NCBI GenBank assembly: GCA_005791535.1
Contig: SXWH01000013.1
Span: forward strand, 1 to 64,000
From: Verrucomicrobiaceae bacterium
GTDB lineage: Bacteria > Verrucomicrobiota > Verrucomicrobiia > Chthoniobacterales > Chthoniobacteraceae
DNA length: 64,000 bases
Direction of reading: 5' to 3'
A model generated the notes under the pieces. The model did no database searches and was not told the DNA's origin. It worked only from the letters and a program-made list of their open reading frames with translations. Positions 1-64,000 of the stretch are shown here, piece after piece (the stretch's first letter is position 1; each line of letters begins with the position of its first letter). The position numbers and the translations under genes are program-made.

Positions 1-339
1 CTCGATGCCAAGCGCGACTGGGGTTACGCGAAGGAATACGTCGAGGGCATGTGGCGCATGCTCCAGCAACCCGAGGGCGACGACTACGTGCTCGCCACGA
101 ACGAAACGCACAGCGTGCGCGAATTCTGCCAGGTGGCGTTTGCGCACGTGGGGCTCAATTGGGAGGACTTCGTGAAGTACGACGCCCGTTATGAGCGCCC
201 CGCGGAGGTGGACCTGCTCATCGGCGATTACGCGAAAGCGAAGGCCAAGCTCGGATGGGAGCCGAAGACGACGTTCGAGGGGCTTACCAAGCTTATGGTC
301 GATGCAGACCTTGAGTCCGCGAAGCGCGAGGCGCGGTAG
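1..339 (+). CDS. gmd: GDP-mannose 4,6-dehydratase, C-terminal part (cut by window start)
   Basis: The frame is open from base 1 and ends in TAG at 337-339, giving 112 residues of the C-terminal end. It begins [18 protein letters not shown] and contains [20 protein letters not shown] and [13 protein letters not shown], the usual order in the C-terminal substrate-binding part of the extended SDR enzyme Gmd. The enzyme converts GDP-mannose to GDP-4-keto-6-deoxymannose, the first step to GDP-fucose and related sugars for surface polysaccharides. The Rossmann domain and catalytic YxxxK lie upstream, outside the window. A strong terminator follows directly, so this is the last gene of its transcript. 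The family assignment is firm; the sugar pathway it feeds cannot be told from here. Confidence 0.9.
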
Positions 340-362
340 GCGGGCGCACGGTTTCTGTTTTC

Positions 363-404
363 GAAACGGAGCGGCTTCAGCAATGGGCCGCTCCGTTTCT
401 TTTT
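363..404 (+). terminator. Rho-independent terminator after gmd
   Basis: A perfect 13-bp GC-rich stem (363-375 pairs with 387-399) encloses an 11-nt loop and is followed by TTTTT at 400-404. It starts 24 bases after the gmd stop. It also rules out a TTG at 403 as the start of the next gene, because that codon lies in the T-run. Confidence 0.92.
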
Positions 405-450
405 GCGCCGCCAAAGGTTCGCGGGGCGTATCGGTTGTTCCGACGATTTT

Positions 451-2802
451 ATGCGACTTATTGGAGCGATGGTTCTGGTGTTGAGCGGCGCGATTGCTTG
501 GGCCGCGCCGCAGTCTTTCGAGAAGGCGGGTGTGGCTTTCATGCAGAAACACTGCATCTCGTGCCACGGCCGCGAAAAGAAGAAGGGCGACGTCGCGTTG
601 CACGAGTTCAATGATGCCGCCTCGCTGCTCAAGGCGCGCAAGAAATGGAAGGGCATCCTCAACGCCGTGGAGCAGCACGACATGCCGCCGGATGACGAGC
701 CGCAGCCGAAGGACGAAGAGCGCCGCGTCTTCCTCGAAAGCGCGCGCGCCGTGTTCGCGGAGTTCGACAAAAACGCGAAGCCCGACCCCGGCCGCGTCAC
801 GCTCCGCAGGCTGAACCGCGTGGAGTACAACAACACTATCCGCGACCTCACCGGGCTCGACTTCCAGCCTGCGGCAAACTTCCCGAGCGACGACGTCGGC
901 TACGGATTCGACAACATCGGCGACGTCCTCTCCGTCTCGCCGGTGCTTATGGAGCGCTACCTCGATGCCGCGTCGACCATTGCCGAAATGGCCCTGCCCG
1001 CCGAGCTCCCGAAGCCCAACAAACGCCACATGCCCGCGCGCTTTACCGAGCCGGGCGCCGTGGGCGTGCCGATGCGTGGCGAATGGCGCATGTTCACGCC
1101 GGGCAAGGACCACGTGGGCACCGGTCCGCTCAACACACCGTTCACGCCCGCGCCGGACTCCGAGTATGTCTTCCGCACCCGCGTTTACGCCGAGTCGCCG
1201 TCGGGGCGGCCTGTGCGCATCGCGATGATTGTCGCCGGTCCGCAGATTGAAAATCCCGAGAAAGACAAAGCCGCCGGGCTCGAGATCGAAAAAGTCGGGC
1301 AGGTCGCAAACTTCCGCGTCCTCCGCGAAGTCGAAGTCACCGCCCGCTCCGAGCGGGACGCGCAGACGTTCGAGGTGAAGATGCCCCGCATCAAAGGCAT
1401 CGAGCGCATCGCTGTCGCCATCGTTCGCGACAGCGCGGCAAACCCGCCGCCCACCGTCTTTCTCCGCTTCCTCGAAGCCGAGGGACCGCTCGACCGCGGC
1501 ACGCAATTCATGAAGCGCTACATGGGCGGGCTCGATGGCAAGCCGCCTCGCGACCAAGTCCGCCAGGTCCTCACCCACTTCATGTCCCGCGCGTGGCGGC
1601 GGCCCGTCATGGCCGATGAAATCGAACGCGTCGCCTCCGTCGCCGACGCCACCATCGCCGGCGGCGCCGACATCAACGCCGGAATCCGCCAGGCCGTCAT
1701 CGGCGTCCTTGCCTCCCCGAAGTTCATCTTCCGCATGGAGCCCGACACGGAGCCCGAGAAACCCGACGCACACCCCATCGGCGAATTCGAACTCGCCACC
1801 CGGCTCAGCTACTTCCTCTGGTCCACCATGCCGGATGAAGAACTCTTCAAACTCGCCGGCGAACGCAAACTCACCGCATCCCTCGACTCCCAAGTCCGCC
1901 GCATGCTCAAAGACCCGCGCGCCACCGCGCTCGTCGAAAACTTCGGCATCCAATGGCTCCAGCTCCGCCGCCTCGCCACCCACCAGGCCGACGAATCCGT
2001 CTTCAAACGCTGGCGCCCATCCCTCCGCAACTCCATGCTCGAAGAGACCCGCCTCTTCCTCAACGAAATCGTCCGCGAAGACCGCAGCATCCTCGACATG
2101 CTCGACGGCGACTTCACCTACATCGACCGCCGCCTCAGCGAAGTCTACGGCATCTACCCGCCCGGCGGCTTCCAGGGCGACGCCTTCCGCCGCGTCTCCC
2201 TCGCAGGCACACCGCGCGGCGGCCTCCTCACCCAGGGCAGCATCCTCACCGTCTCCTCCAACCCCACCCGCACCTCACCCGTCAAGCGCGGCAAATGGGT
2301 CCTCGAGCAAATCCTCGGCGACCCCCCGCCACCCGCACCGCCAAACGTCCCCAGCATCGACGACGGCAACCGCAAAGAACTCAGCGGCACCTTCCGCCAA
2401 AAAATGATGCAGCACCGCGCCGACCCCAAATGCGGCAACTGCCACGCCAAAATGGACACCATCGGCTTCGCCATGGAAAACTTCGACGGCATCGGCCGCT
2501 GGCGCGACAAAGACGAGCAAAACCGCCCCCTCGAAATCGGCGACAAAGTCCCCGGCCTCGAACTCCACAGCCTCGCCGAGCTCAAAACCATGCTCAAAAA
2601 CCAGCGCACCCAGTTCGGCCGCTGCGTCGCCGAGAAAATGCTCATCTACGCCACAGGCCGCGGCCTCGAATACTACGACGACCGCACCATCGACACCATC
2701 GTCGCCACCCTCGAAAAAGAAAACTGGCGCTTCTCCGCCCTCATCACCGCCATCGCCAAGAGCGACCCCTTCCGCCTCCGCCGCGGCACCTCGCAAAAAT
2801 AG
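451..2802 (+). CDS. Secreted DUF1592-family (planctomycete cytochrome-type) protein
   Basis: 783 residues from ATG 451. The start follows a terminator and opens a clear signal peptide (MRLIGAMVLVLSGAIAWA). A c-type haem motif CISCH lies at about residues 35-39 in a short N-terminal cytochrome domain. The rest has the DUF1587/DUF1592/DUF1595/DUF1588/DUF1585 architecture: LRRLNRVEYNNTIRDLTGLD near 120, the LSYFLWSTMPD block in the middle, and a second CGNCH at about 661-665 followed by KMDTIGFAMENFDGIG. Such proteins are predicted to be periplasmic and are usually encoded beside a DUF1552 protein; here the DUF1552 gene lies 2.6 kb downstream at 5456. No reaction is established. Codon third positions are extremely C-rich in the 3' half, which creates long false frames on both strands. 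Confidence 0.9.
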   Translation: MRLIGAMVLVLSGAIAWAAPQSFEKAGVAFMQKHCISCHGREKKKGDVALHEFNDAASLLKARKKWKGILNAVEQHDMPPDDEPQPKDEERRVFLESARAVFAEFDKNAKPDPGRVTLRRLNRVEYNNTIRDLTGLDFQPAANFPSDDVGYGFDNIGDVLSVSPVLMERYLDAASTIAEMALPAELPKPNKRHMPARFTEPGAVGVPMRGEWRMFTPGKDHVGTGPLNTPFTPAPDSEYVFRTRVYAESPSGRPVRIAMIVAGPQIENPEKDKAAGLEIEKVGQVANFRVLREVEVTARSERDAQTFEVKMPRIKGIERIAVAIVRDSAANPPPTVFLRFLEAEGPLDRGTQFMKRYMGGLDGKPPRDQVRQVLTHFMSRAWRRPVMADEIERVASVADATIAGGADINAGIRQAVIGVLASPKFIFRMEPDTEPEKPDAHPIGEFELATRLSYFLWSTMPDEELFKLAGERKLTASLDSQVRRMLKDPRATALVENFGIQWLQLRRLATHQADESVFKRWRPSLRNSMLEETRLFLNEIVREDRSILDMLDGDFTYIDRRLSEVYGIYPPGGFQGDAFRRVSLAGTPRGGLLTQGSILTVSSNPTRTSPVKRGKWVLEQILGDPPPPAPPNVPSIDDGNRKELSGTFRQKMMQHRADPKCGNCHAKMDTIGFAMENFDGIGRWRDKDEQNRPLEIGDKVPGLELHSLAELKTMLKNQRTQFGRCVAEKMLIYATGRGLEYYDDRTIDTIVATLEKENWRFSALITAIAKSDPFRLRRGTSQK

Positions 2803-2940
2803 CCCGCGAGTCCCGGCGCGCCTTAAAGCCCGTCACCGCAACCGTCCTCACCGCGAAAGGCGCGAAAGGGCGCGAAACAAACATCCCTCCGAACGCCGCG
2901 ATAGCCACGACGGGCCCGCCGCTTTCGGGACAGGCTTGCT

Positions 2941-3286
2941 TCCAAATGGTGCGGGGCTTGAGTGGAATGCGGGGAGCCTTGAGTAAAGGGAGTGGCTGGG
3001 TTTGTAAAATGGGGCGGGCTTTCGGTAAAATGTTCAGCATGGCTTCTATAATACGCAGCGTGGTGAATAAAGTGGGCTGGGCTTTGGGTAAAATGGTGCG
3101 CAAAGATACATGTTGCATGATTTTAGGCGCTTGGTGTGTCATTTTAGGAACAGGGTCTGGCATTTTAGGGGCTGGGTGTGCAATTATAGGTCATGGGTGA
3201 ATGATTTTGCTGAAAGCGTGGGTGTTTTTATAAGCTCGGTGTGGCATTTTAGTCGCTTGACGCGCCATTTTAGCGACGGTATATCT
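2941..3286 (+). repeat. Degenerate 21-bp-periodic array with phased A/T tracts
   Basis: An A-tract core (GTAAAAT and variants) recurs exactly every 21 bp at 2941, 2962, 2983, 3004, 3025, 3046, 3067 and 3088. After a 31-bp step, a T-tract core (CATTTTAG and variants) recurs every 21 bp at 3119, 3140, 3161, 3182, 3203, 3224, 3245 and 3266. Between the tracts the sequence is G/T-rich, roughly GGGCTGGGTGTGG. The register is strict although the units have diverged. Twenty-one bp is two helical turns, so the tracts face the same side of the helix. This is most of the 516-bp gap between the DUF1592 gene and the 325-aa gene, and no convincing gene lies in that gap. The periodicity is seen directly; a role in curvature or protein binding is inference. 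Confidence 0.8.
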
Positions 3287-3318
3287 GTGTAGAACCTCTT
3301 TTTTCACCTTCTTTTCTT

Positions 3319-4296
3319 ATGCCTGTCTCTTCTTCTGCTACGGTGGTGCCTACGATGGATGATTTTATTGGTCACTGGGAACAGTGTAACGAAGTCCTGG
3401 GGGCGAATCCTTTCATACCGGCGGTGCCGGGGAAGGCGGGGACGACTTTGGCGGCTTTTAATACGCAGCGGACGGGGGTTTTGACGGCGCAGACGGAGGT
3501 TCAGGCGCGGTTGAATACGCTGCAGACGGCGCGGACGAGTGTGTCGATCCAGAAGCAGGCGCTGATGACGGTGTTGACGGATTTTTTGGGGGTGCTGGAT
3601 GGGTATTATCAGGCGACGGCGCTTTACGGGGCGCGGCCGGTGATGCCAAATTTCGGGGACGGGCAGGAGCGTTTTACGAAGCAGATGATTGATGCGATGA
3701 CGTTGTGGGAAGACATGAATGAGGCGCCGGCGCCGTCGGGGGTGACGCTGCCGGTGGTGCTGGCGAGCGGGGTGACGCAGGGGGCTTTTGCTTCCATGAT
3801 TTCGGCGCTGCAGTTTGAGTATCTGGCGGTGTCGAAAGCCGAGGGGCGTCTGCGGACGGCGCGCACGGATCGCTCGATGAAGGAGGACGCTGCGTGCGCG
3901 GTGATGAAGGCGTATCGCGCGGCGGCACCGCAGAAGCTTTCGCAGCATCCGGCGCTGGTGGCCACGATTCCGAAGCTGACGCCCGATCCAGGCCACACGC
4001 CCGAACCGGTGCAGGCAAGCGCGACTTATGTTGCGCCGAGCACTTCGCATGTCGTACACGCGGCTTCGTCGGACGCGGACCTCGATTATTACGAGCTGGA
4101 GGGCACAAACGGCGAGGAGTGGAGCGAGGACGATGCGGTGAATCTGGGTCGTCACGACCCCGGCGAGCCGAATGAGTTCACGGTGGCGTTCGGCCTCACG
4201 CAGCCGGACACCGCCGTGGCGCTGAAGGTGTACGTGGTGTTGAAAAGCGGGCGTCGAGCGGGCAGCGCGCCGATGGTGGTGCGGCGGCCGGGGTAG
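3319..4296 (+). CDS. Hypothetical protein, helical N-terminus with possible beta-sandwich C-terminus
   Basis: 325 residues from ATG 3319; no family is recognised. There is no signal peptide. Residues about 40-100 are rich in Ala, Thr, Gln and Leu in a heptad-like pattern (TEVQARLNTLQTARTSVSIQ), suggesting a helical bundle or coiled coil. A second helical block follows at about 165-225. The last 90 residues (from SATYVAPSTSHVV) alternate polar and hydrophobic residues and end ALKVYVVLKSGRRAGSAPMV, suggesting a fibronectin-like beta domain. Synonymous sites are strongly G-ending (GCG, CTG, ACG, GGG), unlike the C-ending DUF1592 gene upstream. It starts about 30 bp after the 21-bp array, whose last units may lie in its promoter region. 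No clear Shine-Dalgarno sequence is seen. Confidence 0.7.
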   Translation: MPVSSSATVVPTMDDFIGHWEQCNEVLGANPFIPAVPGKAGTTLAAFNTQRTGVLTAQTEVQARLNTLQTARTSVSIQKQALMTVLTDFLGVLDGYYQATALYGARPVMPNFGDGQERFTKQMIDAMTLWEDMNEAPAPSGVTLPVVLASGVTQGAFASMISALQFEYLAVSKAEGRLRTARTDRSMKEDAACAVMKAYRAAAPQKLSQHPALVATIPKLTPDPGHTPEPVQASATYVAPSTSHVVHAASSDADLDYYELEGTNGEEWSEDDAVNLGRHDPGEPNEFTVAFGLTQPDTAVALKVYVVLKSGRRAGSAPMVVRRPG

Positions 4297-4334
4297 CCGG
4301 CGAACGTAGTCGCGCAGCGCGAGGCTGCGAGCAA

Positions 4335-4482
4335 CGCGAGCCAAGGAGCGGCGGCATTCCTGCCGCCGACTGAGGCATAGCGCGAAGCGCGAAATCTTCC
4401 TGCGTTCGATGCTCGGTGAGTTTCCGCTTCGCGTTTTGTTTTAAACGGCGACAGGAATGTCGCCGCTCCTTGGCTCGCTGCG
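4335..4482. repeat. Pair of inverted palindromic (REP-like) units
   Basis: Two related palindromes lie in opposite orientation. Unit 1 has CGGCGGCA (4349-4356), loop TTCC, and TGCCGCCG (4361-4368), preceded by GCGAGCCAAGGAG. Unit 2 has CGGCGACA (4446-4453), loop GGAA, and TGTCGCCG (4458-4465), followed by CTCCTTGGCTCGC, the reverse complement of the flank of unit 1. The two units can therefore also pair with each other across about 75 bp. The arrangement resembles bacterial REP/BIME elements. It fills the gap between the convergent 325-aa and FKBP genes. No transposase is present nearby. Confidence 0.8.
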
Positions 4483-4525
4483 CTCGCAGTGCGGGGGCTC
4501 GGCGGTTGATGGGGGCTTTTCCGGT

Positions 4526-4568
4526 GCAAAACAAAACCGCCGCCGGATCGATGGGACCCGGCGGCGGT
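4526..4568 (-). terminator. Rho-independent terminator after the FKBP gene
   Basis: A 10-bp GC stem pairs 4537-4546 with 4558-4567 around an 11-nt loop. Read on the minus strand it is followed by TTTTGTTTTG (complement of 4527-4536). It lies 25 bases past the stop codon of the FKBP gene. Confidence 0.85.
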
Positions 4569-4592
4569 GGTTAGGTTTCTAAATGGGGTGGT

Positions 4593-5333
4593 TTATTTGA
4601 CGATCTCGAGGAGCTCGACTTCGAAGATGAGGGTTTCGTTCGGGCCGATCTTCGGAGCGCTGCCGCGTTCGCCGTAGGCGAGCTTGCCGGGGATGGTGAA
4701 TTTGTATTTTGCGCCTTTGTTCATGAGTTGGACGCCTTCGGTCCAGCCGGGGATGACGCCGTTGAGCGGGAATTCGGCGGGTTCGATGCGGGAGTAGCTG
4801 CAGTCGAACTCTTCGCCGTTGATGAGGGTGCCTTTGTAGTGGACGCGGACGGTGCTCTCGGCTTTTGGGTTCGGGCCGTCGCCTTTTTTGAGGACTTCGT
4901 ATTGGAGTCCGCTGGCGGTGGTTTTGACGCCTTCCTTTTTGGCGTTGTCGGCGAGGTATTGTTCGCTGGCTTTGCCGGCTTCGGCGCGTTTTTGCATGGC
5001 GACGGCCATCATGGCGGTCTGGAAGGATTGCATGGCGGCCTCCAGTTCTTTTTCGTCGATGGTGGAGGGTTTGCCGTCGAGGGCTTCGTTCATGCCTTCG
5101 GCGAGTTTTTTCATGTCGGGGCGGAAGCCTTGTTGCTTCATGTTGCCGCCGATGTTGCGGCCGATGAAGTAGCTGACTTTGTCCATGGGCACGGCGGCGA
5201 ATGGATCGGCGGCGGGTGCGGCCGGGGCTGCGGTTGCGGGTTTTTCGGCAGCCGGCTTGGCGGCGTCCTGTGCGTGTGTGTTCATTGCGAGTGCGGACGC
5301 GGCGAGCGCGATCGTGAGAATGCGAGGATTCAT
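4593..5333 (-). CDS. Secreted FKBP-type peptidyl-prolyl cis-trans isomerase
   Basis: 246 residues. The N-terminus is a signal peptide (MNPRILTIALAASALAMNTHAQ) followed by an Ala/Pro-rich linker. Residues about 48-140 form the helical dimerisation domain of FkpA/Mip-type proteins (VSYFIGRNIGGNMKQQGF, then a long charged helix). Residues about 145-246 are the FKBP domain, with VRVHYKGTLINGEEFDCS, GVIPGWTEGVQLM, KLAYGERG and the terminal LIFEVELLEI. It should catalyse proline isomerisation and assist protein folding in the periplasm. It is transcribed alone, between a terminator and the divergent DUF1552 gene 122 bp away. The family call is firm; the choice between fkpA and mip is not resolved. 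Confidence 0.93.
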   Translation of the reverse strand: MNPRILTIALAASALAMNTHAQDAAKPAAEKPATAAPAAPAADPFAAVPMDKVSYFIGRNIGGNMKQQGFRPDMKKLAEGMNEALDGKPSTIDEKELEAAMQSFQTAMMAVAMQKRAEAGKASEQYLADNAKKEGVKTTASGLQYEVLKKGDGPNPKAESTVRVHYKGTLINGEEFDCSYSRIEPAEFPLNGVIPGWTEGVQLMNKGAKYKFTIPGKLAYGERGSAPKIGPNETLIFEVELLEIVK

Positions 5334-5455
5334 GAGGGCGGGGACGCTAAGCAGGCGCGGAAGGGGTGGTCAAAGGGAAACGCGGGTTTTCTCGTGTGCA
5401 CATTGTTCTAAGCTCGGGGCAACCGGCGTGCTATAGAAAGCGAACATTTTAGACT

Positions 5456-6784
5456 ATGAACGAGCTATCACGACGCACGGTGTTGAAGGGTTTGGGGACG
5501 ATGATTGCGCTCCCTTGGCTGGAGGCGATGGGGAATGTGAGCGCGTGGGCGGCGGGTGCGCCGGTGAAGAAGACGGCGCCGACGCGGATGGCGTTTATTT
5601 ATGTGCCGAACGGGAAGGATATGGCGAGCTGGACGCCGAAGACGGAGGGCGAGGTGTTTGAGCTTCCGGAGATTTTGCAGCCGCTGGCGCCGTTTCAGCG
5701 CGACTTGAATGTGCTGACGGGTCTGGCCGCGGACAAGGCGCGCCCGAATGGCGACGGCGCGGGTGATCATGCTCGGGCGATGGCGGCTTTTTTGACCGGT
5801 GCGCAGGCGCGGAAGACGGACGGCTCGGACATTCGCGCGGGGACTTCAGTCGACCAGCTCGCGGCGGGGAAGGTGGGCGAGCTGACGCATCTGCCTTCGC
5901 TCGAAATCGGATGCGAGGCGGGCGCGATGGCGGGGAATTGCGACAGCGGGTATTCGTGTGTGTATTCGAGCACGATGTCGTGGCGCTCGGCGACGCAGCC
6001 GTTGCCGAAGGAGGTGAATCCGAAGCTGGTGTTTGAGCGCATTTTCGGCGGAGGCGACGCGGCGGAGCGGATGAAGCGGCAGGCTTCGCGAAAGAGCGTG
6101 CTGGATTTCATCCGGGAAGACTCGAAGTCGCTCTCGCGGCAGCTCGGGAAGTCGGACCAGCAGAAGCTCGACGAGTATTTCTCAAGCATTCGCGACATCG
6201 AGCAGCGCATGCAGAAGGGCGCGGCGCTCCCGCCATTGGTGGCGCCCGCGGATTTCCCGGTGCCGGCGGGCATTCCATCGAAATACGACGAGCATATCCG
6301 GCTGATGGCCGATTTGATGGTGCTGGCGTTCCGCACGGATGCGACGCGGGTGTGCACGTTTGTGTTCGCGAACGAGGGCAGCAACAAGGCGTATGCGGAT
6401 ATCGGCGTGAACGAGGGGCATCACGAGCTTTCGCACCACGGGCACGACGCGAAGAAGATCGCGAAGATCCGGGAGATCAATAAATTTCACATCCGTGGTC
6501 TGGCTTACCTGCTGGAGAAGCTGAAGGCGGTGAAGGAAGGCGAGGGGACGCTGCTCGACAACTGCATGATCGCATACGGCAGCGGCAATTCCGACGGCGA
6601 CCGGCACAATCACGACGACCTCCCGATTTTGCTCGCAGGCCGCGGCGGCGGGACGATCAAAACGGGCCGCCACATCCGCTACGCGCACGACACGCCGGTG
6701 TCGAACCTGTGGGTTTCGATGCTCGAGCGCATCGATGTCCGCGCGCCTGTCGGCGATAGCACGGGCGGGCTGAATCTCGCGTAA
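5456..6784 (+). CDS. DUF1552 (HXXSHH-type) Tat-exported protein
   Basis: 442 residues. The N-terminus carries a twin-arginine motif (SRRTVLKGLG) followed by a hydrophobic stretch, so export of a folded protein by Tat is expected. The family's naming motif HXXSHH is present as HELSHH near residue 325 (NEGHHELSHHGHDAKK). Other conserved blocks include FIYVPNGKDMASWTP and IAYGSGNSDGDRHNHDDLPILLAG, the latter resembling metal-binding loops of the sulfatase/alkaline-phosphatase fold. It normally pairs with a DUF1592 cytochrome-type protein, found here at 451. The function is not established. The ATG at 5456 is preceded by an AT-rich stretch without a strong ribosome site. Confidence 0.9.
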   Translation: MNELSRRTVLKGLGTMIALPWLEAMGNVSAWAAGAPVKKTAPTRMAFIYVPNGKDMASWTPKTEGEVFELPEILQPLAPFQRDLNVLTGLAADKARPNGDGAGDHARAMAAFLTGAQARKTDGSDIRAGTSVDQLAAGKVGELTHLPSLEIGCEAGAMAGNCDSGYSCVYSSTMSWRSATQPLPKEVNPKLVFERIFGGGDAAERMKRQASRKSVLDFIREDSKSLSRQLGKSDQQKLDEYFSSIRDIEQRMQKGAALPPLVAPADFPVPAGIPSKYDEHIRLMADLMVLAFRTDATRVCTFVFANEGSNKAYADIGVNEGHHELSHHGHDAKKIAKIREINKFHIRGLAYLLEKLKAVKEGEGTLLDNCMIAYGSGNSDGDRHNHDDLPILLAGRGGGTIKTGRHIRYAHDTPVSNLWVSMLERIDVRAPVGDSTGGLNLA

Positions 6785-6793
6785 GCGGGGAGC

Positions 6794-6811
6794 TTGTGAA
6801 AAGTTTCACAA
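6794..6811. promoter_or_regulatory. Operator-like dyad upstream of nuoB
   Basis: TTGTGAAA and TTTCACAA form a perfect 8-bp inverted repeat around AG. It sits 45 bp before the nuoB ATG and just after the DUF1552 stop. It is AT-rich with no T-run, so it looks like a regulator site rather than a terminator. A second GC-rich hairpin (GCCGCG-TCG-CGCGGC, 6821-6835) lies between it and the gene. The regulator is unknown. Confidence 0.5.
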
Positions 6812-6856
6812 ATTCGCCTTGCCGCGTCGCGCGGCGGGTTTAGGCTCACTTTCAAC

Positions 6857-7375
6857 ATGTCCACGCAAGCCGCTTACGACTCGAAAATCGAAGGCAACGT
6901 CATCTTTACCAAGGTCGATGCCGCCATCAACTGGATGCGCAAAAACTCACTCTGGCCCATGCCGATGGGGCTCGCGTGCTGCGCGATCGAGCTCATGGCC
7001 ACGGGCGCGTCGCGCTTTGATATCAGCCGATTCGGCGCGGAGGTGATGCGCTTTTCGCCGCGGCAGAGCGACGTGATGATTGTCGCGGGGACGGTGACTT
7101 ACAAAATGGCGCTCGCGGTGAAGCGAATCTGGGACCAAATGCCCGAGCCGAAGTGGTGCATCGCGATGGGCGCATGCGCGAGCAGCGGCGGCATGTATCG
7201 CAGCTACGCGGTGCTCCAGGGCATCGATCGGCTGATTCCGGTGGACGTTTATATCTCCGGTTGCCCGCCGCGTCCGGAAGCGCTCATCGAAGGCCTGCTG
7301 CGTCTCCAGCGGAAAATCGACACGGAGAAATCCCTCTCCGCGCAGAAGGGCGAACTCACCGCAGCGCTGGCGTAA
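6857..7375 (+). CDS. nuoB: NADH-quinone oxidoreductase subunit B
   Basis: 172 residues of the complex I subunit that carries iron-sulfur cluster N2. The four cluster ligands are visible: Cys41-Cys42 in GLACCAIE, Cys107 in MGACASSGG and Cys136 in [10 protein letters not shown]. The block [21 protein letters not shown] is highly characteristic. The protein sits in the peripheral arm at the membrane interface and passes electrons to quinone. It is followed 17 bp later by nuoC, but neither nuoA (upstream) nor nuoD (downstream) is present here, so the remaining complex I genes must be elsewhere in the genome. Confidence 0.97.
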
Positions 7376-7392
7376 TTTTACCTTTTCCGATC

Positions 7393-7992
7393 ATGACCAA
7401 GGAAGCAGTCGCAAGTGCAAAAAAGGACGCCGATTCGATCGTGGCAAAATTCGCCGGGGCGAAGTTGAGCGAGTTCCGCGGGGAGCTGACGATTGTCGTC
7501 ACACGCGGGCAATTTCGCGACGTGGCGAAGTTCTGCCGCGAGCTGGGATACGACTATCTCATCGACGTGAGCAGCGTGGACCACATGGGCCAGGAGCCGC
7601 GCTACGAGATGGTTTACGAGCTGCAGTCGCTCGCGCATACCGGCCATCTGCGGCTGAAATACACGGTGAGCGAGGACGATTGCACCGCGCCGAGCGTTGT
7701 CGATATCTGGGCGACCGCCGATTGGCACGAGCGCGAGGTGTTTGACATGATGGGAATCAATTTCCCGACGCATCCCGACGTGAAGGAATACGGCAAACTG
7801 CGCCGCATCCTCATGTGGGACGGCTATCCGTTTCATCCGCTGCACAAGGATTTCCCGCTCGCCGGTCGCGCGAGCAACATGCCCGATGTGGCATTCTCCG
7901 ACGCCGCGCCGCTTGCTGGCGGGCCGTTTGTGACTTCGCCCACGACCGAAGGCATCGCCGAGCGCGAGCCGCGTTCGCGCGAGATGGAGTAG
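7393..7992 (+). CDS. nuoC: NADH-quinone oxidoreductase subunit C
   Basis: 199 residues from ATG 7393, just downstream of nuoB. It is a 30-kDa complex I subunit: YDYLIDVSSVDHM, the VYELQSL beta region, and the signature WHEREVFDMMGINFPTHPD followed by RRILMWDGYPFHPLHKDFPL. It binds the NuoB/NuoD core in the peripheral arm. The C-terminal 40 residues (after FPLAGR) are a low-complexity tail. In many bacteria nuoD follows or is fused; here the next gene is an unrelated secreted propeller protein 107 bp away. Confidence 0.96.
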   Translation: MTKEAVASAKKDADSIVAKFAGAKLSEFRGELTIVVTRGQFRDVAKFCRELGYDYLIDVSSVDHMGQEPRYEMVYELQSLAHTGHLRLKYTVSEDDCTAPSVVDIWATADWHEREVFDMMGINFPTHPDVKEYGKLRRILMWDGYPFHPLHKDFPLAGRASNMPDVAFSDAAPLAGGPFVTSPTTEGIAEREPRSREME

Positions 7993-8099
7993 GTGCGCGA
8001 CGACTGTCGTCCGGGCGGTTTTACATCGGGTGGACCGGGCGCAAGTGTGTCCCTAATGGCTGGCCGCGTGCCGGATTGAGTGAGCGAACTTTTTCAACC

Positions 8100-9434
8100 A
8101 TGAAACTCCAAGTCCTCGCACTCGCCGCAGCATTCACCCTCACCGCCGCCCATGCGGAGAACTGGCCGCAATGGCGCGGTCCCGCACTCAATGGCACATC
8201 GCCGGAAACGGGCCTGCCGGTGAAGTTCAGCACGACGGAGGGCGTGAAGTGGGCGGTCGATATGCCGGGCATCAGCGGCGCGACGCCCATCGTGTGGGGA
8301 GACAAGGTTTTCGTGATGAGCCCCGACGCGCAGAAGGACCAGTGGCTGATTTGCGTGAGCCGCACGGATGGCAAGGTGCTTTGGAAGCAGAGAGTCGCCG
8401 GTGGCATGCTCGACAAGGGCCGCGGAAACAGCACCAGTCCATCGCCGGTGACCGACGGTAAGACCGTTTGGGCGCTGGTCGGCACAGGCCAGCTTGCGGC
8501 ATACGACATGGACGGCAAGCAGCTCTGGTTGCGCGACCTAGCGAAGGATTACGGCAGCTTCAACATCATGTGGGTTTACGGCAGCAGCCCGCTGCTTTTC
8601 GGCGGCAAGCTTTACGTCCAGGTTCTCCAGCGCACACCGGCGGACGGCGGCTATCCGGGCGTCACGGACAAAGGCGACCGCGAGAGCTATCTGCTCGCGA
8701 TCGAGCCTGCGAGCGGCAAGACCATCTGGAAGCACGTCCGCCCGACGGATGCAGTGATGGAGAGCATGGAGAGCTACTCTACGCCCGTCCCGCACACCGT
8801 CGGCGGCAAAACGCAGCTTCTCCTCGCAGGCGGCGACGTGCTCACGGGTCACGACCCCGAGACCGGCGCGGAATTGTGGCGCGGCGGTGGCATTAACGGC
8901 AAGAAGGGCAAGGGCGGCGGGGAATGGATGCGCATCGTTCCATCGCCGGTGAGCGCGGGCGACCTGGCATTTGTAGCGGGTCCGAAGCAGAGCGCGGCCA
9001 TCGCATTCAAGACCGACGGAAAAGGCGACGTGACCGAGAGCGGGAAGGCTTGGGCTTTTGACGAACGCAAGACTCCCGATTGCGCGACTCCCGCCTACCA
9101 TGGCGGGCGGCTCTACGTCTTCGACGGCGACTCGCACGCCATGACGGTTGTCGACGCGAAGACCGGAGCGAAAGTGTGGCAGAAAACCCTCGAAGGCCTC
9201 GATAAATCCAAGGGCAAGGAAGTCTTCCGTGCATCGCCGACGGTCGCCGACGGAAAAATCTACAACATCGGGGAGCGCGGCACCGTCGTGATCCAGAACG
9301 CAGAAACGGGCGAACAGCTCGCCGTGATTCCCATGGGAAGCGGCGGACCCGAAGGCGTCCGCAGCAGCATCGCCGTCAGCGTCGGGAATCTGTTCATTCG
9401 GACCACGGACAAGCTTTATTGCGTCGGGAATTAG
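8100..9434 (+). CDS. Secreted PQQ-binding-like beta-propeller protein
   Basis: 444 residues from ATG 8100, chosen because it opens a clear signal peptide (MKLQVLALAAAFTLTAAHA). The mature protein starts ENWPQWRGPALNG, the usual opening of this planctomycete/verrucomicrobial family. It then shows repeating propeller blades with the WxQ/GxxxW signature of PQQ-like repeats: GKVLWKQRV, GKQLWLRDL, GKTIWKHVRP, GAELWRGGG, GAKVWQKTL. It should be a periplasmic seven- or eight-bladed propeller. Family members are usually not proven quinoprotein enzymes, and the calcium/PQQ catalytic residues of alcohol dehydrogenases are not evident. It appears to be transcribed alone or as the third gene after nuoBC. 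Confidence 0.88.
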   Translation: MKLQVLALAAAFTLTAAHAENWPQWRGPALNGTSPETGLPVKFSTTEGVKWAVDMPGISGATPIVWGDKVFVMSPDAQKDQWLICVSRTDGKVLWKQRVAGGMLDKGRGNSTSPSPVTDGKTVWALVGTGQLAAYDMDGKQLWLRDLAKDYGSFNIMWVYGSSPLLFGGKLYVQVLQRTPADGGYPGVTDKGDRESYLLAIEPASGKTIWKHVRPTDAVMESMESYSTPVPHTVGGKTQLLLAGGDVLTGHDPETGAELWRGGGINGKKGKGGGEWMRIVPSPVSAGDLAFVAGPKQSAAIAFKTDGKGDVTESGKAWAFDERKTPDCATPAYHGGRLYVFDGDSHAMTVVDAKTGAKVWQKTLEGLDKSKGKEVFRASPTVADGKIYNIGERGTVVIQNAETGEQLAVIPMGSGGPEGVRSSIAVSVGNLFIRTTDKLYCVGN

Positions 9435-9526
9435 ATTTCGCAGGATGTCGGCGCGAGGTGATGTAGAAAGCTCCACGTGGAAAGCCCGGAGCGCCCATTT
9501 GGGAAGCCGTGCAATAAGTTCCCGGA

Positions 9527-9672
9527 CGCGTAAAGGAGAGGCGAATTCATCCGCCGACCTCCGCAAAGTGAAGCGTGTAATCCATGAGTGACGCTCGCGC
9601 CCGCGGAGACGCAGCAAATTGGGCGCTGCGCGCTACGAAGGGCGGCGAATGAATCCTCCGCTCCTCTACGCG
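9527..9672. repeat. Long imperfect inverted repeat
   Basis: The left arm (9527-9557, CGCGTAAAGGAGAGGCGAAT and on) matches the reverse complement of the right arm (9643-9672, GGCGGCGAATGAATCCTCCG and on) with a few mismatches, around an 85-bp centre. It may form a long hairpin in RNA or represent two opposed copies of a short interspersed element. It is unrelated in sequence to the palindromes at 4335-4482. Confidence 0.6.
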
Positions 9673-9894
9673 ATCTCGCTTTGGAGAGGCTCGCCCTGTT
9701 CCTCGCATCTCGGTCGCGACTCACGTAGTGCTCCGTTTGATTCTTCTCTCGCTTGACGGTATCACGAGCCGTCCGGCAATGATGACCAGAATCCCAACGG
9801 ACCGCGAAGGAGCGCTAAAAAAATGCGGTCGCATCCGCATCTTCGCCGCGCCGCCCGACTGGGTCGAACCCGCGGAAAAGCGAAAATGTAGCCA

Positions 9895-9920
9895 CGCGAT
9901 TCTCGGTCGCGCTCTTTTTT
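9895..9920 (+). terminator. Weak terminator-like hairpin
   Basis: A 5-bp stem CGCGA/TCGCG (9895-9899 with 9907-9911) around a 7-nt loop is followed by CTCTTTTTT. The T-run is good but the stem is short. It is 460 bp past the PQQ-like gene. Confidence 0.35.
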
Positions 9921-10366
9921 ATGCGCTTCCTCGGTCCACGGAATTGGAAGTCAGATTCTAAAAAGCAGTTGGGTCCTCGGAAAGCACGGAAATTCACGGA
10001 AAGCAATGCATCGCGACCATTGAAGCTTTTATCCGGCCGGTGAGGGCTCTGATTTTCATATATCCCTCTCGCCATGCCCTTCAGTGGATCCCGTGGATAT
10101 TCAAATGCGGTTTTTACAACGGTGAACTGTGGGAATAATGTGTGCGTTCCCACCCTTGTTTGAGGAAAATAAGCGTTGCGTGGAGTGCCGGTTTCGCGTA
10201 CCTCCCCGAAAGATTTGTGAATGCAATTCCCGCCAAAACCAAAACATGACTCTCCACTCTTTTGCTGCGCTTCATTAAACAACATCTCAGGTATCAATCC
10301 AGCCTCCAAAAATCTCTCTCCGCTCTTTCAGCCGTTATAAAAACCGTCACACCTCAATCCGAAATC

Positions 10367-13300
10367 ATGAAAACAGACTCATCCCAAACCGTTTTCAACG
10401 CATTCCGTCAGCGTCGCCGTATTCTAACTGCAGGGATCGGCTCGCTCTTTGTGCTTTCCAACATCGCATCCCATGCGATCACAATTACATCAGGCACCAC
10501 GACGCTGACCTTTGATACGGCACCGGGTGTGGCCGATTGGGCAACCCTTGCGGCGGGATTGGGGGCGGCGGGTGCCGGTACATTTACGACTTCTGCGGGT
10601 ATTGATGCTGCAGTTGCGGGCCTCAATCAGGCTTCAATTACGGAAGCGCTCCCCACTTCCGGCACGAATCCTCCGAGCACGAACGCAAGTGCCCGTTTCA
10701 ATACGTCCCTTCTGGCCCTACAGACCCGCCCAACGACAGTAGGCGCTACGTTGCTTCTTGGAAAGCTATCGAACGGCACTGGGCAATCGTTCACGGACAT
10801 CACCATTGGTTACACGCTGGCGGGCTTTAATGCTACGGCCGAAGAGGTCAATGGATTGCTCGCTTACTTTTCACTCAATGGGACCACGTGGGCACCCCTC
10901 CCGTCGCTTGGTGGCGGCACACCTGGAGTCCTGTCGCAGAACATTGCGACTGCTGGTTGGGCTCCCGGCACGAACGCGTATCTCCTGTTTGTGGACGACA
11001 ACGGTTCTCCAACGGACGGCAGCTACACACTGGACAACATGACCTTCACGCCAACCCTTCAGGCAGGCGGTGCCAACCTCACATGGAATACCGGCCATTC
11101 TGTGGGCGGAGCTCCCGGTGGTTCTTTTGAGGTATCCGCTGCGCAATACTGGCTGAACGGTGCGTCTCCGAGCGGCTTTGCTGTAAATGATAACGCGATT
11201 TTTAGTCAGAATCCCAGTACGCCGGCGGCGATTACGGTTCCTGCGGATATTGCCGCGAGCTCGGTCATATTCAGTCACACTGCTGGAACTTATTCCTTAG
11301 GTGGACCCGGTAAAATAAGCAGCAGTTTCGCGGTCACATCAACCGGCGAGGTTGCCATCACTTCTGATCACACAGTGTTCGGCACCACGATTTCTGGCGG
11401 AGGCAAGGTTATCACGTCATCAGCCGGGGCTCTTGGAGCCGGTAGCGTTACGACGGGTGCGGGAGGCGGAACATTGGAGACTGTCACCAACTTGTCGGTA
11501 GGTGCGTTAAACGGTGCCGGACTGTTGACCAAGACGGGTGCGGGTGTGCTTACTCTTACCTCGACTGGAGCTGCCACAGGTGGACTTCAGGTTAATGAAG
11601 GCTCGGTTTCCACCAACAGTGGCGCGGCCCTCGGAGCGGCGGCAAATACGGTGACGCTGAACGGGACGACGCTTGAGTTTACGAACGTGGGTGCGGCGAC
11701 TACCGTGGTTCCGGTGGTCGCAATCGGATCCGGCGGCGGTACGGTTTCCATTGCCGACGCCAGCTCCGCCACCGCGAGCGGCGCGACCTTTGGTGCGGGC
11801 CGCCTTACGGGCAGCACTTCGCTGACGAAGGCCGGCCCCGGTGTGCTTCGTATTTCGGGAGCGCAGGCTGGCCTTACGAGCAACTGGACAGTCAATGCCG
11901 GCGTAGTTGAGGTTTCGAACGCCACTGGCCTCGGCACCGGGTCAGTCACGCTCAATAGCGGTGTATTGGTGCTCAACGGAGTCACGGTAACGAATAACGT
12001 TGCGCTCGCTGGCGGCGCATTGGGAACGCGCACGAATTCCAACGGAAATTTTGCGGGGACCGTAAATGTGACTTCAAATTCGTTTCTGAACGTCAAGAGC
12101 AGCAGCAGCCCAGCGGGTTATCAGGGTTTCACGGTTTCTGGTGTGGTTAGCGGTGCGTCCGACCTTACGCTGACAGGTCCGATTCCGTTAATTGCAAACG
12201 GAACGGTGGCAGCAGGAACTGCGGCGGTTTTCGCGAACACAGCAAATACCTACTCCGGCAATTTCAACGTTACATCCCAGCAGATATTGGCAAGCAATCC
12301 TACTGGCGGTGCAGGAAGCGCTCTCGGAACCGCGACGCTCCGCTTGAAAGGTGGCGGCGTTCGCATTCTTGACGACGGCACGGCCAGTGACTCGATCCTG
12401 ACCTACAACAACCCGGTGTTTGTTGAAACACAGACTGAAATCGGCGCGCTGGCTGGGACGGCCGGAATCCACGTCGATCGGACGACGACAGGAACATTTA
12501 CGGGTAACACGGTTCAGTTTTCCTCGCTTAATATCGGCGGAGGACTCGGCCTCGCCGTTACCGGTGCGAATGGCTACAAGGCCAGCGTCTCTGGGGCTAC
12601 AACGCTCTCTGGCACGGGCGTTGCGACCTTTGATACTAGCACGGCGGCCCTCACGTTGGCGGGAGGAGTGACAGGCACGGGTGGTCTCGGCAAAACCGGC
12701 GCATCGACGCTGACGTTGCAGGGGACCGTGAATTATTCTGGAAACACAGCCGTGGACGGTGGTGTCCTTGACGTGACGGGGGTCACTGGTGGTTTTTCCG
12801 TTGGCACCGGCCAAACACTGTCCGGTAGCGGTGGAACGGTGACGGGTGCTCCAGCGGGAATCACTGTAGGAAGCGGTGCGATTATCGCTCCCGGAAATAC
12901 TTCGGGAGTGGGTGTGCTCACTCTATCGAGCCTGTCGCTTGGCACAGCAGCCATCAACTATGCTTGGAATACTGGAACGCTCGGTTCGCTGACGGTTCTT
13001 GGGTCGGACGCGCTTGCGCTGACAGGTGGAACGGGTTCGGTAACCCTGAACTTCGCCAGCCAATCGCCGAACCTCGGCTTGCACACGCTCATTGATTACA
13101 CGGGCACGCCATTGGCCGATTTGACGAAGTTCACCGTCGGTTCGATGTTCTCGCGTATCGCATACAGCCTCGTCAACAACACGACGGATACGAAGATCGA
13201 ACTCAATGTTACCGGTTTGAACTACCCGATTTGGTCTGGTGCGACATCCTCGGAATGGAGCACGAACGTAATCACTGCTCCGAAGAACTGGAAACTCAGC

Positions 13301-15382
13301 AGCGATAACTCGAACACGGACTTCATTGCTGGTGACCGCGTCGTCTTCAATGACGCTGCGGCTTCTGCTTCGCCGACCGTCGATGTCTCGGTTGCGAACG
13401 TCTCTCCGCTGTCTGTCGAAGTGGATGGAACGAAGGACTACACATTTACCGGAACTGCGGCAATCGCGGGTGCAGGTGGTCTGACCAAGACTGGCACTGG
13501 TAAACTTACAATCAGCAGCACGAATAGCTTTACAGGAACCGTGAACCTCAACGGCGGTGTTACCGCGGTTGCAACCATCGCAGATTCAGCAACGAACAGT
13601 CCGCTCGGAGCTGGGACCGCAATAAACCTCGGGGGTGGCACGCTTGAATTCACAGGCGCGACCGGAAGCACAAACCGGGGCATTGCTGTGGCGGTTGGTG
13701 GGGGAACGGTGAGCACCCCGACTGGCTCGACACTCACGCTCGCTGGTGTCGTTAGTGGAGCCGGAACCCTTGCTAAGAGCGGTGCGGGAACTGTCGTGCT
13801 GACGGGTGCCACGAATACCGTTGCCGGTTACACCGTTTCACAGGGAACGCTCCAGGTCGGTGACGGAGTCGCTGCTGGAAGTCTGGGAACCGGAACTGTC
13901 ACTAATGATGCGACGCTCGCTTTTAACACTCCGGCGGCGGGTCTGGTTGTTGGTAACGTGATTTCCGGAACCGGAAGTGTTACGAAAACCGGCCCGGGCA
14001 ATGTGACGCTCAACGGCGCAGCGGACAACACCTACGCGGGAACGACGACAGTCAGCGGTGGCTCGCTTATTCTCAGTTCGCCGACGGGAATCAACTCGGT
14101 CGGCGGTAATGTGGTTGTCGAAACCGGCGGCATTGTTGCCTACGGAACGACTGCCGGACAGCTCGCAAATCACATTCCGGACACCGCATCGATTACTGTA
14201 AATGGAGGCACCTTCGGCTCCGGAGCGGGTAATGCGGAGACCGGTCCGACAGCCGGAATTTTCGATACAGTGGCGAATGTCACGGTGAATAGTGGAACAT
14301 TCCTATCCGGTCGTGGCGATGCTCAGCTGTTCGGGGTTACGGGAGCCCTGAACGCCACCGGCGGACGGGTATTCCTGCAACGTGGGGGTAGTGTTGCGGC
14401 GACATCCATTTCGCTCGCAAGTGGAGTGGTTCTAGACATGGATGGCGGCAGCACTGGATTTATCAGCCGTCTTGGCGTCGGGACCGGAGGACTCACGATC
14501 CACGGTGCGACTGTGAACATGAATACCGGTTCCAATGTGACGGCTGGCTCTCAAGGAAGTTCGATCATTCTGACTGGTGACCTAACCACGACAGGAACAA
14601 CGACTATTAGCCGCGTCAGTGCGCAAGCAGCGCCCCGCGCGAATATCGACCTCAACGGTGCGGATCGCGTCTTCAATGTCAGCGGAACGCTCACGCTCGG
14701 TACCTCCGCGGCGCAGGTCATTGTGGTCAACACCGGCGCGACCCCTGGTGGTATCGTCAAGCAGGGTGCTGGTAATTTGGTTCTGAACGGTGCGAACACC
14801 TACAACGGAAATACGGACATCCTCGCCGGAACTGTTACGCTCACCGGAACGCTCTCGGGTTCCGCAAGTATCAACGTGGCTACCGGTTCTACGTTCGATG
14901 TATCAGGTGCCGCGGGATACTCAGTTGGTGTTGCTCAGACCATCAAGGGCAACGGCAACGTCGTTGGTAGCGCGACTATCAATGGAACACTGGCTCCCGG
15001 ATCGAGCATCGGCACGCTGAATTTCGCGAATGATTTGGCGTTTGGTGCAACGGGAGCGGGATTGTTTGAAATTAACAAGATCGGTCTTGTCCGCACTGCG
15101 GACCTGGCCAATGTGACGGGCACGCTCACGCTTGCGGGAACCCTCAATGTAACAGCCACCGGTGACACACTTGTCGAGGGTGATAAGTTCAATCTTTTCG
15201 ATGCCGCCGCCTTCTCGGGCACGATGGCGATGGGAACCATGCCGACGCTGGACCCGGGCTTGTTCTGGAGCCTCGCTGATTTGGGAGTGGACGGCACGAT
15301 TTCCGTCATTCCTGAGCCCGGAAGTGCAGCACTGCTCGCGCTCGGAAGTGCGCTGCTCTTCCGCCGCCGCCGCAAGGCATAA
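10367..15382 (+). CDS. Giant autotransporter-associated beta-repeat protein with PEP-CTERM tail
   Basis: 1671 residues from ATG 10367, chosen because it opens an export signal (Arg-rich FRQRRRILTAG, hydrophobic core, cleavage near SHA) at residues about 15-44. The body is a long beta-helix of autotransporter-associated (PATR/TIGR02601-type) repeats: many copies of G-G-LTKTGAGVLTLTST, TYSGNTxVxGG and LxLGGGTLEFTG-like units. It ends VIPEPGSAALLALGSALLF then RRRRKA, a PEP-CTERM sorting signal: PEP motif, hydrophobic helix, basic end. It is predicted to be exported and processed by an exosortase, as a surface or matrix protein. No beta-barrel transporter domain is present, and no exosortase gene lies in the window. 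It is a single-gene unit closed by a terminator. Confidence 0.9.
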   Translation: MKTDSSQTVFNAFRQRRRILTAGIGSLFVLSNIASHAITITSGTTTLTFDTAPGVADWATLAAGLGAAGAGTFTTSAGIDAAVAGLNQASITEALPTSGTNPPSTNASARFNTSLLALQTRPTTVGATLLLGKLSNGTGQSFTDITIGYTLAGFNATAEEVNGLLAYFSLNGTTWAPLPSLGGGTPGVLSQNIATAGWAPGTNAYLLFVDDNGSPTDGSYTLDNMTFTPTLQAGGANLTWNTGHSVGGAPGGSFEVSAAQYWLNGASPSGFAVNDNAIFSQNPSTPAAITVPADIAASSVIFSHTAGTYSLGGPGKISSSFAVTSTGEVAITSDHTVFGTTISGGGKVITSSAGALGAGSVTTGAGGGTLETVTNLSVGALNGAGLLTKTGAGVLTLTSTGAATGGLQVNEGSVSTNSGAALGAAANTVTLNGTTLEFTNVGAATTVVPVVAIGSGGGTVSIADASSATASGATFGAGRLTGSTSLTKAGPGVLRISGAQAGLTSNWTVNAGVVEVSNATGLGTGSVTLNSGVLVLNGVTVTNNVALAGGALGTRTNSNGNFAGTVNVTSNSFLNVKSSSSPAGYQGFTVSGVVSGASDLTLTGPIPLIANGTVAAGTAAVFANTANTYSGNFNVTSQQILASNPTGGAGSALGTATLRLKGGGVRILDDGTASDSILTYNNPVFVETQTEIGALAGTAGIHVDRTTTGTFTGNTVQFSSLNIGGGLGLAVTGANGYKASVSGATTLSGTGVATFDTSTAALTLAGGVTGTGGLGKTGASTLTLQGTVNYSGNTAVDGGVLDVTGVTGGFSVGTGQTLSGSGGTVTGAPAGITVGSGAIIAPGNTSGVGVLTLSSLSLGTAAINYAWNTGTLGSLTVLGSDALALTGGTGSVTLNFASQSPNLGLHTLIDYTGTPLADLTKFTVGSMFSRIAYSLVNNTTDTKIELNVTGLNYPIWSGATSSEWSTNVITAPKNWKLSSDNSNTDFIAGDRVVFNDAAASASPTVDVSVANVSPLSVEVDGTKDYTFTGTAAIAGAGGLTKTGTGKLTISSTNSFTGTVNLNGGVTAVATIADSATNSPLGAGTAINLGGGTLEFTGATGSTNRGIAVAVGGGTVSTPTGSTLTLAGVVSGAGTLAKSGAGTVVLTGATNTVAGYTVSQGTLQVGDGVAAGSLGTGTVTNDATLAFNTPAAGLVVGNVISGTGSVTKTGPGNVTLNGAADNTYAGTTTVSGGSLILSSPTGINSVGGNVVVETGGIVAYGTTAGQLANHIPDTASITVNGGTFGSGAGNAETGPTAGIFDTVANVTVNSGTFLSGRGDAQLFGVTGALNATGGRVFLQRGGSVAATSISLASGVVLDMDGGSTGFISRLGVGTGGLTIHGATVNMNTGSNVTAGSQGSSIILTGDLTTTGTTTISRVSAQAAPRANIDLNGADRVFNVSGTLTLGTSAAQVIVVNTGATPGGIVKQGAGNLVLNGANTYNGNTDILAGTVTLTGTLSGSASINVATGSTFDVSGAAGYSVGVAQTIKGNGNVVGSATINGTLAPGSSIGTLNFANDLAFGATGAGLFEINKIGLVRTADLANVTGTLTLAGTLNVTATGDTLVEGDKFNLFDAAAFSGTMAMGTMPTLDPGLFWSLADLGVDGTISVIPEPGSAALLALGSALLFRRRRKA

Positions 15383-15409
15383 GCGCGGAAACGCCAAGTG
15401 AATCATCGC

Positions 15410-15443
15410 AAAGGGCCGCCGGAATATCGGTGGCCCTTTTGCT
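15410..15443 (+). terminator. Rho-independent terminator after the PEP-CTERM gene
   Basis: AAAGGGCCGCC (15410-15420) pairs with GGTGGCCCTTT (15429-15439) as an 11-bp stem with one G-T pair and an 8-nt loop. It is followed by a T-rich end, 27 bp after the stop codon. Confidence 0.88.
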
Positions 15444-15560
15444 TGTTGCAATTAAGGACACGGAAGGCTTTTTCCACGCTCACAAGAAACTGAGACCGAC
15501 TTCGCTCGTGCAAAGCCGCCATCGAAACACCGGAAATGTTCCGCAAATTAATGGCCCTAG

Positions 15561-16775
15561 CTACTTCCGCCAGCCGTAGCTCGTTCCTTTGAGCGTGCGG
15601 ACGCCTTTCCCAACGCCTCCGGACTTGAGCTGGTCTTCGTTGAAGAGGGCTGTGTAGAGATACGGGAAATCCGGGAGCTTTTCGCGCTTCAATTTTGCGC
15701 CGATGTAGCGCTCAATTTTGCGAACGGCATCGAGTTCCTCGGCAGTGAAAATCGTGAACGCATCGCCGGTCGTGGCCGCGCGCCCCGTGCGCCCAATGCG
15801 GTGAACATAATCCTCCGGGTGCTGCGGAACGTCGTAGTTCACCACATGGGTGACGCCGGCGATATCGAGCCCGCGCGCCGCGATGTCGGTCGCGACGAGG
15901 ACTTCGTATTTACCGCTCTTGAAGCCGGCGAGGGCTTCCGTACGTTCGTTCTGGTTGCGGTCGCCGTGGATGACGCCGACTTTCCCCGGGATGATCTTCG
16001 CGAGGCGCGAGCCGACCATGTCTGCCGCGACTTTGGTCTGCGTGAAGACAATCACGCTGTGGTAATCCTCCTTCGCGAGGATCGCGAAAAGCAAATCCAT
16101 CTTCTGGTCGCGCGCGACTGGGTAAAGCGCATGCGCAACGGTTTCGGCCGCGCTTTGACGCCGCCCGATTTCCACCGAGACGGGGTTGGTGAGAATCCAT
16201 TTCGTGAGAGTCTCTAATTCCGGCGGAAGCGTTGCTGAGAAAAACAGCGTCTGCCTTTCTTTCGGGCACGCGCGGATGATGCGGCCGACATCGGGGAGGA
16301 AGCCCATATCCAGCATTCGGTCCACTTCATCGAGCACAAGGTGGCGCACATCACCGACCTTGATTGTGCCGTCTTCCATGAAATCGAGCAGACGTCCCGG
16401 CGTAGCCACGACGATATCCGCGCCTTTCTGGAGCGCCTCCCGCTGGTTGCCGTAGCCTACGCCGCCGTGAACGAGCACGGTGTGCAACCCGGTAAACTTG
16501 CCATAATTCACAAAGCTCTCGTGCACTTGATGCGCGAGCTCACGCGTCGGTTCGAGAATCAGCGCGCGGAATTTTCCGTGTTCACCGAGTTGCGTGAGCA
16601 GCGGGAGCGCGAATGCAGCGGTTTTTCCTGTGCCTGTCTGGGCCGAGCCCATCACATCGCGCCCTTGTAAAACGAGAGGTATCGCCTCGGCCTGAATGGG
16701 GGTGGCTTCTTTATAACCCTTGGCCTCTATCCCGCGCATCACCGCCTCGGAAAGGCCGAATTCTTGAAATGTCAT
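15561..16775 (-). CDS. DEAD-box ATP-dependent RNA helicase (RhlE-like)
   Basis: 404 residues from ATG 16775, which gives the standard opening MTFQEFGLSEAVMRGIEAKGY with the Q-motif (TPIQAEAIPLVLQGRD). Motif I is AQTGTGKT (residues 45-52), motif Ia PTRELAHQ, motif III FFSATLP and motif VI HRIGRTGRA. Motif II reads DEVD at 149-152 instead of DEAD. Both catalytic acidic residues are kept; only the alanine is changed. It should unwind RNA duplexes with ATP in ribosome assembly or RNA decay. The closest general group is RhlE. It is a single gene, divergent from the isomerase-like gene at 16948. Confidence 0.93.
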   Translation of the reverse strand: MTFQEFGLSEAVMRGIEAKGYKEATPIQAEAIPLVLQGRDVMGSAQTGTGKTAAFALPLLTQLGEHGKFRALILEPTRELAHQVHESFVNYGKFTGLHTVLVHGGVGYGNQREALQKGADIVVATPGRLLDFMEDGTIKVGDVRHLVLDEVDRMLDMGFLPDVGRIIRACPKERQTLFFSATLPPELETLTKWILTNPVSVEIGRRQSAAETVAHALYPVARDQKMDLLFAILAKEDYHSVIVFTQTKVAADMVGSRLAKIIPGKVGVIHGDRNQNERTEALAGFKSGKYEVLVATDIAARGLDIAGVTHVVNYDVPQHPEDYVHRIGRTGRAATTGDAFTIFTAEELDAVRKIERYIGAKLKREKLPDFPYLYTALFNEDQLKSGGVGKGVRTLKGTSYGWRK

Positions 16776-16947
16776 CGCGCACCTTCTAGCGGGCGGTCCG
16801 CCGTTCGCAAGGTCCGATTCCGTCCGGTGTGGAGCAGCGTGACCGCAAAGCCGCTTGATGGTGTGGGAATCACAGCTAAGCTCATGGCATTCCTTGCATC
16901 CCGCGAGGGGCGGCATCGCCCCGAGATCGGGCGTGCGCTCGCTATCA

Positions 16948-17865
16948 ATGTTATCTTTTTCAACCTGCTGGAATTCCGGACGCCACACCGATGGTGCGGC
17001 GATGATTCAAGAGATTCTCGATCTGGGATTCGAGAATGTGGAGCTTGGCCACGGCATCCGGTTGTCGCTCGTCGACGGCATTCTGAAAATGCACGAGCAA
17101 GGGAAAGTGAAGTTCTCCTCGCTGCACAACTTCTGCCCGCTTCCGGTCGAAATCACTCGGGCTTCACCGGACTGCTATCAGATTAGCGCAGCCAGCCAGA
17201 GTGAGCGTGACCGGGCGATGCGCCACACGTTTCAGACGATCGATTTTGCGAAGCGGCTCGGCGCTAAGTTCGTCGTGATGCATCTCGGTGGTGTCCCAAT
17301 CGATGATTACACCTCGAAACTCGTGAAAATGGCGGAGGTTGGGATGATGATGACGAAGCAATTCGTTAGAACGAAACTTGAAGCGGTGAAAGCGCGCGAA
17401 TCCAATCAGGCGAACCCGTTTTTCCGCGCCAAGGAATGCTTTAAGCGAATCGTGGATTACGCCGGCGAGCGTGGCATCAAACTGGGCGTCGAGAGCCGCC
17501 ACAGCTACGAGGAGATACCAAGCGAACCGGAAATGATGGATGTGCTCGGAGATTTTCCGCCGCCGACGGTCGGATACTGGCACGATTTTGGGCATGTGCA
17601 GGTGAAGCACAACCTCAGCTTCCTGGACCACGTCGCATGGATGCAAAAGGTCGCGCCTCGTCTCATCGGCTGCCATCTTCACGACACAAAATGGCCTGGT
17701 CGTGACCACATGGCGCCGTTCGACGGGGATGTCGAATATGACAAACTTCTCCCGCTGATTCCTCCCGGCATGTTGTTTGTTTATGAAATGAGCCCGCGGC
17801 GGACGAGGGACGAGATCACCGCGAGCGTTGCGAAATGGAAGGAGCGGTTCCCGCAGTGGACGTAG
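16948..17865 (+). CDS. Sugar phosphate isomerase/epimerase-like TIM-barrel protein
   Basis: 305 residues from ATG 16948 (MLSFSTCWNSGRHTDGAAMI). The beta-alpha barrel pattern of the xylose-isomerase-like (AP endonuclease 2) superfamily is visible: GFENVELGHG early, KFSSLHNFCPLP, GAKFVVMHLGG, GIKLGVESRH, VGYWHDFGHVQV and LIGCHLHDTKWPGRDHMAPFDG. The repeated Glu, His and Asp residues at strand ends are the usual divalent-metal ligands. The substrate is unknown. It is the first of a tight plus-strand run with the LPG-synthase-like, RibD-C and FabF-like genes. Confidence 0.88.
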   Translation: MLSFSTCWNSGRHTDGAAMIQEILDLGFENVELGHGIRLSLVDGILKMHEQGKVKFSSLHNFCPLPVEITRASPDCYQISAASQSERDRAMRHTFQTIDFAKRLGAKFVVMHLGGVPIDDYTSKLVKMAEVGMMMTKQFVRTKLEAVKARESNQANPFFRAKECFKRIVDYAGERGIKLGVESRHSYEEIPSEPEMMDVLGDFPPPTVGYWHDFGHVQVKHNLSFLDHVAWMQKVAPRLIGCHLHDTKWPGRDHMAPFDGDVEYDKLLPLIPPGMLFVYEMSPRRTRDEITASVAKWKERFPQWT

Positions 17866-17872
17866 CTTTCCG

Positions 17873-17887
17873 AAAGGAGCGGCGTTG
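17873..17887 (+). promoter_or_regulatory. Ribosome binding site fixing a TTG start
   Basis: AAAGGAG at 17873-17879 is followed by five bases and then TTG at 17885. It is the best Shine-Dalgarno sequence in the region and sets the start of the membrane protein after the isomerase-like stop, excluding earlier starts inside that gene. Confidence 0.7.
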
Positions 17888-18916
17888 AGAAAATCGCTGC
17901 TCTGGATTCTCCAGTTCGCGCTTACTGCGGGGCTGCTGTGGCTCGTTTTCCGCGATCCGTCAAAGCAACAGGTCCTCAAGGACGCAGTCCGGCAGGCCGA
18001 CTGGCGCTGGCTTGCCGCTGGTGTGGTAGCCTACGGGTTCTTCGAACTGCTCGCCGGCGTGCGGTGGCAGATCCTGCTGCGCGTTCAGGGTATCCGCATT
18101 TCGTGGACGCGCATGTACGGGCTGCTGATGGTCGGTTTGTTTTTCAGCCTCTTCATCCCCGGCGGAACCGGAGGAGATTTGGTGAAGGGATACTATTTGC
18201 TCAAGGAGGCGCCGGTCGGGCGGAAGACCTCGGCGGCGCTTAGTGTGGTCATGGATCGCCTGCTTGGCCTTCTCGGAGTAGCCATTCTGACCGGCACCAT
18301 CACCGGTTTGCAGTGGGAATGGCTCACGAGCGACCCGCTCACGAAGAACTACATCTACTCGGGAATCGCCGTGCTTGGCGTCTGTGTGCTCGGGATGGCG
18401 GTGGCGGGATTGATTTCGGCGCTCCGGCTTGTTCATGCGCTTCCCGAGAAACTGCCCGGCCGGAATTTCCTCGCATCCGTGAGCGGCGCGTACGCGCTCT
18501 ACGGACGTGCTTGGCTCGCGACGCTCGCAGCCGTTTTCATTTCCATCCTCGCGCACGGTGCACACTACACCACCTTTTACTGCGCAGGGCGGGCCATTGA
18601 GATGTCCGGACCGCGTAAACCGACCGCGGTCGAATTGTATTCCGCGCTGCCGGTGATTGAGACAGTCGCCGCGCTTCCGATTACTCCCGGTGGATTGGGG
18701 ACGCGTGAAAAACTCTTCGACGATATGCTCACACGCCTTTGCGACCTGGACGAGGGCGTCGCGCCAAGTATCTCCATGCTCGGATATTTCTGCATCGCCT
18801 TCTGGGGCGTGGTCGGCGGCATTTTCTACATGTTCTACCGCCCCGGAAAAAGCGAACGGGATGCGTCATTTGCCGAGACCACTGCGCAGCTCGGTGCAAA
18901 GCTTCCGGGCTCATGA
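17885..18916 (+). CDS. Lysylphosphatidylglycerol synthase TM-region-like membrane protein (UPF0104)
   Basis: 343 residues with about eight membrane helices, starting at TTG 17885 behind a good ribosome site. The arrangement and motifs fit the LPG-synthase transmembrane/flippase family: WLAAGVVAYGFFELLAGVRW, then SLFIPGGTGGDLVKGYYL, ALSVVMDRLLGLLGVAIL, and LPVIETVAALPITPGGLGTRE near the end. No soluble aminoacyl-transferase domain is attached. Members without that domain are thought to move lipids or lipid-linked sugars across the inner membrane, but the substrate is unknown. Its stop overlaps the next ATG by 4 bp (ATGA), so the two are likely translated together. Confidence 0.88.
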   Translation: MRKSLLWILQFALTAGLLWLVFRDPSKQQVLKDAVRQADWRWLAAGVVAYGFFELLAGVRWQILLRVQGIRISWTRMYGLLMVGLFFSLFIPGGTGGDLVKGYYLLKEAPVGRKTSAALSVVMDRLLGLLGVAILTGTITGLQWEWLTSDPLTKNYIYSGIAVLGVCVLGMAVAGLISALRLVHALPEKLPGRNFLASVSGAYALYGRAWLATLAAVFISILAHGAHYTTFYCAGRAIEMSGPRKPTAVELYSALPVIETVAALPITPGGLGTREKLFDDMLTRLCDLDEGVAPSISMLGYFCIAFWGVVGGIFYMFYRPGKSERDASFAETTAQLGAKLPGS

Positions 18917-19599
18917 CGCCCCGTCCTTTTGTCACGGCAAACTTCGCGATTACAGCGGATGGCCGCATCAGCACGCGCAACCATACACCGAGCGATTTCT
19001 CGAGCGCGGCGGACAAGCGCAGGCTTCTGGAAATTCGCGCCGCTTGCGATGCCGTGCTTGTGGGCGCGCGTACACTCGCTGCAGATACGATGACGCTCGG
19101 CCTTCCTGCGGAGGATCTCCGCGCGGCCCGGAGCGACCGCGGGTTGCCGGAGATGCCGCTGCGCGTCATCGCGACCAACACCGGGCGCATCTCGGCAGAG
19201 AACCGCGTATTCACGAGCGGGCTGCATCCGGCGGTCGTCTTTTCCACCCGGCGCATGTCCACGCGCACGTGCACCTCGCTTGCCGGCGTGTGCGATTTAT
19301 TCATCCATCTCGCGGACTCCGTGAACCTCGCGGCAATGCTGGCGACGCTTCGCGAGGAGTATCGCGTGAAGCGCCTCGTCTGTGAGGGCGGCGGCACGCT
19401 TTTTAAAGCGCTGCTCGCTGCGGACCTTGTTGATGAACTCCATCTCACGCTTTGCCCGCTTGTTTTTGGTGGTGCAAAAGCTCCCACGCTCAGTGGTGTT
19501 GCTGGCGACTGGCTTCCAAAGAGCACCTGCCTCCGGCTTGCGGAGATGATTCCAGTCGGTGCGGAGTGCTTCACGCGGTGGCGTGTGCGGAGGAGTTGA
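18913..19599 (+). CDS. RibD C-terminal (dihydrofolate-reductase-like) domain protein
   Basis: 228 residues from ATG 18913. It has the reductase fold of RibD-C/bacterial DHFR-like proteins: FVTANFAITADGRIST at the start, ADKRRLLEIRAACDAVLVGARTL, then RLVCEGGGTLFKALLAADLVDELHLTL and CPLVFGGAKAPTL. The matching domain of RibD reduces the aminopyrimidine ribose in riboflavin synthesis with NADPH. No deaminase domain is attached and no other rib gene is near, so it may be a stand-alone pyrimidine reductase or act on something else. It overlaps its upstream neighbour by 4 bp and its downstream neighbour by 1 bp. Confidence 0.88.
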   Translation: MTPRPFVTANFAITADGRISTRNHTPSDFSSAADKRRLLEIRAACDAVLVGARTLAADTMTLGLPAEDLRAARSDRGLPEMPLRVIATNTGRISAENRVFTSGLHPAVVFSTRRMSTRTCTSLAGVCDLFIHLADSVNLAAMLATLREEYRVKRLVCEGGGTLFKALLAADLVDELHLTLCPLVFGGAKAPTLSGVAGDWLPKSTCLRLAEMIPVGAECFTRWRVRRS

Positions 19600-20906
19600 T
19601 GGAATTGCCGAGCATGGCTAATTCACAGCCCGTAATGTCCAGCAACTCATCATCACGCCGCCGCGTCGTCATTACCGGTCTTGGACCGATCGCCGCTTGC
19701 GGGATTGGAAAGGAGCAGTTTTGGCGGAATGTCCGCGCTGGCCGGAGCGGCATTTCCCGGCTTGCGGCGTTCAGCGTTGAAGGCTGCCGTGCGGTCAGTG
19801 TTGGCGAGATTCCCGAATGGGATCCGACTGCATTTTTCCCGCCGCACCGCTTGAAGCGGCTCGATCGATTTGCGCAGTTTGCCGTCGCGAGTGCCCTGCT
19901 GGCGCTAGAGGACGCAAAGCTGCCTTGGAGTCGCGAAGCACCGCAGCCACGGACGGGCGTGAGCTTCGGCACGGCGCTGGGCGGAATCTCCGGCGCGGAG
20001 GACGAGCACGCCAGATTTTTGAAAAAGGGCCCGCGCGGCGTGAATCCCACGCTCGCTTTACAGGTCTTCGGCGGGAGCGCACACAGCAACATCGCCATCG
20101 AGTGTGGCTTTCGCGGAGTCGGGACGACGAACTCGAGTTCCTGTGCCAGCGGAGTGGTTTCGGTGGGGGAGGCGATGCGTTACATTCGCGATGGATGGGT
20201 GGATGTGATGGTCGCCGGCGGTGCCGAGGCTCCGCTGAGTCCGCTCACTTTCAGCTCGTTCGACTTCATCAAGACGATGTCGCGTTGGGATGGCGAGCCC
20301 ATACAGCACGCATGCCGTCCGTTCGACAAGCAGCGCGATGGATTCACAATGGGCGAAGGCGGGTGCTCGCTCGTGATCGAGGAACTCAATCACGCCCGGG
20401 CACGCGGCGCTCACATTTACGCCGAAGTCTGCGGCTACGCTCTAAACAACGATGCATACCACATGACTTCGCCAAACCCGGATGGCGAGAGCATCACGTC
20501 ATGCATGGCGGCAGCGTTGGCGGATGCGGGCGTTGCTCCGCATCAAATCGGCTACATCAACTGCCACGCGAGCAGCACGCAGCTGAACGACGCGAGCGAG
20601 GTCGAGTGCATCAAGCGGGTTTTCGGTGACCACGCCGCGCGGCTCGCGATCGGCGGCACCAAGCCTTTCACCGCGCATCCGCTCGGTGCGACCGGTGCGA
20701 TGGAGGCGGTGATTTGCGCGCTCGCGCTTGATGAGCAGTGGCTTCCGCCGACGCTGCATCACCGCACGCCGGATCCGGCGTGCGACTTGGATATTGTGCC
20801 AAACGAGGGCAGGAACGCGGCTTTTGATTTTGCTTTGAACAACGCGTTTGGCTTCGGCGGCATCAATTCCTCGATCGTGCTGCGCCGATGGAAGGACGAA
20901 AGTTAA
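19599..20906 (+). CDS. Beta-ketoacyl-ACP synthase II-like protein
   Basis: 435 residues with the complete thiolase fold. Catalytic residues are in place: Cys182 in SSSCASG, His323 in NCHASST, Lys355 in GGTKPF and His360 in TAHPLGATGAMEA. The first His motif reads CHASST instead of the usual AHGTST, a departure from housekeeping FabF. FGFGGINSSIV at the end is typical. It should condense acyl chains with malonyl-ACP in fatty acid or specialised lipid synthesis. ATG 19599 overlaps the previous stop by 1 bp and lies 3 bases after GGAGGAG; an alternative start is ATG 19614. The lipid-linked neighbours suggest a membrane-lipid role, which is inference. Confidence 0.9.
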   Translation: MELPSMANSQPVMSSNSSSRRRVVITGLGPIAACGIGKEQFWRNVRAGRSGISRLAAFSVEGCRAVSVGEIPEWDPTAFFPPHRLKRLDRFAQFAVASALLALEDAKLPWSREAPQPRTGVSFGTALGGISGAEDEHARFLKKGPRGVNPTLALQVFGGSAHSNIAIECGFRGVGTTNSSSCASGVVSVGEAMRYIRDGWVDVMVAGGAEAPLSPLTFSSFDFIKTMSRWDGEPIQHACRPFDKQRDGFTMGEGGCSLVIEELNHARARGAHIYAEVCGYALNNDAYHMTSPNPDGESITSCMAAALADAGVAPHQIGYINCHASSTQLNDASEVECIKRVFGDHAARLAIGGTKPFTAHPLGATGAMEAVICALALDEQWLPPTLHHRTPDPACDLDIVPNEGRNAAFDFALNNAFGFGGINSSIVLRRWKDES

Positions 20907-20915
20907 TCGCGCTGA

Positions 20916-23900
20916 CTACTTCGTGAAGCGATTGAGTTCCGCCTGATTGAGTTCGCGTCCCGCGGTCTGGCGCGCGAGTTCTATGAGCTTGTTTTCGTCC
21001 GTCTCCCAAATCCGCAGACGTCCGTCCAGCCCTCCGCTCACGAGCCGGCCATCCGGCAGGAAGGCCAGAGAGAGAATTCCGACACCGACATTAATGCGGC
21101 GCGTAAAGGCATCTCCGCGCTGAAAATCGTGCAGAGTGATTCGTCCATCCATCGTCGCGGTGGCAAACCATCGCGTGGCTGATCCGGACAATGACGATGG
21201 CGAGAACGCGACCGAGGTGACGTGCGCCCCCTGGCTTGGTAAAAGAATGGGAGCGGGCATGTTTTTCAATGACGTCGTGCTCCAAATGCCGGATGGCAGT
21301 CTGCCGTAGGTTCCAACCCCGACCCATTTTCCATCGTCGCTGATTGCCAGTCCTCCATTGAAATCGAGCGGGGACGGGATGTTTACCAACTCGGGCAGGC
21401 GCCCGGGTTTGGAGCAATCGAACACGAGGATCATGTTTCCATACTGCGTCCAGTTTCGACGCAGGAATTTGCGCTCGTTCTCGAGCGGAAATCCGAGTGC
21501 CCATCGGGTGATGGCTAGCATGCGCCTGACCACGTCCGACAGTTGGTCGCCTCCGTGGCGCGTAATGTAGAGCCTGTTTCCATCGGGCGAGACTTTGACG
21601 TCCGGAAGGAGGTAGTTGATAGCGTGCACGGGCCAGGCCAGTCCTGTTTCGTTATCGGAGTGGAGATCCCACTCGAATATCAGACCGTCGGCACTCGTTG
21701 CATAGATAGTGCCTCTCGGGTGAAACGCGATCCGACGCTCGGCCATATCGCGGGTTTCCCAAACAGGCTCAAGAATGCGTGGTGTCGGCAGCGGTTTTCT
21801 GGCGTCCAGTGCGGCGGCGAGTTCCGGAAGTTGCCACACTTTGACCAACGAATCCCGGCCGGTGCTCGCGAACCATTTCCCATCCGGGCTGAATGCGACA
21901 CCGGTTACGACCCGGTGGCCGGGAAGGGCATATTCTTTCAAACCTCCCCGTGTATCAAAAAAGCGGACAGTCGATTCCTTCTCGTTCGGATCATTAAAGA
22001 ACCGGCGTGCCGTAGCCGTCGCGATCCAGCGGCCGTCAGGGGAAACCGCGATATCGAAAATACCATCGTCGCTGCTTGCGCTGGCGACGGGCAGGCGACC
22101 TGCTTGGTTGCCGTCGAAGTTCCACATGCGCGATGACCCGTCGCGGGAAACGGCGTGCAGGGTCCGGATATCTGGAGAAAAACACACGCTGTTCACGGTG
22201 GCTGGCAGACCGCGGAACTCGACCGGAAGGTCCACTTCTTGCGAATCAGTTCTCCATGCGCGGACGACTTTGTCGGAACTTCCAATTGCGAACCACTGGG
22301 AATCCTCGCTGAAAGCGCAGCATGTAATGCTCGTGGATTGCACCCGGATTCTTCGCTTCAGTCCCGGAGTGCCTTCGAGACTGTAGAGTTCTGCGATCGA
22401 GCTTTCTCCTCCGACGAGCAGCCATTTCTCGTCTGGCGAAATCGCGAGCGTCGATGCGGCGGTGTGCCGGTTTTCGAAGCGTATGCGCGATTTTTCAATG
22501 GTCCCAAAATCGCCCGAAGAAAGGTCGTAAAGTTCGACCGGGCCTTTCGACGTGCCGAAGGCGCACCAGCGTGCTTTGTCGCTCACGCATGCGGTAATCA
22601 CCGGTGATCGAGCGTTGGGGAGGAAGCGCGCAAATTCCTGTTCCTTCGGAACGACTCGAACGAGGGCTGGCGCGCCGTCGCTGTAAGGGTCGAAGAACGC
22701 GATCCATTCACCGTTCTTCGCAGGTGTGATTCGCCGGAGAATATCCGCGCCGCCTTGGACGGTCACGAGCGATCCGGGTTGCTGCGATGCCGCGCCGAGC
22801 GCCAGCGGTTGAAAATAGGAGGCGGAATCTGCGGCCGCTGAGGAAATGGCAGATACGCCGATAGGCATCCCGTCGCTGCGCGTTACAATTCGCGTGTCGG
22901 GGATATTCAACTCGCGCGGCATCGGTGCGAGGATTTCCCTTTCCTGCTGGGGTAGGTCTTCGAAGTTCCCGGAGGCGAAGTTGGGCAGGCGCCAGATCCG
23001 GGCTCGAATGTTCCCATCCTTGAGGTCTGTAACTACAAGTCTCTGGGAATCCGGCATCCATTGCGATCTCCACTGCTCCGCCACGGCCGAATCGTGTAAT
23101 TTCCATCGGACAACCGGCGTCGAGCTACCGGTGTCACGGCAGTCGAAAAGTGCTGCGTGCACGCCGTCGGAAAGATGGGAAATGGTGACCAGCAGTTTTC
23201 CGTCGGGGCTTGGATAGGCCACGCTTACAAAGTGAGTGTTTGTCCTTTCGCGCGGGGCGGAGGTGTCGATGCCGCCGGTTAGTTGAAGCGCGCCGTATAG
23301 CGCATCGACGGATTCCGGAAGAATTTCCGCGCCGGTCCTGCGAACTGTTTCGGCTGACTCCACTGCGAGCAGAAGGCCCAGTTGCGGGTCGGTCGTCGAT
23401 TGCACCCGCGACTCGGTCGCCAGCCGCGCCGAGGTGGATTTGAGCAAGGACTCCGACAGCTTTTTGTTTGCGCCGCTGGCGTCCTGCCAGAGTACGAAAC
23501 TGACGATGCTTCCGGTAAGAATCGAAATGAGCAGCAGTGCTGCGACCGTGACGCGCCAGGGATTTCGGCGGACGAATTTGACGAGCTTTTCCGCTGGCGT
23601 GACGTGCCTCGACCGAATCGGTTCGTCTTTAAGCCACCGTTCCAGTTCCTCGGCCAGATATGCCGCAGAGCGCATTCGGCGCGAGGGATCCTTTTCGAGG
23701 CACCGTGCAACGAGCGTCGCCAGATCGTGATTGCACTCCAGCGCAGGCGGCTCGCTATTCTTGATGGCATCGAGAATCATCAGCGGCGTGGAAGCTGTGA
23801 ATGGCACGCGGCCGCTGAGCATTTGGTAAAGAAGGATGCCGAGTGCCCATACATCGCTGGCCGTCGTCAACTCGCCGGGATTCGTCGATATCTGCTCCGG

Positions 23901-24599
23901 CGAAATGTACTCCGGAGTGCCAATGACCTCGCCCGGATTTGTGAAGCCCGATTCCACGCCCGCGAATTTTGCGAGGCCGAAGTCCGTGAGGTGCGGCTCG
24001 CCCAAGGTTTCTCCTTCCGTCGGCGGGTCGAGAAGAATGTTCGCGGGCTTCAAATCCCTATGGAGGACTCCGCGCTCGTGAGCGTGATGTACGGCGCGGC
24101 AGACCTTCACCATGAGCCGGGCAGTTTCCCGTTCCGGCAATGCACCTCCGCGCAGACGATCGGCCAGACTTCCGCCGTCGATGCGCTTCATTGTGAAATA
24201 CGGCTGGTCGCCAAATTCACCGACTTCGTAAATGGGAACGATGTTCGGGTGATCGAGCCGTGCGACGGCTTCCGTTTCGGCGCGGAATCGCGCCGGTTCA
24301 CCGAACGCGCCGCCGCGCATCAATTTTAGCGCGACCATTCGTTCGAGTTGTGCGTGACGCGCCTCGTAAACGATGCCCATCCCGCCGCGGGCGATTTCGC
24401 GACCGATGCGGTAAGCCCCGATATCGACACCGGACCACTGGAACGATGCACGCGGAGTCGCGCCTGTTTCCGTGTGCGACGGTCTCATCTCATGAGTGTC
24501 CGGATTCGTCGAAAGCATCGTCGGTTGTGGTTGGGTCGAGGTTTTGGTCGGGTGCCGCAAACGGCACGGGCCTGTCATGCGTGATATCGCAGGAACCAT
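20916..24599 (-). CDS. Ser/Thr protein kinase with transmembrane helix and WD40-repeat sensor
   Basis: 1227 residues as annotated; starts at codons 28 or 38 are also possible. The kinase domain spans about 62-325: glycine loop IARGGMGIVYEA, Lys92 in VALKLM, catalytic loop HRDLKPAN (Asp182), DFG (Asp206) and GTPEYISPEQ. A transmembrane helix lies at about 349-371 (VTVAALLLISILTGSIVSF). The remaining 850 residues are WD40/YVTN-like repeats, with recurring blocks such as ISPDEKWLLVGG, VSPDGRWIATATA, FSPDGKWFASTGRDSLVKVWQL and LPDGRLVSGGLDGRLRIWE. It is a membrane-spanning kinase whose outer propeller may sense a ligand. This architecture is common in Planctomycetes and Verrucomicrobia; no substrate is suggested by its neighbours. 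Confidence 0.92.
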   Translation of the reverse strand: MVPAISRMTGPCRLRHPTKTSTQPQPTMLSTNPDTHEMRPSHTETGATPRASFQWSGVDIGAYRIGREIARGGMGIVYEARHAQLERMVALKLMRGGAFGEPARFRAETEAVARLDHPNIVPIYEVGEFGDQPYFTMKRIDGGSLADRLRGGALPERETARLMVKVCRAVHHAHERGVLHRDLKPANILLDPPTEGETLGEPHLTDFGLAKFAGVESGFTNPGEVIGTPEYISPEQISTNPGELTTASDVWALGILLYQMLSGRVPFTASTPLMILDAIKNSEPPALECNHDLATLVARCLEKDPSRRMRSAAYLAEELERWLKDEPIRSRHVTPAEKLVKFVRRNPWRVTVAALLLISILTGSIVSFVLWQDASGANKKLSESLLKSTSARLATESRVQSTTDPQLGLLLAVESAETVRRTGAEILPESVDALYGALQLTGGIDTSAPRERTNTHFVSVAYPSPDGKLLVTISHLSDGVHAALFDCRDTGSSTPVVRWKLHDSAVAEQWRSQWMPDSQRLVVTDLKDGNIRARIWRLPNFASGNFEDLPQQEREILAPMPRELNIPDTRIVTRSDGMPIGVSAISSAAADSASYFQPLALGAASQQPGSLVTVQGGADILRRITPAKNGEWIAFFDPYSDGAPALVRVVPKEQEFARFLPNARSPVITACVSDKARWCAFGTSKGPVELYDLSSGDFGTIEKSRIRFENRHTAASTLAISPDEKWLLVGGESSIAELYSLEGTPGLKRRIRVQSTSITCCAFSEDSQWFAIGSSDKVVRAWRTDSQEVDLPVEFRGLPATVNSVCFSPDIRTLHAVSRDGSSRMWNFDGNQAGRLPVASASSDDGIFDIAVSPDGRWIATATARRFFNDPNEKESTVRFFDTRGGLKEYALPGHRVVTGVAFSPDGKWFASTGRDSLVKVWQLPELAAALDARKPLPTPRILEPVWETRDMAERRIAFHPRGTIYATSADGLIFEWDLHSDNETGLAWPVHAINYLLPDVKVSPDGNRLYITRHGGDQLSDVVRRMLAITRWALGFPLENERKFLRRNWTQYGNMILVFDCSKPGRLPELVNIPSPLDFNGGLAISDDGKWVGVGTYGRLPSGIWSTTSLKNMPAPILLPSQGAHVTSVAFSPSSLSGSATRWFATATMDGRITLHDFQRGDAFTRRINVGVGILSLAFLPDGRLVSGGLDGRLRIWETDENKLIELARQTAGRELNQAELNRFTK

Positions 24600-24700
24600 G
24601 CGAGATTTTTGGGAACATTTCTTCCGAGGATGGCGGAGCGGCAGGTCACCGGAGGACCGAGATACTTGCGATTCCCCAGGCGAGTGGTTATTCGGGAGGC

Positions 24701-25594
24701 GTGCAATTCAAGGACTATTACGCGATTTTGGGAGTGCCGAAGACGGCGTCACAGGAAGATATTCGGAAGGCGTTTCGCAAGCTGGCCCGGCAGCATCATC
24801 CCGATGTGGCGAAGGACAAGAAATCCGCGGAGGCCAAGTTTAAGGAAATCAACGAAGCGAACGAGGTCTTGAGCGACCCGGAGAAACGCCAGCGGTACGA
24901 CAGCCTCGGCTCGGATTGGGACAAAGTGCCGCGTGGAGATGGTGTTCCGCCGGAGTGGCGCGGCGGCGGCATGTCGGGTGGAGGTGGGGGATTCAGTGAT
25001 TTCTTCGAAGCTTTTTTCGGCGGCGGCGGTCGTGGTGGAAATCCGTTTGGCGGTTTCGGCCGCGGCGGTGCGGCGAAGCGACGCGGCGAGGATCTCGAAT
25101 ATGAGCTGCCGGTGAGCGTCGAGGAGGCGCTCAACGGCGGGAAGAGTTCATTCAGTATTTCCCGTGGCGGGCGGCAGGAGACGATTTCGGTCACGATTCC
25201 GAAGGGCGTCCGTGCCGGCCAGCGAATCCGCCTAGCGGGTCAGGGCGGAAAGGGAGTCGGTGGCGCGGAGGCGGGCGATTTGTATTTGCTCGTGGCGATC
25301 GCGCCGCATCGCGACTACCGCGTGGAAGGCGCCGATTTGATTCGTGAGATTCCGGTGACGGTTACGTCGGCAGTTTTGGGCGGTGAGGTCGAGGTGATTA
25401 CTCCGGACGGTGTGGTAAAACTGAAAATCCCCGCAGGCACGCAGCCCCGGCAGAAGTTCCGATTGAAAGGTCGCGGGCTGCCCAGTGGCTCGGGCGGTGT
25501 GCGGGGCGATTTTTTTGCCGAGGCGCGTGTGGTAATCCCAACGGTTCTGACCGCAGAGCAGCGGGCGTTGTGGGAGTCGCTGGCGAAAGCCTAG
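24701..25594 (+). CDS. cbpA: J-domain co-chaperone, CbpA type (no zinc finger)
   Basis: 297 residues. The start is GTG 24701, because it gives the standard J-domain opening MQFKDYYAILGVP; the upstream GGGAGG is only one base away, so the ribosome site is atypical. The J-domain carries HPD at 33-35 (QHHPDVAKD). It is followed by a Gly/Phe-rich linker (GGGFSDFFEAFFGGGGRGG) and the two-part C-terminal substrate-binding domain (DLEYELPVSVEEALNGG, VTIPKGVRAGQRIRLAGQG, GDLYLLVAIAPHRDYRVEG). The Cys-rich zinc centre of DnaJ is absent. It stimulates DnaK ATPase. It is divergent from the kinase gene. Confidence 0.93.
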   Translation: MQFKDYYAILGVPKTASQEDIRKAFRKLARQHHPDVAKDKKSAEAKFKEINEANEVLSDPEKRQRYDSLGSDWDKVPRGDGVPPEWRGGGMSGGGGGFSDFFEAFFGGGGRGGNPFGGFGRGGAAKRRGEDLEYELPVSVEEALNGGKSSFSISRGGRQETISVTIPKGVRAGQRIRLAGQGGKGVGGAEAGDLYLLVAIAPHRDYRVEGADLIREIPVTVTSAVLGGEVEVITPDGVVKLKIPAGTQPRQKFRLKGRGLPSGSGGVRGDFFAEARVVIPTVLTAEQRALWESLAKA

Positions 25595-25595
25595 C

Positions 25596-25621
25596 CGGTT
25601 CGAACCGCAATCGCGTTGCGG
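25596..25621. other. Overlapping palindrome and hairpin between convergent genes
   Basis: CGGTTCGAACCG (25596-25607) is a perfect 12-bp palindrome. It is overlapped by CCGCAA-TCGCG-TTGCGG (25605-25621). It lies in the 31 bp between the convergent cbpA and GT2 stops. There is no T-run, so a bidirectional terminator is possible but weak. Confidence 0.4.
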
Positions 25622-25625
25622 CCCG

Positions 25626-26585
25626 TTACTTCTGCGCAGCTTCGACGTTGCGCGTCGCGCGGACCATGTAAACGCGCTTGCCCTGGCTTTCGTAGAATGT
25701 CCGCACGATCATCTCGGCGAGCAGTCCCATCAGGATGCAAAGAATTCCGGCGGCTCCTGCGACGAGGCATAACACCGGAAGCGGTGTTGAAATGAACGGC
25801 TTCTCCGGCGTCCAGAACCACTTGAAGAAGCACGCGAGCAGCCCTGCAAACGCGCTGATGATGAACATCACCAATCCCGCGCCGCCGAAGATATACATCG
25901 GTTTTTGCTGAAAGCGGTCGAGGAACTTCACGGTGACCAGGTCGGCGATGACTTTCAGCACGCGTTCAAGACCGTATTTGCTCTCGCCGTGCTTGCGTGC
26001 GTAATGGCGGACGACGACCTCGGTAATCTCGGCGCCGTGCCATTTCGCGTAGATGGGGAGAAACCGGTGCATTTCTCCGTAAAGTCTCACGCCTTCGATG
26101 ACCTCCCGCCGATACGCCTTGAGCGAGCAGCCGAAATCATGGAGGCGCACGCCGCTCACCCATGAAATCAGCCGGTTTGCCATGATGCTCGGCGCATTGC
26201 GCTTGAGCGCGTTGTCCTGCCGGTCCTTGCGCCAGCCGCTCACCACGTCGAATCCTTCGTCGAGTTTTGCGAGCAGCAGCGGGATGTCCTCGGGATCATT
26301 CTGAAGGTCGCCGTCCATCGGGATGATGATGTCGCCCCTCGCGAAATCGAAGCCCGCCATCATCGCCGCAGTCTGGCCGAAATTGCGGCGGAAATGGACG
26401 ACTTTGACGCGCTCGTCTTTTGACGCGAGTTCATCGAGAAGCTCGTCGGAGCCGTCGGAGCTTCCATCGTTGACGAGAATCAGTTCCCACGGAACGGGCT
26501 GCTTCTCCATCGCAGTGCGGACCTTGGCGTACAGCGTGCCGATGCTGCCGGCTTCGTTGTAAATCGGAATCGTGATGGAAAGCAT
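25626..26585 (-). CDS. GT2 polyprenyl-phosphate glycosyltransferase (DPM1/ArnC-like)
   Basis: 319 residues. The GT-A domain covers about 1-230: LSITIPIYNEAGSIGTLYA, ELILVNDGSSDGS, VVHFRRNFGQTAAMMAGFDFA and the DxD motif in IIPMDGDLQNDPEDI. LHDFGCSLKAYRREVIE and HGESKYGLERVLKV are typical of undecaprenyl-phosphate sugar transferases. Two C-terminal membrane helices follow (MYIFGGAGLVMFIISAFAG and LPVLCLVAGAAGILCILMG). It likely transfers a sugar from a nucleotide donor to undecaprenyl phosphate for cell-surface glycan decoration. The sugar is unknown. It lies upstream, in transcription, of nothing obvious; smpB precedes it by 72 bp on the same strand. Confidence 0.9.
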   Translation of the reverse strand: MLSITIPIYNEAGSIGTLYAKVRTAMEKQPVPWELILVNDGSSDGSDELLDELASKDERVKVVHFRRNFGQTAAMMAGFDFARGDIIIPMDGDLQNDPEDIPLLLAKLDEGFDVVSGWRKDRQDNALKRNAPSIMANRLISWVSGVRLHDFGCSLKAYRREVIEGVRLYGEMHRFLPIYAKWHGAEITEVVVRHYARKHGESKYGLERVLKVIADLVTVKFLDRFQQKPMYIFGGAGLVMFIISAFAGLLACFFKWFWTPEKPFISTPLPVLCLVAGAAGILCILMGLLAEMIVRTFYESQGKRVYMVRATRNVEAAQK

Positions 26586-26657
26586 TCCCGGGACAATCGG
26601 GTATTTTGCCCGTAGGATTCAATGCGAATGACGCGTGCGGCTGAAAAATCGTGCGCG

Positions 26658-27122
26658 CTATCCGTTGCGCTTGCGGTTGAACGCCGCGACGACGCGGTCG
26701 GCTTCGCGCTTTTCCGTACGGGCCTTGATGTCCTGCCGCTTGTCCTGCGCGACCTTTCCCTTGCCGACGCCGATCTCGACTTTCACCTTCGCGTCCTTCC
26801 AATACATCCGCAGCGCGACAAGCGTGCAGCCATCGACTTCCGACTTGGCCTGAAGCTTCGCGATTTCCGCTTTGTGCAGCAACAGACGCCGCAGTCGCTT
26901 GGGTTCGTGCTGCTCAAAACTCGCTTTCTCGTACGACTGGATGTCCACATCGTAAAGCCACACCTGCCCGTTTTCGACACGCGCGAATGCGCTGTTCACA
27001 TTTGCCTTCCCGGCCCGGATGGATTTCACCTCGGTGCCCTTCAATTCAATGCCTGCCTCGTACCGGGAAAGGATATGGTAATCCCGCAGCGCCTTGCGAT
27101 TAACCGAAATATCGGCGCCCAT
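26658..27122 (-). CDS. smpB: SsrA-binding protein
   Basis: 154 residues, normal length. It has the SmpB oligonucleotide-binding fold: NRKALRDYHILSRYEAGIELKGTEVKS (first strands), KANVNSAFARVENGQVWLYDVDI, then YEKASFEQHEPKRLRRLLLHKAEI and the basic C-terminal tail (GKGKVAQDKRQDIKARTEKREADR), which becomes helical in the ribosomal A site. It binds tmRNA and delivers it to stalled ribosomes. The tmRNA gene was not found in this window. It is followed on the same strand by the GT2 gene and preceded by rpoZ. Confidence 0.96.
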   Translation of the reverse strand: MGADISVNRKALRDYHILSRYEAGIELKGTEVKSIRAGKANVNSAFARVENGQVWLYDVDIQSYEKASFEQHEPKRLRRLLLHKAEIAKLQAKSEVDGCTLVALRMYWKDAKVKVEIGVGKGKVAQDKRQDIKARTEKREADRVVAAFNRKRNG

Positions 27123-27149
27123 TTTCCTGCTGTCCGCCTTGCGCGGAGA

Positions 27150-27359
27150 TTATTGGCCGTCTTTCGGCTTCGCTTCGTGCGTGAGCTTGCCTTCGATGAT
27201 TTCCTTCAGGGCAATATCCGCAAGTCCCATACGGCCAAGGGTATCCACCATCGGCTTGTGGCCGGCGTTCAACTGCCGGACGCGCTTCGAAACAATGTTT
27301 ACGAGCAAAGGCGTGCTTCCAACTTTCTTGGCGGCTTCATCGACGAGGTGACTGATCAT
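27150..27359 (-). CDS. rpoZ: RNA polymerase omega subunit
   Basis: 69 residues from ATG 27359. MISHLVDEAAKKVGSTPLLVNIVSKRVRQLNAG followed by ADIALKEIIEGKL matches omega, including the conserved RVRQL core and ALKEI. It binds the beta-prime subunit and helps RNA polymerase assembly. A longer reading from 27428 would cross an 18-bp palindrome and adds nothing family-like, so the short start is preferred. It lies 27 bp upstream of smpB on the same strand, probably one transcript. Confidence 0.88.
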   Translation of the reverse strand: MISHLVDEAAKKVGSTPLLVNIVSKRVRQLNAGHKPMVDTLGRMGLADIALKEIIEGKLTHEAKPKDGQ

Positions 27360-27374
27360 GGTAGTAATAGTAAG

Positions 27375-27392
27375 CTTTTTCCCGGGAAAAAG
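27375..27392. promoter_or_regulatory. 18-bp perfect palindrome before rpoZ
   Basis: CTTTTTCCCGGGAAAAAG is perfectly self-complementary and ends 15 bp upstream of the rpoZ ATG on the minus strand. There is no following T-run, so it is more likely a protein-binding site or leader hairpin for the rpoZ-smpB transcript than a terminator. Confidence 0.5.
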
Positions 27393-27462
27393 GGAGTGGA
27401 GAGTCGATGGATGGGGCTCCCTTGTCAATCCCTGCTTTTTCCGCGGCGGACGGGTCCTGCCC

Positions 27463-27684
27463 CTATCCGGCTTCCGGCAACGATTTCACGACGACGGCTG
27501 TGCCGTAGCAAAGCACTTCCGCAATGCCCGCTGCCACCTCGGTCGCATCGTATCGCACCGCGATAATCGCGTTCGCCCCGCGTCCGTCCACTTGGTCGAG
27601 CATGAGTTGAAAGGCTTCGGTCCGGGTCTGCTCGCACAGTTCGGGCAAATCTCGGGCTTCTCGTTCAAAGGCGGCCCAAATTAT
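27463..27684 (-). pseudogene. 5'-truncated YbjQ/UPF0145 family remnant
   Basis: The open frame (73 codons, bounded upstream by TGA at 27685-27687) encodes EREARDLPELCEQTRTEAFQ, then ANAIIAVRYDATEV and EVLCYGTAVVVKSL. This is the C-terminal part of the roughly 105-residue UPF0145 (YbjQ) family, whose members form pentameric rings of unknown function. The N-terminal block with the invariant GANIFRD/IVGG region is missing: upstream sequence in all three minus frames shows no match. No ATG lies at its start, only a TTG at 27648. It is therefore most likely a decayed or truncated copy. Confidence 0.65.
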
Positions 27685-27835
27685 TCATGAACGCTGGGTA
27701 AGAGACCAGAGGCGGGACAAGGAATGTAAAAAATGCCGGCATTGATCGGATCGTGTGTGTTCTCCGCCCGCAACCGTTGCTTTCCTCGTGCTTCTCCGGC
27801 ATTGACGGTCCGCTCGCTGCGGCGACGATGTGTGC

Positions 27836-28204
27836 ATGAATGCCCGCTCTTTTCTCCGCTGTTTCGCTGCGCTGATTCTTTCCGTCGCAACTGTCTTTGC
27901 GGCGGACATTGCGCCTGCGGAGAAGGCGAAGATTGAGGCTTTGATTGCGAATGTCGGTGCGCTTGCGGATGCGAAGTTCGTTCGCAACGGGAGCACTTAC
28001 GACGCGAAGACCGCCGCCACATTCCTTCGCCGGAAGTGGGGCGCAAATGAAGGTGAAATCAAGACTGCGGCGGATTTCATCGCGAAGGCTGCGACTGGTT
28101 CCGGTACGACGGGGAAACCGTATCTCATCCAGATGAAGGATGGCACCGAAGTGAAGTGCGCCGATTATCTCACGGCAGAGCTCAAGAAGTTGGAGGCGAA
28201 GTAG
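27836..28204 (+). CDS. DUF5329 (YfeK-like) secreted protein
   Basis: 122 residues from ATG 27836. A signal peptide (MNARSFLRCFAALILSVATVFAA) precedes a small domain: KIEALIANVGALADAKFVRNGSTYD, TFLRRKWGANEGEIKTAADFI and SGTTGKPYLIQMKDGTEVKCADYL. The order of FVRNG, KTAADFI and TGKPYLI fits the DUF5329 family that includes E. coli YfeK. The function is unknown; it should be periplasmic. Its last 23 bases overlap the 3' end of the convergent hydroxylase gene on the other strand. Confidence 0.82.
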   Translation: MNARSFLRCFAALILSVATVFAADIAPAEKAKIEALIANVGALADAKFVRNGSTYDAKTAATFLRRKWGANEGEIKTAADFIAKAATGSGTTGKPYLIQMKDGTEVKCADYLTAELKKLEAK

Positions 28205-28982
28205 GCGGGGCGGCTTTGCGGGGACGGAATGGCCAGAGCATCTGGCCGAGGTAGCTGCGGGGCATCGGTTCATCCACGCCGAGTGCGGGCGGCTCGTGGT
28301 CCGGGCAGCGGTAGGTGCCGAAGAGGATGTCCATGAGCGGGGAAATGTTCGCGTAGTTTCCAGTCTCGCGGACGCGTTCGTGGTGCCAGTGGTGGAGCTC
28401 CGGCGCGCCGATGAGCCAGCGGAGCGGTCCGATGGGAAGGCGCACATTGGAGTGAATGTAGATTGCCCAGATGCCGCGAAACGCGAGAAAGCCGGCGAGC
28501 GTTTCCAACGGGAAGCCGAGCACGAATGCGGGGAGATTGATGATGCCCATCGTGTAAATCGTATCGAGGGGATGTTCGCGGTGCGCGGCGAGCCAGTCGA
28601 GGTGCTCGGCGCTGTGATGGATGGAATGGAAGCGCCAGAGCCAGCCGACTCGGTGCTGAAGCCGGTGCGCCCAGTAAACGCAAAAATCGCTGAGGACGAT
28701 CACTTCCACCGCCTGCAACCACCACGGCTGCGCCGCCACCGCCGCGCGAAACGATGCGGGCACGATTCCGTCGAGCCACGAGCCGAAATACGAAAGCACC
28801 GCAAGGACAAGTCCGCCCCACAGCAGATACTGGCCAAGGAAAAAGAAGAGGTCCGTCCACCATTCGGGGCGCAGGAATTTCTGCCCCGGTTTTGCCGGGA
28901 AGGTCTTCTCCAGCGGGACAAAAAGGATGACGAGAAAGAGCATGCTGACCCCGACTCCTGCGAGCGTGTAAACGATGTTCAT
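28182..28982 (-). CDS. Sterol desaturase/fatty acid hydroxylase superfamily membrane protein
   Basis: 266 residues from ATG 28982, which overlaps the upstream stop as ATGA. Several membrane helices are seen (IVYTLAGVGVSMLFLVILFV; YLLWGGLVLAVLSYFGSWL; WAIYIHSNVRLP region). The di-iron histidine clusters of the family are present: HRLQH (106-110), HSIHH (119-123) with later SAEH, HREH, and HHWHHE near residue 220. It should hydroxylate or desaturate a membrane lipid using oxygen; the lipid is unknown. It is the last gene of a three-gene minus-strand operon (29940 down to 28182). Confidence 0.9.
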   Translation of the reverse strand: MNIVYTLAGVGVSMLFLVILFVPLEKTFPAKPGQKFLRPEWWTDLFFFLGQYLLWGGLVLAVLSYFGSWLDGIVPASFRAAVAAQPWWLQAVEVIVLSDFCVYWAHRLQHRVGWLWRFHSIHHSAEHLDWLAAHREHPLDTIYTMGIINLPAFVLGFPLETLAGFLAFRGIWAIYIHSNVRLPIGPLRWLIGAPELHHWHHERVRETGNYANISPLMDILFGTYRCPDHEPPALGVDEPMPRSYLGQMLWPFRPRKAAPPTSPPTS

Positions 28983-29311
28983 GGCTGCGCTTGCCGGGCC
29001 GGCGGAGGCTCGGCTGGAACGGTGAGTGTATTGTTCTTCAACGTGAATGGTCCCACAGGCGCGGATTTTGAGCCGGGGATGAAAGTGCGCGGCGGCTCGG
29101 CGGGAACGACGACGGCACCGGATTTCGATCCCGGAGCCAACGTGCGCTGCTGCGGCGCGAAGAGGCGTGCATCCATCGACTTCGAGCCGGGCGCGACGGT
29201 TGGATTTTGCAGCGCCGCTTTCCGCTGTGAATTCGCGACGTAGCAGGCGAGCAGCGTAAGTGCGCTGGCAACTGCGGCGAGGCGGGCGATAGTCCGGAAT
29301 TGAATGTTCAT
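28979..29311 (-). CDS. Small membrane-anchored protein with APGSKS repeats
   Basis: 110 residues; no family is recognised. The N-terminus is a hydrophobic anchor or signal (FRTIARLAAVASALTLLACYV), with LLAC possibly a lipobox. The rest is Pro/Ala-rich with three copies of a PGSKS motif: TVAPGSKSMD, TLAPGSKSGA and TFIPGSKSAP, at 19- to 24-residue spacing. Two copies of VPAEPP also occur. Its ATG overlaps the upstream gene by 4 bp and its stop overlaps the hydroxylase start by 4 bp, so the three are almost certainly co-translated. The protein should lie outside the inner membrane. Confidence 0.72.
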   Translation of the reverse strand: MNIQFRTIARLAAVASALTLLACYVANSQRKAALQNPTVAPGSKSMDARLFAPQQRTLAPGSKSGAVVVPAEPPRTFIPGSKSAPVGPFTLKNNTLTVPAEPPPARQAQP

Positions 29312-29940
29312 TTCGACGATTCGGTGGCGTTCGGCAGGACTGGACGTTTGTTGAGAATGTCGTTGAGGGCATCCGCCTCCCTGACCTTCAAAGTGTGGTT
29401 TAAAAAATCCGATTCCCAGACATGTTGAATCACGTGCGGGGAAATTATTGGCGTTGTCACCTTTGAAGACGGCGCGACGATGGCCTGCGCTGTCGGAGGG
29501 AGCTTGATTTCTGGTGGTGATTCTGCGGGCGAAAGGTTGTGGAGCGTTCGGAATACCTGAGAGCGACGGATCATCTCCAGAGCCTCTCCTCCCGGTAGGA
29601 CCGTGCTTTTAGACGTGGACATCATTACCGGCTTTGGTTCGAGCGTGGATTCGATGAACCCGCGCTCGCCGCTTCGACTGTCGAATTGCAGTTTCGCGAG
29701 GTCCGCGGGCTGTGCGTTCACGTTTTCGCCGCTGCGCTTGCCTGGCTCCATGGCGTATTGATCCACAGCGGCATCGAGCATTCGCAGGTCTTGCAGAATC
29801 TGAGTCGATTTTGTGCCGCGCATGGAGCGCTGGCGATTGGGAATGGCGAGGGTGACCGCGAGGTAGAGGACGAGCATCGTGAGCGAGAGCACAATGACGA
29901 ATCCGCGGCGGACGAGTGGTGGCTTATTTTCCGAGGGCAT
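29308..29940 (-). CDS. Pseudopilin-like single-pass membrane protein
   Basis: 210 residues, first gene of the operon. After a short polar start (MPSENKPPLVRRG) comes a hydrophobic helix (FVIVLSLTMLVLYLAVTLAI), then TQILQDLRMLDAAVDQYAME. The last segment resembles the N-terminal helix of verrucomicrobial type II secretion pseudopilins (LRxIDAAKDQYALE). The cleavage-site Gly followed by Phe is present, but the Glu at +5 is not. The C-terminal 140 residues are low in hydrophobics and include VAPSSKVTTP, similar to the APGSKS motif of the next gene. Function unknown; the pilin-like link is inference from a short segment. Confidence 0.7.
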   Translation of the reverse strand: MPSENKPPLVRRGFVIVLSLTMLVLYLAVTLAIPNRQRSMRGTKSTQILQDLRMLDAAVDQYAMEPGKRSGENVNAQPADLAKLQFDSRSGERGFIESTLEPKPVMMSTSKSTVLPGGEALEMIRRSQVFRTLHNLSPAESPPEIKLPPTAQAIVAPSSKVTTPIISPHVIQHVWESDFLNHTLKVREADALNDILNKRPVLPNATESSK

Positions 29941-30034
29941 AACGATCCTTTCGACAATACGATGATCGAAGCGTTCAAACGAAGCGATGATGTTTTTGTT
30001 GTCCGCAGCGTGGAATGGCCGGAGATTCCGCGCG

Positions 30035-30352
30035 ATGAGAATCGCTCACGTTGTCGGATACGCCTCTATTTGTGCAGCTCTACATCTCGCCGGATGCGGC
30101 TCGTTGGAGCCGTCCGCTCCCGCCGTGACACCCGCGGTTGCCGTTGCGGCGCGTGTTGACATCGGGGAACTGGAGCATGGCCGGCTCATCTACACGACGC
30201 GCTGCGTGGAGTGCCATGCGGCCGAGCGCATCCCGCGATACTCGCGCGCAGAGTGGATGGAGATTCTTCCGCGAATGGCCGATGAGGCGCGGCTGAACGA
30301 TGCGCAGGATCGCGCCGTGCGCGCCTACGTGATGGCGTTTGTGACGCGTTGA
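30035..30352 (+). CDS. Small c-type cytochrome lipoprotein
   Basis: 105 residues from ATG 30035. The signal peptide ends in a lipobox (LHLAGCGS), so the mature protein should be lipid-anchored. One haem-binding motif CVECH occurs in RLIYTTRCVECHAAERIPRYSRAEW, followed by a helix with Met residues (LPRMADEA, AYVMAF), one of which may be the sixth haem ligand. It resembles single-haem electron carriers. No redox enzyme is encoded next to it; its stop is 4 bp from the convergent ACT-domain gene. Divergent from the pilin-like operon, with a 94-bp shared promoter region. Confidence 0.82.
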   Translation: MRIAHVVGYASICAALHLAGCGSLEPSAPAVTPAVAVAARVDIGELEHGRLIYTTRCVECHAAERIPRYSRAEWMEILPRMADEARLNDAQDRAVRAYVMAFVTR

Positions 30353-30356
30353 AGTC

Positions 30357-30839
30357 TCAGCGCGAGACGTCGCCCTGATCGAGCACTGCAAAGCGCGCGG
30401 CCTTCAGGACGGATGCGCCGCAGTCGTAATCCTCGACGTGCAGTGCCAGAGCGGCGAGGCCGTTGGGGCGGGTCAGCAGCGCATAGGAGCCGAATATATT
30501 GACCTCCGCTGCGAGCAGCGCGCCGAGAATTTCGCCAAGTTGCGAAGCCTCCTTCATCTCCACCACAATGAGCGGCGAAACGGCATGCGGAATAGAATGG
30601 AGGTGAAAAATGCCCTCCACGCTCTCCGGATCGCTCACGACGATCCGGACGATTGCTGTGTCCGAGCTCGATTCAATGCTGGTCGCCAGGACATTTACGT
30701 GATGGTCCGCGAGTAATCGCACGACGTCGAGGAAAGCGCCGACGCGATTGCGAAGAAAAATCGAGAACTGTTGGACCGCGCCGCTGGGTTTCTTTTGCGT
30801 GGTTTCGGAGCGTTTGGTCGGTGGAGCTTCGGATGACAT
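30357..30839 (-). CDS. Tandem ACT-domain regulatory protein
   Basis: 160 residues. After a Ser/Thr/Lys-rich start, the first ACT domain reads QQFSIFLRNRVGAFLDVVRLLADHHVNVLA and continues TAIVRIVVSDPESVEGI. The second is LIVVEMKEASQLGEILGALLAAEVNIFGSY then LAALALHVEDYDCG. Such stand-alone proteins usually bind amino acids and regulate partners. It begins immediately after the stop of the upstream secreted-protein gene with no spacing, so it is co-transcribed with it. Confidence 0.85.
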   Translation of the reverse strand: MSSEAPPTKRSETTQKKPSGAVQQFSIFLRNRVGAFLDVVRLLADHHVNVLATSIESSSDTAIVRIVVSDPESVEGIFHLHSIPHAVSPLIVVEMKEASQLGEILGALLAAEVNIFGSYALLTRPNGLAALALHVEDYDCGASVLKAARFAVLDQGDVSR

Positions 30840-31262
30840 CTATTTGTAAGAGTAGATCAGGCAGAATGCCGCGCGGGTGGCTTCCGTCGCGGTAATGCGA
30901 ACATAGTATGGTCCGCTCGTCTGCGGAGAAAATCGTGCACCGGCGCGATTTGCATCGGCATAGTTTTCCACCGGCATCGGGTTTCCACTTTCGGTGAAAA
31001 CGGCGACATTCAGCCCTTTGGTGCGAGCGTGCGCGGCCACCGAGAACCAGTAGTGGTTCCCCGCAAATAGATTCACCTGCACGATCTTCGGCTCGCCCGC
31101 GGTGAGTTCGCCTGACCAGTGTCCGTCGCGAATCTTGAAACCGTCGTTGCTCCAAGCGCCCGCGAGTTCGAGAACATCGGCCCGCGCGGCCACGAGTTCA
31201 TCCTCGGTCGCGGCTCCGCAGCCTAGGGCGGTCAGCAAAAATGCGGCGAGAAGTCGTTTCAT
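30840..31262 (-). CDS. Secreted protein of unknown function, pre-peptidase-like C-terminal fold
   Basis: 140 residues. The N-terminus is a signal peptide with a possible lipobox (LLTALGCGAA). The body suggests a jelly-roll similar to bacterial pre-peptidase C-terminal domains: GHWSGELTAGEPKIVQVNLFAGNHYWFSVAA, then NVAVFTESGNPM and RFSPQTSGPYYVRITAT. This family likeness is by pattern only. Its start overlaps the upstream gene by 4 bp and its stop abuts the ACT gene. Confidence 0.72.
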   Translation of the reverse strand: MKRLLAAFLLTALGCGAATEDELVAARADVLELAGAWSNDGFKIRDGHWSGELTAGEPKIVQVNLFAGNHYWFSVAAHARTKGLNVAVFTESGNPMPVENYADANRAGARFSPQTSGPYYVRITATEATRAAFCLIYSYK

Positions 31263-32056
31263 AGGTCCTTTTTGGTGATGTCGGCAATGAGCGTCTTTGC
31301 GAGTGCGTGGAGCGCCTGCACGTCTTCGAGGGTTGGAGTCGTGTCGCCCGGGAAGCTCACGGCTTTGTGAATGTCGAAAAGCGTGAGGCGCACTTTCTTG
31401 ATGAGGGGATTGTCGCGCGATTTCTCCGGCATTGCCGCGAGTTTGTTTGTGAACGAGCGGGCGATACCCGGCTGCCGGAGGATTCGCGCGGCGGGGCCCG
31501 AGTAGTTCTTTGCAATTGCCGCGGTGATGACTTCCGTGCCGCGCGCCCAGCCGCCGAGGAGAACGAAAGTAACGAGGTCTTTGTCGTCGTGGGCGTTCAT
31601 CGCGTCGATGACTTCATTTTGCGCCGCTTCCAGCTCCTCCTTGAGTGCGTCCCACTGATTGTTCGCCGCGAACTCGCTGATGCTGTTGCCCCGATTGAGG
31701 AGGTTCTGTCCCACGCCAAGCGCATTTGCGAGCGTGCGGACGTCGCGGGCGATGTTCTTCACCTGCTGCCCGTCCATGGCTTCGACCGCGAGGTAACCAT
31801 CGGCGATCAATCCGCCGAGGTTCATCGCAATCTGGGAGCGCCCGGTGAAATTGGTGGGGATTGGCGGACGAAAAAACGCAGCCCAGTCGGGTTTCGCGAA
31901 CTTTCCAAGCGCGGCGAACAGTTCTCCGGGCATCGGGTAGGAAAGCACCTGATCCAATGCCGCTCCCGCAATTTGCTCTTTCGTGAGCGCGGGCTGGTTT
32001 TCCTGCGCGATGACCGTGGTGGCTGCGAGGAGGACGATGAGATACCGGCGTGGCAT
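31259..32056 (-). CDS. Secreted protein of unknown function
   Basis: 265 residues with a signal peptide (MPRRYLIVLLAATTVIAQ). The mature protein is predicted to be mostly helical: ALDQVLSYPMPGELFAALGKFAKPDWAAF, then RSQIAMNLGGLIADGYLAVEAMD, KNIARDVRTLANALGVGQNLL and NNQWDALKEELEAAQNEV. It is not assigned to a named family. It is the first gene of a three-gene minus-strand operon with the small secreted protein and the ACT-domain protein. Confidence 0.75.
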   Translation of the reverse strand: MPRRYLIVLLAATTVIAQENQPALTKEQIAGAALDQVLSYPMPGELFAALGKFAKPDWAAFFRPPIPTNFTGRSQIAMNLGGLIADGYLAVEAMDGQQVKNIARDVRTLANALGVGQNLLNRGNSISEFAANNQWDALKEELEAAQNEVIDAMNAHDDKDLVTFVLLGGWARGTEVITAAIAKNYSGPAARILRQPGIARSFTNKLAAMPEKSRDNPLIKKVRLTLFDIHKAVSFPGDTTPTLEDVQALHALAKTLIADITKKDL

Positions 32057-32099
32057 GGCGGAAGTTAGAAGCGGGTTGTGCCCGGTGTCGAGATTTCAG

Positions 32100-32600
32100 T
32101 CACCATTCCGCCGCATACTCTGCGACTGCGGCCGGGTCTTCGAGCGCATTCAACAACTCCTGCACGGTGCCTTGATGACCCGGCAGGCGTAAGTCCGGAC
32201 GGATGTCGTGGAGCGGCTGCAGCACGAACCTGCGCACGTGAAGTCGCGGATGAGGAATCACGATATCGTTGTTCGCGAGCACGAGATTGCCCGCGTAAAG
32301 AATGTCCAAATCGAGCGTTCGGGGAGCGTTGCGCGGGCGCTTTGAAGGGCGTCCCATCGCGGCCTCGATGGACTGCAGGCCATCAAGCAGCGCGGCTGGC
32401 AGTCCGTCGTATTCGATTTCGATGACGGCATTCAGAAACGCATCGCAACCGCTGCCCGGTCCGACCGGTTCGGTTTCGTAAACCCGCGAGCAAAGAAGTG
32501 GCCGCGCCACGCCTTTCAGCGCCATGACCGCCGCCCTGCCTTCGCGCAGGTTCTGCAAACGATCGCCGAGATTTGAGCCGAGGGCGATTCCCGCGCGCAT
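32100..32600 (-). CDS. folK: 2-amino-4-hydroxy-6-hydroxymethyldihydropteridine diphosphokinase
   Basis: 166 residues from ATG 32600. HPPK signatures: GIALGSNLGDRLQNL, RVYETEPVGPG, DAFLNAVIEIEYDG, LQSIEAAMGR, APRTLDLDILYAG and VIPHPRLHVRRFVLQPL. It transfers pyrophosphate from ATP to 6-hydroxymethyl-dihydropterin in folate synthesis. It starts 2 bp after the dapB stop on the same strand, so the two are probably one transcript. Confidence 0.95.
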   Translation of the reverse strand: MRAGIALGSNLGDRLQNLREGRAAVMALKGVARPLLCSRVYETEPVGPGSGCDAFLNAVIEIEYDGLPAALLDGLQSIEAAMGRPSKRPRNAPRTLDLDILYAGNLVLANNDIVIPHPRLHVRRFVLQPLHDIRPDLRLPGHQGTVQELLNALEDPAAVAEYAAEW

Positions 32601-32602
32601 CG

Positions 32603-33340
32603 TTACTTCAAGCCGAGCACGTCGCGCATGTCGTAGAGTCCGGGAGCCTTCCCGTGCGCCCACAGCGCTGCGCGGATCGCTCCGCGGGCGAAAATATCGC
32701 GGCTGCTCGCCTTGTGTGTCAGTTCCACGCGTTCACCGAGTGCGGCAAAAAGCACGGTGTGGTCGCCGACTACGTCGCCGCCGCGGATTGCGTGCATCCC
32801 GATTTCACCGCGCGTGCGCGCTCCCACATCGCCGAATCGTCCGTGCCGCACGTCGGTATTGTATTGGAGGCCGCGGACCTCGGCGAGCGCCTCCGCGAGC
32901 ATCTTCGCCGTTCCGCTCGGAGAATCCTTTTTCATCCGGTGATGGGTCTCGGTGATTTCCAGGTCGAACTCCGGACCGAGAGTTTCCGCCGCCTTTCTCG
33001 TGAGCCAAAGCAGTGTGTTCACGCCGGTGGAGTAATTGCCGGAATACACGATGGGAATGTGTGCAGATGCCTCACGGATTTTTGCCACGCCGGCATCGGA
33101 GATTCCGGTCGTGCCGATGACGAGTGTCTTTTTCCCTGCGACGCACGCGGCGAGCACTGCTTCCAGCGCGCTGTGGTGGCTGAAATCGATGCAGGCATCC
33201 GATTTCGCCAGACCGCCTGTGAAGTCGTCCCCGGCATCCGTAGCCGCTCCGATCGTGGTATCCGGGAACTCCTGCGAGCATGTGATAAGAGCCTGTCCCA
33301 TGCGTCCGCGGGAGCCGTTGATATGAAGTTTGATTGCCAT
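32603..33340 (-). CDS. dapB: 4-hydroxy-tetrahydrodipicolinate reductase
   Basis: 245 residues from ATG 33340 (MAIKLHINGSRGRMG, the nucleotide-binding loop). Key motifs: CIDFSHHSALEAVL, VIGTTGISD, YSGNYSTGVNTL and the catalytic EITETHHRMKKDSPSGTAKML. The end has DVVGDHTVLFAALGERVELTHKASSRDIFARGA. It makes tetrahydrodipicolinate for lysine and meso-diaminopimelate, matching the DNPR-type MurE at 42651. It lies 20 bp downstream of the Cys/His-rich DUF6572-like gene. Confidence 0.96.
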   Translation of the reverse strand: MAIKLHINGSRGRMGQALITCSQEFPDTTIGAATDAGDDFTGGLAKSDACIDFSHHSALEAVLAACVAGKKTLVIGTTGISDAGVAKIREASAHIPIVYSGNYSTGVNTLLWLTRKAAETLGPEFDLEITETHHRMKKDSPSGTAKMLAEALAEVRGLQYNTDVRHGRFGDVGARTRGEIGMHAIRGGDVVGDHTVLFAALGERVELTHKASSRDIFARGAIRAALWAHGKAPGLYDMRDVLGLK

Positions 33341-33360
33341 GTTAAACGGTGAAAAATGTT

Positions 33361-33783
33361 TCAGTGGCAGCCGCATCCAGTGCCGCATCCGCCCTCCTGG
33401 GGCGGGTTCAGTCCTTCAACGGTGAGGTTGATTCCTTGCAGTGAAATCTGCTCGCGCACTCTTAAAAGGAGATCCGTGACGACCGGTGGCGGCTCCTCCG
33501 CGCATGCGAGCGTGAGCCGGACCTTTTTGCCGACGGTCTGCGGCAGTTGCTCGGCCATTTCACCATCGAGCGCGAAGGACATATACGAATTGAGCTTCTC
33601 CTGGAGCTGGAAGAGTTGCTCGTCGCCTCCCTTCCACGGCCGGGGCTCGAACATCACCAGCACGACTTCGCCGGTTTCGGGATCGATGCCGAGCGCGTCC
33701 AGAACGCGTGGATTCGCCACACCGTTGGCGGCTGGTTCGTGTTCGTGCTGGCAGCAGTTTTCAGATTCGCAGTGTTCGCTCAT
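33361..33783 (-). CDS. DUF6572-like protein with Cys/His-rich ends
   Basis: 140 residues from ATG 33783. The middle (NPRVLDALGIDPETGEVVLVMFEPRPW, then LFQLQEKLNSYMSFALDGEM) resembles the DUF6572 family. The two ends are unusual: an N-terminal cluster CESENCCQHEHE (3 Cys, 2 His) and a C-terminal cluster CGTGCGCH (3 Cys, 1 His). Together they look like a metal site or metal-delivery tails. The protein is probably cytoplasmic, as no signal is seen. It is upstream of dapB and folK in the same direction. The family call is from memory of the domain pattern. Confidence 0.72.
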   Translation of the reverse strand: MSEHCESENCCQHEHEPAANGVANPRVLDALGIDPETGEVVLVMFEPRPWKGGDEQLFQLQEKLNSYMSFALDGEMAEQLPQTVGKKVRLTLACAEEPPPVVTDLLLRVREQISLQGINLTVEGLNPPQEGGCGTGCGCH

Positions 33784-34186
33784 CGCCGAGAAATGCCGTG
33801 CCGCCGCGGCGCTGTCAAAGTCGCGTCGCGGAAAATTTCCCGTCATGGCAGGTGCCGTCTCGATCCTTTGCGGTGGGTGGGACAGCATTTGTCTGACAAC
33901 CCGTGATCTACTCGCGACGTGAATATCCGCGCACTACTTTCCCGCATTTTCCTGCGAATTCGAGACGATGTGAGCCCGCGTCCTCGGGGGTTGAAGCAGG
34001 ACGAGTTCGTGTTTCGTCGCGAGGTTCCACAATACCCCTACGTCGATACCGCCGGGACTGCGCTTCCGCCGCACGGCGCGGAGGTCAGGCGTGGCAGACG
34101 TCGGGCTGCTCAGGATGCGGAGTAGCGGGTAGCGGCGCTTTTTGTTCAAAGGATGCGCGGCGGCGATCCTTTCAATTGGAGACCAG
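33784..34186. other. 403-bp divergent region without a secure gene
   Basis: This separates the DUF6572-like gene (-) from the DUF1549/DUF1553 gene (+). A 68-codon plus-strand frame from GTG 33919 to 34125 has a basic start (NIRALLSRIFLRIRDDV) but an Arg-rich, low-complexity end and no ribosome site, so it is not called a gene. Promoters for both neighbours should lie here but no confident boxes were found. Confidence 0.5.
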
Positions 34187-37072
34187 ATGCTCCGAACCTC
34201 AGTCACTTTTGCTGCAGCCTGCGCGTTGCTCTTTGCGCCGACTTTCGGGACTGCACAAGCTGCAGAGAATGCGATGCATTGGGCGTTTCGCCCGCCGAAG
34301 AAGGCCGAAGTTCCCGCCGTAAAAGAAGCAACGCTGGCGAAAACCGATATTGATCGTTTCATCCTCGCGAAGCTCGAAGCGGCGGGACTTCAGCCTGCGA
34401 AGCCTGCTGACCCTCGAACGTTGATTCGCCGGATGAGCTACGACCTCACTGGTTTGCCGCCCTCGAATGACGAGGTGAGCGCATTTGTAAAAGCCGCTGC
34501 GGCCGACGCGGACACTGCTGTAAACGCGCTAATCGAACGCCTTCTTGTGAGTCCACGCTATGGCGAGCGATGGGGACGCCACTGGCTCGATGTCGCGCGT
34601 TACTCCGATACTAAGGGTTACGTTTACAGCCGCGAAGAGCGGAGGTTTCCCCACTCGGCGGCTTACAGGCAGTGGGTCATCCGTGCCTTCAACGAAGACC
34701 TTCGATACGATCGTTTTCTGCAGCTTCAAATTGCTGCGGACCAGCTTGTCGCTCCGGATTCACCGGACCTCGCTGCGATGGGATTCATCACGGTCGGGCG
34801 GCGATTCATCGGTGTGACGCACGATATCATCGACGACCGAATCGACGTGGTAACGCGTGGCGCGATGGGGCTCACCGTCCAGTGTGCGCGCTGCCATGAT
34901 CACAAATATGATCCGGTTTCGATCGAGGATTACTACGCGCTTTACGGTGTTTTCCACGCATCGAACGACCGGCTGGTTCCGCTGGCGGCAGTGGAAGATG
35001 CGGAGCTCTCGAAGCGGCGTGCGAAGCTTGCGGAGCGGATGAAAAAACATCGCGAGGATGCCGCAGCGCGCCTCCGTGCGAGAGTTGGAGACTATCTCGC
35101 CGCGCAACTTGAGCTGAAAAAGTATCCCGAGGAGGGCTTCGATCAAATTCTCGCGCCGGATGACATCATTCCGGCGTCAGTCAGGCGGTGGCGTGACTTT
35201 CTCCATGTCGCGAAGGATTCCATGCACCCGATTTTTGCGCCATGGATCGAGCTTTCGAAAATCGAATCGTCCAAGTTTGCGGTGGAGGTCGGCCCCGCGC
35301 TCCGTGCACTGCGCGGAAAGGGGAAGCTGAATCCGCTCGTCGAGGCGGCTTTCGAAACTCCGCCCGAATCGCCGGCCGATGCGGCAGCGCGGTACACGAA
35401 ACTTTTTGCCGCTGCGGCAAAACAGGAATCGGCGGCTGCCGCGGAGTTGCGTGCGTTTCTCGAGGATCCAAATTCTCCGGTGTCCGTGCCGGATACTGGA
35501 ATTGTGAACAACGATCAGTTCTTCCCGTTCAACGCGATCGAAGAACTCTGGAAGCTCAAGGGTGATGTGGAGCGGCGGATGATTGATCTCGGCACGCCAT
35601 CCGCACTGGTTCTCGTGGACGGTGCCCCCGAGCCCAATCCGCGCGTATTCAAACGCGGAAGCCCGTCACGTCCCGGCGACGAAGTGCCGCGCCGGATGCC
35701 GGAAATCCTCGGCGGTGCGGACGACGCACCGTTCAAGCAGGGAAGCGGCCGACTGGAGCTTGCGAAGGCGGTGGCCAGCGCGGGCAATCCGCTCACCGCG
35801 CGTGTGATGGTGAACCGCATCTGGCAGCATCATTTCGGTGTGGGATTGGTGCGGACGCCGAGTGACTTCGGTCTGCGCGCGGAGGCCCCTAGCCATCCGG
35901 AGTTACTGGACTGGCTCGCGCTGCGTTTCATCGAGAGTGGATGGAGCGTGAAGGCAATGCATCGCTTGATTCTGTCGAGCGCGGTGTATCGTCAGCAGTC
36001 GGCAGGCGGGCCGCGCGCCGAGAAGGATCCGGAAAATCGTCTGCTCGCTTCGTTCCCGTCGCGTCGCATGGACTTTGAGCAACTTCGTGACGGGATGCTT
36101 GCTGTCGCTGGAGATTTGGATCTAGCGACAACCGCCCCAGCGGGCTCGCTCACCGACTCGGCGAACAGGCGCCGCACAGTGTATGCGTTCATCGATCGGC
36201 AGTTTCTTCCGGGTGTTTTGCGGACTTTCGATTTCGCGAATCCGGACATTCACGTGGCCGTGCGGCACGAAACGGCGGTTCCGCAACAGGCGCTCTTTTT
36301 CTTGAACGGATCGGTCTCGGCGGAGCGCGCGCGTTCGATTGTTCGGAGAGAATCGGACGGCGATCCGGTCGCCCGTATCCAGCGCCTTTTCTCGGCCATT
36401 TTTCAGCGCGCGGCGACGGACAGGGAAGTTGCGACTGCAACGTCGTTTCTCCGTGCTTCCGAGGCTGGTTTTGAGCCGCCTGCACCGCCCGTGAAATCAC
36501 AGTGGCTCTACGGCACGGGCGGATACGATGATGCGGCGAAGCGACTGAAAAACTTTACGCCGCTTCCTCATTTTGCGGGGGATTCGTGGCAGGGTGCGGA
36601 CCAGTGGCCCGGCGGCGCGACAGGGTGGGCGCAACTCACCTCGACCGGCGGGCATCCCGGCAATACGCTTGAGTACGCGTCTGTCCGGCGCTGGGTGGCT
36701 CCGGCGGATGCAACGATCGATATTCACGGTACGCTCGTCCACGAACCGGAACCGGGCGATGGAGTCCGTGCCTTCATTGTATCGAGCCGGCACGGTGAGT
36801 TGAAGGCCGTCCGGGCGCATAAATCCAAGGTCGCGATGGATGTCGCATCGCTTGAGTTGAAAGCGGGCGACACGATTGATTTCATCGTCGACATCGGAGG
36901 AACGCTGAACAGCGATCAGTTTCTGTGGGCGCCCACGATCCGCGCTGCGGGCGCATCATGGGACGCGAAATCAGAGTTCGCCGGCCCGAGCCGCGCGGCT
37001 TCATTCCTTGCGCCATGGGAGCAGCTCGCGCAGGTGTTGCTGCTTTCAAACGAATTTGCATTTCTCGACTGA
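34187..37072 (+). CDS. Secreted DUF1549/DUF1553 protein (planctomycete cytochrome-associated)
   Basis: 961 residues from ATG 34187, which opens a signal peptide (LRTSVTFAAACALLFAPTFGTAQA). MHWAFRPP near residue 30 and TDIDRFILAKLEAAGL, RRMSYDLTGLPPS, YGERWGRHWLDVARYSDT and QCARCHDHKYDPVS (a haem-like CxxCH) make up DUF1549. DUF1553 follows from about 520: DEVPRRMPEILGG, GSGRLELAKAVAS, ARVMVNRIWQHHFG, GLVRTPSDFG and NPDIHVAVRHETAVPQQALFFLNG. The last 190 residues add a carbohydrate-binding-like beta domain. The separate N-terminal cytochrome domain often found in this family is absent. Function unproven; paired with the DUF1501 gene 1 bp downstream. Confidence 0.92.
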   Translation: MLRTSVTFAAACALLFAPTFGTAQAAENAMHWAFRPPKKAEVPAVKEATLAKTDIDRFILAKLEAAGLQPAKPADPRTLIRRMSYDLTGLPPSNDEVSAFVKAAAADADTAVNALIERLLVSPRYGERWGRHWLDVARYSDTKGYVYSREERRFPHSAAYRQWVIRAFNEDLRYDRFLQLQIAADQLVAPDSPDLAAMGFITVGRRFIGVTHDIIDDRIDVVTRGAMGLTVQCARCHDHKYDPVSIEDYYALYGVFHASNDRLVPLAAVEDAELSKRRAKLAERMKKHREDAAARLRARVGDYLAAQLELKKYPEEGFDQILAPDDIIPASVRRWRDFLHVAKDSMHPIFAPWIELSKIESSKFAVEVGPALRALRGKGKLNPLVEAAFETPPESPADAAARYTKLFAAAAKQESAAAAELRAFLEDPNSPVSVPDTGIVNNDQFFPFNAIEELWKLKGDVERRMIDLGTPSALVLVDGAPEPNPRVFKRGSPSRPGDEVPRRMPEILGGADDAPFKQGSGRLELAKAVASAGNPLTARVMVNRIWQHHFGVGLVRTPSDFGLRAEAPSHPELLDWLALRFIESGWSVKAMHRLILSSAVYRQQSAGGPRAEKDPENRLLASFPSRRMDFEQLRDGMLAVAGDLDLATTAPAGSLTDSANRRRTVYAFIDRQFLPGVLRTFDFANPDIHVAVRHETAVPQQALFFLNGSVSAERARSIVRRESDGDPVARIQRLFSAIFQRAATDREVATATSFLRASEAGFEPPAPPVKSQWLYGTGGYDDAAKRLKNFTPLPHFAGDSWQGADQWPGGATGWAQLTSTGGHPGNTLEYASVRRWVAPADATIDIHGTLVHEPEPGDGVRAFIVSSRHGELKAVRAHKSKVAMDVASLELKAGDTIDFIVDIGGTLNSDQFLWAPTIRAAGASWDAKSEFAGPSRAASFLAPWEQLAQVLLLSNEFAFLD

Positions 37073-37073
37073 C

Positions 37074-38474
37074 ATGGCGTTTCACCCATCATCCATCCTG
37101 AGTCGTCGCGAATTTCTGCTTCGGGCGGGATTGGGGCTCGGCGCGCTCTCGGCGGGTGCGCTGGCGGAATCGCAAGTTGCGTCGCCGCTTGCCGCGCGGG
37201 CTCCGCATTTTGCGCCGAAGGTAAAGCGGGTGATTCACTTCTTTCTGAATGGCGGGCCGTCGCATGTGGATACATTTGATCCGAAGCCGATGCTCGCAAA
37301 GCATGCAGGAAAGCCGCTTCCGGGCGATTACCTGCGCACGGAGCGAAAGACCGGTGCGGCGTTTCCGTCGCCGTTCCGCTTCGAGAATTACGGACGCAGC
37401 GGTCTGGAAATCAGCGAGCTTTTTTCGAAAACCGCCGCCCATGCCGACGATATCGCGGTGGTCCGCTCGATGTATGCTCAGGTGCCCAATCACGAGCCGT
37501 CGCTGATGCTGATGAACTGCGGCGACAGCGTGCAGGCGCGGCCGAGTTTCGGCGCTTGGACGCTGTATGGGCTTGGGTCGGAGAACCAGAATCTGCCGGG
37601 CTTTGTGGCGATGTGTCCCGGTGGAATGCCGATCAAGGATTCCGAAAACTGGCAGGCGGGCTTTCTCCCCGGCGCGTTTCAGGGCACGTTTGTCGATCCG
37701 CAGAATCGCGAAGTCAGTAGGCTCATTGAGAACATCCGCAGTCCCCACGCGTCGCCGGAGATTCAGCGCAGGCAGCTCGATTTGCTGCGTGATTTGAATG
37801 CCGCACATCGCAGTGCGCGTGGTGATGACCCGAGATTTGAGGCGCGCATTCAGTCGTTCGAACTCGCGTTCCGAATGCAGATGGAAGCCAGCGATGCATT
37901 CGATATTTCGCGCGAGCCGGAGCGCATCCGCGCAACGTACGGCGATCACGTCCATGGCCGCCAAATCTTGATTGCGAGGCGATTGCTCGAGCGTGGCGTG
38001 CGCGTGGTGCAGCTCTGGCACGGAGCCGGGCAGCCGTGGGATCACCACGACAATATCGAGTCCAACATCCGGAAACATTCGGGTGACATCGATGGTCCGA
38101 TCGCTGCGTTGATGACCGATCTGAAGCAGCGCGGAATGTTCGAGGATACGCTGATTTTGTGGGGCGGGGAATTCGGGCGCACGCCCACCGTGGAGCTCGG
38201 AGATGCTGGCAAATCCAAGCTCGGACGCGATCACAATCACTATGGATTCTCCGTTTGGCTCGCCGGCGGCGGAGTCAAAGGCGGCACTGCTTTTGGCGCG
38301 ACCGACGAGTTTGGATTCAAAGCCGTGGAGAGGCGGACGAGCGTCCACGACCTTCACGCGACGATGCTGCATTTGCTGGGCTTCGATCACGAGCGACTCA
38401 CCTATCGCCATGCAGGCCGCGATTTCCGGCTCACGGATGTCTCCGGCGATGTGATCAAGGACATCCTCGCCTAG
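37074..38474 (+). CDS. DUF1501 Tat-exported protein
   Basis: 466 residues, one base after the previous stop. A twin-arginine signal is present (SRREFLLRAGLGLGALSAG). Alkaline-phosphatase-fold motifs of DUF1501 are seen: VIHFFLNGGPSHVDTFDPKP at the start, HEPSLMLMNCGD, and WGGEFGRTPTVELG then DHNHYGFSVWLAGGGVKGG near the end. It is expected in the periplasm together with its DUF1549/DUF1553 partner; this pair is one of the commonest conserved pairs in Planctomycetes and Verrucomicrobia. The substrate is not known. Confidence 0.92.
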   Translation: MAFHPSSILSRREFLLRAGLGLGALSAGALAESQVASPLAARAPHFAPKVKRVIHFFLNGGPSHVDTFDPKPMLAKHAGKPLPGDYLRTERKTGAAFPSPFRFENYGRSGLEISELFSKTAAHADDIAVVRSMYAQVPNHEPSLMLMNCGDSVQARPSFGAWTLYGLGSENQNLPGFVAMCPGGMPIKDSENWQAGFLPGAFQGTFVDPQNREVSRLIENIRSPHASPEIQRRQLDLLRDLNAAHRSARGDDPRFEARIQSFELAFRMQMEASDAFDISREPERIRATYGDHVHGRQILIARRLLERGVRVVQLWHGAGQPWDHHDNIESNIRKHSGDIDGPIAALMTDLKQRGMFEDTLILWGGEFGRTPTVELGDAGKSKLGRDHNHYGFSVWLAGGGVKGGTAFGATDEFGFKAVERRTSVHDLHATMLHLLGFDHERLTYRHAGRDFRLTDVSGDVIKDILA

Positions 38475-38728
38475 TTCCGGAGGTCGTTCCGAGTCCGCGA
38501 ATGTTGACGCTCAATCGGTATTCCGTCCTCGCTTATCGCAGACCGATGAAGTAATTTTTTAACCTCTTGCGAATGACCGATATTCTCCGATTCACGAACT
38601 CTCAGCGGGTGTGCTTTCTGCCCGGTGCGCTCGTGGCTGCATTTGTGGAAGCTGATAAAACCTGTATCGGATTTCTCGGATTGAATCAAAAAATCGTCGA
38701 CAATCGTGAAAAACCACCGCCGTAATGC

Positions 38729-38775
38729 TTGACCTTTAGTCAGACTTAGTGGCACTTAGTGGGTAGATAGTTGGA
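38729..38775 (+). promoter_or_regulatory. Probable MraZ operator and promoter upstream of the dcw operon
   Basis: Three TTAGT direct repeats occur at exactly 10-bp spacing (38736, 38746, 38756), the last two extended as TTAGTGGC and TTAGTGGG, followed by ATAGTTGGA at 38767. MraZ is known to bind runs of TGGG-type boxes at 10-bp spacing in front of its own gene. A TTGACC at 38729-38734 could be the -35 element; the -10 is unclear. The preceding 250 bp (38475-38728) contains nothing recognisable. The operator call is by position and spacing. Confidence 0.65.
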
Positions 38776-38801
38776 CTCCTCCAAAAGTCCGATTACCGCC
38801 C

Positions 38802-39272
38802 ATGTCCACTAATTCACCAACGGAGACGCCTGTTTTTACGCTCGAGTACCGCAATGCGGTCGACGGGCAGTGGCGTGTCACGATTCCAGCGGACTGGCGT
38901 TTTACGGACCGGGCGGAGTTTTTCATTCAGCAAAAGCCGGATCATCTGGTGGTGTTTCCGAAGAGCGAGCGCGAGCGATTCATCCGTTGGGCAAATACGC
39001 TGCCGGGCAGCGAGCGCGCGCAGGCGATGGAGGCTTGGGCTGAGCGATCGATGCCGGTTAAGATCGACGGCGCGGGGCGGCTGACGCTTCCGTCCACGTG
39101 GGCGAAGGCGGTCGGCATCGAGGTGAAGCATGACGCCGTCCTTGTCGGCGGATTGGTCAATTTCAAAATCTGGAGCGAGGCTCGCTACGATGCGATCGCG
39201 AAGGATCGCGAAGCGCGGCACAGCGCGGTACTGGCCCGCTACGAAAACGCAACTGTCGATTTCAACGGATGA
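38802..39272 (+). CDS. mraZ: Transcriptional regulator MraZ
   Basis: 156 residues, first gene of the dcw operon. Two SpoVT-AbrB-like DNA-binding halves are visible: FTLEYRNAVDGQWRVTIPADWRF and SMPVKIDGAGRLTLPSTWAKAVGIE, the second ending with LVGGLVNFKIWSEARYD. It is divergent from textbook MraZ, but position and internal repeat support the call. It should autoregulate the operon from the repeat array just upstream. Its stop overlaps the rsmH ATG by 4 bp. Confidence 0.88.
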   Translation: MSTNSPTETPVFTLEYRNAVDGQWRVTIPADWRFTDRAEFFIQQKPDHLVVFPKSERERFIRWANTLPGSERAQAMEAWAERSMPVKIDGAGRLTLPSTWAKAVGIEVKHDAVLVGGLVNFKIWSEARYDAIAKDREARHSAVLARYENATVDFNG

Positions 39273-40270
39273 TTTTCGAAGTCGCACATCCAATTTCCGA
39301 AATCATCGAACCCGAGGAACTGCTTATGTCCGTCGATCCAAATGCGCACGGCTATCACCTCCCGGTGTTGCTCCGCGAAGTCATTGAGCACCTCGCGCCG
39401 GGTCCAGGAAAAGTCATGGTGGATTGCACGCTTGGGGGTGGCGGGCATAGCGAGGCATTGCTGGAGAGCGGCGCTCGCGTCATTGGAATCGATCAGGATC
39501 CCGACGCTCTCGCGCATGCAGGGCAGCGGCTCTCGTCTTACGGTGAAATGTTCACCGCGGTGCAGGCGAGTTTTCATGAAATCGAGGATGTGCTTCGTTC
39601 GCTGGGCGTTGACCGTGTGGACGGTATTCTCGCCGACCTTGGAGTGAGCTCGTACCAGCTCGATACCGCCTCGCGCGGATTCTCGTTTCAGCGCGACGGA
39701 GCGCTCGATATGCGGATGTCGCCGAGCAATCCAGTGACTGCTGCGACGCTAGTCAACACCGCTGCTGAGGAGGAACTCGCGCGAATCTTCCGCGACTTTG
39801 GTGACGAGCCGGCGTCGCGTCGCGTAGCTGCGAGGATCGTGCGTGAACGTGTAGTTACGCCGTTCAGCCACACTCTCCAACTCGCGGAGACGGTCGCAAG
39901 TGTGATCCCGAAAAAAAGCCGCATCCATCCTGCGACCAGGATTTTTCAGGCGCTGCGGATTGCGGTGAACCGTGAGTATGAAGTACTCGACGCCGGACTG
40001 GAAGCTTTCACCCGCGTGGCAGCGCCCGGGGCGCGTGTGGGTTTGATTGCCTTCCATTCAGGCGAGGATCGCCGCGTGAAGCATTACTTCAAGGAGCGTG
40101 CGCAGGAGTTCACGGATCGCCCTGAATGGCCGTCGCCCCGCCCCAATCCACTTTATCAATATCGTCTGATCACATCCCGTCCTGTTATCGCCGGGGAACT
40201 CGAGCAACGCGCAAACCCGAGAAGCCGTTCCGCCAAACTCCGCGTCGCGGAGCGCCTTCCAAAGAACTGA
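39269..40270 (+). CDS. rsmH: 16S rRNA (cytosine-1402-N4) methyltransferase
   Basis: 333 residues from ATG 39269 (overlapping the mraZ stop); ATG 39326 would give a more standard N-terminus. Motifs: HLPVLLREVIEHLAPGPGKVMVDCTLGGGGHSEAL (AdoMet site), GIDQDPDAL, DGILADLGVSSYQLDTASRGFSF, ATRIFQALRIAVNREYEVL and ALIAFHSGEDRRVKHYF. It methylates C1402 of 16S rRNA. It is the usual second gene of the dcw cluster. Confidence 0.96.
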   Translation: MIFEVAHPISEIIEPEELLMSVDPNAHGYHLPVLLREVIEHLAPGPGKVMVDCTLGGGGHSEALLESGARVIGIDQDPDALAHAGQRLSSYGEMFTAVQASFHEIEDVLRSLGVDRVDGILADLGVSSYQLDTASRGFSFQRDGALDMRMSPSNPVTAATLVNTAAEEELARIFRDFGDEPASRRVAARIVRERVVTPFSHTLQLAETVASVIPKKSRIHPATRIFQALRIAVNREYEVLDAGLEAFTRVAAPGARVGLIAFHSGEDRRVKHYFKERAQEFTDRPEWPSPRPNPLYQYRLITSRPVIAGELEQRANPRSRSAKLRVAERLPKN

Positions 40271-40276
40271 ACCGCC

Positions 40277-40693
40277 ATGTCAAACCGCTACAAAACAGCC
40301 AAGCAATCGCTCCCGCTTACCGCATGGATCATCGGTGCAGCCGTGGCGGCATGCGTCGTGGGATTTGGTGTGAAGTTTCTCATGGTGAAGTACCAGATTT
40401 TCCAGGGCGGAAGAACGGTGAAGGAGATGGAAGTCCGGCTCTCCCGACTCATCACGAGCAACGAGGATTTGCAGGCCAAAGTGGATACCCTTACGGCGCG
40501 TCCCGAATTAAAAAAGAAGCACGCCGCCGGCTATCTCAAGATGCGCGAGATTGTCGAAGAGAAGGACGTGATTCATCCGGGACGTGATGATCGGCGCGTG
40601 GAATGGAAGTCCGGTGTTGCAACGCTGACGAACGGTCGCCCGGCTGAAACTGTGGCCAAAAAGTCCGAGGAAGACGACGGGGGAACCCGCTGA
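40277..40693 (+). CDS. FtsL-like division protein
   Basis: 138 residues in the ftsL position. One membrane helix (LTAWIIGAAVAACVVGFGVKF) follows a short basic cytoplasmic start, then a coiled-coil-like stretch (VKEMEVRLSRLITSNEDLQAKVDTL). The hydrophilic C-terminal 60 residues are longer than in most FtsL. FtsL is poorly conserved, so the call rests on topology and order. It would link FtsQ/FtsB to FtsI and FtsW. Its stop overlaps the ftsI ATG by 1 bp. Confidence 0.72.
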   Translation: MSNRYKTAKQSLPLTAWIIGAAVAACVVGFGVKFLMVKYQIFQGGRTVKEMEVRLSRLITSNEDLQAKVDTLTARPELKKKHAAGYLKMREIVEEKDVIHPGRDDRRVEWKSGVATLTNGRPAETVAKKSEEDDGGTR

Positions 40694-42654
40694 TGTCCCT
40701 TCAATCGCGAGCCATTTTTGCGTGCGGCTGCTTCGGATTGCTCTTTACCGGGCTGTCCGGTCGCCTCGTGCAGATCGCGGTTGATGAAGGCGGCGCGCGT
40801 GTGAAGAACCTCGATTCCGCCTACTCCGGGCAGACGACGATTAAAGCGCGTCGCGGCGAAATCCGCGACGTGAACAACGAGGTTCTCGCGCGAAATGAAC
40901 CGCTGAAGACGGTTATCGCCGACACATCGCTGCTCTACGAACTTGAGGAACCGGACAGGCATGGTGTCGTGAAGGTAAGATTCGATGATCGCGATCGCGT
41001 CGCCGGCGTCCTTTCGAAATCCCTCGGATTGAAGTTCGACGATATTCGCGCGCGATTTGAGCCCGACAAGAAGACCGGAAAGCTCAACCGGTACATCGTC
41101 ATCAAAAAGAAGATTTCCGAAGACGAGGCGCGTTCACTTGAAGTGGCGCTCATTGCCTCGAAGGCTGCGGTTATGAAGCAGCGTGCGGGTGCTGACCGGA
41201 AAAAGCTGGCGGCCGCCGAGGCTCTGGAGAAGGCGGCGACGCTCGCGGAAGCGAATGTGCGTGGAATTACGTTTGAGCAGGATTTTGAGCGCATCTATCC
41301 GGTCGGCACCTTGCTCGCGCACGTAGTCGGATTCTACGGCTACATCCCGAAATACGACAGCAAAGGGAACGAACTGCCCGAGGGCCGCTTCGGTGGCGTT
41401 GAGGGTATCGAGAATTCGATGGATCAGTGGCTCACCGGTCTCGATGGCCAGCGCTTCTATCGCAAGGACGCCAATGGCCGCGAACTTGTCGCAATGCGCG
41501 GCGCGGAGCGTGCGCCGAAGCATGGAGCGCATGTCCGTCTCACGATCGATCTAGGCCTGCAGCAAATCGTCGAAGAGGAGCTTGAAGCAGCCTGCCGCAG
41601 GCTGAAACCCAAGCGCGCCTGCGTGCTCATGATGGACCCCAAGACCGGCGCAATCATGGCACTGGCAAACCGGCCGGTTTACGACCCGAATTTTCCGAAG
41701 CACGCGAAGGCTGACGAGAAATTGAACTTTGCCGTGTCCGGGGCCTACGAGCCGGGGTCGACTTTCAAGACAATCACTGCGGCTGGATGGCTCAACTGCG
41801 GCAAGGGCTCGATCACCTCGGAGATATTCTGTGAGAACGGCAGACTCCCGTACAAGGGCGGACTGCTCAAGGATCACCATCCTTACGGAAATCTGTCGAT
41901 TGCCGAGATTATCGCGAAATCATCCAACATTGGCGCTGTCAAACTCGCGCTCGGACTTGGACAGGAAAAGTTCTACACCACGGTGCGTGACTTCGGATTT
42001 GGTTCCCGCACGGGAATCGCGCTGCCGAACGAAACCCGCGGGATGCTCGCTCCTGTGAGCAACTGGACGCCATCGAGCATGTACCACATCCCGATGGGTC
42101 ATGAAGTCGCGGCCAGTCCGCTGCAGGTTGTCGTTGCGACCTCATCGATCGCGAATGGCGGGACATTAATGATGCCGCAGATCGTCCGCGACATTACCGA
42201 TGATCAGGGAAACGTAGTCGCTGAGTACAAGCCCCAAATTCTCAAGAACGTCATCGTTGCCAAGACCGCCGCGGCGGTCGGTATGGGGCTTGAAAAAGTC
42301 ACGTCCCGACTGGGCACAGCGATGAAAGCTCGTGTGCCGGGATTCCGGGTTGCTGGAAAAACGGGTACTGCACAAATCTTCGACCACAAGCTGAAGGATT
42401 ACTCCAACGAAGATCATATCTGCTCATTCGTGGGATACATGCCCGCCGAGGCACCGCGCTTCTGCATGATCGTCATCATCGACGACAGCGCCACCGTCAA
42501 CGGAAGCGCAGATACAGGTGGTCAGGTCGCTGCGCCGATCTTTTCAAAAATTGCCGAGCGTGCCGCAGCTCACCTTGGTCTGCAGCCAGACCCTGAATTG
42601 CTCGAGGAGGAAATGTCGCTGCGCAAGCAACTCGCAAAGGAGGGAAGGCTGTGA
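40693..42654 (+). CDS. ftsI: Septal peptidoglycan transpeptidase (PBP, FtsI)
   Basis: 653 residues: N-terminal membrane anchor (IFACGCFGLLFTGLSGRLVQIA), dimerisation domain (TTIKARRGEIRDVNNEVLARN) and class B penicillin-binding domain. Active-site motifs: STFK with Ser356, SSN at 410-412 and KTGT at 556-559. Residues about 95-190 form a charged insert (KKISEDEARSLEVALIASKA) not usual in FtsI. It cross-links septal peptidoglycan with FtsW. Both ends overlap neighbours by 1-4 bp. Confidence 0.95.
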   Translation: MSLQSRAIFACGCFGLLFTGLSGRLVQIAVDEGGARVKNLDSAYSGQTTIKARRGEIRDVNNEVLARNEPLKTVIADTSLLYELEEPDRHGVVKVRFDDRDRVAGVLSKSLGLKFDDIRARFEPDKKTGKLNRYIVIKKKISEDEARSLEVALIASKAAVMKQRAGADRKKLAAAEALEKAATLAEANVRGITFEQDFERIYPVGTLLAHVVGFYGYIPKYDSKGNELPEGRFGGVEGIENSMDQWLTGLDGQRFYRKDANGRELVAMRGAERAPKHGAHVRLTIDLGLQQIVEEELEAACRRLKPKRACVLMMDPKTGAIMALANRPVYDPNFPKHAKADEKLNFAVSGAYEPGSTFKTITAAGWLNCGKGSITSEIFCENGRLPYKGGLLKDHHPYGNLSIAEIIAKSSNIGAVKLALGLGQEKFYTTVRDFGFGSRTGIALPNETRGMLAPVSNWTPSSMYHIPMGHEVAASPLQVVVATSSIANGGTLMMPQIVRDITDDQGNVVAEYKPQILKNVIVAKTAAAVGMGLEKVTSRLGTAMKARVPGFRVAGKTGTAQIFDHKLKDYSNEDHICSFVGYMPAEAPRFCMIVIIDDSATVNGSADTGGQVAAPIFSKIAERAAAHLGLQPDPELLEEEMSLRKQLAKEGRL

Positions 42655-44186
42655 AACTTGATACCCTGATCAAGGCAATCGCGCCCGTGTCCCTTCAGGG
42701 TGCTTTGGAGCGCGATATTACTGCCATCGCCTACGACTCGCGTCATGTCACCGAGGGCTCGCTTTTTGTAGCGCTGCCGGGTGAAAAGGCGGACGGAAAT
42801 ACCTATATTGATGCGGCAATTGATCGTGGCGCTATCGCGATCGTCAGCGAGAAAAGCGGTCTCGCGACACGTGCGACCCACATTCAAGTTGCCAACGCGA
42901 GACAGGCGCTTGCGGACCTCTCGACGGCGTTTTTCCGGCATCCATCACACTATCTCAAGGTCGCCGCGGTAACCGGGACGAACGGCAAGACGACCACGGC
43001 ATTCCTTATCAAGCACATCTGCGATTCGGAGATGCTGCGCTGCGGCTTGATGGGGACGGTGCGGTATGTGGTCGGTGACCGCGAAATCCCGGCCACGCGG
43101 ACGACGCCTGAAAGTGCGGACGTTCAAGAGCTGCTTTGGCAGATGCGTTCGGCGGGTTGCAAAGCCTGCGCGATGGAGGCGAGTTCGCACGCGTTGGTTC
43201 AGGATCGGCTCCGCGGGGTGGAATTCGACGTAGCCGCGTTCACAAACCTGACCCAGGATCACCTCGATTTCCATAAGACGATGGACGCGTATTTCGACGC
43301 GAAGTCTCTGTTGTTTGAGGGCCTTACGAAGCAGAAGAAAAAGAAGGGCCGCGCGGTGATTAATCTCGATGACCGCTTCGGCAGCCGGCTTCTCGACCGG
43401 ATTGGGCGTGACGTGGAATTCATTACCTACGGACAGGGCGTCCAATCGCAATTCCGTGCGAGTGATATCCGGATGGGATTCGAAGGTACGCAGTATCAAC
43501 TCACTGCTCTCGGAAAAAGTTACCTGGTGAAAATGCCATTCATCGGCGGATTTAACGTTTACAACAGCCTTGCTGCGATCGCCTCGGCGAGCGCAATTGG
43601 CGTTCCGGTTCGCAGTGCGGTCAAGGCTCTCGCTGATGCGCCGCCGGTCCCCGGCAGATTGGAGCCGGTGCGCGGGAAAAAACCGTTCCGTGTCTTCGTT
43701 GATTACGCCCACTCGGATGATGCGCTGATCAATGTGATGCGGACACTTCGCGAACTCCAGCCGGCACGCTTGATCGTCCTTTTTGGCTGCGGCGGCAATC
43801 GCGACCGCACAAAACGTCCGAAAATGGCGGCTGCCGTGGATGCAAACGCGGACATCGCAATCGTCACCAGCGATAATCCGCGCAAGGAGGATCCGCTTGC
43901 AATCATCGAGGATATGAAGCCGGGCTTCCGCCGGCTGAATCCGGAGATCATTCCGGACCGCCGGGAGGCCATCTACCGTGCTATCGCGATGGCAGAGCCA
44001 CGGGATATCGTGCTGCTCGCGGGCAAGGGTCACGAGACCTATCAGGAATTCGCAGATCACACTCTGCCGTTCGACGACGCAGCAATCGCGGCCGGTGCGA
44101 TGGCCGATCGCCGTGAATCTTTCCCGGAGCATTTCCAGCGCGGCGGTGATCGGCCTTTGAATGACGGAAGGAGGACAAACGGATGA
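42651..44186 (+). CDS. murE: UDP-MurNAc-L-Ala-D-Glu:meso-diaminopimelate ligase
   Basis: 511 residues, GTG start overlapping the ftsI stop. Mur ligase motifs: DSRHVTEGSLFVALPG, TGTNGKTTTAFL (ATP loop), MEASSHALVQDRLRG, FTNLTQDHLDFH, and the C-terminal DNPR at residues 408-411, which selects meso-diaminopimelate rather than lysine. It adds the third amino acid to the stem peptide. It ends overlapping murF by 4 bp. Confidence 0.97.
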   Translation: MKLDTLIKAIAPVSLQGALERDITAIAYDSRHVTEGSLFVALPGEKADGNTYIDAAIDRGAIAIVSEKSGLATRATHIQVANARQALADLSTAFFRHPSHYLKVAAVTGTNGKTTTAFLIKHICDSEMLRCGLMGTVRYVVGDREIPATRTTPESADVQELLWQMRSAGCKACAMEASSHALVQDRLRGVEFDVAAFTNLTQDHLDFHKTMDAYFDAKSLLFEGLTKQKKKKGRAVINLDDRFGSRLLDRIGRDVEFITYGQGVQSQFRASDIRMGFEGTQYQLTALGKSYLVKMPFIGGFNVYNSLAAIASASAIGVPVRSAVKALADAPPVPGRLEPVRGKKPFRVFVDYAHSDDALINVMRTLRELQPARLIVLFGCGGNRDRTKRPKMAAAVDANADIAIVTSDNPRKEDPLAIIEDMKPGFRRLNPEIIPDRREAIYRAIAMAEPRDIVLLAGKGHETYQEFADHTLPFDDAAIAAGAMADRRESFPEHFQRGGDRPLNDGRRTNG

Positions 44187-45553
44187 AAGCCACGCTCCTG
44201 AGTCAAATCTCCGCGTGGGCCGGAGGACGGATGCTTGCCGGCAGCGCGTCGTCAACCGTCGCGAACGTGTGCACCGACTCCCGGGCGCTGAAGCGTGGCG
44301 ACCTGTTCGTTGCATTGCGCGGCGAGAACTTCGATGGGCATCGCTTCATCGAGGAAGCTGCAAGGATTGGTGCTGCGGGTGCGATTGTCGAAACAGCACC
44401 GGTCGGCTTGCCCTCGGAGTTTGCGATAATCGAAGTGCTCGACACGCTTAAGGCATTGCAAAGCCTTGGCCGAAATTATCGCGCGAGTCTCGGAATCCGG
44501 GTGCTTGGAATTACGGGCAGCAACGGAAAGACTTCGACAAAGGATTTCGCAGCCGCGGTCCTCGGCAGGAAGTTCCGCACCGCGAAAACCGCCGGCAATT
44601 TGAACAATCACATCGGCGTCCCGCTGACGCTCCTGTCGCTGGGCGAGACCGATGAAGCTGCGGTGGTGGAAATGGGAATGAATCATCCGGGCGAAATCGC
44701 GCCGCTTGCGGAAATGGCCCGTCCGGATTCCGCGATCATCACAAATATTGGTGTAGCGCATATCGAATACTTGGGCTCCAGAGAGGCGATTGCTGCGGAG
44801 AAAGCAGAACTCGCTGTGGCCGTGCACAAGGATGGCACGGTGATTCTCAATGCGGACGATGAATTTACTCCGGTTATTGCGGCGCGATGCAAAGCGCGTG
44901 TCGTCACTGCCGGACTCAATGGCGGCGACGTCCGCGCGACCGACCTTCAAACAATTTCATCCGGGATCAAGTTTCGGATCCATGCCACTGGGCGGTGCGT
45001 GGATGCGATGATCCCGGTTCCCGGCGAGCACATGGCGAGGAACGCACTCCTCGCCTGTGCCGCCGGGCTGGATTTCGGGATCGATCTCGATGAATGTGTA
45101 GCTGGTCTGATGGAGACAGGGCTGAGCAAGGGGCGCTTGCAACGAAAGGACATCGCAGGACTTGTTGTGCTGGATGACAGTTACAACGCGAATCCGGACA
45201 GCATGATTGCAGGTCTCTCTACGCTCGTTCAGCAACCGGGCGCCGGGCGTCGGATCGCAGTGCTCGGGCGTATGGGTGAACTCGGTTCGGAAAGCGAACC
45301 CAGTCATCGGCGCGTGGGTGCTGCAGCCGGGAAGCTCGGCCTCGCGTGCCTGATCACCGTAGGAGATGAAGCGCGTTTGATTTCGGAATCGGCTTCGGGC
45401 GTTGGTGAAATCATCCATGTGTCCGATACGAACGCGGCGGCCTCCGCACTCCGCTCCTTTGCAAAGCCGGGCGATGTCGTTTTGATCAAGGGCAGCCGTT
45501 CGGCGAAAATGGAAGGTGTCATTTCGGAACTCGAGAAGGGAGGGCTTCTCTAG
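44183..45553 (+). CDS. murF: UDP-MurNAc-tripeptide:D-Ala-D-Ala ligase
   Basis: 456 residues. Motifs: TDSRALKRGDLFVALRGENFDGH, GITGSNGKTSTKDF (ATP loop), KTAGNLNNHIGVPLTLL, VEMGMNHPGEIAPLAE, NIGVAHIEYLGSREAIAAEK and VLDDSYNANPDSMIAGL. It adds D-Ala-D-Ala to complete the UDP-MurNAc-pentapeptide. Its TAG stop overlaps the mraY GTG by one base. Confidence 0.96.
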   Translation: MKATLLSQISAWAGGRMLAGSASSTVANVCTDSRALKRGDLFVALRGENFDGHRFIEEAARIGAAGAIVETAPVGLPSEFAIIEVLDTLKALQSLGRNYRASLGIRVLGITGSNGKTSTKDFAAAVLGRKFRTAKTAGNLNNHIGVPLTLLSLGETDEAAVVEMGMNHPGEIAPLAEMARPDSAIITNIGVAHIEYLGSREAIAAEKAELAVAVHKDGTVILNADDEFTPVIAARCKARVVTAGLNGGDVRATDLQTISSGIKFRIHATGRCVDAMIPVPGEHMARNALLACAAGLDFGIDLDECVAGLMETGLSKGRLQRKDIAGLVVLDDSYNANPDSMIAGLSTLVQQPGAGRRIAVLGRMGELGSESEPSHRRVGAAAGKLGLACLITVGDEARLISESASGVGEIIHVSDTNAAASALRSFAKPGDVVLIKGSRSAKMEGVISELEKGGLL

Positions 45554-46689
45554 TGCTGTTTTACCTTGAGCGACTTAGCGACGGAGCAACGAACGATTTT
45601 CTCAAGGCGTTCAACGTATTCCAATACATCACGTTCCGTGCTGTGTTCGCTGCACTGACGGCGTTCATGCTGTCGCTCCTGTTTGGCAACTACACAATTC
45701 GCAAGCTGCTTTCGCTCAAGTTCGGACAGCCCATCCGGACTGCGGACGAGGTCAATAAACTCGCCGACCTTCATGGCAAAAAAGCCGGCACTCCCACAAT
45801 GGGCGGCATTCTGCTGCTTGGAGCCACGGTTGTCGCAACGATCCTTTGGGCACGGCCGGACAACAAGTTTGTTTGGCTCGTTCTGGCATCGATGCTTGTC
45901 GCGGGCGCTCTCGGTTTCGCTGATGATTATCTGAAAGTCGCGAAAAAGAACTCCGCGGGGGTGCGCGAGCGGACGAAGTTGATTGTGCAGCTCCTGATTG
46001 CGATCGGAGTTACTGCTTTTCTGCTCCTCGATCCGCAGCTTCAAATCCAGGCCCGCGCGCTGTTCGTGCCTTTCTACAAGAAGATGGTCGTTGCGAACAT
46101 GGGTACGGTCGTCACCTTCCTTTTCATCGCGGGGATCATCATGGGGACATCGAATGCCGTGAATCTCACCGATGGCCTCGATGGATTGGCGACCGGCTGC
46201 ACCCTCACTGTCACGTTTGCCTACGCCGTTCTCGCGTATATCGCCGGCAATCACGTTATCGCGGATTACCTCCAGGTTCCCTTTTATCCGCAGGCGGGCG
46301 AACTCACTGTCTTTTGCATGGCGCTTGCGGGCGCTTCGCTTGGCTTCCTTTGGTGGAACGCGCACCCGGCAAAAATGTTCATGGGTGATACCGGCTCGCT
46401 CGCGATTGGCGGCGCGATTGGTGTCGTCGCGATCTGCGTCAAACAGGAGCTGCTACTCGTCATCATCGGATTCGTATTCGTTGTCGAAGCGACCTCTGTT
46501 CTCATTCAGCGTTTCTATTTCAAGTACACACGCCGGAAGCACGGCGAGGGCCGCCGCATATTTAAAATGGCGCCATTGCATCACCATTTTGAGCTCAGCG
46601 GCTGGAAGGAGACCGCGGTCGTTGTTCGATTTTGGATCGTCAGCTTCATCTGCGCCTTACTCGGGCTCGCCACATTGAAACTCAGATGA
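45553..46689 (+). CDS. mraY: Phospho-MurNAc-pentapeptide transferase
   Basis: 378 residues with about ten membrane helices and a GTG start. Active-site features: KAGTPTMGGILLL, LGFADDYLKVAKKNSAGV (Asp pair), NAVNLTDGLDGLATG, MFMGDTGSLAIGG and HHHFELSGWKE. It makes lipid I from UDP-MurNAc-pentapeptide and undecaprenyl phosphate in the inner membrane. It overlaps murD by 4 bp. Confidence 0.97.
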   Translation: MLFYLERLSDGATNDFLKAFNVFQYITFRAVFAALTAFMLSLLFGNYTIRKLLSLKFGQPIRTADEVNKLADLHGKKAGTPTMGGILLLGATVVATILWARPDNKFVWLVLASMLVAGALGFADDYLKVAKKNSAGVRERTKLIVQLLIAIGVTAFLLLDPQLQIQARALFVPFYKKMVVANMGTVVTFLFIAGIIMGTSNAVNLTDGLDGLATGCTLTVTFAYAVLAYIAGNHVIADYLQVPFYPQAGELTVFCMALAGASLGFLWWNAHPAKMFMGDTGSLAIGGAIGVVAICVKQELLLVIIGFVFVVEATSVLIQRFYFKYTRRKHGEGRRIFKMAPLHHHFELSGWKETAVVVRFWIVSFICALLGLATLKLR

Positions 46690-48035
46690 ATTTCACACAC
46701 CTCAATACTGCGGTGCTTGGTGCGGGTGAAAGCGGCGAAAGCGCTGCGAAGCTGCTCTGTGAACTGGGTGCCCGTGTCACTGTTCTCGACAGCAGTGATG
46801 CAGCGGCACTTGCGCCGAAGATCGAACGCCTCGGCGCGCTCGGAGTCCGCTTCATTGCCGGTCGGGAAGCAGAGATCGACCCGGAGCCATACGATCTCGC
46901 GATCCTCAGTCCGGGAATCGATCCCGTCGTTCCGCTCGTCACAAATATCCGTGCGAAGAACGTCGATATGATCGGCGAACTCGAACTGGCGGATCGCGTC
47001 TGCGGTCGGCCCGTTGTGGGAATCACCGGGACGAACGGAAAAACCACGACAACGCAGCTTGTCGAGGCGATGCTCAATTCGGCGGGCGTAAGAACCGTGG
47101 CTTGTGGAAATATTTCGCCGGCATTCTCGGCGAAGGCGCTTGAGGGCCGTGCGCTGGATGTCATCACCGTTGAAATCAGCAGTTTTCAGCTCGAGGAGAT
47201 CCGCAATTTCCGACCGCTTGTGGCGGTGTGGCTTGGGTTCGCGCCGGACCACCTCGATCGGTATCCGGATATCGCGAGCTACCGTGCGGCGAAGCTCCGG
47301 ATATTTGAGAATCAGACTAACGATGACTTTGCAGTGGTGAATTTCTGCGACGAATTTCCCGCACTCAAGGCGAAGCGAATCACATTCAGCGCATACGTGC
47401 GTGGAGGCGATTTCGATCTTCGCGATGGTGTGATTCATTTCCGCGGTGCTCCCGTGCTGGCGATGAGCGAGACGAATCTCCGTGGCTCGCACAACGCGGA
47501 GAATCTTATGGCAGCGCTTGGGGTTGGCGTGGCCCTCGGTATCGACCTCGCGAAGCTCGTGCCCGCCCTTCGGACCTACCGGGCTCTGCCTCATCGGTGC
47601 GAGATTGTGGGCGTAATCGACGGAGTCGATTACGTGAATGACTCGAAGGCCACAAATCTTGATTCACTGGAAAAAGCTCTGGCAGGCGAGACGCGTCGCG
47701 TGGTGCTGATTGCCGGTGGCAAGGACAAGGGCTTTGAATTCGATAGCGTCGCGGAACTGGTGGCGGAAAAATGCCGCTGCGTAGTTCTCATTGGCGAAAT
47801 GGCCGAGCGCATCGAACGTATCTGGTCGCCTCGCATCTCATGCGTGAACGCAGGCCGGTCATTGGAGCGTGCAGTCTCCGTCGCGCGTTCGCGTGCACAG
47901 CGCGGCGATATCGTCCTGTTCAGTCCAGGAACATCGTCGTTCGACATGTTCAAAAACTACGCCGATCGCGGCAACCAGTTTCGCCAGATAGTCCAACAAC
48001 TCCAAACAACAACAACAACGCCCAGCCATGAATAA
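46686..48035 (+). CDS. murD: UDP-MurNAc-L-alanine:D-glutamate ligase
   Basis: 449 residues from ATG 46686. NTAVLGAGESGESAAKLLCELG opens the N-terminal domain; GITGTNGKTTTTQL is the ATP loop; EISSFQLEEI, APDHLDRYPD and HNAENLMAALGVG follow; and NDSKATNLDSLEKAL and LFSPGTSSFDMFKNYADRG mark the C-terminal domain. It adds D-glutamate to UDP-MurNAc-L-Ala. Its last 8 bp overlap the LysM gene in another frame. Confidence 0.96.
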   Translation: MNFTHLNTAVLGAGESGESAAKLLCELGARVTVLDSSDAAALAPKIERLGALGVRFIAGREAEIDPEPYDLAILSPGIDPVVPLVTNIRAKNVDMIGELELADRVCGRPVVGITGTNGKTTTTQLVEAMLNSAGVRTVACGNISPAFSAKALEGRALDVITVEISSFQLEEIRNFRPLVAVWLGFAPDHLDRYPDIASYRAAKLRIFENQTNDDFAVVNFCDEFPALKAKRITFSAYVRGGDFDLRDGVIHFRGAPVLAMSETNLRGSHNAENLMAALGVGVALGIDLAKLVPALRTYRALPHRCEIVGVIDGVDYVNDSKATNLDSLEKALAGETRRVVLIAGGKDKGFEFDSVAELVAEKCRCVVLIGEMAERIERIWSPRISCVNAGRSLERAVSVARSRAQRGDIVLFSPGTSSFDMFKNYADRGNQFRQIVQQLQTTTTTPSHE

Positions 48036-48831
48036 TCCGCTCAAGAAGTTCCGGAAGTTCTTCGTGAAACCGAAGAAGATGAATGCCACCGCGGTACGAA
48101 ACACGTCCGCATCGACGCATGATGATGAGACCGACGATACGAAGCTCTCCGGGGCTTTTGTGGTCGTGCTGATTCTGCACATTGTGGCTGTCGTCGGCAT
48201 CGTTGCATTTACCCGCATCAAGGAAAACCGCCGCACAGCGGATCAGGCCGCGGCTGCTGTGACTGGCGTTGGTAAAAAGAAGGACGTGCCCGCAGCGCCG
48301 GCTCCCGCAGTTGCTTCCAACAACAAGCCGGCCCAGATCGCGCCGGAGGCACCGCAGGTCGAACTTCCGAGGGTTGAGAACAATCCGCCCCGCACACTCC
48401 CGAGCACCGGAGCGCAGGTCCACACTGTCAAGCAGGGCGAAACCCTCACAAAAATCGCAATCGCATTCGGCACCACCGTTCCGGATTTGGTCCGCATGAA
48501 CCAACTCAAGGGCGCGGATGACATCAACGTGGGCCAGGTTCTGAATATCCCGGACCGGAATTCGCTTCCACCGCTCCCTGCCGTGAATGAGCGCCAAACG
48601 GACACTGTGCGCAACTCGCCGCCGAAGGCGACCGTCCCGGCACCGTCGAAGCAATCGCCGTCGAAGCCGTCAACATCCGCTGGCTCTTACACGATCAAGA
48701 AAGGCGACAGCCTTATCAAAATCGCCAGTGACCACTCGGTATCCTACAAGGACCTCGTGAAGGTAAACAAAGGCGTGGATCCCAAAAAGATTCAACCGGG
48801 GCAGGTATTGAAGATTCCGGGGAAGAACTAA
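48028..48831 (+). CDS. Membrane-anchored double-LysM protein inside the dcw cluster
   Basis: 267 residues. A basic cytoplasmic N-terminus (NPLKKFRKFFVKPKK) is followed by one membrane helix (GAFVVVLILHIVAVVGIVAF), a Pro/Ala-rich linker, and two LysM domains: VHTVKQGETLTKIAIAFGTTVPDLVRMNQL and YTIKKGDSLIKIASDHSVSYKDLVKVNKG. It should bind peptidoglycan in the periplasm while anchored in the inner membrane. It overlaps murD by 8 bp and ends 1 bp before ftsW, so it is translated with them. Such a gene is not part of the classical dcw cluster. A role in septal wall recognition is inference. Confidence 0.9.
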   Translation: MNNPLKKFRKFFVKPKKMNATAVRNTSASTHDDETDDTKLSGAFVVVLILHIVAVVGIVAFTRIKENRRTADQAAAAVTGVGKKKDVPAAPAPAVASNNKPAQIAPEAPQVELPRVENNPPRTLPSTGAQVHTVKQGETLTKIAIAFGTTVPDLVRMNQLKGADDINVGQVLNIPDRNSLPPLPAVNERQTDTVRNSPPKATVPAPSKQSPSKPSTSAGSYTIKKGDSLIKIASDHSVSYKDLVKVNKGVDPKKIQPGQVLKIPGKN

Positions 48832-48832
48832 G

Positions 48833-50053
48833 ATGAAGCTTTTTCTGCAGCGGGTTCGCGAGTTTGTCCGCCACAACTTCGTGATGATTTCGATCTTCAC
48901 GCTGGTTGTGGCTGTGGTGGCGCTGATTTCAATCGGCGTGTTGATGTTGACGAGCACGGGGGCCTACGCGCAGGAGGCCAAGGGCGATCCGCAGTATTTT
49001 CTAAAGAGGCAGTTGTTCTGGCTGGGGGTTGGCGCAATCATGTGCATCGGTGCGGCCGCTATCGACTATCGGAAGATTGAGCGCTTCCGCTGGTGGATCT
49101 ACTGTTCTGCAGTCGTGCTGCTCCTGCTTTGTTTCGTTCCTGGTGTTGGCCGGAAAATCAATGGTGCGAGCCGCTGGATCGGATTTGGTTCGCAGACAGC
49201 GCAACCATCGGAGATCGCAAAACTGGCCGCGATTATCATGCTGGCGTGGTGGTATTCGCGGAAGGAGATGCTGGAGAAGCCCGTGAAGTATGCGCGGGCA
49301 AAAGCATTCAAGGACGGCTTTGTCATTCCGCTGGCCATTGTGCTCGGACTGATTGCACTGATTGCGCCCGAGGTGGATCTCGGAACGTCGTGTCTCATCG
49401 GCGGTACGACGCTCGTGATCATGTTCGTTGCCGGTGCTCGAATCTGGTATCTTGGCGCTATTGGGTGCATGGGAATCGGAGCGCTCGCGATGGTGATCAA
49501 ACTAATGCCCGAGCGCACCGGACGTCTGCTCGCATTCCTGGACCCGGATAAGTTTCCGAAGGACGCTTATCAGCAGATTCAAGGCCTCATCGCGTTTGCC
49601 GCGGGTGGAATCGGCGGGCGCGGTCTCGGAGAGGGGATGCAGAAGCATTCGTTTCTTCCATACGCGCATACCGACTTCATCTTTCCGATGGTTGGCGAGG
49701 AACTCGGGCTCTATTGGACTCTGACGGTGGTTGTCTGCTTCCTCGCGATTTTGCTCGCCGGGACTGTGGTTGCGATGAAATCGAGCGACCATTTTGGGAA
49801 ACTTCTCGGGTTTGGAATCGTGACCTTGCTCGCCCTGCAGGCCGCCCTCAACATGGGCGTTACGACGATGCTGCTCCCGAACAAGGGCTTGCCGCTACCG
49901 TTCATCAGCTACGGTGGTTCGAATCTGGCGTTTTGCCTCGCTGGAGTTGGGATACTGATCAGCATCTACCGCCGTGGTTACGGAGAGGCTCACGATCCGA
50001 TGGGCGTTCAACTCCGCGCAAAAATACTCACCCGGCCGACTCCGCGGATGTAG
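48833..50053 (+). CDS. ftsW: Septal peptidoglycan polymerase FtsW (SEDS family)
   Basis: 406 residues, about ten membrane helices. SEDS motifs: NGASRWIGFGSQTAQPSEIAKL, PEVDLGTSCLIGGTTLV, YQQIQGLIAFAAGGIGGRGLGEG, LPYAHTDFIFPMVGEELGL and MGVTTMLLPNKGLPLPFISYGGSN. It polymerises lipid II at the division site with FtsI. The long extracytoplasmic loop before helix 2 (AQEAKGDPQYFLKR) is normal for the family. It is followed by an unusual 334-bp gap before murG. Confidence 0.96.
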   Translation: MKLFLQRVREFVRHNFVMISIFTLVVAVVALISIGVLMLTSTGAYAQEAKGDPQYFLKRQLFWLGVGAIMCIGAAAIDYRKIERFRWWIYCSAVVLLLLCFVPGVGRKINGASRWIGFGSQTAQPSEIAKLAAIIMLAWWYSRKEMLEKPVKYARAKAFKDGFVIPLAIVLGLIALIAPEVDLGTSCLIGGTTLVIMFVAGARIWYLGAIGCMGIGALAMVIKLMPERTGRLLAFLDPDKFPKDAYQQIQGLIAFAAGGIGGRGLGEGMQKHSFLPYAHTDFIFPMVGEELGLYWTLTVVVCFLAILLAGTVVAMKSSDHFGKLLGFGIVTLLALQAALNMGVTTMLLPNKGLPLPFISYGGSNLAFCLAGVGILISIYRRGYGEAHDPMGVQLRAKILTRPTPRM

Positions 50054-50079
50054 CGGATGTGCCCAAATCGACGAACACC

Positions 50080-50277
50080 ATGAAACAAAACGCAAAAACG
50101 GCAGGCATCGTAAAGACGACACCCGAAACGAGGGATATCCACGTCCACCCCGCCGTACGCTGGTGGCCGCTTCAGACGCCTCGTCTCAAGGGCCGGCCAT
50201 TTACGAGTCCGGTTGCGAAGATTCCGCGTGCGGAATCGCCACTGACTTCTGGCGAGGTTGGCACCGAGTCTCTTTAG
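50080..50277 (+). CDS. Small hypothetical protein between ftsW and murG
   Basis: 65 residues from ATG 50080; it starts MKQNAKTAGIVKTTPETRD and contains HPAVRWWPLQTPRLKGRPFT. It is basic, Pro-rich and has no signal peptide or membrane helix. No family is recognised and no clear ribosome site is seen. It lies in the only large gap of an otherwise overlapping operon, in the same direction, and ends 110 bp before murG. It may be a real small protein or a chance frame. Confidence 0.45.
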   Translation: MKQNAKTAGIVKTTPETRDIHVHPAVRWWPLQTPRLKGRPFTSPVAKIPRAESPLTSGEVGTESL

Positions 50278-50374
50278 AGCATAATGCCCAACGCCCGCGC
50301 CGAACTGCAAAACTGCACAGTGCCCGAACCGAGCATTGTGGTTTGCAACGTACGAGCGCGCAGTAATCGATTTT

Positions 50375-50390
50375 GGAGGGCGAGCTTGTG
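50375..50390 (+). promoter_or_regulatory. Ribosome binding site fixing the murG GTG start
   Basis: GGAGGG at 50375-50380, then seven bases, then GTG 50388. It shows that the upstream in-frame TTG at 50373 is not the start. Confidence 0.75.
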
Positions 50391-51470
50391 AACATAGTCA
50401 TCGCTGCCGGAGGTACTGGCGGTCACTTGTTTCCTGGCATTGCCGTGGGCGAGGTTCTTTTGGCACGCGGACATCGGGTGATGCTCCTCATCTCCGAGAA
50501 GGAAATCGACGCGACGGCGACCCGGGATTGCGACGGGTTTCGAATCGAGAAAGTTGTGGGCGAGGGATTGCAGTCGAAATCGCCGCTCGCGCTGTTGCGA
50601 TTTTGGATGAAGTTGCGGGCGGCAAAGAAACGATGCGCGCAACTTTACGCCGACTTTAATCCGGCGGCGGTGCTCGGCATGGGCGGATTCACATGCTTTG
50701 CGCCAATCGTGACCGGACGGCGCAGGGGAATCCCCACCTTCGTCCATGAGTCGAACGCGATTCCGGGGCGCGCGAATAAACTGAACGCGCGTTACGTGAC
50801 AAGGGTGCTCCTCGGTTTTGAGGCGTGCCGGCCTCATTTCAGAAACGCCACATGCGAAGTAGTAGGAACTCCAATCCGAAGCGCATTGCGCAAGGCGGTA
50901 AACAAGTGCGAGGCACGCGAGGCGTTCGGTCTGGAACGCGACAAATGCACATTACTCGTAATGGGCGGAAGTCAGGGCGCGAGCGGGATCAACAAACGTT
51001 TCGTCGAAGCTCTTCCTTCGCTCGCGGGGCGGGCCCAGGCGATTCACATTACGGGCAAGGCTGATGAACTGACGACCCGCAATGCATACGTGAACGCGGG
51101 TATTCCGGCGTTCGTTGCGCCGTTTCATCACGCCATGCAGGACGCATATGCGGCTGCAGACCTCGCCATCGCGCGGAGTGGCGCAGCAAGCCTTACAGAG
51201 CTTTCGCATTTTGGCCTGCCGTCGGTACTGATTCCGTATCCATTCGCAGCGGACGACCACCAGACTGCAAATGCGCGAATCTTTTCCGAAGCAAGTGCCG
51301 GCATTCTGCTGCCGGAAAGCCAGGCCGGAGGTGGTGCTCTCGCAGCGACTGTTGCAGGTATTCTCGATACACCGGGACGGCTCGCCGAAATGAGCGCAAA
51401 CTCCCGCAAGCTCGCGGTGGACGACGCCGCAGAACGCGTCACAGACTTGATTTTGAGGCACGGCACATGA
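50388..51470 (+). CDS. murG: UDP-GlcNAc:lipid I N-acetylglucosaminyltransferase
   Basis: 360 residues from GTG 50388. GT28 motifs: IVIAAGGTGGHLFPGIAVGEVL, LGMGGFTCFAPIVTG, PTFVHESNAIPGRANKL, LVMGGSQGASGIN, AADLAIARSGAASLTELSHFGLPSVLIPYPFAADDHQ. It converts lipid I to lipid II on the inner face of the membrane. It overlaps the murC-murB start by 4 bp. Confidence 0.96.
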   Translation: MNIVIAAGGTGGHLFPGIAVGEVLLARGHRVMLLISEKEIDATATRDCDGFRIEKVVGEGLQSKSPLALLRFWMKLRAAKKRCAQLYADFNPAAVLGMGGFTCFAPIVTGRRRGIPTFVHESNAIPGRANKLNARYVTRVLLGFEACRPHFRNATCEVVGTPIRSALRKAVNKCEAREAFGLERDKCTLLVMGGSQGASGINKRFVEALPSLAGRAQAIHITGKADELTTRNAYVNAGIPAFVAPFHHAMQDAYAAADLAIARSGAASLTELSHFGLPSVLIPYPFAADDHQTANARIFSEASAGILLPESQAGGGALAATVAGILDTPGRLAEMSANSRKLAVDDAAERVTDLILRHGT

Positions 51471-53776
51471 GTTTCGATACGTCCAAACTTGCTTCATTTC
51501 TGACATCCGGCAGCCGGCGGATTCACCTCATCGGCGTTGCAGGCTCGGGGATGAGCGGAATCGCGGGCCTCTGCATTTCGCTCGGGCATCGCGTGAGCGG
51601 CAGCGACAAGGCGACGACGATTGAGACGCAGCGGTTGCAGGGCGTGGGGTTGGATTTTTCGTCGCCCTCGAATCCCGAGAAGGTCTCCGATGCGGAACTC
51701 GTGATCTACTCGTCGGCGATCAAGCCCGGGCATCCGGATTTCGATGCGGCGAAAAACAACGGAATCGCGCTGGTGCGGCGGGCCGATGGGCTCGCAGCGA
51801 TCATGGGATTGAAGAAGGGAATCGTGATTGCCGGCATGCACGGCAAGACCACAACGAGTTCCATGGCAGCTCACGTGCTGAGGGTTGGTGGACTCCGGCC
51901 TTCCCACTACGTTGGCGCTGAGATTCCCATCCTCGGGGTAAATGCGCTTTGGGATTCGGGGGGCGAGTATTTCGTCGCCGAGGCCGATGAAAGCGATGGC
52001 ACGATCGTCGGCTACTATCCGGAGCACTCGATCATCCTGAACATCGAAGAGGAGCATCTCGACTTTTACGCGGACCTCGCGGCGATCGAGGCGGCGTTCA
52101 CGCAGCTTTTGTCACACACGAGAGGGAAGGTTTTCTACTGCGCCGACGACCCGAATGCGACACGGCTAGTCACCACCAAACACCACCAGCCGATCGCATT
52201 CGGGGAGTCGTGCGCAGCGCTTTACCGATTCGAGGCGGTTCACACGAAAGACTTCCAGTCGCACTTCGTGGTTACGCGTGCGGGCGAGCCGCTCGGAGCC
52301 GTGACGCTGAACGTCCCCGGTCGACACAATATCAGCAACGCCACCGCGGTGATTGCGCTGGCTACGGAACTCGGCGTGCCATTTCCAAAAATCGCAGAAG
52401 CCCTTGAGTCATTCCGTGGTGCGAAGCGGCGATTTGAGATCAAGTACCGCAGCGAGCGGTTCATGTTTGTGGACGATTACGGGCATCATCCCACCGAGAT
52501 TCGCGCGACTCTCGCCAGTGCAAGGCAGACGGGACGCAGGCGGATCATCGCGATGTTCCAGCCTCATCGATATACCCGCACGCAGGCGCTGAAGGATGAA
52601 TTTGGACGCGCGTTTGAGGACGCTGACGTGGTCGTGGTGGCAGACGTTTATGCTGCAAGCGAGCAGCCGATTCCGGGGGTCAGCGGGCAGACGATCGTTG
52701 ACGCGATAGCGCGGCAGACGGGCCAGGAAGGATGTTCTTTTCAGCCGAAGCGCGAGCAAATCGCCCTCGATGTGGGCCGGATCATTGAACCCGGCGACCT
52801 CGTGATTTCACTCGGTGCAGGCAACATTCACGAACAGGGAGCCGCGTTGGCAAAAGACGTAGCCGTGCTTGATGCGCTGTGTGGCGTCATGGGGGCCGGG
52901 ACTATCAAACTTTACGAACCGCTCGCGAAACACACGACAATGCGAATCGGCGGACCCGCGCAGTTCTGGGCTGAACCGGAGACCGAGGAGGGTTTTGCGC
53001 GGTTGGTGCGCTATTGCACCGAAAATCAAGTCTCGTTGTTTGTGATGGGACGCGGCTCAAATTTGCTCGTCCGCGATGGCGGAATCCGCGGCGTCGTCGT
53101 GCATCTGGCGCGCGGAGAATTTAAACGTCTGGAAGTGCACGGTGGTCTTATTTCCGCGGGCGTCGGCGTGAAGCAGCGTGAACTTGCGATTGCTGCGCGG
53201 GATGCCCAACTCGGTGGGTTCGAGTGGTTCGAGGGAATTCCCGGGAATGTCGGCGGCGCGCTTCGTATGAATGCCGGCGCAATGGGCGGGGAGACTTTCC
53301 GGCAGGTAGTAAGTGTGCGGTTTGTGGATTCGAAGGGAGAGTTTCACACCCGCACACCTGCGGAGATGGAAGTGCACTATCGCGATGTTGCGACGCTCGC
53401 GCGGAACTATGCTGTGAGCGCGATATTTCGCGGCTCGCCAGCGCCAGCCGACGAGATCGCGCGGAAGCTTGAGGAGAGCCAGCAGAAGCGCCGGACCTCG
53501 CAGCCGCGGGAATCGAGCGCCGGATGTATCTTTAAAAACCCGGGACCAGTGCCCGCGGGAAAACTGATCGAGGAACTCGGGCTCAAAGGCACACGCGTCG
53601 GCGGGGCAAAGGTTTCGGAAGTGCATGGCAACTTCATCGTGAATGACGGTAATGCAACCGCAGCGGACGTCCTCGGGCTCATCGAGCTCATCAAGGAAAA
53701 AACCCGCTCTGCGCGCGGAATTGAATTGCATACCGAGGTGCAGATTGTGGGCGAGGAGAAGGGAATTTACGGATGA
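51467..53776 (+). CDS. murC/murB: MurC-MurB fusion: UDP-MurNAc-L-alanine ligase plus UDP-enolpyruvylglucosamine reductase
   Basis: 769 residues in one frame. Residues 1 to about 470 are MurC: HLIGVAGSGMSGIAGL, GMHGKTTTSSMAAHVL, EADESDGTIVGYYPE, FVDDYGHHPTEI and MFQPHRYTRTQ. Residues about 480-769 are MurB: HTTMRIGGPAQFWAEPETEE, VMGRGSNLLVRDGGIRGVVV, FEWFEGIPGNVGGALRMNAGAMGGE and ESSAGCIFKNPGPVPAGKLIEE. The GC in AGCIFKNP replaces the usual catalytic Ser with Cys. The short C-terminal part is of the type II MurB kind. The fusion couples synthesis of UDP-MurNAc with addition of L-Ala. Confidence 0.96.
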   Translation: MSFDTSKLASFLTSGSRRIHLIGVAGSGMSGIAGLCISLGHRVSGSDKATTIETQRLQGVGLDFSSPSNPEKVSDAELVIYSSAIKPGHPDFDAAKNNGIALVRRADGLAAIMGLKKGIVIAGMHGKTTTSSMAAHVLRVGGLRPSHYVGAEIPILGVNALWDSGGEYFVAEADESDGTIVGYYPEHSIILNIEEEHLDFYADLAAIEAAFTQLLSHTRGKVFYCADDPNATRLVTTKHHQPIAFGESCAALYRFEAVHTKDFQSHFVVTRAGEPLGAVTLNVPGRHNISNATAVIALATELGVPFPKIAEALESFRGAKRRFEIKYRSERFMFVDDYGHHPTEIRATLASARQTGRRRIIAMFQPHRYTRTQALKDEFGRAFEDADVVVVADVYAASEQPIPGVSGQTIVDAIARQTGQEGCSFQPKREQIALDVGRIIEPGDLVISLGAGNIHEQGAALAKDVAVLDALCGVMGAGTIKLYEPLAKHTTMRIGGPAQFWAEPETEEGFARLVRYCTENQVSLFVMGRGSNLLVRDGGIRGVVVHLARGEFKRLEVHGGLISAGVGVKQRELAIAARDAQLGGFEWFEGIPGNVGGALRMNAGAMGGETFRQVVSVRFVDSKGEFHTRTPAEMEVHYRDVATLARNYAVSAIFRGSPAPADEIARKLEESQQKRRTSQPRESSAGCIFKNPGPVPAGKLIEELGLKGTRVGGAKVSEVHGNFIVNDGNATAADVLGLIELIKEKTRSARGIELHTEVQIVGEEKGIYG

Positions 53777-53815
53777 GTTTGAAAGAAATGCCGTCATCGT
53801 CCGTATCATTGATTG

Positions 53816-54751
53816 ATGAAACTCACTCAAATGCCGCTTAGCCTCGCAAATCGTAAAATCGCAGTCCTCATGGGAGGTCCGGGCTCGGAACGCCGCGTTT
53901 CCCTCAAATCCGGTGAGGGTGTTGTTGGTGCGCTCGAGTCGCTCGGTGCGATCGTTTCGCCAATCGTTGTGGATAACGCGGGTTTCGCGCTGCCCGAAGG
54001 CATCGAGCTCGCGTTCAACGTCATTCACGGCACATTCGGTGAGGACGGTCAGTTGCAGCGCGAGCTTGAGCGACGGGGCGTGCCTTACACCGGCGAAGGT
54101 GTGCGGGGAAGCGAACTCGCCATCGATAAAATCGCGACCAAACAGCGGCTGATTGAGCGCGGTGTTCCGACGGCTTCGTTTGAGATCCTTCGCGATGGAG
54201 CAAAGCCGACGCTCCTGCTGCCCTTTGTTTTGAAGGCTCCGAAGGAAGGAAGCAGCGTCGGCGTGTATATCGTCAAGGACGCTGCGGAGCTTGAGAAATC
54301 GCTCGCCGAGGCTTGGAAATTCGGGCGCGAGTTGCTTGTTGAGCAGTTTGTTTCCGGGCGCGAACTGACGGTTGGAATTGTCGGTGATTTGGCCCTGCCG
54401 GTGATCGAAATCGTGGCAAAGAAGGACTTCTACAACTTCGAGAACAAGTACACGTGGATGAACCCAAATGCGGCGGGCGCGGATCACTTTTGTCCCGCTC
54501 CGATTTCGCCGGAACTCACGGCGCTCGTGCAGCGCACAGGAATCGCAGCGCACCGTGCGCTCGATCTTGAAGTGTACAGCAGAGTTGATATTCTCCTCAC
54601 CGACGCGGGTGAGCCGTTCGTTTTGGAAGTGAACACGATTCCAGGAATGACGCCGTCGTCGCTTCTGCCCGAAGCCGCAGCAGCTGTGGGCATCGGCTAC
54701 GCAGAGCTCTGCCGCCGCATCGCCGAACTTTCTTTAGCCCGAGCCAACTAA
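53816..54751 (+). CDS. ddl: D-alanine--D-alanine ligase
   Basis: 311 residues from ATG 53816. ATP-grasp motifs: IAVLMGGPGSERRVSLKSGEGV, IHGTFGEDGQLQRELERRGVPYTG, FVLKAPKEGSSVGVYIV, LLVEQFVSGRELTVGIVGDLALPVIEI and FVLEVNTIPGMTPSSLLPEAAA. It makes the D-Ala-D-Ala dipeptide used by MurF. The 39-bp gap before it is small for the operon. Confidence 0.96.
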   Translation: MKLTQMPLSLANRKIAVLMGGPGSERRVSLKSGEGVVGALESLGAIVSPIVVDNAGFALPEGIELAFNVIHGTFGEDGQLQRELERRGVPYTGEGVRGSELAIDKIATKQRLIERGVPTASFEILRDGAKPTLLLPFVLKAPKEGSSVGVYIVKDAAELEKSLAEAWKFGRELLVEQFVSGRELTVGIVGDLALPVIEIVAKKDFYNFENKYTWMNPNAAGADHFCPAPISPELTALVQRTGIAAHRALDLEVYSRVDILLTDAGEPFVLEVNTIPGMTPSSLLPEAAAAVGIGYAELCRRIAELSLARAN

Positions 54752-54760
54752 ACTACGATC

Positions 54761-55831
54761 ATGAGCCGCCGCCGCACTCGAAACACCCGGATGACACCAG
54801 CCCGCCAGCGCAAGAAGGAGCTGTTCGCGGAAGTGAACGCCCGCGGCGGCCGGGAGCGTTGGTCGCGACTCGGGATTTGGGTCGGGCGTTTGTTGCGGTG
54901 TTCGGTCGCGCTGGGCCTGATTTACGGAATCTACGTCGGCGCGACGCTGGGATATAAAAACCTTTTTTGGGAAAATCCGGATTACGCGTTGAAGGATGTA
55001 TCCGTGAAGACGGACGGTTCCTCGCTGACGCGGGAGCAGGTGATTGCCACGGCTGGTCTGAAATTTGGAAAGAACATTCTTTCCTACAGCCTGCCGGATT
55101 TGAAAGAAGCGCTCCGGAAGCTGCCGCAGGTTGAGGTTGCGGAAGTGCGGAGGTATCTGCCGAACCGTATGGAGATTCGTATCAAGGAGCGAAAACCCGT
55201 TGCCTGGGTGACGGCGAGTGCTGCGGACGATGTGCGGACAAATCAAAAAAGCTATCTCGTGGACATTCAGGGGGAATGGTTCCGGCCGCGCCTTGTGGTG
55301 CACGAATTCGAAACGCTGCCGGTCATCACGGGGGTTGTTACGGACAATCTTCAACCGCGCGAGGCAATCCGGAGCGAGGAGTTGATGGCGGCTCTGGAAC
55401 TGATCGAGAAGAACACCAAGTCACCGCGTTTTCAGGTGCGCACAATCGATATCTCGAAAGGCTACTGCGTGATCGTGAAGAGCCAGGACGGCATGGAGAT
55501 TACCTTTGGGCTTTCCGATATCGACGCGCAGCTCGCGAAGCTCGATGAGGTGCGGAAGCTTGAGCGTTCCCTCTCGCAACAGGTGGCGTCCACAAACTTG
55601 ATCCCGTCGCGGAACATTCCAATCCGCTGGGTCCCGCCGCTGCCGCCGGAGGATGCGGATTTTCCTCCGAAGCCGGTCGAGACAGCCAAACCCGCGACGA
55701 AGGACTTGAAGGCGAAGCCGGTTGTCAAAAAGCCCGAGCCGAAAAAAGAGTCCAAGCCGGAACCGAAGAAGGAGCCGAAGAAGTCGAATCCCGACAACGG
55801 CCTCTACAAACCATTTTTGATGCGCGCGTAA
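54761..55831 (+). CDS. ftsQ: Division protein FtsQ with a Lys/Pro-rich C-terminal tail
   Basis: 356 residues. A basic cytoplasmic start leads to one membrane helix (LLRCSVALGLIYGIYVGATL), then the POTRA domain (ALKDVSVKTDGSSLTREQVI, KLPQVEVAEVRRYLPNRMEIRIKERKPVAWV) and the FtsQ beta domain (YLVDIQGEWFRPRL, LPVITGVVTDNLQ). The last 60 residues are low-complexity Lys/Pro/Glu (KPEPKKESKPEPKKEPKKS), periplasmic and unusual. FtsQ bridges early and late division proteins. Confidence 0.9.
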   Translation: MSRRRTRNTRMTPARQRKKELFAEVNARGGRERWSRLGIWVGRLLRCSVALGLIYGIYVGATLGYKNLFWENPDYALKDVSVKTDGSSLTREQVIATAGLKFGKNILSYSLPDLKEALRKLPQVEVAEVRRYLPNRMEIRIKERKPVAWVTASAADDVRTNQKSYLVDIQGEWFRPRLVVHEFETLPVITGVVTDNLQPREAIRSEELMAALELIEKNTKSPRFQVRTIDISKGYCVIVKSQDGMEITFGLSDIDAQLAKLDEVRKLERSLSQQVASTNLIPSRNIPIRWVPPLPPEDADFPPKPVETAKPATKDLKAKPVVKKPEPKKESKPEPKKEPKKSNPDNGLYKPFLMRA

Positions 55832-57039
55832 TGGCCCGGGAAGAAATAGTCGTGGGAATGGAGATCGGCACATCGAAAGTGTGTGTCGTCGTTGGTGAGA
55901 TCAAATCTGATCGGAGCATCAAGATCGTCGGCGTCGGTGAAGCGGCATCCCGTGGCGTGCGGAAGGGAGAGATTGTTGATTTCGACATCTGCGGAAAATG
56001 CATTCGCGAAGCCGTGGTGGAGGCTGAGGAGAAGAGCGACGTTCTCATCAAGAACATCTATCTCGGAATCACCGGAGCTCACATGGAGAGCTTCAACAGC
56101 CGTGGCGTGCACTCATTGCCGGACGACCGCGACGAGATTGGCCCGGAGGACGTGGAGGCTGTGCAGGAAAAGGCGCGCGATATTTCTGTGTCGTCCCAGA
56201 ACAGTTTCGTGCACACGATTCTTCAGCACTACTACGTCGATGGCAACGAAGGCGTGATCAATCCAATCGGCATGTTTGGCCGCACGCTGGAGGCTGATTT
56301 TCACATTGTTCACGGCGTCACGAGCCGGATTAAGAACATCATCCGCTGCGTGAAGCAGCTCGATCTGGAGGTCGAGGATATCGTTTTTAACCCGTACGCG
56401 GCAGCCCAGGTTGTGCTCGACCCGCAGCACAAAACGATTGGAGCGCTGATGATCGACATGGGCGGCGGAACGACGGGATACATGGCCTACGTGGATGGTG
56501 CGGCGAAACATAGCGGCGTGCTCGGGCTCGGCGGCGATCATATTACGAATGATCTCTCCATCGGTTTGCGCATCCCAATGGCGAAGGCGGAGAAATTGAA
56601 AATCGAACACGGGTGTGTGACGCTTGGAAACTCCGGTGCCGGCGACGTGATTTCGCTTCGTGATGAACACGGATTTGCAGGCCGCGAGATCGAGCGGGAG
56701 ACCTTGAATACGATTATTCACCTTCGTGTTCGCGAAACTCTGGAGCTTCTGAAGAAGCGTTTGATCAACGAGAACGTGCTCGATTTGCTCGGCGCGGGAA
56801 TTGTTCTGACGGGCGGCAGTTCGATGCTCCGTGGTGTGAAAAATCTGGCCGAGGAAGTGTTCGGGTTGCCGGTGCAACTCACGCGCCCGCCAAACCTGGC
56901 CGGCAACGTTTCGGCATTTGAAAATCCGAAGTACTCAACGGCGATTGGGCTCGTGAAGTGGGCTCAAGCTACGTTCGAGCTCGAGAACAAGGGCTTCTTC
57001 GGCCGGATTCGCGACTGGCTTGTGTCGGGAAGGAAATAG
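55831..57039 (+). CDS. ftsA: Division protein FtsA
   Basis: 402 residues; its ATG overlaps the ftsQ stop by 1 bp. Actin-like motifs: VVGMEIGTSKVCVVVGEI (phosphate 1), GEIVDFDICGKCIREAV, DISVSSQNSFVHTILQHYYVDG, ALMIDMGGGTTGYMAYVDGA (phosphate 2) and GIVLTGGSSMLRGVKNLAEEVFG. The C-terminus GFFGRIRDWLVSGRK is an amphipathic membrane-targeting helix. It tethers FtsZ to the membrane. Confidence 0.96.
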   Translation: MAREEIVVGMEIGTSKVCVVVGEIKSDRSIKIVGVGEAASRGVRKGEIVDFDICGKCIREAVVEAEEKSDVLIKNIYLGITGAHMESFNSRGVHSLPDDRDEIGPEDVEAVQEKARDISVSSQNSFVHTILQHYYVDGNEGVINPIGMFGRTLEADFHIVHGVTSRIKNIIRCVKQLDLEVEDIVFNPYAAAQVVLDPQHKTIGALMIDMGGGTTGYMAYVDGAAKHSGVLGLGGDHITNDLSIGLRIPMAKAEKLKIEHGCVTLGNSGAGDVISLRDEHGFAGREIERETLNTIIHLRVRETLELLKKRLINENVLDLLGAGIVLTGGSSMLRGVKNLAEEVFGLPVQLTRPPNLAGNVSAFENPKYSTAIGLVKWAQATFELENKGFFGRIRDWLVSGRK

Positions 57040-57058
57040 CCGCGCCAACTTTGAAACT

Positions 57059-58294
57059 ATGATCGAACTGCCAAGGACACCGAAATCAAAGCGGCCCGTA
57101 ATCCGGATTGCGGGCGTCGGACGCTCCGGTTGTATCGTGCTGGAGGCGCTGATGGACGGTCACGTGGACGGAGCGCGATTTGTGGCGATGAATACCGATG
57201 CATCCCTCCTTGCTGCCTCGGGCGCTCGCGAGAAGGTGCAACTCGGCACACGTGGAACGGGAGCGGGGGGCGACCCGGATGAAGGCTACACTGCCGCCGA
57301 GGAGTCCGCGCAAATTGTGCGGGAGTCGATGGAGGGCGTCGATCTGCTGATTCTCTGCACCGGCCTCGGTGGCGGGACAGGAAGCGGCGCGACCCCTACG
57401 ATTGCGAACATCGCGCACGAGTGCGGTGCGACGGTCGTGGCGGTGGTCACGCTGCCATTTTCGTTCGAGGGAAAACGGCGGCGGCAGCAGGCCGAGGCTG
57501 CGCTCGAAGAGTTGTCACGGCAGGCCCGGATGGTCCTCTGCTTTGAAAATGATCGGATGTCCGATCTCGCTGGCGAGGACGCCTCGGCTCACCACGCGTT
57601 TTCTGCGGCGGACGGAGTTTTGTGCGACGCAATACGCGCGATTGTCGGGATGGTGAACGGCAGCGGACTGCTGCATGCCGGGCTCGACGAACTTTCGAAT
57701 GCATTGAGCCGCGCGGACAGCAGGTGTCTATTCGGCCACGGTTCCAGTGATTCCGGCGATCGTGCTGTGGAGGCGGTTGAGATGGCTTTGCAAAGCCCGC
57801 TGATGGACTGCGGCCAGATGCTCGCGGAGGCGCGGGACATCGTTGTGCATGTTGCTGCCGGTCCCGGTCTCACGCTCGCGGAGCTCGGAGCCGTAATGGA
57901 GCAGGTTCAGCGGCACATTAACGACCACGCCAGAATGCATCTCGGCGTCTCCGCCGATGATCGGTTCGGTGATCGGCTTGAGGTGACGATTATCTCTGCG
58001 ACCGGAAGTGATCCCGTGGAGCCCGCGCAGAAGCCCGTCCGGAGAACGCCCGTGGCGTCGGTGGTTGCAACTCCAGCACCCCAGCGCGACGCGGTTCCTG
58101 CTCCGTCACTATTCGGGGCAATCGGCGCCGATGACGACGACGATGTCCACTCGGGCGGGAAAAAGGCGAAGGTCGAGCAGATGCAATTCGAGCCGGTCAG
58201 CCGGGGGCGTTTCGAGAAGAGCGAGCCGACTATCGTGGACGGTCAGGATCTGGATATCCCGACATTTTTGCGCAAAGGATTCCGCCTGAAGTAA
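57059..58294 (+). CDS. ftsZ: Divergent FtsZ
   Basis: 411 residues from ATG 57059, last gene of the dcw operon. The tubulin GTP signature GGGTGSG lies at 104-110 and TLPFSFEGKRRRQQAE is typical. The C-terminal tail DIPTFLRKGFRLK fits the FtsA/ZipA-binding peptide, after a long disordered linker (about 325-395). Two regions are altered. The first G-loop reads GVGRSGCIVLEAL (usual GVGGGGGNAVN). The T7 loop, normally NVDFADV, reads HAGLDEL at 206-212: the Asn and first Asp are lost and the second Asp is Glu. Length and spacing match ordinary FtsZ, so it is alignable throughout. It should form the division ring, perhaps with altered GTPase. Confidence 0.93.
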   Translation: MIELPRTPKSKRPVIRIAGVGRSGCIVLEALMDGHVDGARFVAMNTDASLLAASGAREKVQLGTRGTGAGGDPDEGYTAAEESAQIVRESMEGVDLLILCTGLGGGTGSGATPTIANIAHECGATVVAVVTLPFSFEGKRRRQQAEAALEELSRQARMVLCFENDRMSDLAGEDASAHHAFSAADGVLCDAIRAIVGMVNGSGLLHAGLDELSNALSRADSRCLFGHGSSDSGDRAVEAVEMALQSPLMDCGQMLAEARDIVVHVAAGPGLTLAELGAVMEQVQRHINDHARMHLGVSADDRFGDRLEVTIISATGSDPVEPAQKPVRRTPVASVVATPAPQRDAVPAPSLFGAIGADDDDDVHSGGKKAKVEQMQFEPVSRGRFEKSEPTIVDGQDLDIPTFLRKGFRLK

Positions 58295-58305
58295 CCGAAC
58301 GCGAG

Positions 58306-59001
58306 TTACAGACCGGGCACTCTCGCGTAACCGACGAAGCGGGCGCGGCTCCCTGGTTTCGGCAAGGTGAAATCGAATACACTCACACCGTTGCGCTTTA
58401 CGCCGCGGTATCTCCGTCCATCGCTGGCGCCGGCCATCACGGGCGCTCCGGTGGCCTTCTCGCGTCCGAGATAGACCATCGCGTGGGAGATAGGCGGATT
58501 GCGATTTACGTCATAGGTGCCTTCCCAAAAAAGGAGGTCGCCGGGACGAAGGCCGCGGAGCTGAGGGTCGTTCAAGTCCGTGGCGTCGCACTCACGCAAG
58601 GTGCCGTGGTATTGCGTCCACAGGTATATGGAACTGGCGTCGCGGGGCGGGTTCTTCAGGCCCATGTAACGGAGGAGAAAGTGAATGGTTCCGCTGCAAT
58701 CCATGCCGCCGTTTGCCGGGTCCGCCGAGCCGAAGCGGTAAGACAGCCGGCACTTTGTGAGGTGAAGCGCGCCGTTGATGAACTTCTGGGCCATCGGCGA
58801 TTGCGCCCCGAATTCCGCGAGGTCCGTGGGATTCAGCGTGGCCTGAGCGCCGATTTGAACTGGCGTCGAGCGGTCATCGCTGCCGTCATCATCGTATGAT
58901 TGTGCCGCGCTTGTCCGCTTCCCTGCGGCCTTGGATGCTTTGGGCGCGGCCGCCGCGGAAAGCGCCGCGGCGAGTATAAAAGTGACGACTTTGGAAAGCA
59001 T
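58306..59001 (-). CDS. Secreted NlpC/P60-family cell-wall hydrolase
   Basis: 231 residues from ATG 59001, which opens a signal peptide (LSKVVTFILAAALSAAAAP). After a charged linker, the NlpC/P60 domain shows the catalytic cysteine in GGMDCSGTIHFLLRYMGL, then LRGLRPGDLLFWEG and the histidine in ISHAMVYLGRE, and a closing GYARVPGL. Such enzymes usually cut peptidoglycan stem peptides between D-glutamate and diaminopimelate. It is convergent with ftsZ, 11 bp away, so the link to division may be chance. Confidence 0.88.
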   Translation of the reverse strand: MLSKVVTFILAAALSAAAAPKASKAAGKRTSAAQSYDDDGSDDRSTPVQIGAQATLNPTDLAEFGAQSPMAQKFINGALHLTKCRLSYRFGSADPANGGMDCSGTIHFLLRYMGLKNPPRDASSIYLWTQYHGTLRECDATDLNDPQLRGLRPGDLLFWEGTYDVNRNPPISHAMVYLGREKATGAPVMAGASDGRRYRGVKRNGVSVFDFTLPKPGSRARFVGYARVPGL

Positions 59002-59216
59002 GGCGCGTATTTGCCGAACGTTCCGGATGCGGGCAAGTGCACATTTGGCGTCGTTAACGGGGGCGGGGTTGCCGGTTGCATCCTGCGCCCGAAACTGCGA
59101 TCTGCGCTGCGTGAAATTTCGATCCCGAAAGCCTGAGCCGGCAGCAACGACCAATGCAATTCCTTGGCGGCCTGTGCGAATGAAAGGCGTGCGGTAGTTC
59201 CGAATTTTCGAATCCC

Positions 59217-60233
59217 ATGGATGACCTCAAAAGGACAAAGACGAACCTGCTGTTGATTCTCGGATTGGGGCTGATGGTGCTGATTTGGCAGACGCAGACC
59301 AACGCGAAGCTGACCGTCTATTGCGCACACGATTCGATTTTCGCCGAGGAGGTGCTCCGCGAATTCGAGCGGCGTGAGGGGATCCCTGTTGAGGTGAAGT
59401 TTGATTCCGAGGCGACCAAATCGCTCGGTCTTGTTGAGCGCATCATTCGTGAGGACGGGCAGCCGTCTTGCGATGTTTTCTGGAACAATGAAATGCTCGG
59501 CACGCTCGATCTTGCGCGGCGCGGATTGCTAACCGAGTACAAGGGCCCCGGATGGGAGCGGACTCCGCCGCAGTGGCGGGACGACGCGGGATTGTGGGCC
59601 GGGTTTGGCGGACGCCTGCGGATGAAAATCGTGAACACGACGCGTGCCGACCATGGCGACCCAGTGGCGGGAAATGCGGCGCATTTTGCAATCGCGAAGC
59701 CGCTTTATGGCACGACGCTCACGCACTTCTCTTCGCTTTGGAGCATCTGGGGGCCGGAGCGTACAAAAGCCTGGCACTCCGATATCCGGACGGCCGGTGT
59801 GCAAGTCGTCAACGGAAACGCGGTAGTTCGGGACCTTGTAGCGTCTGGTTCCGTAGGTGCTGGCTGGACGGACTCGGATGACTATTTCAGCGCGAAGGAG
59901 GCCGGCAAGCCGGTGAATGCTGTACCGGTTTTTGCGGAGGATGGCGCGGCGATTTGCATCCCGAATACCGTAGCGATTTTGAAAGGCGCGAGCCGGCCCG
60001 ACCACGCGCGAAAACTCGCGGATTTTCTACTCTCTGCGCGGACTGAGATTCGGCTCGCGAATTCAAAGGCGAGGCAGATCCCGCTCGGCCCGCTCACCGA
60101 GGAACAGCGTGCTTCGCTGCCGGAAGAGGTTCGCGAATGGCTGCCAGCCGCAGAGCGAAGTGTCCCACTGAAGGGCATGCTCGACGCACGGAACGGGTGT
60201 CTGGACTGGCTGCGGGCGGAATACGTCAAATGA
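59217..60233 (+). CDS. ABC importer substrate-binding protein (iron(III)-type family)
   Basis: 338 residues. A hydrophobic N-terminal anchor (LLLILGLGLMVLIWQTQT) precedes the type II binding fold: LTVYCAHDSIFAEEVLREFERREGIPVEVKFDSE, CDVFWNNEMLGTLDLARRGLL, GVQVVNGNAVVRDLVASGSVGAGWTDSDDYFSAKEAGKPV and the C-terminal LRAEYVK. The family contains iron, thiamine and 2-aminoethylphosphonate binders. The paired tyrosines of ferric-binding proteins are not obvious, so the ligand is not assigned. Its stop overlaps the permease ATG by 4 bp. Confidence 0.85.
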   Translation: MDDLKRTKTNLLLILGLGLMVLIWQTQTNAKLTVYCAHDSIFAEEVLREFERREGIPVEVKFDSEATKSLGLVERIIREDGQPSCDVFWNNEMLGTLDLARRGLLTEYKGPGWERTPPQWRDDAGLWAGFGGRLRMKIVNTTRADHGDPVAGNAAHFAIAKPLYGTTLTHFSSLWSIWGPERTKAWHSDIRTAGVQVVNGNAVVRDLVASGSVGAGWTDSDDYFSAKEAGKPVNAVPVFAEDGAAICIPNTVAILKGASRPDHARKLADFLLSARTEIRLANSKARQIPLGPLTEEQRASLPEEVREWLPAAERSVPLKGMLDARNGCLDWLRAEYVK

Positions 60234-61543
60234 GCATCGCCGAAGCGACCGCGATCAGTGCCGTGCGCGCGATGTGCATGTCGGCAATTGTCTGCTTCGC
60301 GTCGATGCGCGTGACCCGCAGGTCGCTCCCTTCGCAGGCTGTGTGGCTGCTTCTCGCAGCGTTCATGATGCCGCCGATTTTGACAGGATATCATGTCGCG
60401 ACGACCCGGGCGGATGCGATTGGATGGCGGGCGGAACTGGAATACAGCGTTCTCCTTTTCCTCCGGGTTCTGCCGCTCGCTCTGCTTCTTGCTTCGCTGC
60501 ACCCGCGTCCGGGCGTTGGAGAAGGCGCGTACGCATTCGCGACGATGCGGCGGATTTCGTGGCGGGAACGGATCGCATGGAGCGTGCGCGGATGGTGGGG
60601 GGATTGCGGCGGAGTATACTGCGCGGTGTTCCTCGTGGCGTTTCAGGAATTCGATCTCGCCGCATGCATGAACGCACGGACGTGGACAGTCGCACTGTTT
60701 GATGCTCAGGCAGGCGGGCTCGCGTTGTCGGATTCGCTGCGACTCATGCTGGCGCCACTGGTTGTGGAGGTAGCGGCGATGGCGATGTTGTTTGTGCGAT
60801 GGCGTTGTGTGCGCGGTCGTCCGATGACGGATGCAAGGCCGAACGCCGGAATGATGCCGGCCGCGCTGTTTTGCATCGCGATATGCTGCACCTCGTTTCT
60901 CGCTCCTTTGCTGGCTGTTCGCGAGGGCTGGAATGGATTGTCCGCGATGCGGGAGTTCACGCTCGCGCGCGAGGTTTTCAATTCATTCCTGCTGGCGGTT
61001 GTGAGTTCCGGGATTGCGTGGTTGCTGGCCGGATGGGCGGCCCGTCACCGTCTGCGCGCCGCACTACTCGCGGTGCCGGGTTTGCTCGGTGCGCTTGTGC
61101 TCTCGCTGGTGGTGCTGGCTGTTTTCAACGCATCCCCGTTTCAAATCCTCCGCGCGTCGCCGATTCCGGTCCTATCGGCGATGGTGCTCGGTTTGATGCC
61201 GGCGGCGCTTTTCGTCCGATACATCATCCGGCTGAATGCGGCTACCGAGGCGGCTTTCGCGGCGGAGTCGATGGGAGAACGGAGCATCAATTGGGTGCTG
61301 CGCAGCCGGCCTGCTTTGCTCGGCGGTGTGCTGCTGTTCGTTCAGGCTTACGGGGACTTTACTGCGAATTCCCTGCTCGCTCCTCCGGCGCTGACTTCGG
61401 CATTCTCCCGCATCTTCAATCTTATGCACTACGGTCGAACGGAAATTCTGAGCGCGCTTCTTGTTGTGACGCTTATCGTTCCGGTCGTCGCAGTCTCCGT
61501 GCTTCTTTTCATCGCCCGCTTTCATGTCTCGCGCGAACGCTGA
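60230..61543 (+). CDS. ABC importer permease, two-domain fused type
   Basis: 437 residues from ATG 60230 with about 11-12 membrane helices. It fits the iron(III)-type permease in which two copies of the inner-membrane domain are joined. The second EAA-type coupling loop is visible near residue 345-365 (AATEAAFAAESMGERSINW); the first copy near residue 105 (GEGAYAFATMRRISWRERIAW) is degenerate. It forms the membrane channel for the binding protein at 59217. It overlaps the next gene by 20 bp. Confidence 0.85.
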   Translation: MSIAEATAISAVRAMCMSAIVCFASMRVTRRSLPSQAVWLLLAAFMMPPILTGYHVATTRADAIGWRAELEYSVLLFLRVLPLALLLASLHPRPGVGEGAYAFATMRRISWRERIAWSVRGWWGDCGGVYCAVFLVAFQEFDLAACMNARTWTVALFDAQAGGLALSDSLRLMLAPLVVEVAAMAMLFVRWRCVRGRPMTDARPNAGMMPAALFCIAICCTSFLAPLLAVREGWNGLSAMREFTLAREVFNSFLLAVVSSGIAWLLAGWAARHRLRAALLAVPGLLGALVLSLVVLAVFNASPFQILRASPIPVLSAMVLGLMPAALFVRYIIRLNAATEAAFAAESMGERSINWVLRSRPALLGGVLLFVQAYGDFTANSLLAPPALTSAFSRIFNLMHYGRTEILSALLVVTLIVPVVAVSVLLFIARFHVSRER

Positions 61544-63275
61544 ACCAGTCTGGAAACTCGACGGCGTGCGACTCGGTTCGCGGCTGGATATAGACGCGCT
61601 CGAATTGGGCGCGGGCACCACCGCCGTGATTGGCTGGTCGGGCGCAGGGAAGACTTCCCTGCTCAACCTCCTCGCGGGATTTGAAAAGCCGGCGCGCGGC
61701 ACCGTGCGACGCCCGGAACGGGTTGCGTGGGTTCCGCAGTCGCATGGCCTTTGGCCGCAATCATCGGCGCGCGAGCACCTGACGCTCGTCGGCGCGACCG
61801 GGGAGCGCGCGGATGAATTACTCGCTGCGTTTGATCTCGCCGAAGTCGCTGCCGCCCATCCGGCGACGATGAGCGAAGGCGAGGCTGCGCGGCTTGCTGT
61901 TGCGCGCGCCATCGCGTCGGACATTCCGGCTTTGGTGATGGATGAGCCGCTTACCCACGTCGACCCGTCGCGGGCGGAGAAATACCGGCGCATCCTTCGG
62001 GAGCACGCGGCAGGACTGGCGCTGGTATTCTCCACGCACGAACCGGCGGACGTGCTTGCGGAGGCGGACCGGGTGATTTGTCTGGCGCAGGGAAAGGTGA
62101 TTTTTCATGGCGACGTAACGGAACTTTACGAGCGCCCGGCGTCCGAGGAGTTGATGACCTTCCTCGGCGCAGGCAACTGGATGGAGCCCGGGAATCCGTG
62201 GTTGCCGGCCGGTGTCGTGCGACCCGAACGGCTTGCACTGGAGCCGTCGGACGCCGGACATGCGGTGACCTCGTGCCGCTTCTCCGGTGCGATTGCCGCG
62301 ACGGAATTGCAGTCGGCCTCCGGCGAAACGCGTACGTTTTATCATCGTCCCGCGCGGCCGCTGGCGGCGGGTGTGCGTGTTGCGCTTCGCTTGCTGGGGC
62401 TGATGATCGCGTTCCTTCTGTGCGCATGTGGAAAGAGCGGCGAGGCTCCGGTGATTCCGGTGAAAAGCTGGCGCGCATGGACACTGCCGCCGGAAGGCGC
62501 TGTGCAGCCGACGCCACGCTCGATGACGACCGGTCCGAACGATCAGTTGGCCGTGCTCGACACGAGCGGCCGTGTGCTTGTTTACGATGAAAAGGGCGCG
62601 CTGCTGCGGCAGTGGAAGATGCTCGATGTGCAGTTTGGAAAACCCGAGGGAATCGTCTGGCTCAAGGACAACACCCTGGTCGTTTGCGACACGCATTACC
62701 ACCGGCTGGTGTGGTTCACACAGGACGGGGAACTCGTTCGCACGACCGGAAAACGCGGGCAGGGGAACGGTGAGTTCTATTTCCCGGTCGGCATCGCGAA
62801 GGATCCCGCGGAGAACCTTTATGTCTGCGAATACGGCGGGAATGACCGCATTCAGGTATTCACGAAAGACGGCGCTTTCCTCCGCGTATTTGGCAGCTCG
62901 GGAACGGGGCCGGGGCAATTCCAGCGGCCGAGCGGTCTGGCGTGGCACGACCACCGCGTGTACGTCGCCGATGCGGTGAACAATCGAATCCACATTTTCA
63001 AGGAGGACGGGACATTTGAAGGCTTGCTCGGTTCGTTTGAAATGAATCTTCCCTACGACATCACGCTCGCCGCGGACGGGGCGTTCTACATCATCGAGTA
63101 CGGTGCGGGCCGTCTTACGAAAGCGAGCACGAGCGGCGAGTTGCTTGGCCGCTACGGCACGAGTGGAACAGGCGAGGGGAACTTCGCAACGCCGTGGGGG
63201 CTCACGGTTGATTCCAAAATGCGCATCCACGTTGCCGATACGAAAAACCGCCGGCTCGTTACGCTCGGGCTTTGA
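61524..63275 (+). CDS. ABC ATPase fused in frame to an NHL-repeat lipoprotein
   Basis: 583 residues with no stop between two unlike parts. Residues 1 to about 285 are an ABC importer ATPase: Walker A GWSGAGKTS, Q-loop WVPQSHGLWPQ, signature MSEGEAARLAVARA, Walker B ALVMDEPLTHVD, H-loop STHEP, then a TOBE-like end (PAGVVRPERLALEP to GVRVALRL). Residues about 284-305 (VRVALRLLGLMIAFLLCACGKS) read as a complete lipoprotein signal with lipobox LCAC. The rest is an NHL six-bladed propeller (GKPEGIVWLKDNTLVVCD, YFPVGIAKDPAENLYVCEYG, FQRPSGLAWHDHRVYVADAV, TPWGLTVDSKMRIHVADTKN). It may be a true transmembrane fusion or two genes read from nested starts. Confidence 0.85.
   Translation: MSRANAEPVWKLDGVRLGSRLDIDALELGAGTTAVIGWSGAGKTSLLNLLAGFEKPARGTVRRPERVAWVPQSHGLWPQSSAREHLTLVGATGERADELLAAFDLAEVAAAHPATMSEGEAARLAVARAIASDIPALVMDEPLTHVDPSRAEKYRRILREHAAGLALVFSTHEPADVLAEADRVICLAQGKVIFHGDVTELYERPASEELMTFLGAGNWMEPGNPWLPAGVVRPERLALEPSDAGHAVTSCRFSGAIAATELQSASGETRTFYHRPARPLAAGVRVALRLLGLMIAFLLCACGKSGEAPVIPVKSWRAWTLPPEGAVQPTPRSMTTGPNDQLAVLDTSGRVLVYDEKGALLRQWKMLDVQFGKPEGIVWLKDNTLVVCDTHYHRLVWFTQDGELVRTTGKRGQGNGEFYFPVGIAKDPAENLYVCEYGGNDRIQVFTKDGAFLRVFGSSGTGPGQFQRPSGLAWHDHRVYVADAVNNRIHIFKEDGTFEGLLGSFEMNLPYDITLAADGAFYIIEYGAGRLTKASTSGELLGRYGTSGTGEGNFATPWGLTVDSKMRIHVADTKNRRLVTLGL
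62373..62429 (+). other. Internal GTG start and lipoprotein signal at the ATPase/NHL junction
   Basis: GTG 62373 would start a 300-residue lipoprotein MRVALRLLGLMIAFLLCAC in the same frame as the ATPase. TGATGA at 62401-62406 in the +1 frame would be the natural stop of an ATPase read one base away, overlapping ATG 62403 (the MIAFLL start). This pattern is what a one-base indel between two coupled genes would leave. Confidence 0.5.
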
Positions 63276-63347
63276 TTCATGGGGCGCGAAGTAATGATTG
63301 TCCACCGCTCGCGATTCGTGCCTCAATGGACTTAGCTTCCAGCCGAC

Positions 63348-64000
63348 GTGCCGCAGACTCCCAATCCATTTCGCAGCCTTTTTCCGCCCGCCCGGCGGCG
63401 GGTGACTGCGTTGTCGCTTCTTCCGCTCGCAATCTTCTTCGCATTGGTTGCGGCGGTGGTTATCGGCTGCGAGGCCCGGGGAATCATGCGCTTCACGTGG
63501 AAGCCTGCGTTTTTCCTGCTGCTCGCGGCGCCGTGGATCTGGTGGCTGAGCTTTGCGGGATGGAGCGGGCTGAGCGGCGCGCGCGCGCAGGTCGCGCTGG
63601 CCACGAGGCTGCTTTTGCTCGCGCTTTTTGCGGCGCTGCTTTCCGAGCCGCGCGCCGTGCGGAAGGCGGATAATCTCTCGCTCGTTTACGTCGTCGATGT
63701 CTCGGACTCGATGGGCGAAAAAGTGTCGGACAAGTCGCTCGAGTGGATCCTCAAGACCGTCGCGCAGAAGCCGCCGAAGGACGAAGCCGGGCTCGTGGTG
63801 TTCGGGCGTCAGGCTGCTGTGGAACTGCCGCCTAGGCAGACGTTCCCTTTTGAAACGATCAACTCCCGCGTCGATCGCGCGGGTTCGGATATTGCGAAAG
63901 GACTCGGTCTTGCGGCGGCGATGCTTCCCGAGGGTAACGAAGGCCGGATGGTGCTGATTTCCGACGGCAACGAAACCGAGGGCAACGTGGGGCCGATGCT
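63348..64000 (+). CDS. Von Willebrand factor A membrane protein, N-terminal part (cut by window end)
   Basis: The frame runs from GTG 63348 (after TAG at 63333) off the end at 64000, about 217 residues. There are three membrane helices: LSLLPLAIFFALVAAVVIGC, PAFFLLLAAPWIWWLSFAG and ATRLLLLALFAALL. The vWA domain begins SLVYVVDVSDSMGEKV, with the DxSxS metal site at residues 117-121. It continues LVVFGRQAAVELPP, DIAKGLGLAAAMLPEGNEGRMVLISDGNE. Large vWA membrane proteins of this kind are common in Verrucomicrobia. An ATG at 63486 is an alternative start but would lose the first helix. Confidence 0.82.
   Translation, partial: MPQTPNPFRSLFPPARRRVTALSLLPLAIFFALVAAVVIGCEARGIMRFTWKPAFFLLLAAPWIWWLSFAGWSGLSGARAQVALATRLLLLALFAALLSEPRAVRKADNLSLVYVVDVSDSMGEKVSDKSLEWILKTVAQKPPKDEAGLVVFGRQAAVELPPRQTFPFETINSRVDRAGSDIAKGLGLAAAMLPEGNEGRMVLISDGNETEGNVGPM

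Follow-up and report, generated by a model that had tools for sequence, protein, structure and literature searches.

The T7 synergy loop of FtsZ belongs to the textbook account of the active site in bacterial division. The ftsZ gene described here raises the question of whether a protein that lacks two of the three key residues of this loop can be the working division FtsZ of its cell. The gene lies in a window of 64,000 nucleotides (the whole stretch of DNA that was analysed) from a verrucomicrobial genome. A first-pass annotation of the window had read the loop as HAGLDEL, with the Asn and the first Asp gone and the second Asp replaced by Glu, and the gap-free alignment of the window FtsZ (GLLHAGLDELSN) with that of P. 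aeruginosa (GMINVDFADVKT) bears this reading out. With residues numbered, here and below, as in E. coli FtsZ, the loop differs from the E. coli sequence NVDFADV by the changes N207H, D209G, A211D and D212E, with no gap. A shifted yet intact NxDxxD motif, a possibility which the annotation had itself raised, is ruled out by the ungapped alignment together with a search for NxDxxD/E through the whole window FtsZ protein, which found no occurrence.

In filament structures of S. aureus FtsZ, D210 (the equivalent of D209) swings and positions the attacking water, D213 and R143 (D212 and R142) supply the chemical environment, N208 (N207) touches a K+ ion and Q48 (position 47) locks that ion; the substitutions N208L, D210N and D213N each abolish assembly (PMC8936486). 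The K+ ligands of FtsZ are described also in PMC10333351. The D209A mutant of E. coli FtsZ forms aggregates in yeast, not filaments (PMC3684127), while D212G, whose GTPase activity is about one tenth or less, still assembles rings, but static ones (PMC7320174). The loss of assembly in S. aureus N208L and D210N and the aggregation of E. coli D209A lead by extrapolation to the expectation that the window FtsZ should not work.

The window FtsZ lacks the canonical two-aspartate motif NxDxxD but retains the tubulin signature and R142 (Table 1), and its frame of 411 residues contains no internal stops. It matches the Pfam families Tubulin (2.2e-34; 119.8 bits against a cut-off of 33) and FtsZ_C (2.1e-17; 63.6 bits against a cut-off of 27). 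Its score of 236 bits with TIGR00065, the NCBI ftsZ equivalog model, falls below the cut-off of 295.2, a threshold that just 67 of the 385 class genomes pass. An AlphaFold model, for which an alignment of 68 sequences was the input, has the FtsZ fold, with pLDDT values mostly above 90 in the core and of 83-85 around T7, and its comparison with the FtsZ of E. coli, P. aeruginosa, S. aureus and B. subtilis gives Z scores of about 40. The signature GGGTGSG and the FtsA-binding tail, which had been described as intact, are both present.

Table 1. Positions, in the window, of the ftsZ gene, of its motifs and of neighbouring frames.
Feature	Position	Strand	Remarks
MurC-MurB fusion	51467..53776	+	769 aa, single open frame
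ftsQ	54761..55831	+	Pfam POTRA_1, FtsQ_DivIB_C
ftsA	55831..57039	+	Pfam FtsA, SHS2_FTSA
ftsZ	57059..58294	+	411 aa; sole tubulin-family gene found in the genome
T1, first G-loop, GVGRSGCIVL	57113..57142	+	G19 and G22 kept; 20, 21, 23 and 24 changed
T2/H2, AMNTDAS	57185..57205	+	D45 kept; Ser at 47, Gln in most of the clade
T4, tubulin signature, GLGGGTGSG	57362..57388	+	
T5, FEGKRR	57464..57481	+	E138 and R142 kept
T6, FEND	57542..57553	+	acid at 164, Pro in most other FtsZ
T7, synergy loop, GLLHAGLDEL	57665..57694	+	HAGLDEL at 57674-57694
C-terminal FtsA-binding peptide, LDIPTFLRK	58250..58276	+	
Hydrophobic frame	60137..61543	+	468 aa, no Pfam match
ABC ATPase joined to NHL-repeat propeller	61524..63275	+	one frame

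The first glycine loop had also been called changed, as it is, with Arg at 20, Ser at 21 and Ile at 24. The two retained glycines are near-invariant in the phylum, while the four altered positions are variable across it, with Asn, Ser, His or Thr at 20 in many sequences, and GLGRSG is found in L159. From this comparison the G-loop change is mostly lineage-specific, R20 with I24 being an alteration of the window's own lineage on a plastic loop.

One explanation of the altered T7 loop is that the gene is a redundant or decaying copy, and that a second FtsZ, the existence of which the annotation had suggested, or another system divides the cell. Compared with its neighbour FtsA, FtsZ has indeed diverged more quickly (in the genus, the median identity is 49% for FtsZ and 64% for FtsA), which agrees with the acceleration of ftsZ evolution noted for the phylum in Methylacidiphilum and Prosthecobacter (PMC2474590). 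However, the search of the genome, which is 86.6% complete, yielded a single PF00091 match, a single TIGR00065 match and no second ftsZ, and a missed copy is unlikely. The frame is open, and dN/dS between close relatives in the clade is 0.05-0.24, well below 1, which indicates purifying selection. The gene occupies its normal place after ftsA, as had been stated, and with ftsQ and ftsA directly upstream it is the ftsZ of the dcw cluster; both this position and the FtsA-binding tail are conserved among relatives, and ftsZ is essential in V. spinosum (PMC12283558). Columns 209 and 212 belong to the better-conserved third of the positions in the protein, and among the clade relatives G209 is encoded by all four Gly codons. 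Redundancy or decay is therefore judged very improbable. The single copy, its place after ftsA, the FtsZ fold, the kept residues, the purifying selection and the essentiality in V. spinosum make it probable that the window gene encodes a functional FtsZ for division, with a one-acid T7 loop, and is not a decaying or spare copy.

Several neighbouring frames deserve separate mention. The run of genes that contains ftsQ, ftsA and ftsZ also holds Ddl and a fusion of MurC with MurB, and such a fusion has been published for V. spinosum (PMC12283558). Further downstream, an ABC-transporter ATPase (with a weak TOBE match) is joined in one frame to an NHL-repeat propeller which starts with a lipobox-like stretch, LLCAC; this is either a true fusion or the result of a missing stop between two genes. 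The hydrophobic frame that lies between a solute-binding protein and this ATPase probably encodes the permease of the adjoining transporter.

The alignment with other verrucomicrobial FtsZ which the annotation had proposed shows that the T7 change is common to the order and to some neighbouring families, and it is thus a trait of a clade and not a peculiarity of the window genome. FtsZ sequences were gathered, mostly from MAG data, at the levels of genus, family, order, class and phylum, and 271 of them could be classified at both 209 and 212; family names are inferred, except that of the genomes bearing BtubB, and families are referred to by number. In the order together with families f8 and f11, position 209 is never acidic in the 106 sequences (89% have Gly), while D/E212 and R142 are each kept in 104 and D/E45 in 105. 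Since an acid at 209 is missing in every sequence sampled in the order, the change is more than chance. In a tree computed with the T7 columns removed (its deep branches have weak support, and some of its rows are very long), these sequences fall into a single clade of 44 rows from 18 families (SH-aLRT 99) that contains no acid at 209, and 42 of these rows have D/E212. A basic residue occupies position 207 in 70% of the clade, as against 30% of other sequences that lost the Asn.

Some genomes of f11 carry pairs of bacterial-tubulin genes, and one BtubB matches PDB 2btq at 8e-259, so that the BtubB-bearing genomes are Prosthecobacter-like; their FtsZ T7 loop is KLGLDDL or near it. Prosthecobacter is the genus nearest to Verrucomicrobium (PMC1845146), and judging by its family, f11, V. 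spinosum FtsZ would carry the same type of loop. One MAG contig titled Prosthecobacter debontii (L061; CAMDQC010000004.1, 19-720) carries an FtsZ with the T7 loop GLLHVGLDELATVL, which is that of the window genus and differs from that of the BtubB-bearing f11 genomes; its name looks wrong. Family f9 (L205-L208 and L210; perhaps Methylacidiphilaceae), with single-contig genomes of about 2.3 Mb, was left unclassified owing to a poor T7 alignment: its FtsZ matches the profile poorly (1e-8 to 1e-21), and no T7 motif is recognisable.

A second explanation is that the catalytic acid has been relocated, with D211, new in the clade, taking the place of D209, which would leave the loop with two acids in an altered geometry. 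Position 211 is acidic in 84 of the 106 sequences, the window FtsZ included, but families f3, f4, f6, f65, f68 and part of f11 have Ala, Pro, Gly, Ser or Asn there and lack D209 as well. Because several families manage without it, D211 has probably not replaced D209, and the explanation as a whole is considered improbable; the same incomplete retention singles out 212 as the acid under constraint. The acid at 164, present in 101 of the 106, was considered as a compensation for the loss of D209 and rejected, since most other independent losses of D209 lack P164E; on the alignment it is a marker of the clade, a single coincidence in one clade. In the bacterial tubulins examined, an Asp likewise adjoins the Asn that matches the one after position 164 (DNEAL).

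Elsewhere in the class the opposite loss is observed. In families f7, f10, f14 and f15 (Opitutaceae-like by inference) N207 and D209 are kept, and position 212 is Thr, Ala, Ser, Gly or Gln. Over the 271 sequences, the 212 acid alone is present in 141, the 209 acid alone in 70, both acids in 55 and neither in 5. At first the two acids seemed never to occur together in FtsZ of the class (0 of 140); this was a sampling effect, overturned by 68 further class sequences, 24 of which keep both. The five sequences with neither acid (L200 and L204 of f33, L289 of f96, L076 of f1 and L201 of f6) are the candidates in this sample for an FtsZ devoid of catalytic acids in T7. Once one acid is gone, loss of the other occurs less often than expected from branch lengths, although the effect is borderline. 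When the tree contains the double-loss tips, p is 0.03-0.04 for irreversible losses and about 0.09 under Fitch parsimony; before the two double-loss tips were added, it was 0.0008-0.09. The Fisher p of 0.0004 is obtained with families taken as independent and overstates the exclusion. The two losses accordingly show only a tendency to exclude each other, and an exclusion without exceptions is rejected.

These patterns bear on whether the clade FtsZ hydrolyses GTP. It is considered unlikely that the protein polymerises while being nearly dead for hydrolysis, with partner proteins dismantling the filaments and division proceeding without GTPase-driven treadmilling. The water-positioning role of the D209 equivalent in the S. 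aureus structures, and the static rings made by the poorly active E. coli D212G, are in its favour (PMC8936486, PMC7320174). It is difficult to reconcile, however, with the retention of D/E212 and R142 in 104 of 106 sequences and with the rarity of double acid loss (5 of 271), which together suggest a continuing need for at least one T7 acid, and S. aureus N208L and D210N block assembly itself and not hydrolysis alone. The slow-turnover FtsZ proposed by the first-pass annotation, of which this explanation is the strong form, is plausible as a hypothesis.

The reading that we prefer, and hold to be moderately probable, is that the window gene is the sole working division FtsZ of a Chthoniobacteraceae-type bacterium, in a clade that has lost D209 and mostly N207, and that the acid at 212 promotes hydrolysis. 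D209 would have been lost at or before the base of the clade, and most of its members would have lost the K+ ligand N207. The protein would still polymerise with GTP, and the remaining D/E212, with R142 and D45, would promote hydrolysis in the next subunit, probably at a rate below that of E. coli FtsZ; a basic residue at 207 (His in the window FtsZ) may take over the part of the K+ ion. A bolder form of this reading, in which the clade FtsZ hydrolyses through D/E212 alone, lacking the water-positioning D209 and with a basic 207 in place of K+, the Opitutaceae-like FtsZ hydrolyses through D209 alone, and the two acids are alternatives and not an obligate pair, is possible but doubtful.

The high divergence of verrucomicrobial FtsZ is already recognised in the literature (PMC1845146, PMC9871819, PMC12283558). 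No paper was found on the T7 pattern in verrucomicrobial FtsZ, in a search that did not extend to Pilhofer 2007 and 2008, and none on the biochemistry of verrucomicrobial FtsZ or on a natural T7-defective FtsZ of the phylum; the words loop, catalytic, Asp and GTPase are all absent from the text of PMC1845146. The T7 pattern is therefore new as far as checked. Its importance is that evolution has removed two of the three key T7 residues across an order, and that the gene concerned is essential in a relative. If the clade FtsZ hydrolyses GTP, then the usual assignment of the catalytic residue is not general; if it does not, then GTPase-driven treadmilling is not a universal basis of division. 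The occurrence in one phylum of natural FtsZ with D209 only and with D212 only makes the question of the catalytic residues directly testable.

Among known systems, the FtsZ of Nitrosopumilus maritimus is also a natural FtsZ without NVDFAD, but unlike the window FtsZ it lacks the GTP-binding signature and does not polymerise in yeast, and the organism probably divides by Cdv proteins (PMC3684127). VerFtsZ of V. spinosum, from the same phylum, is likewise divergent, carries GGGTGSG and belongs to a dcw cluster, and its family f11, as sampled, also has Gly at 209; it differs in its length of 673 residues, with a long C-terminal extension (PMC1845146, PMC12283558). Canonical FtsZ, as in E. coli and S. 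aureus, shares with the window FtsZ the fold, the tubulin signature, D45, E138, R142, N165, the C-terminal peptide and the gene order ftsQ-ftsA-ftsZ, and is set apart from it by the window protein's lack of N207 and D209, its Glu at 212 and its score below the TIGR00065 cut-off. The Glu at 212 is shared with alpha-tubulin, in which E254, at the position of D212, activates hydrolysis in the next subunit; tubulin, unlike the window FtsZ, retains an Asp at the position of D209, and FtsZ is a homopolymer.
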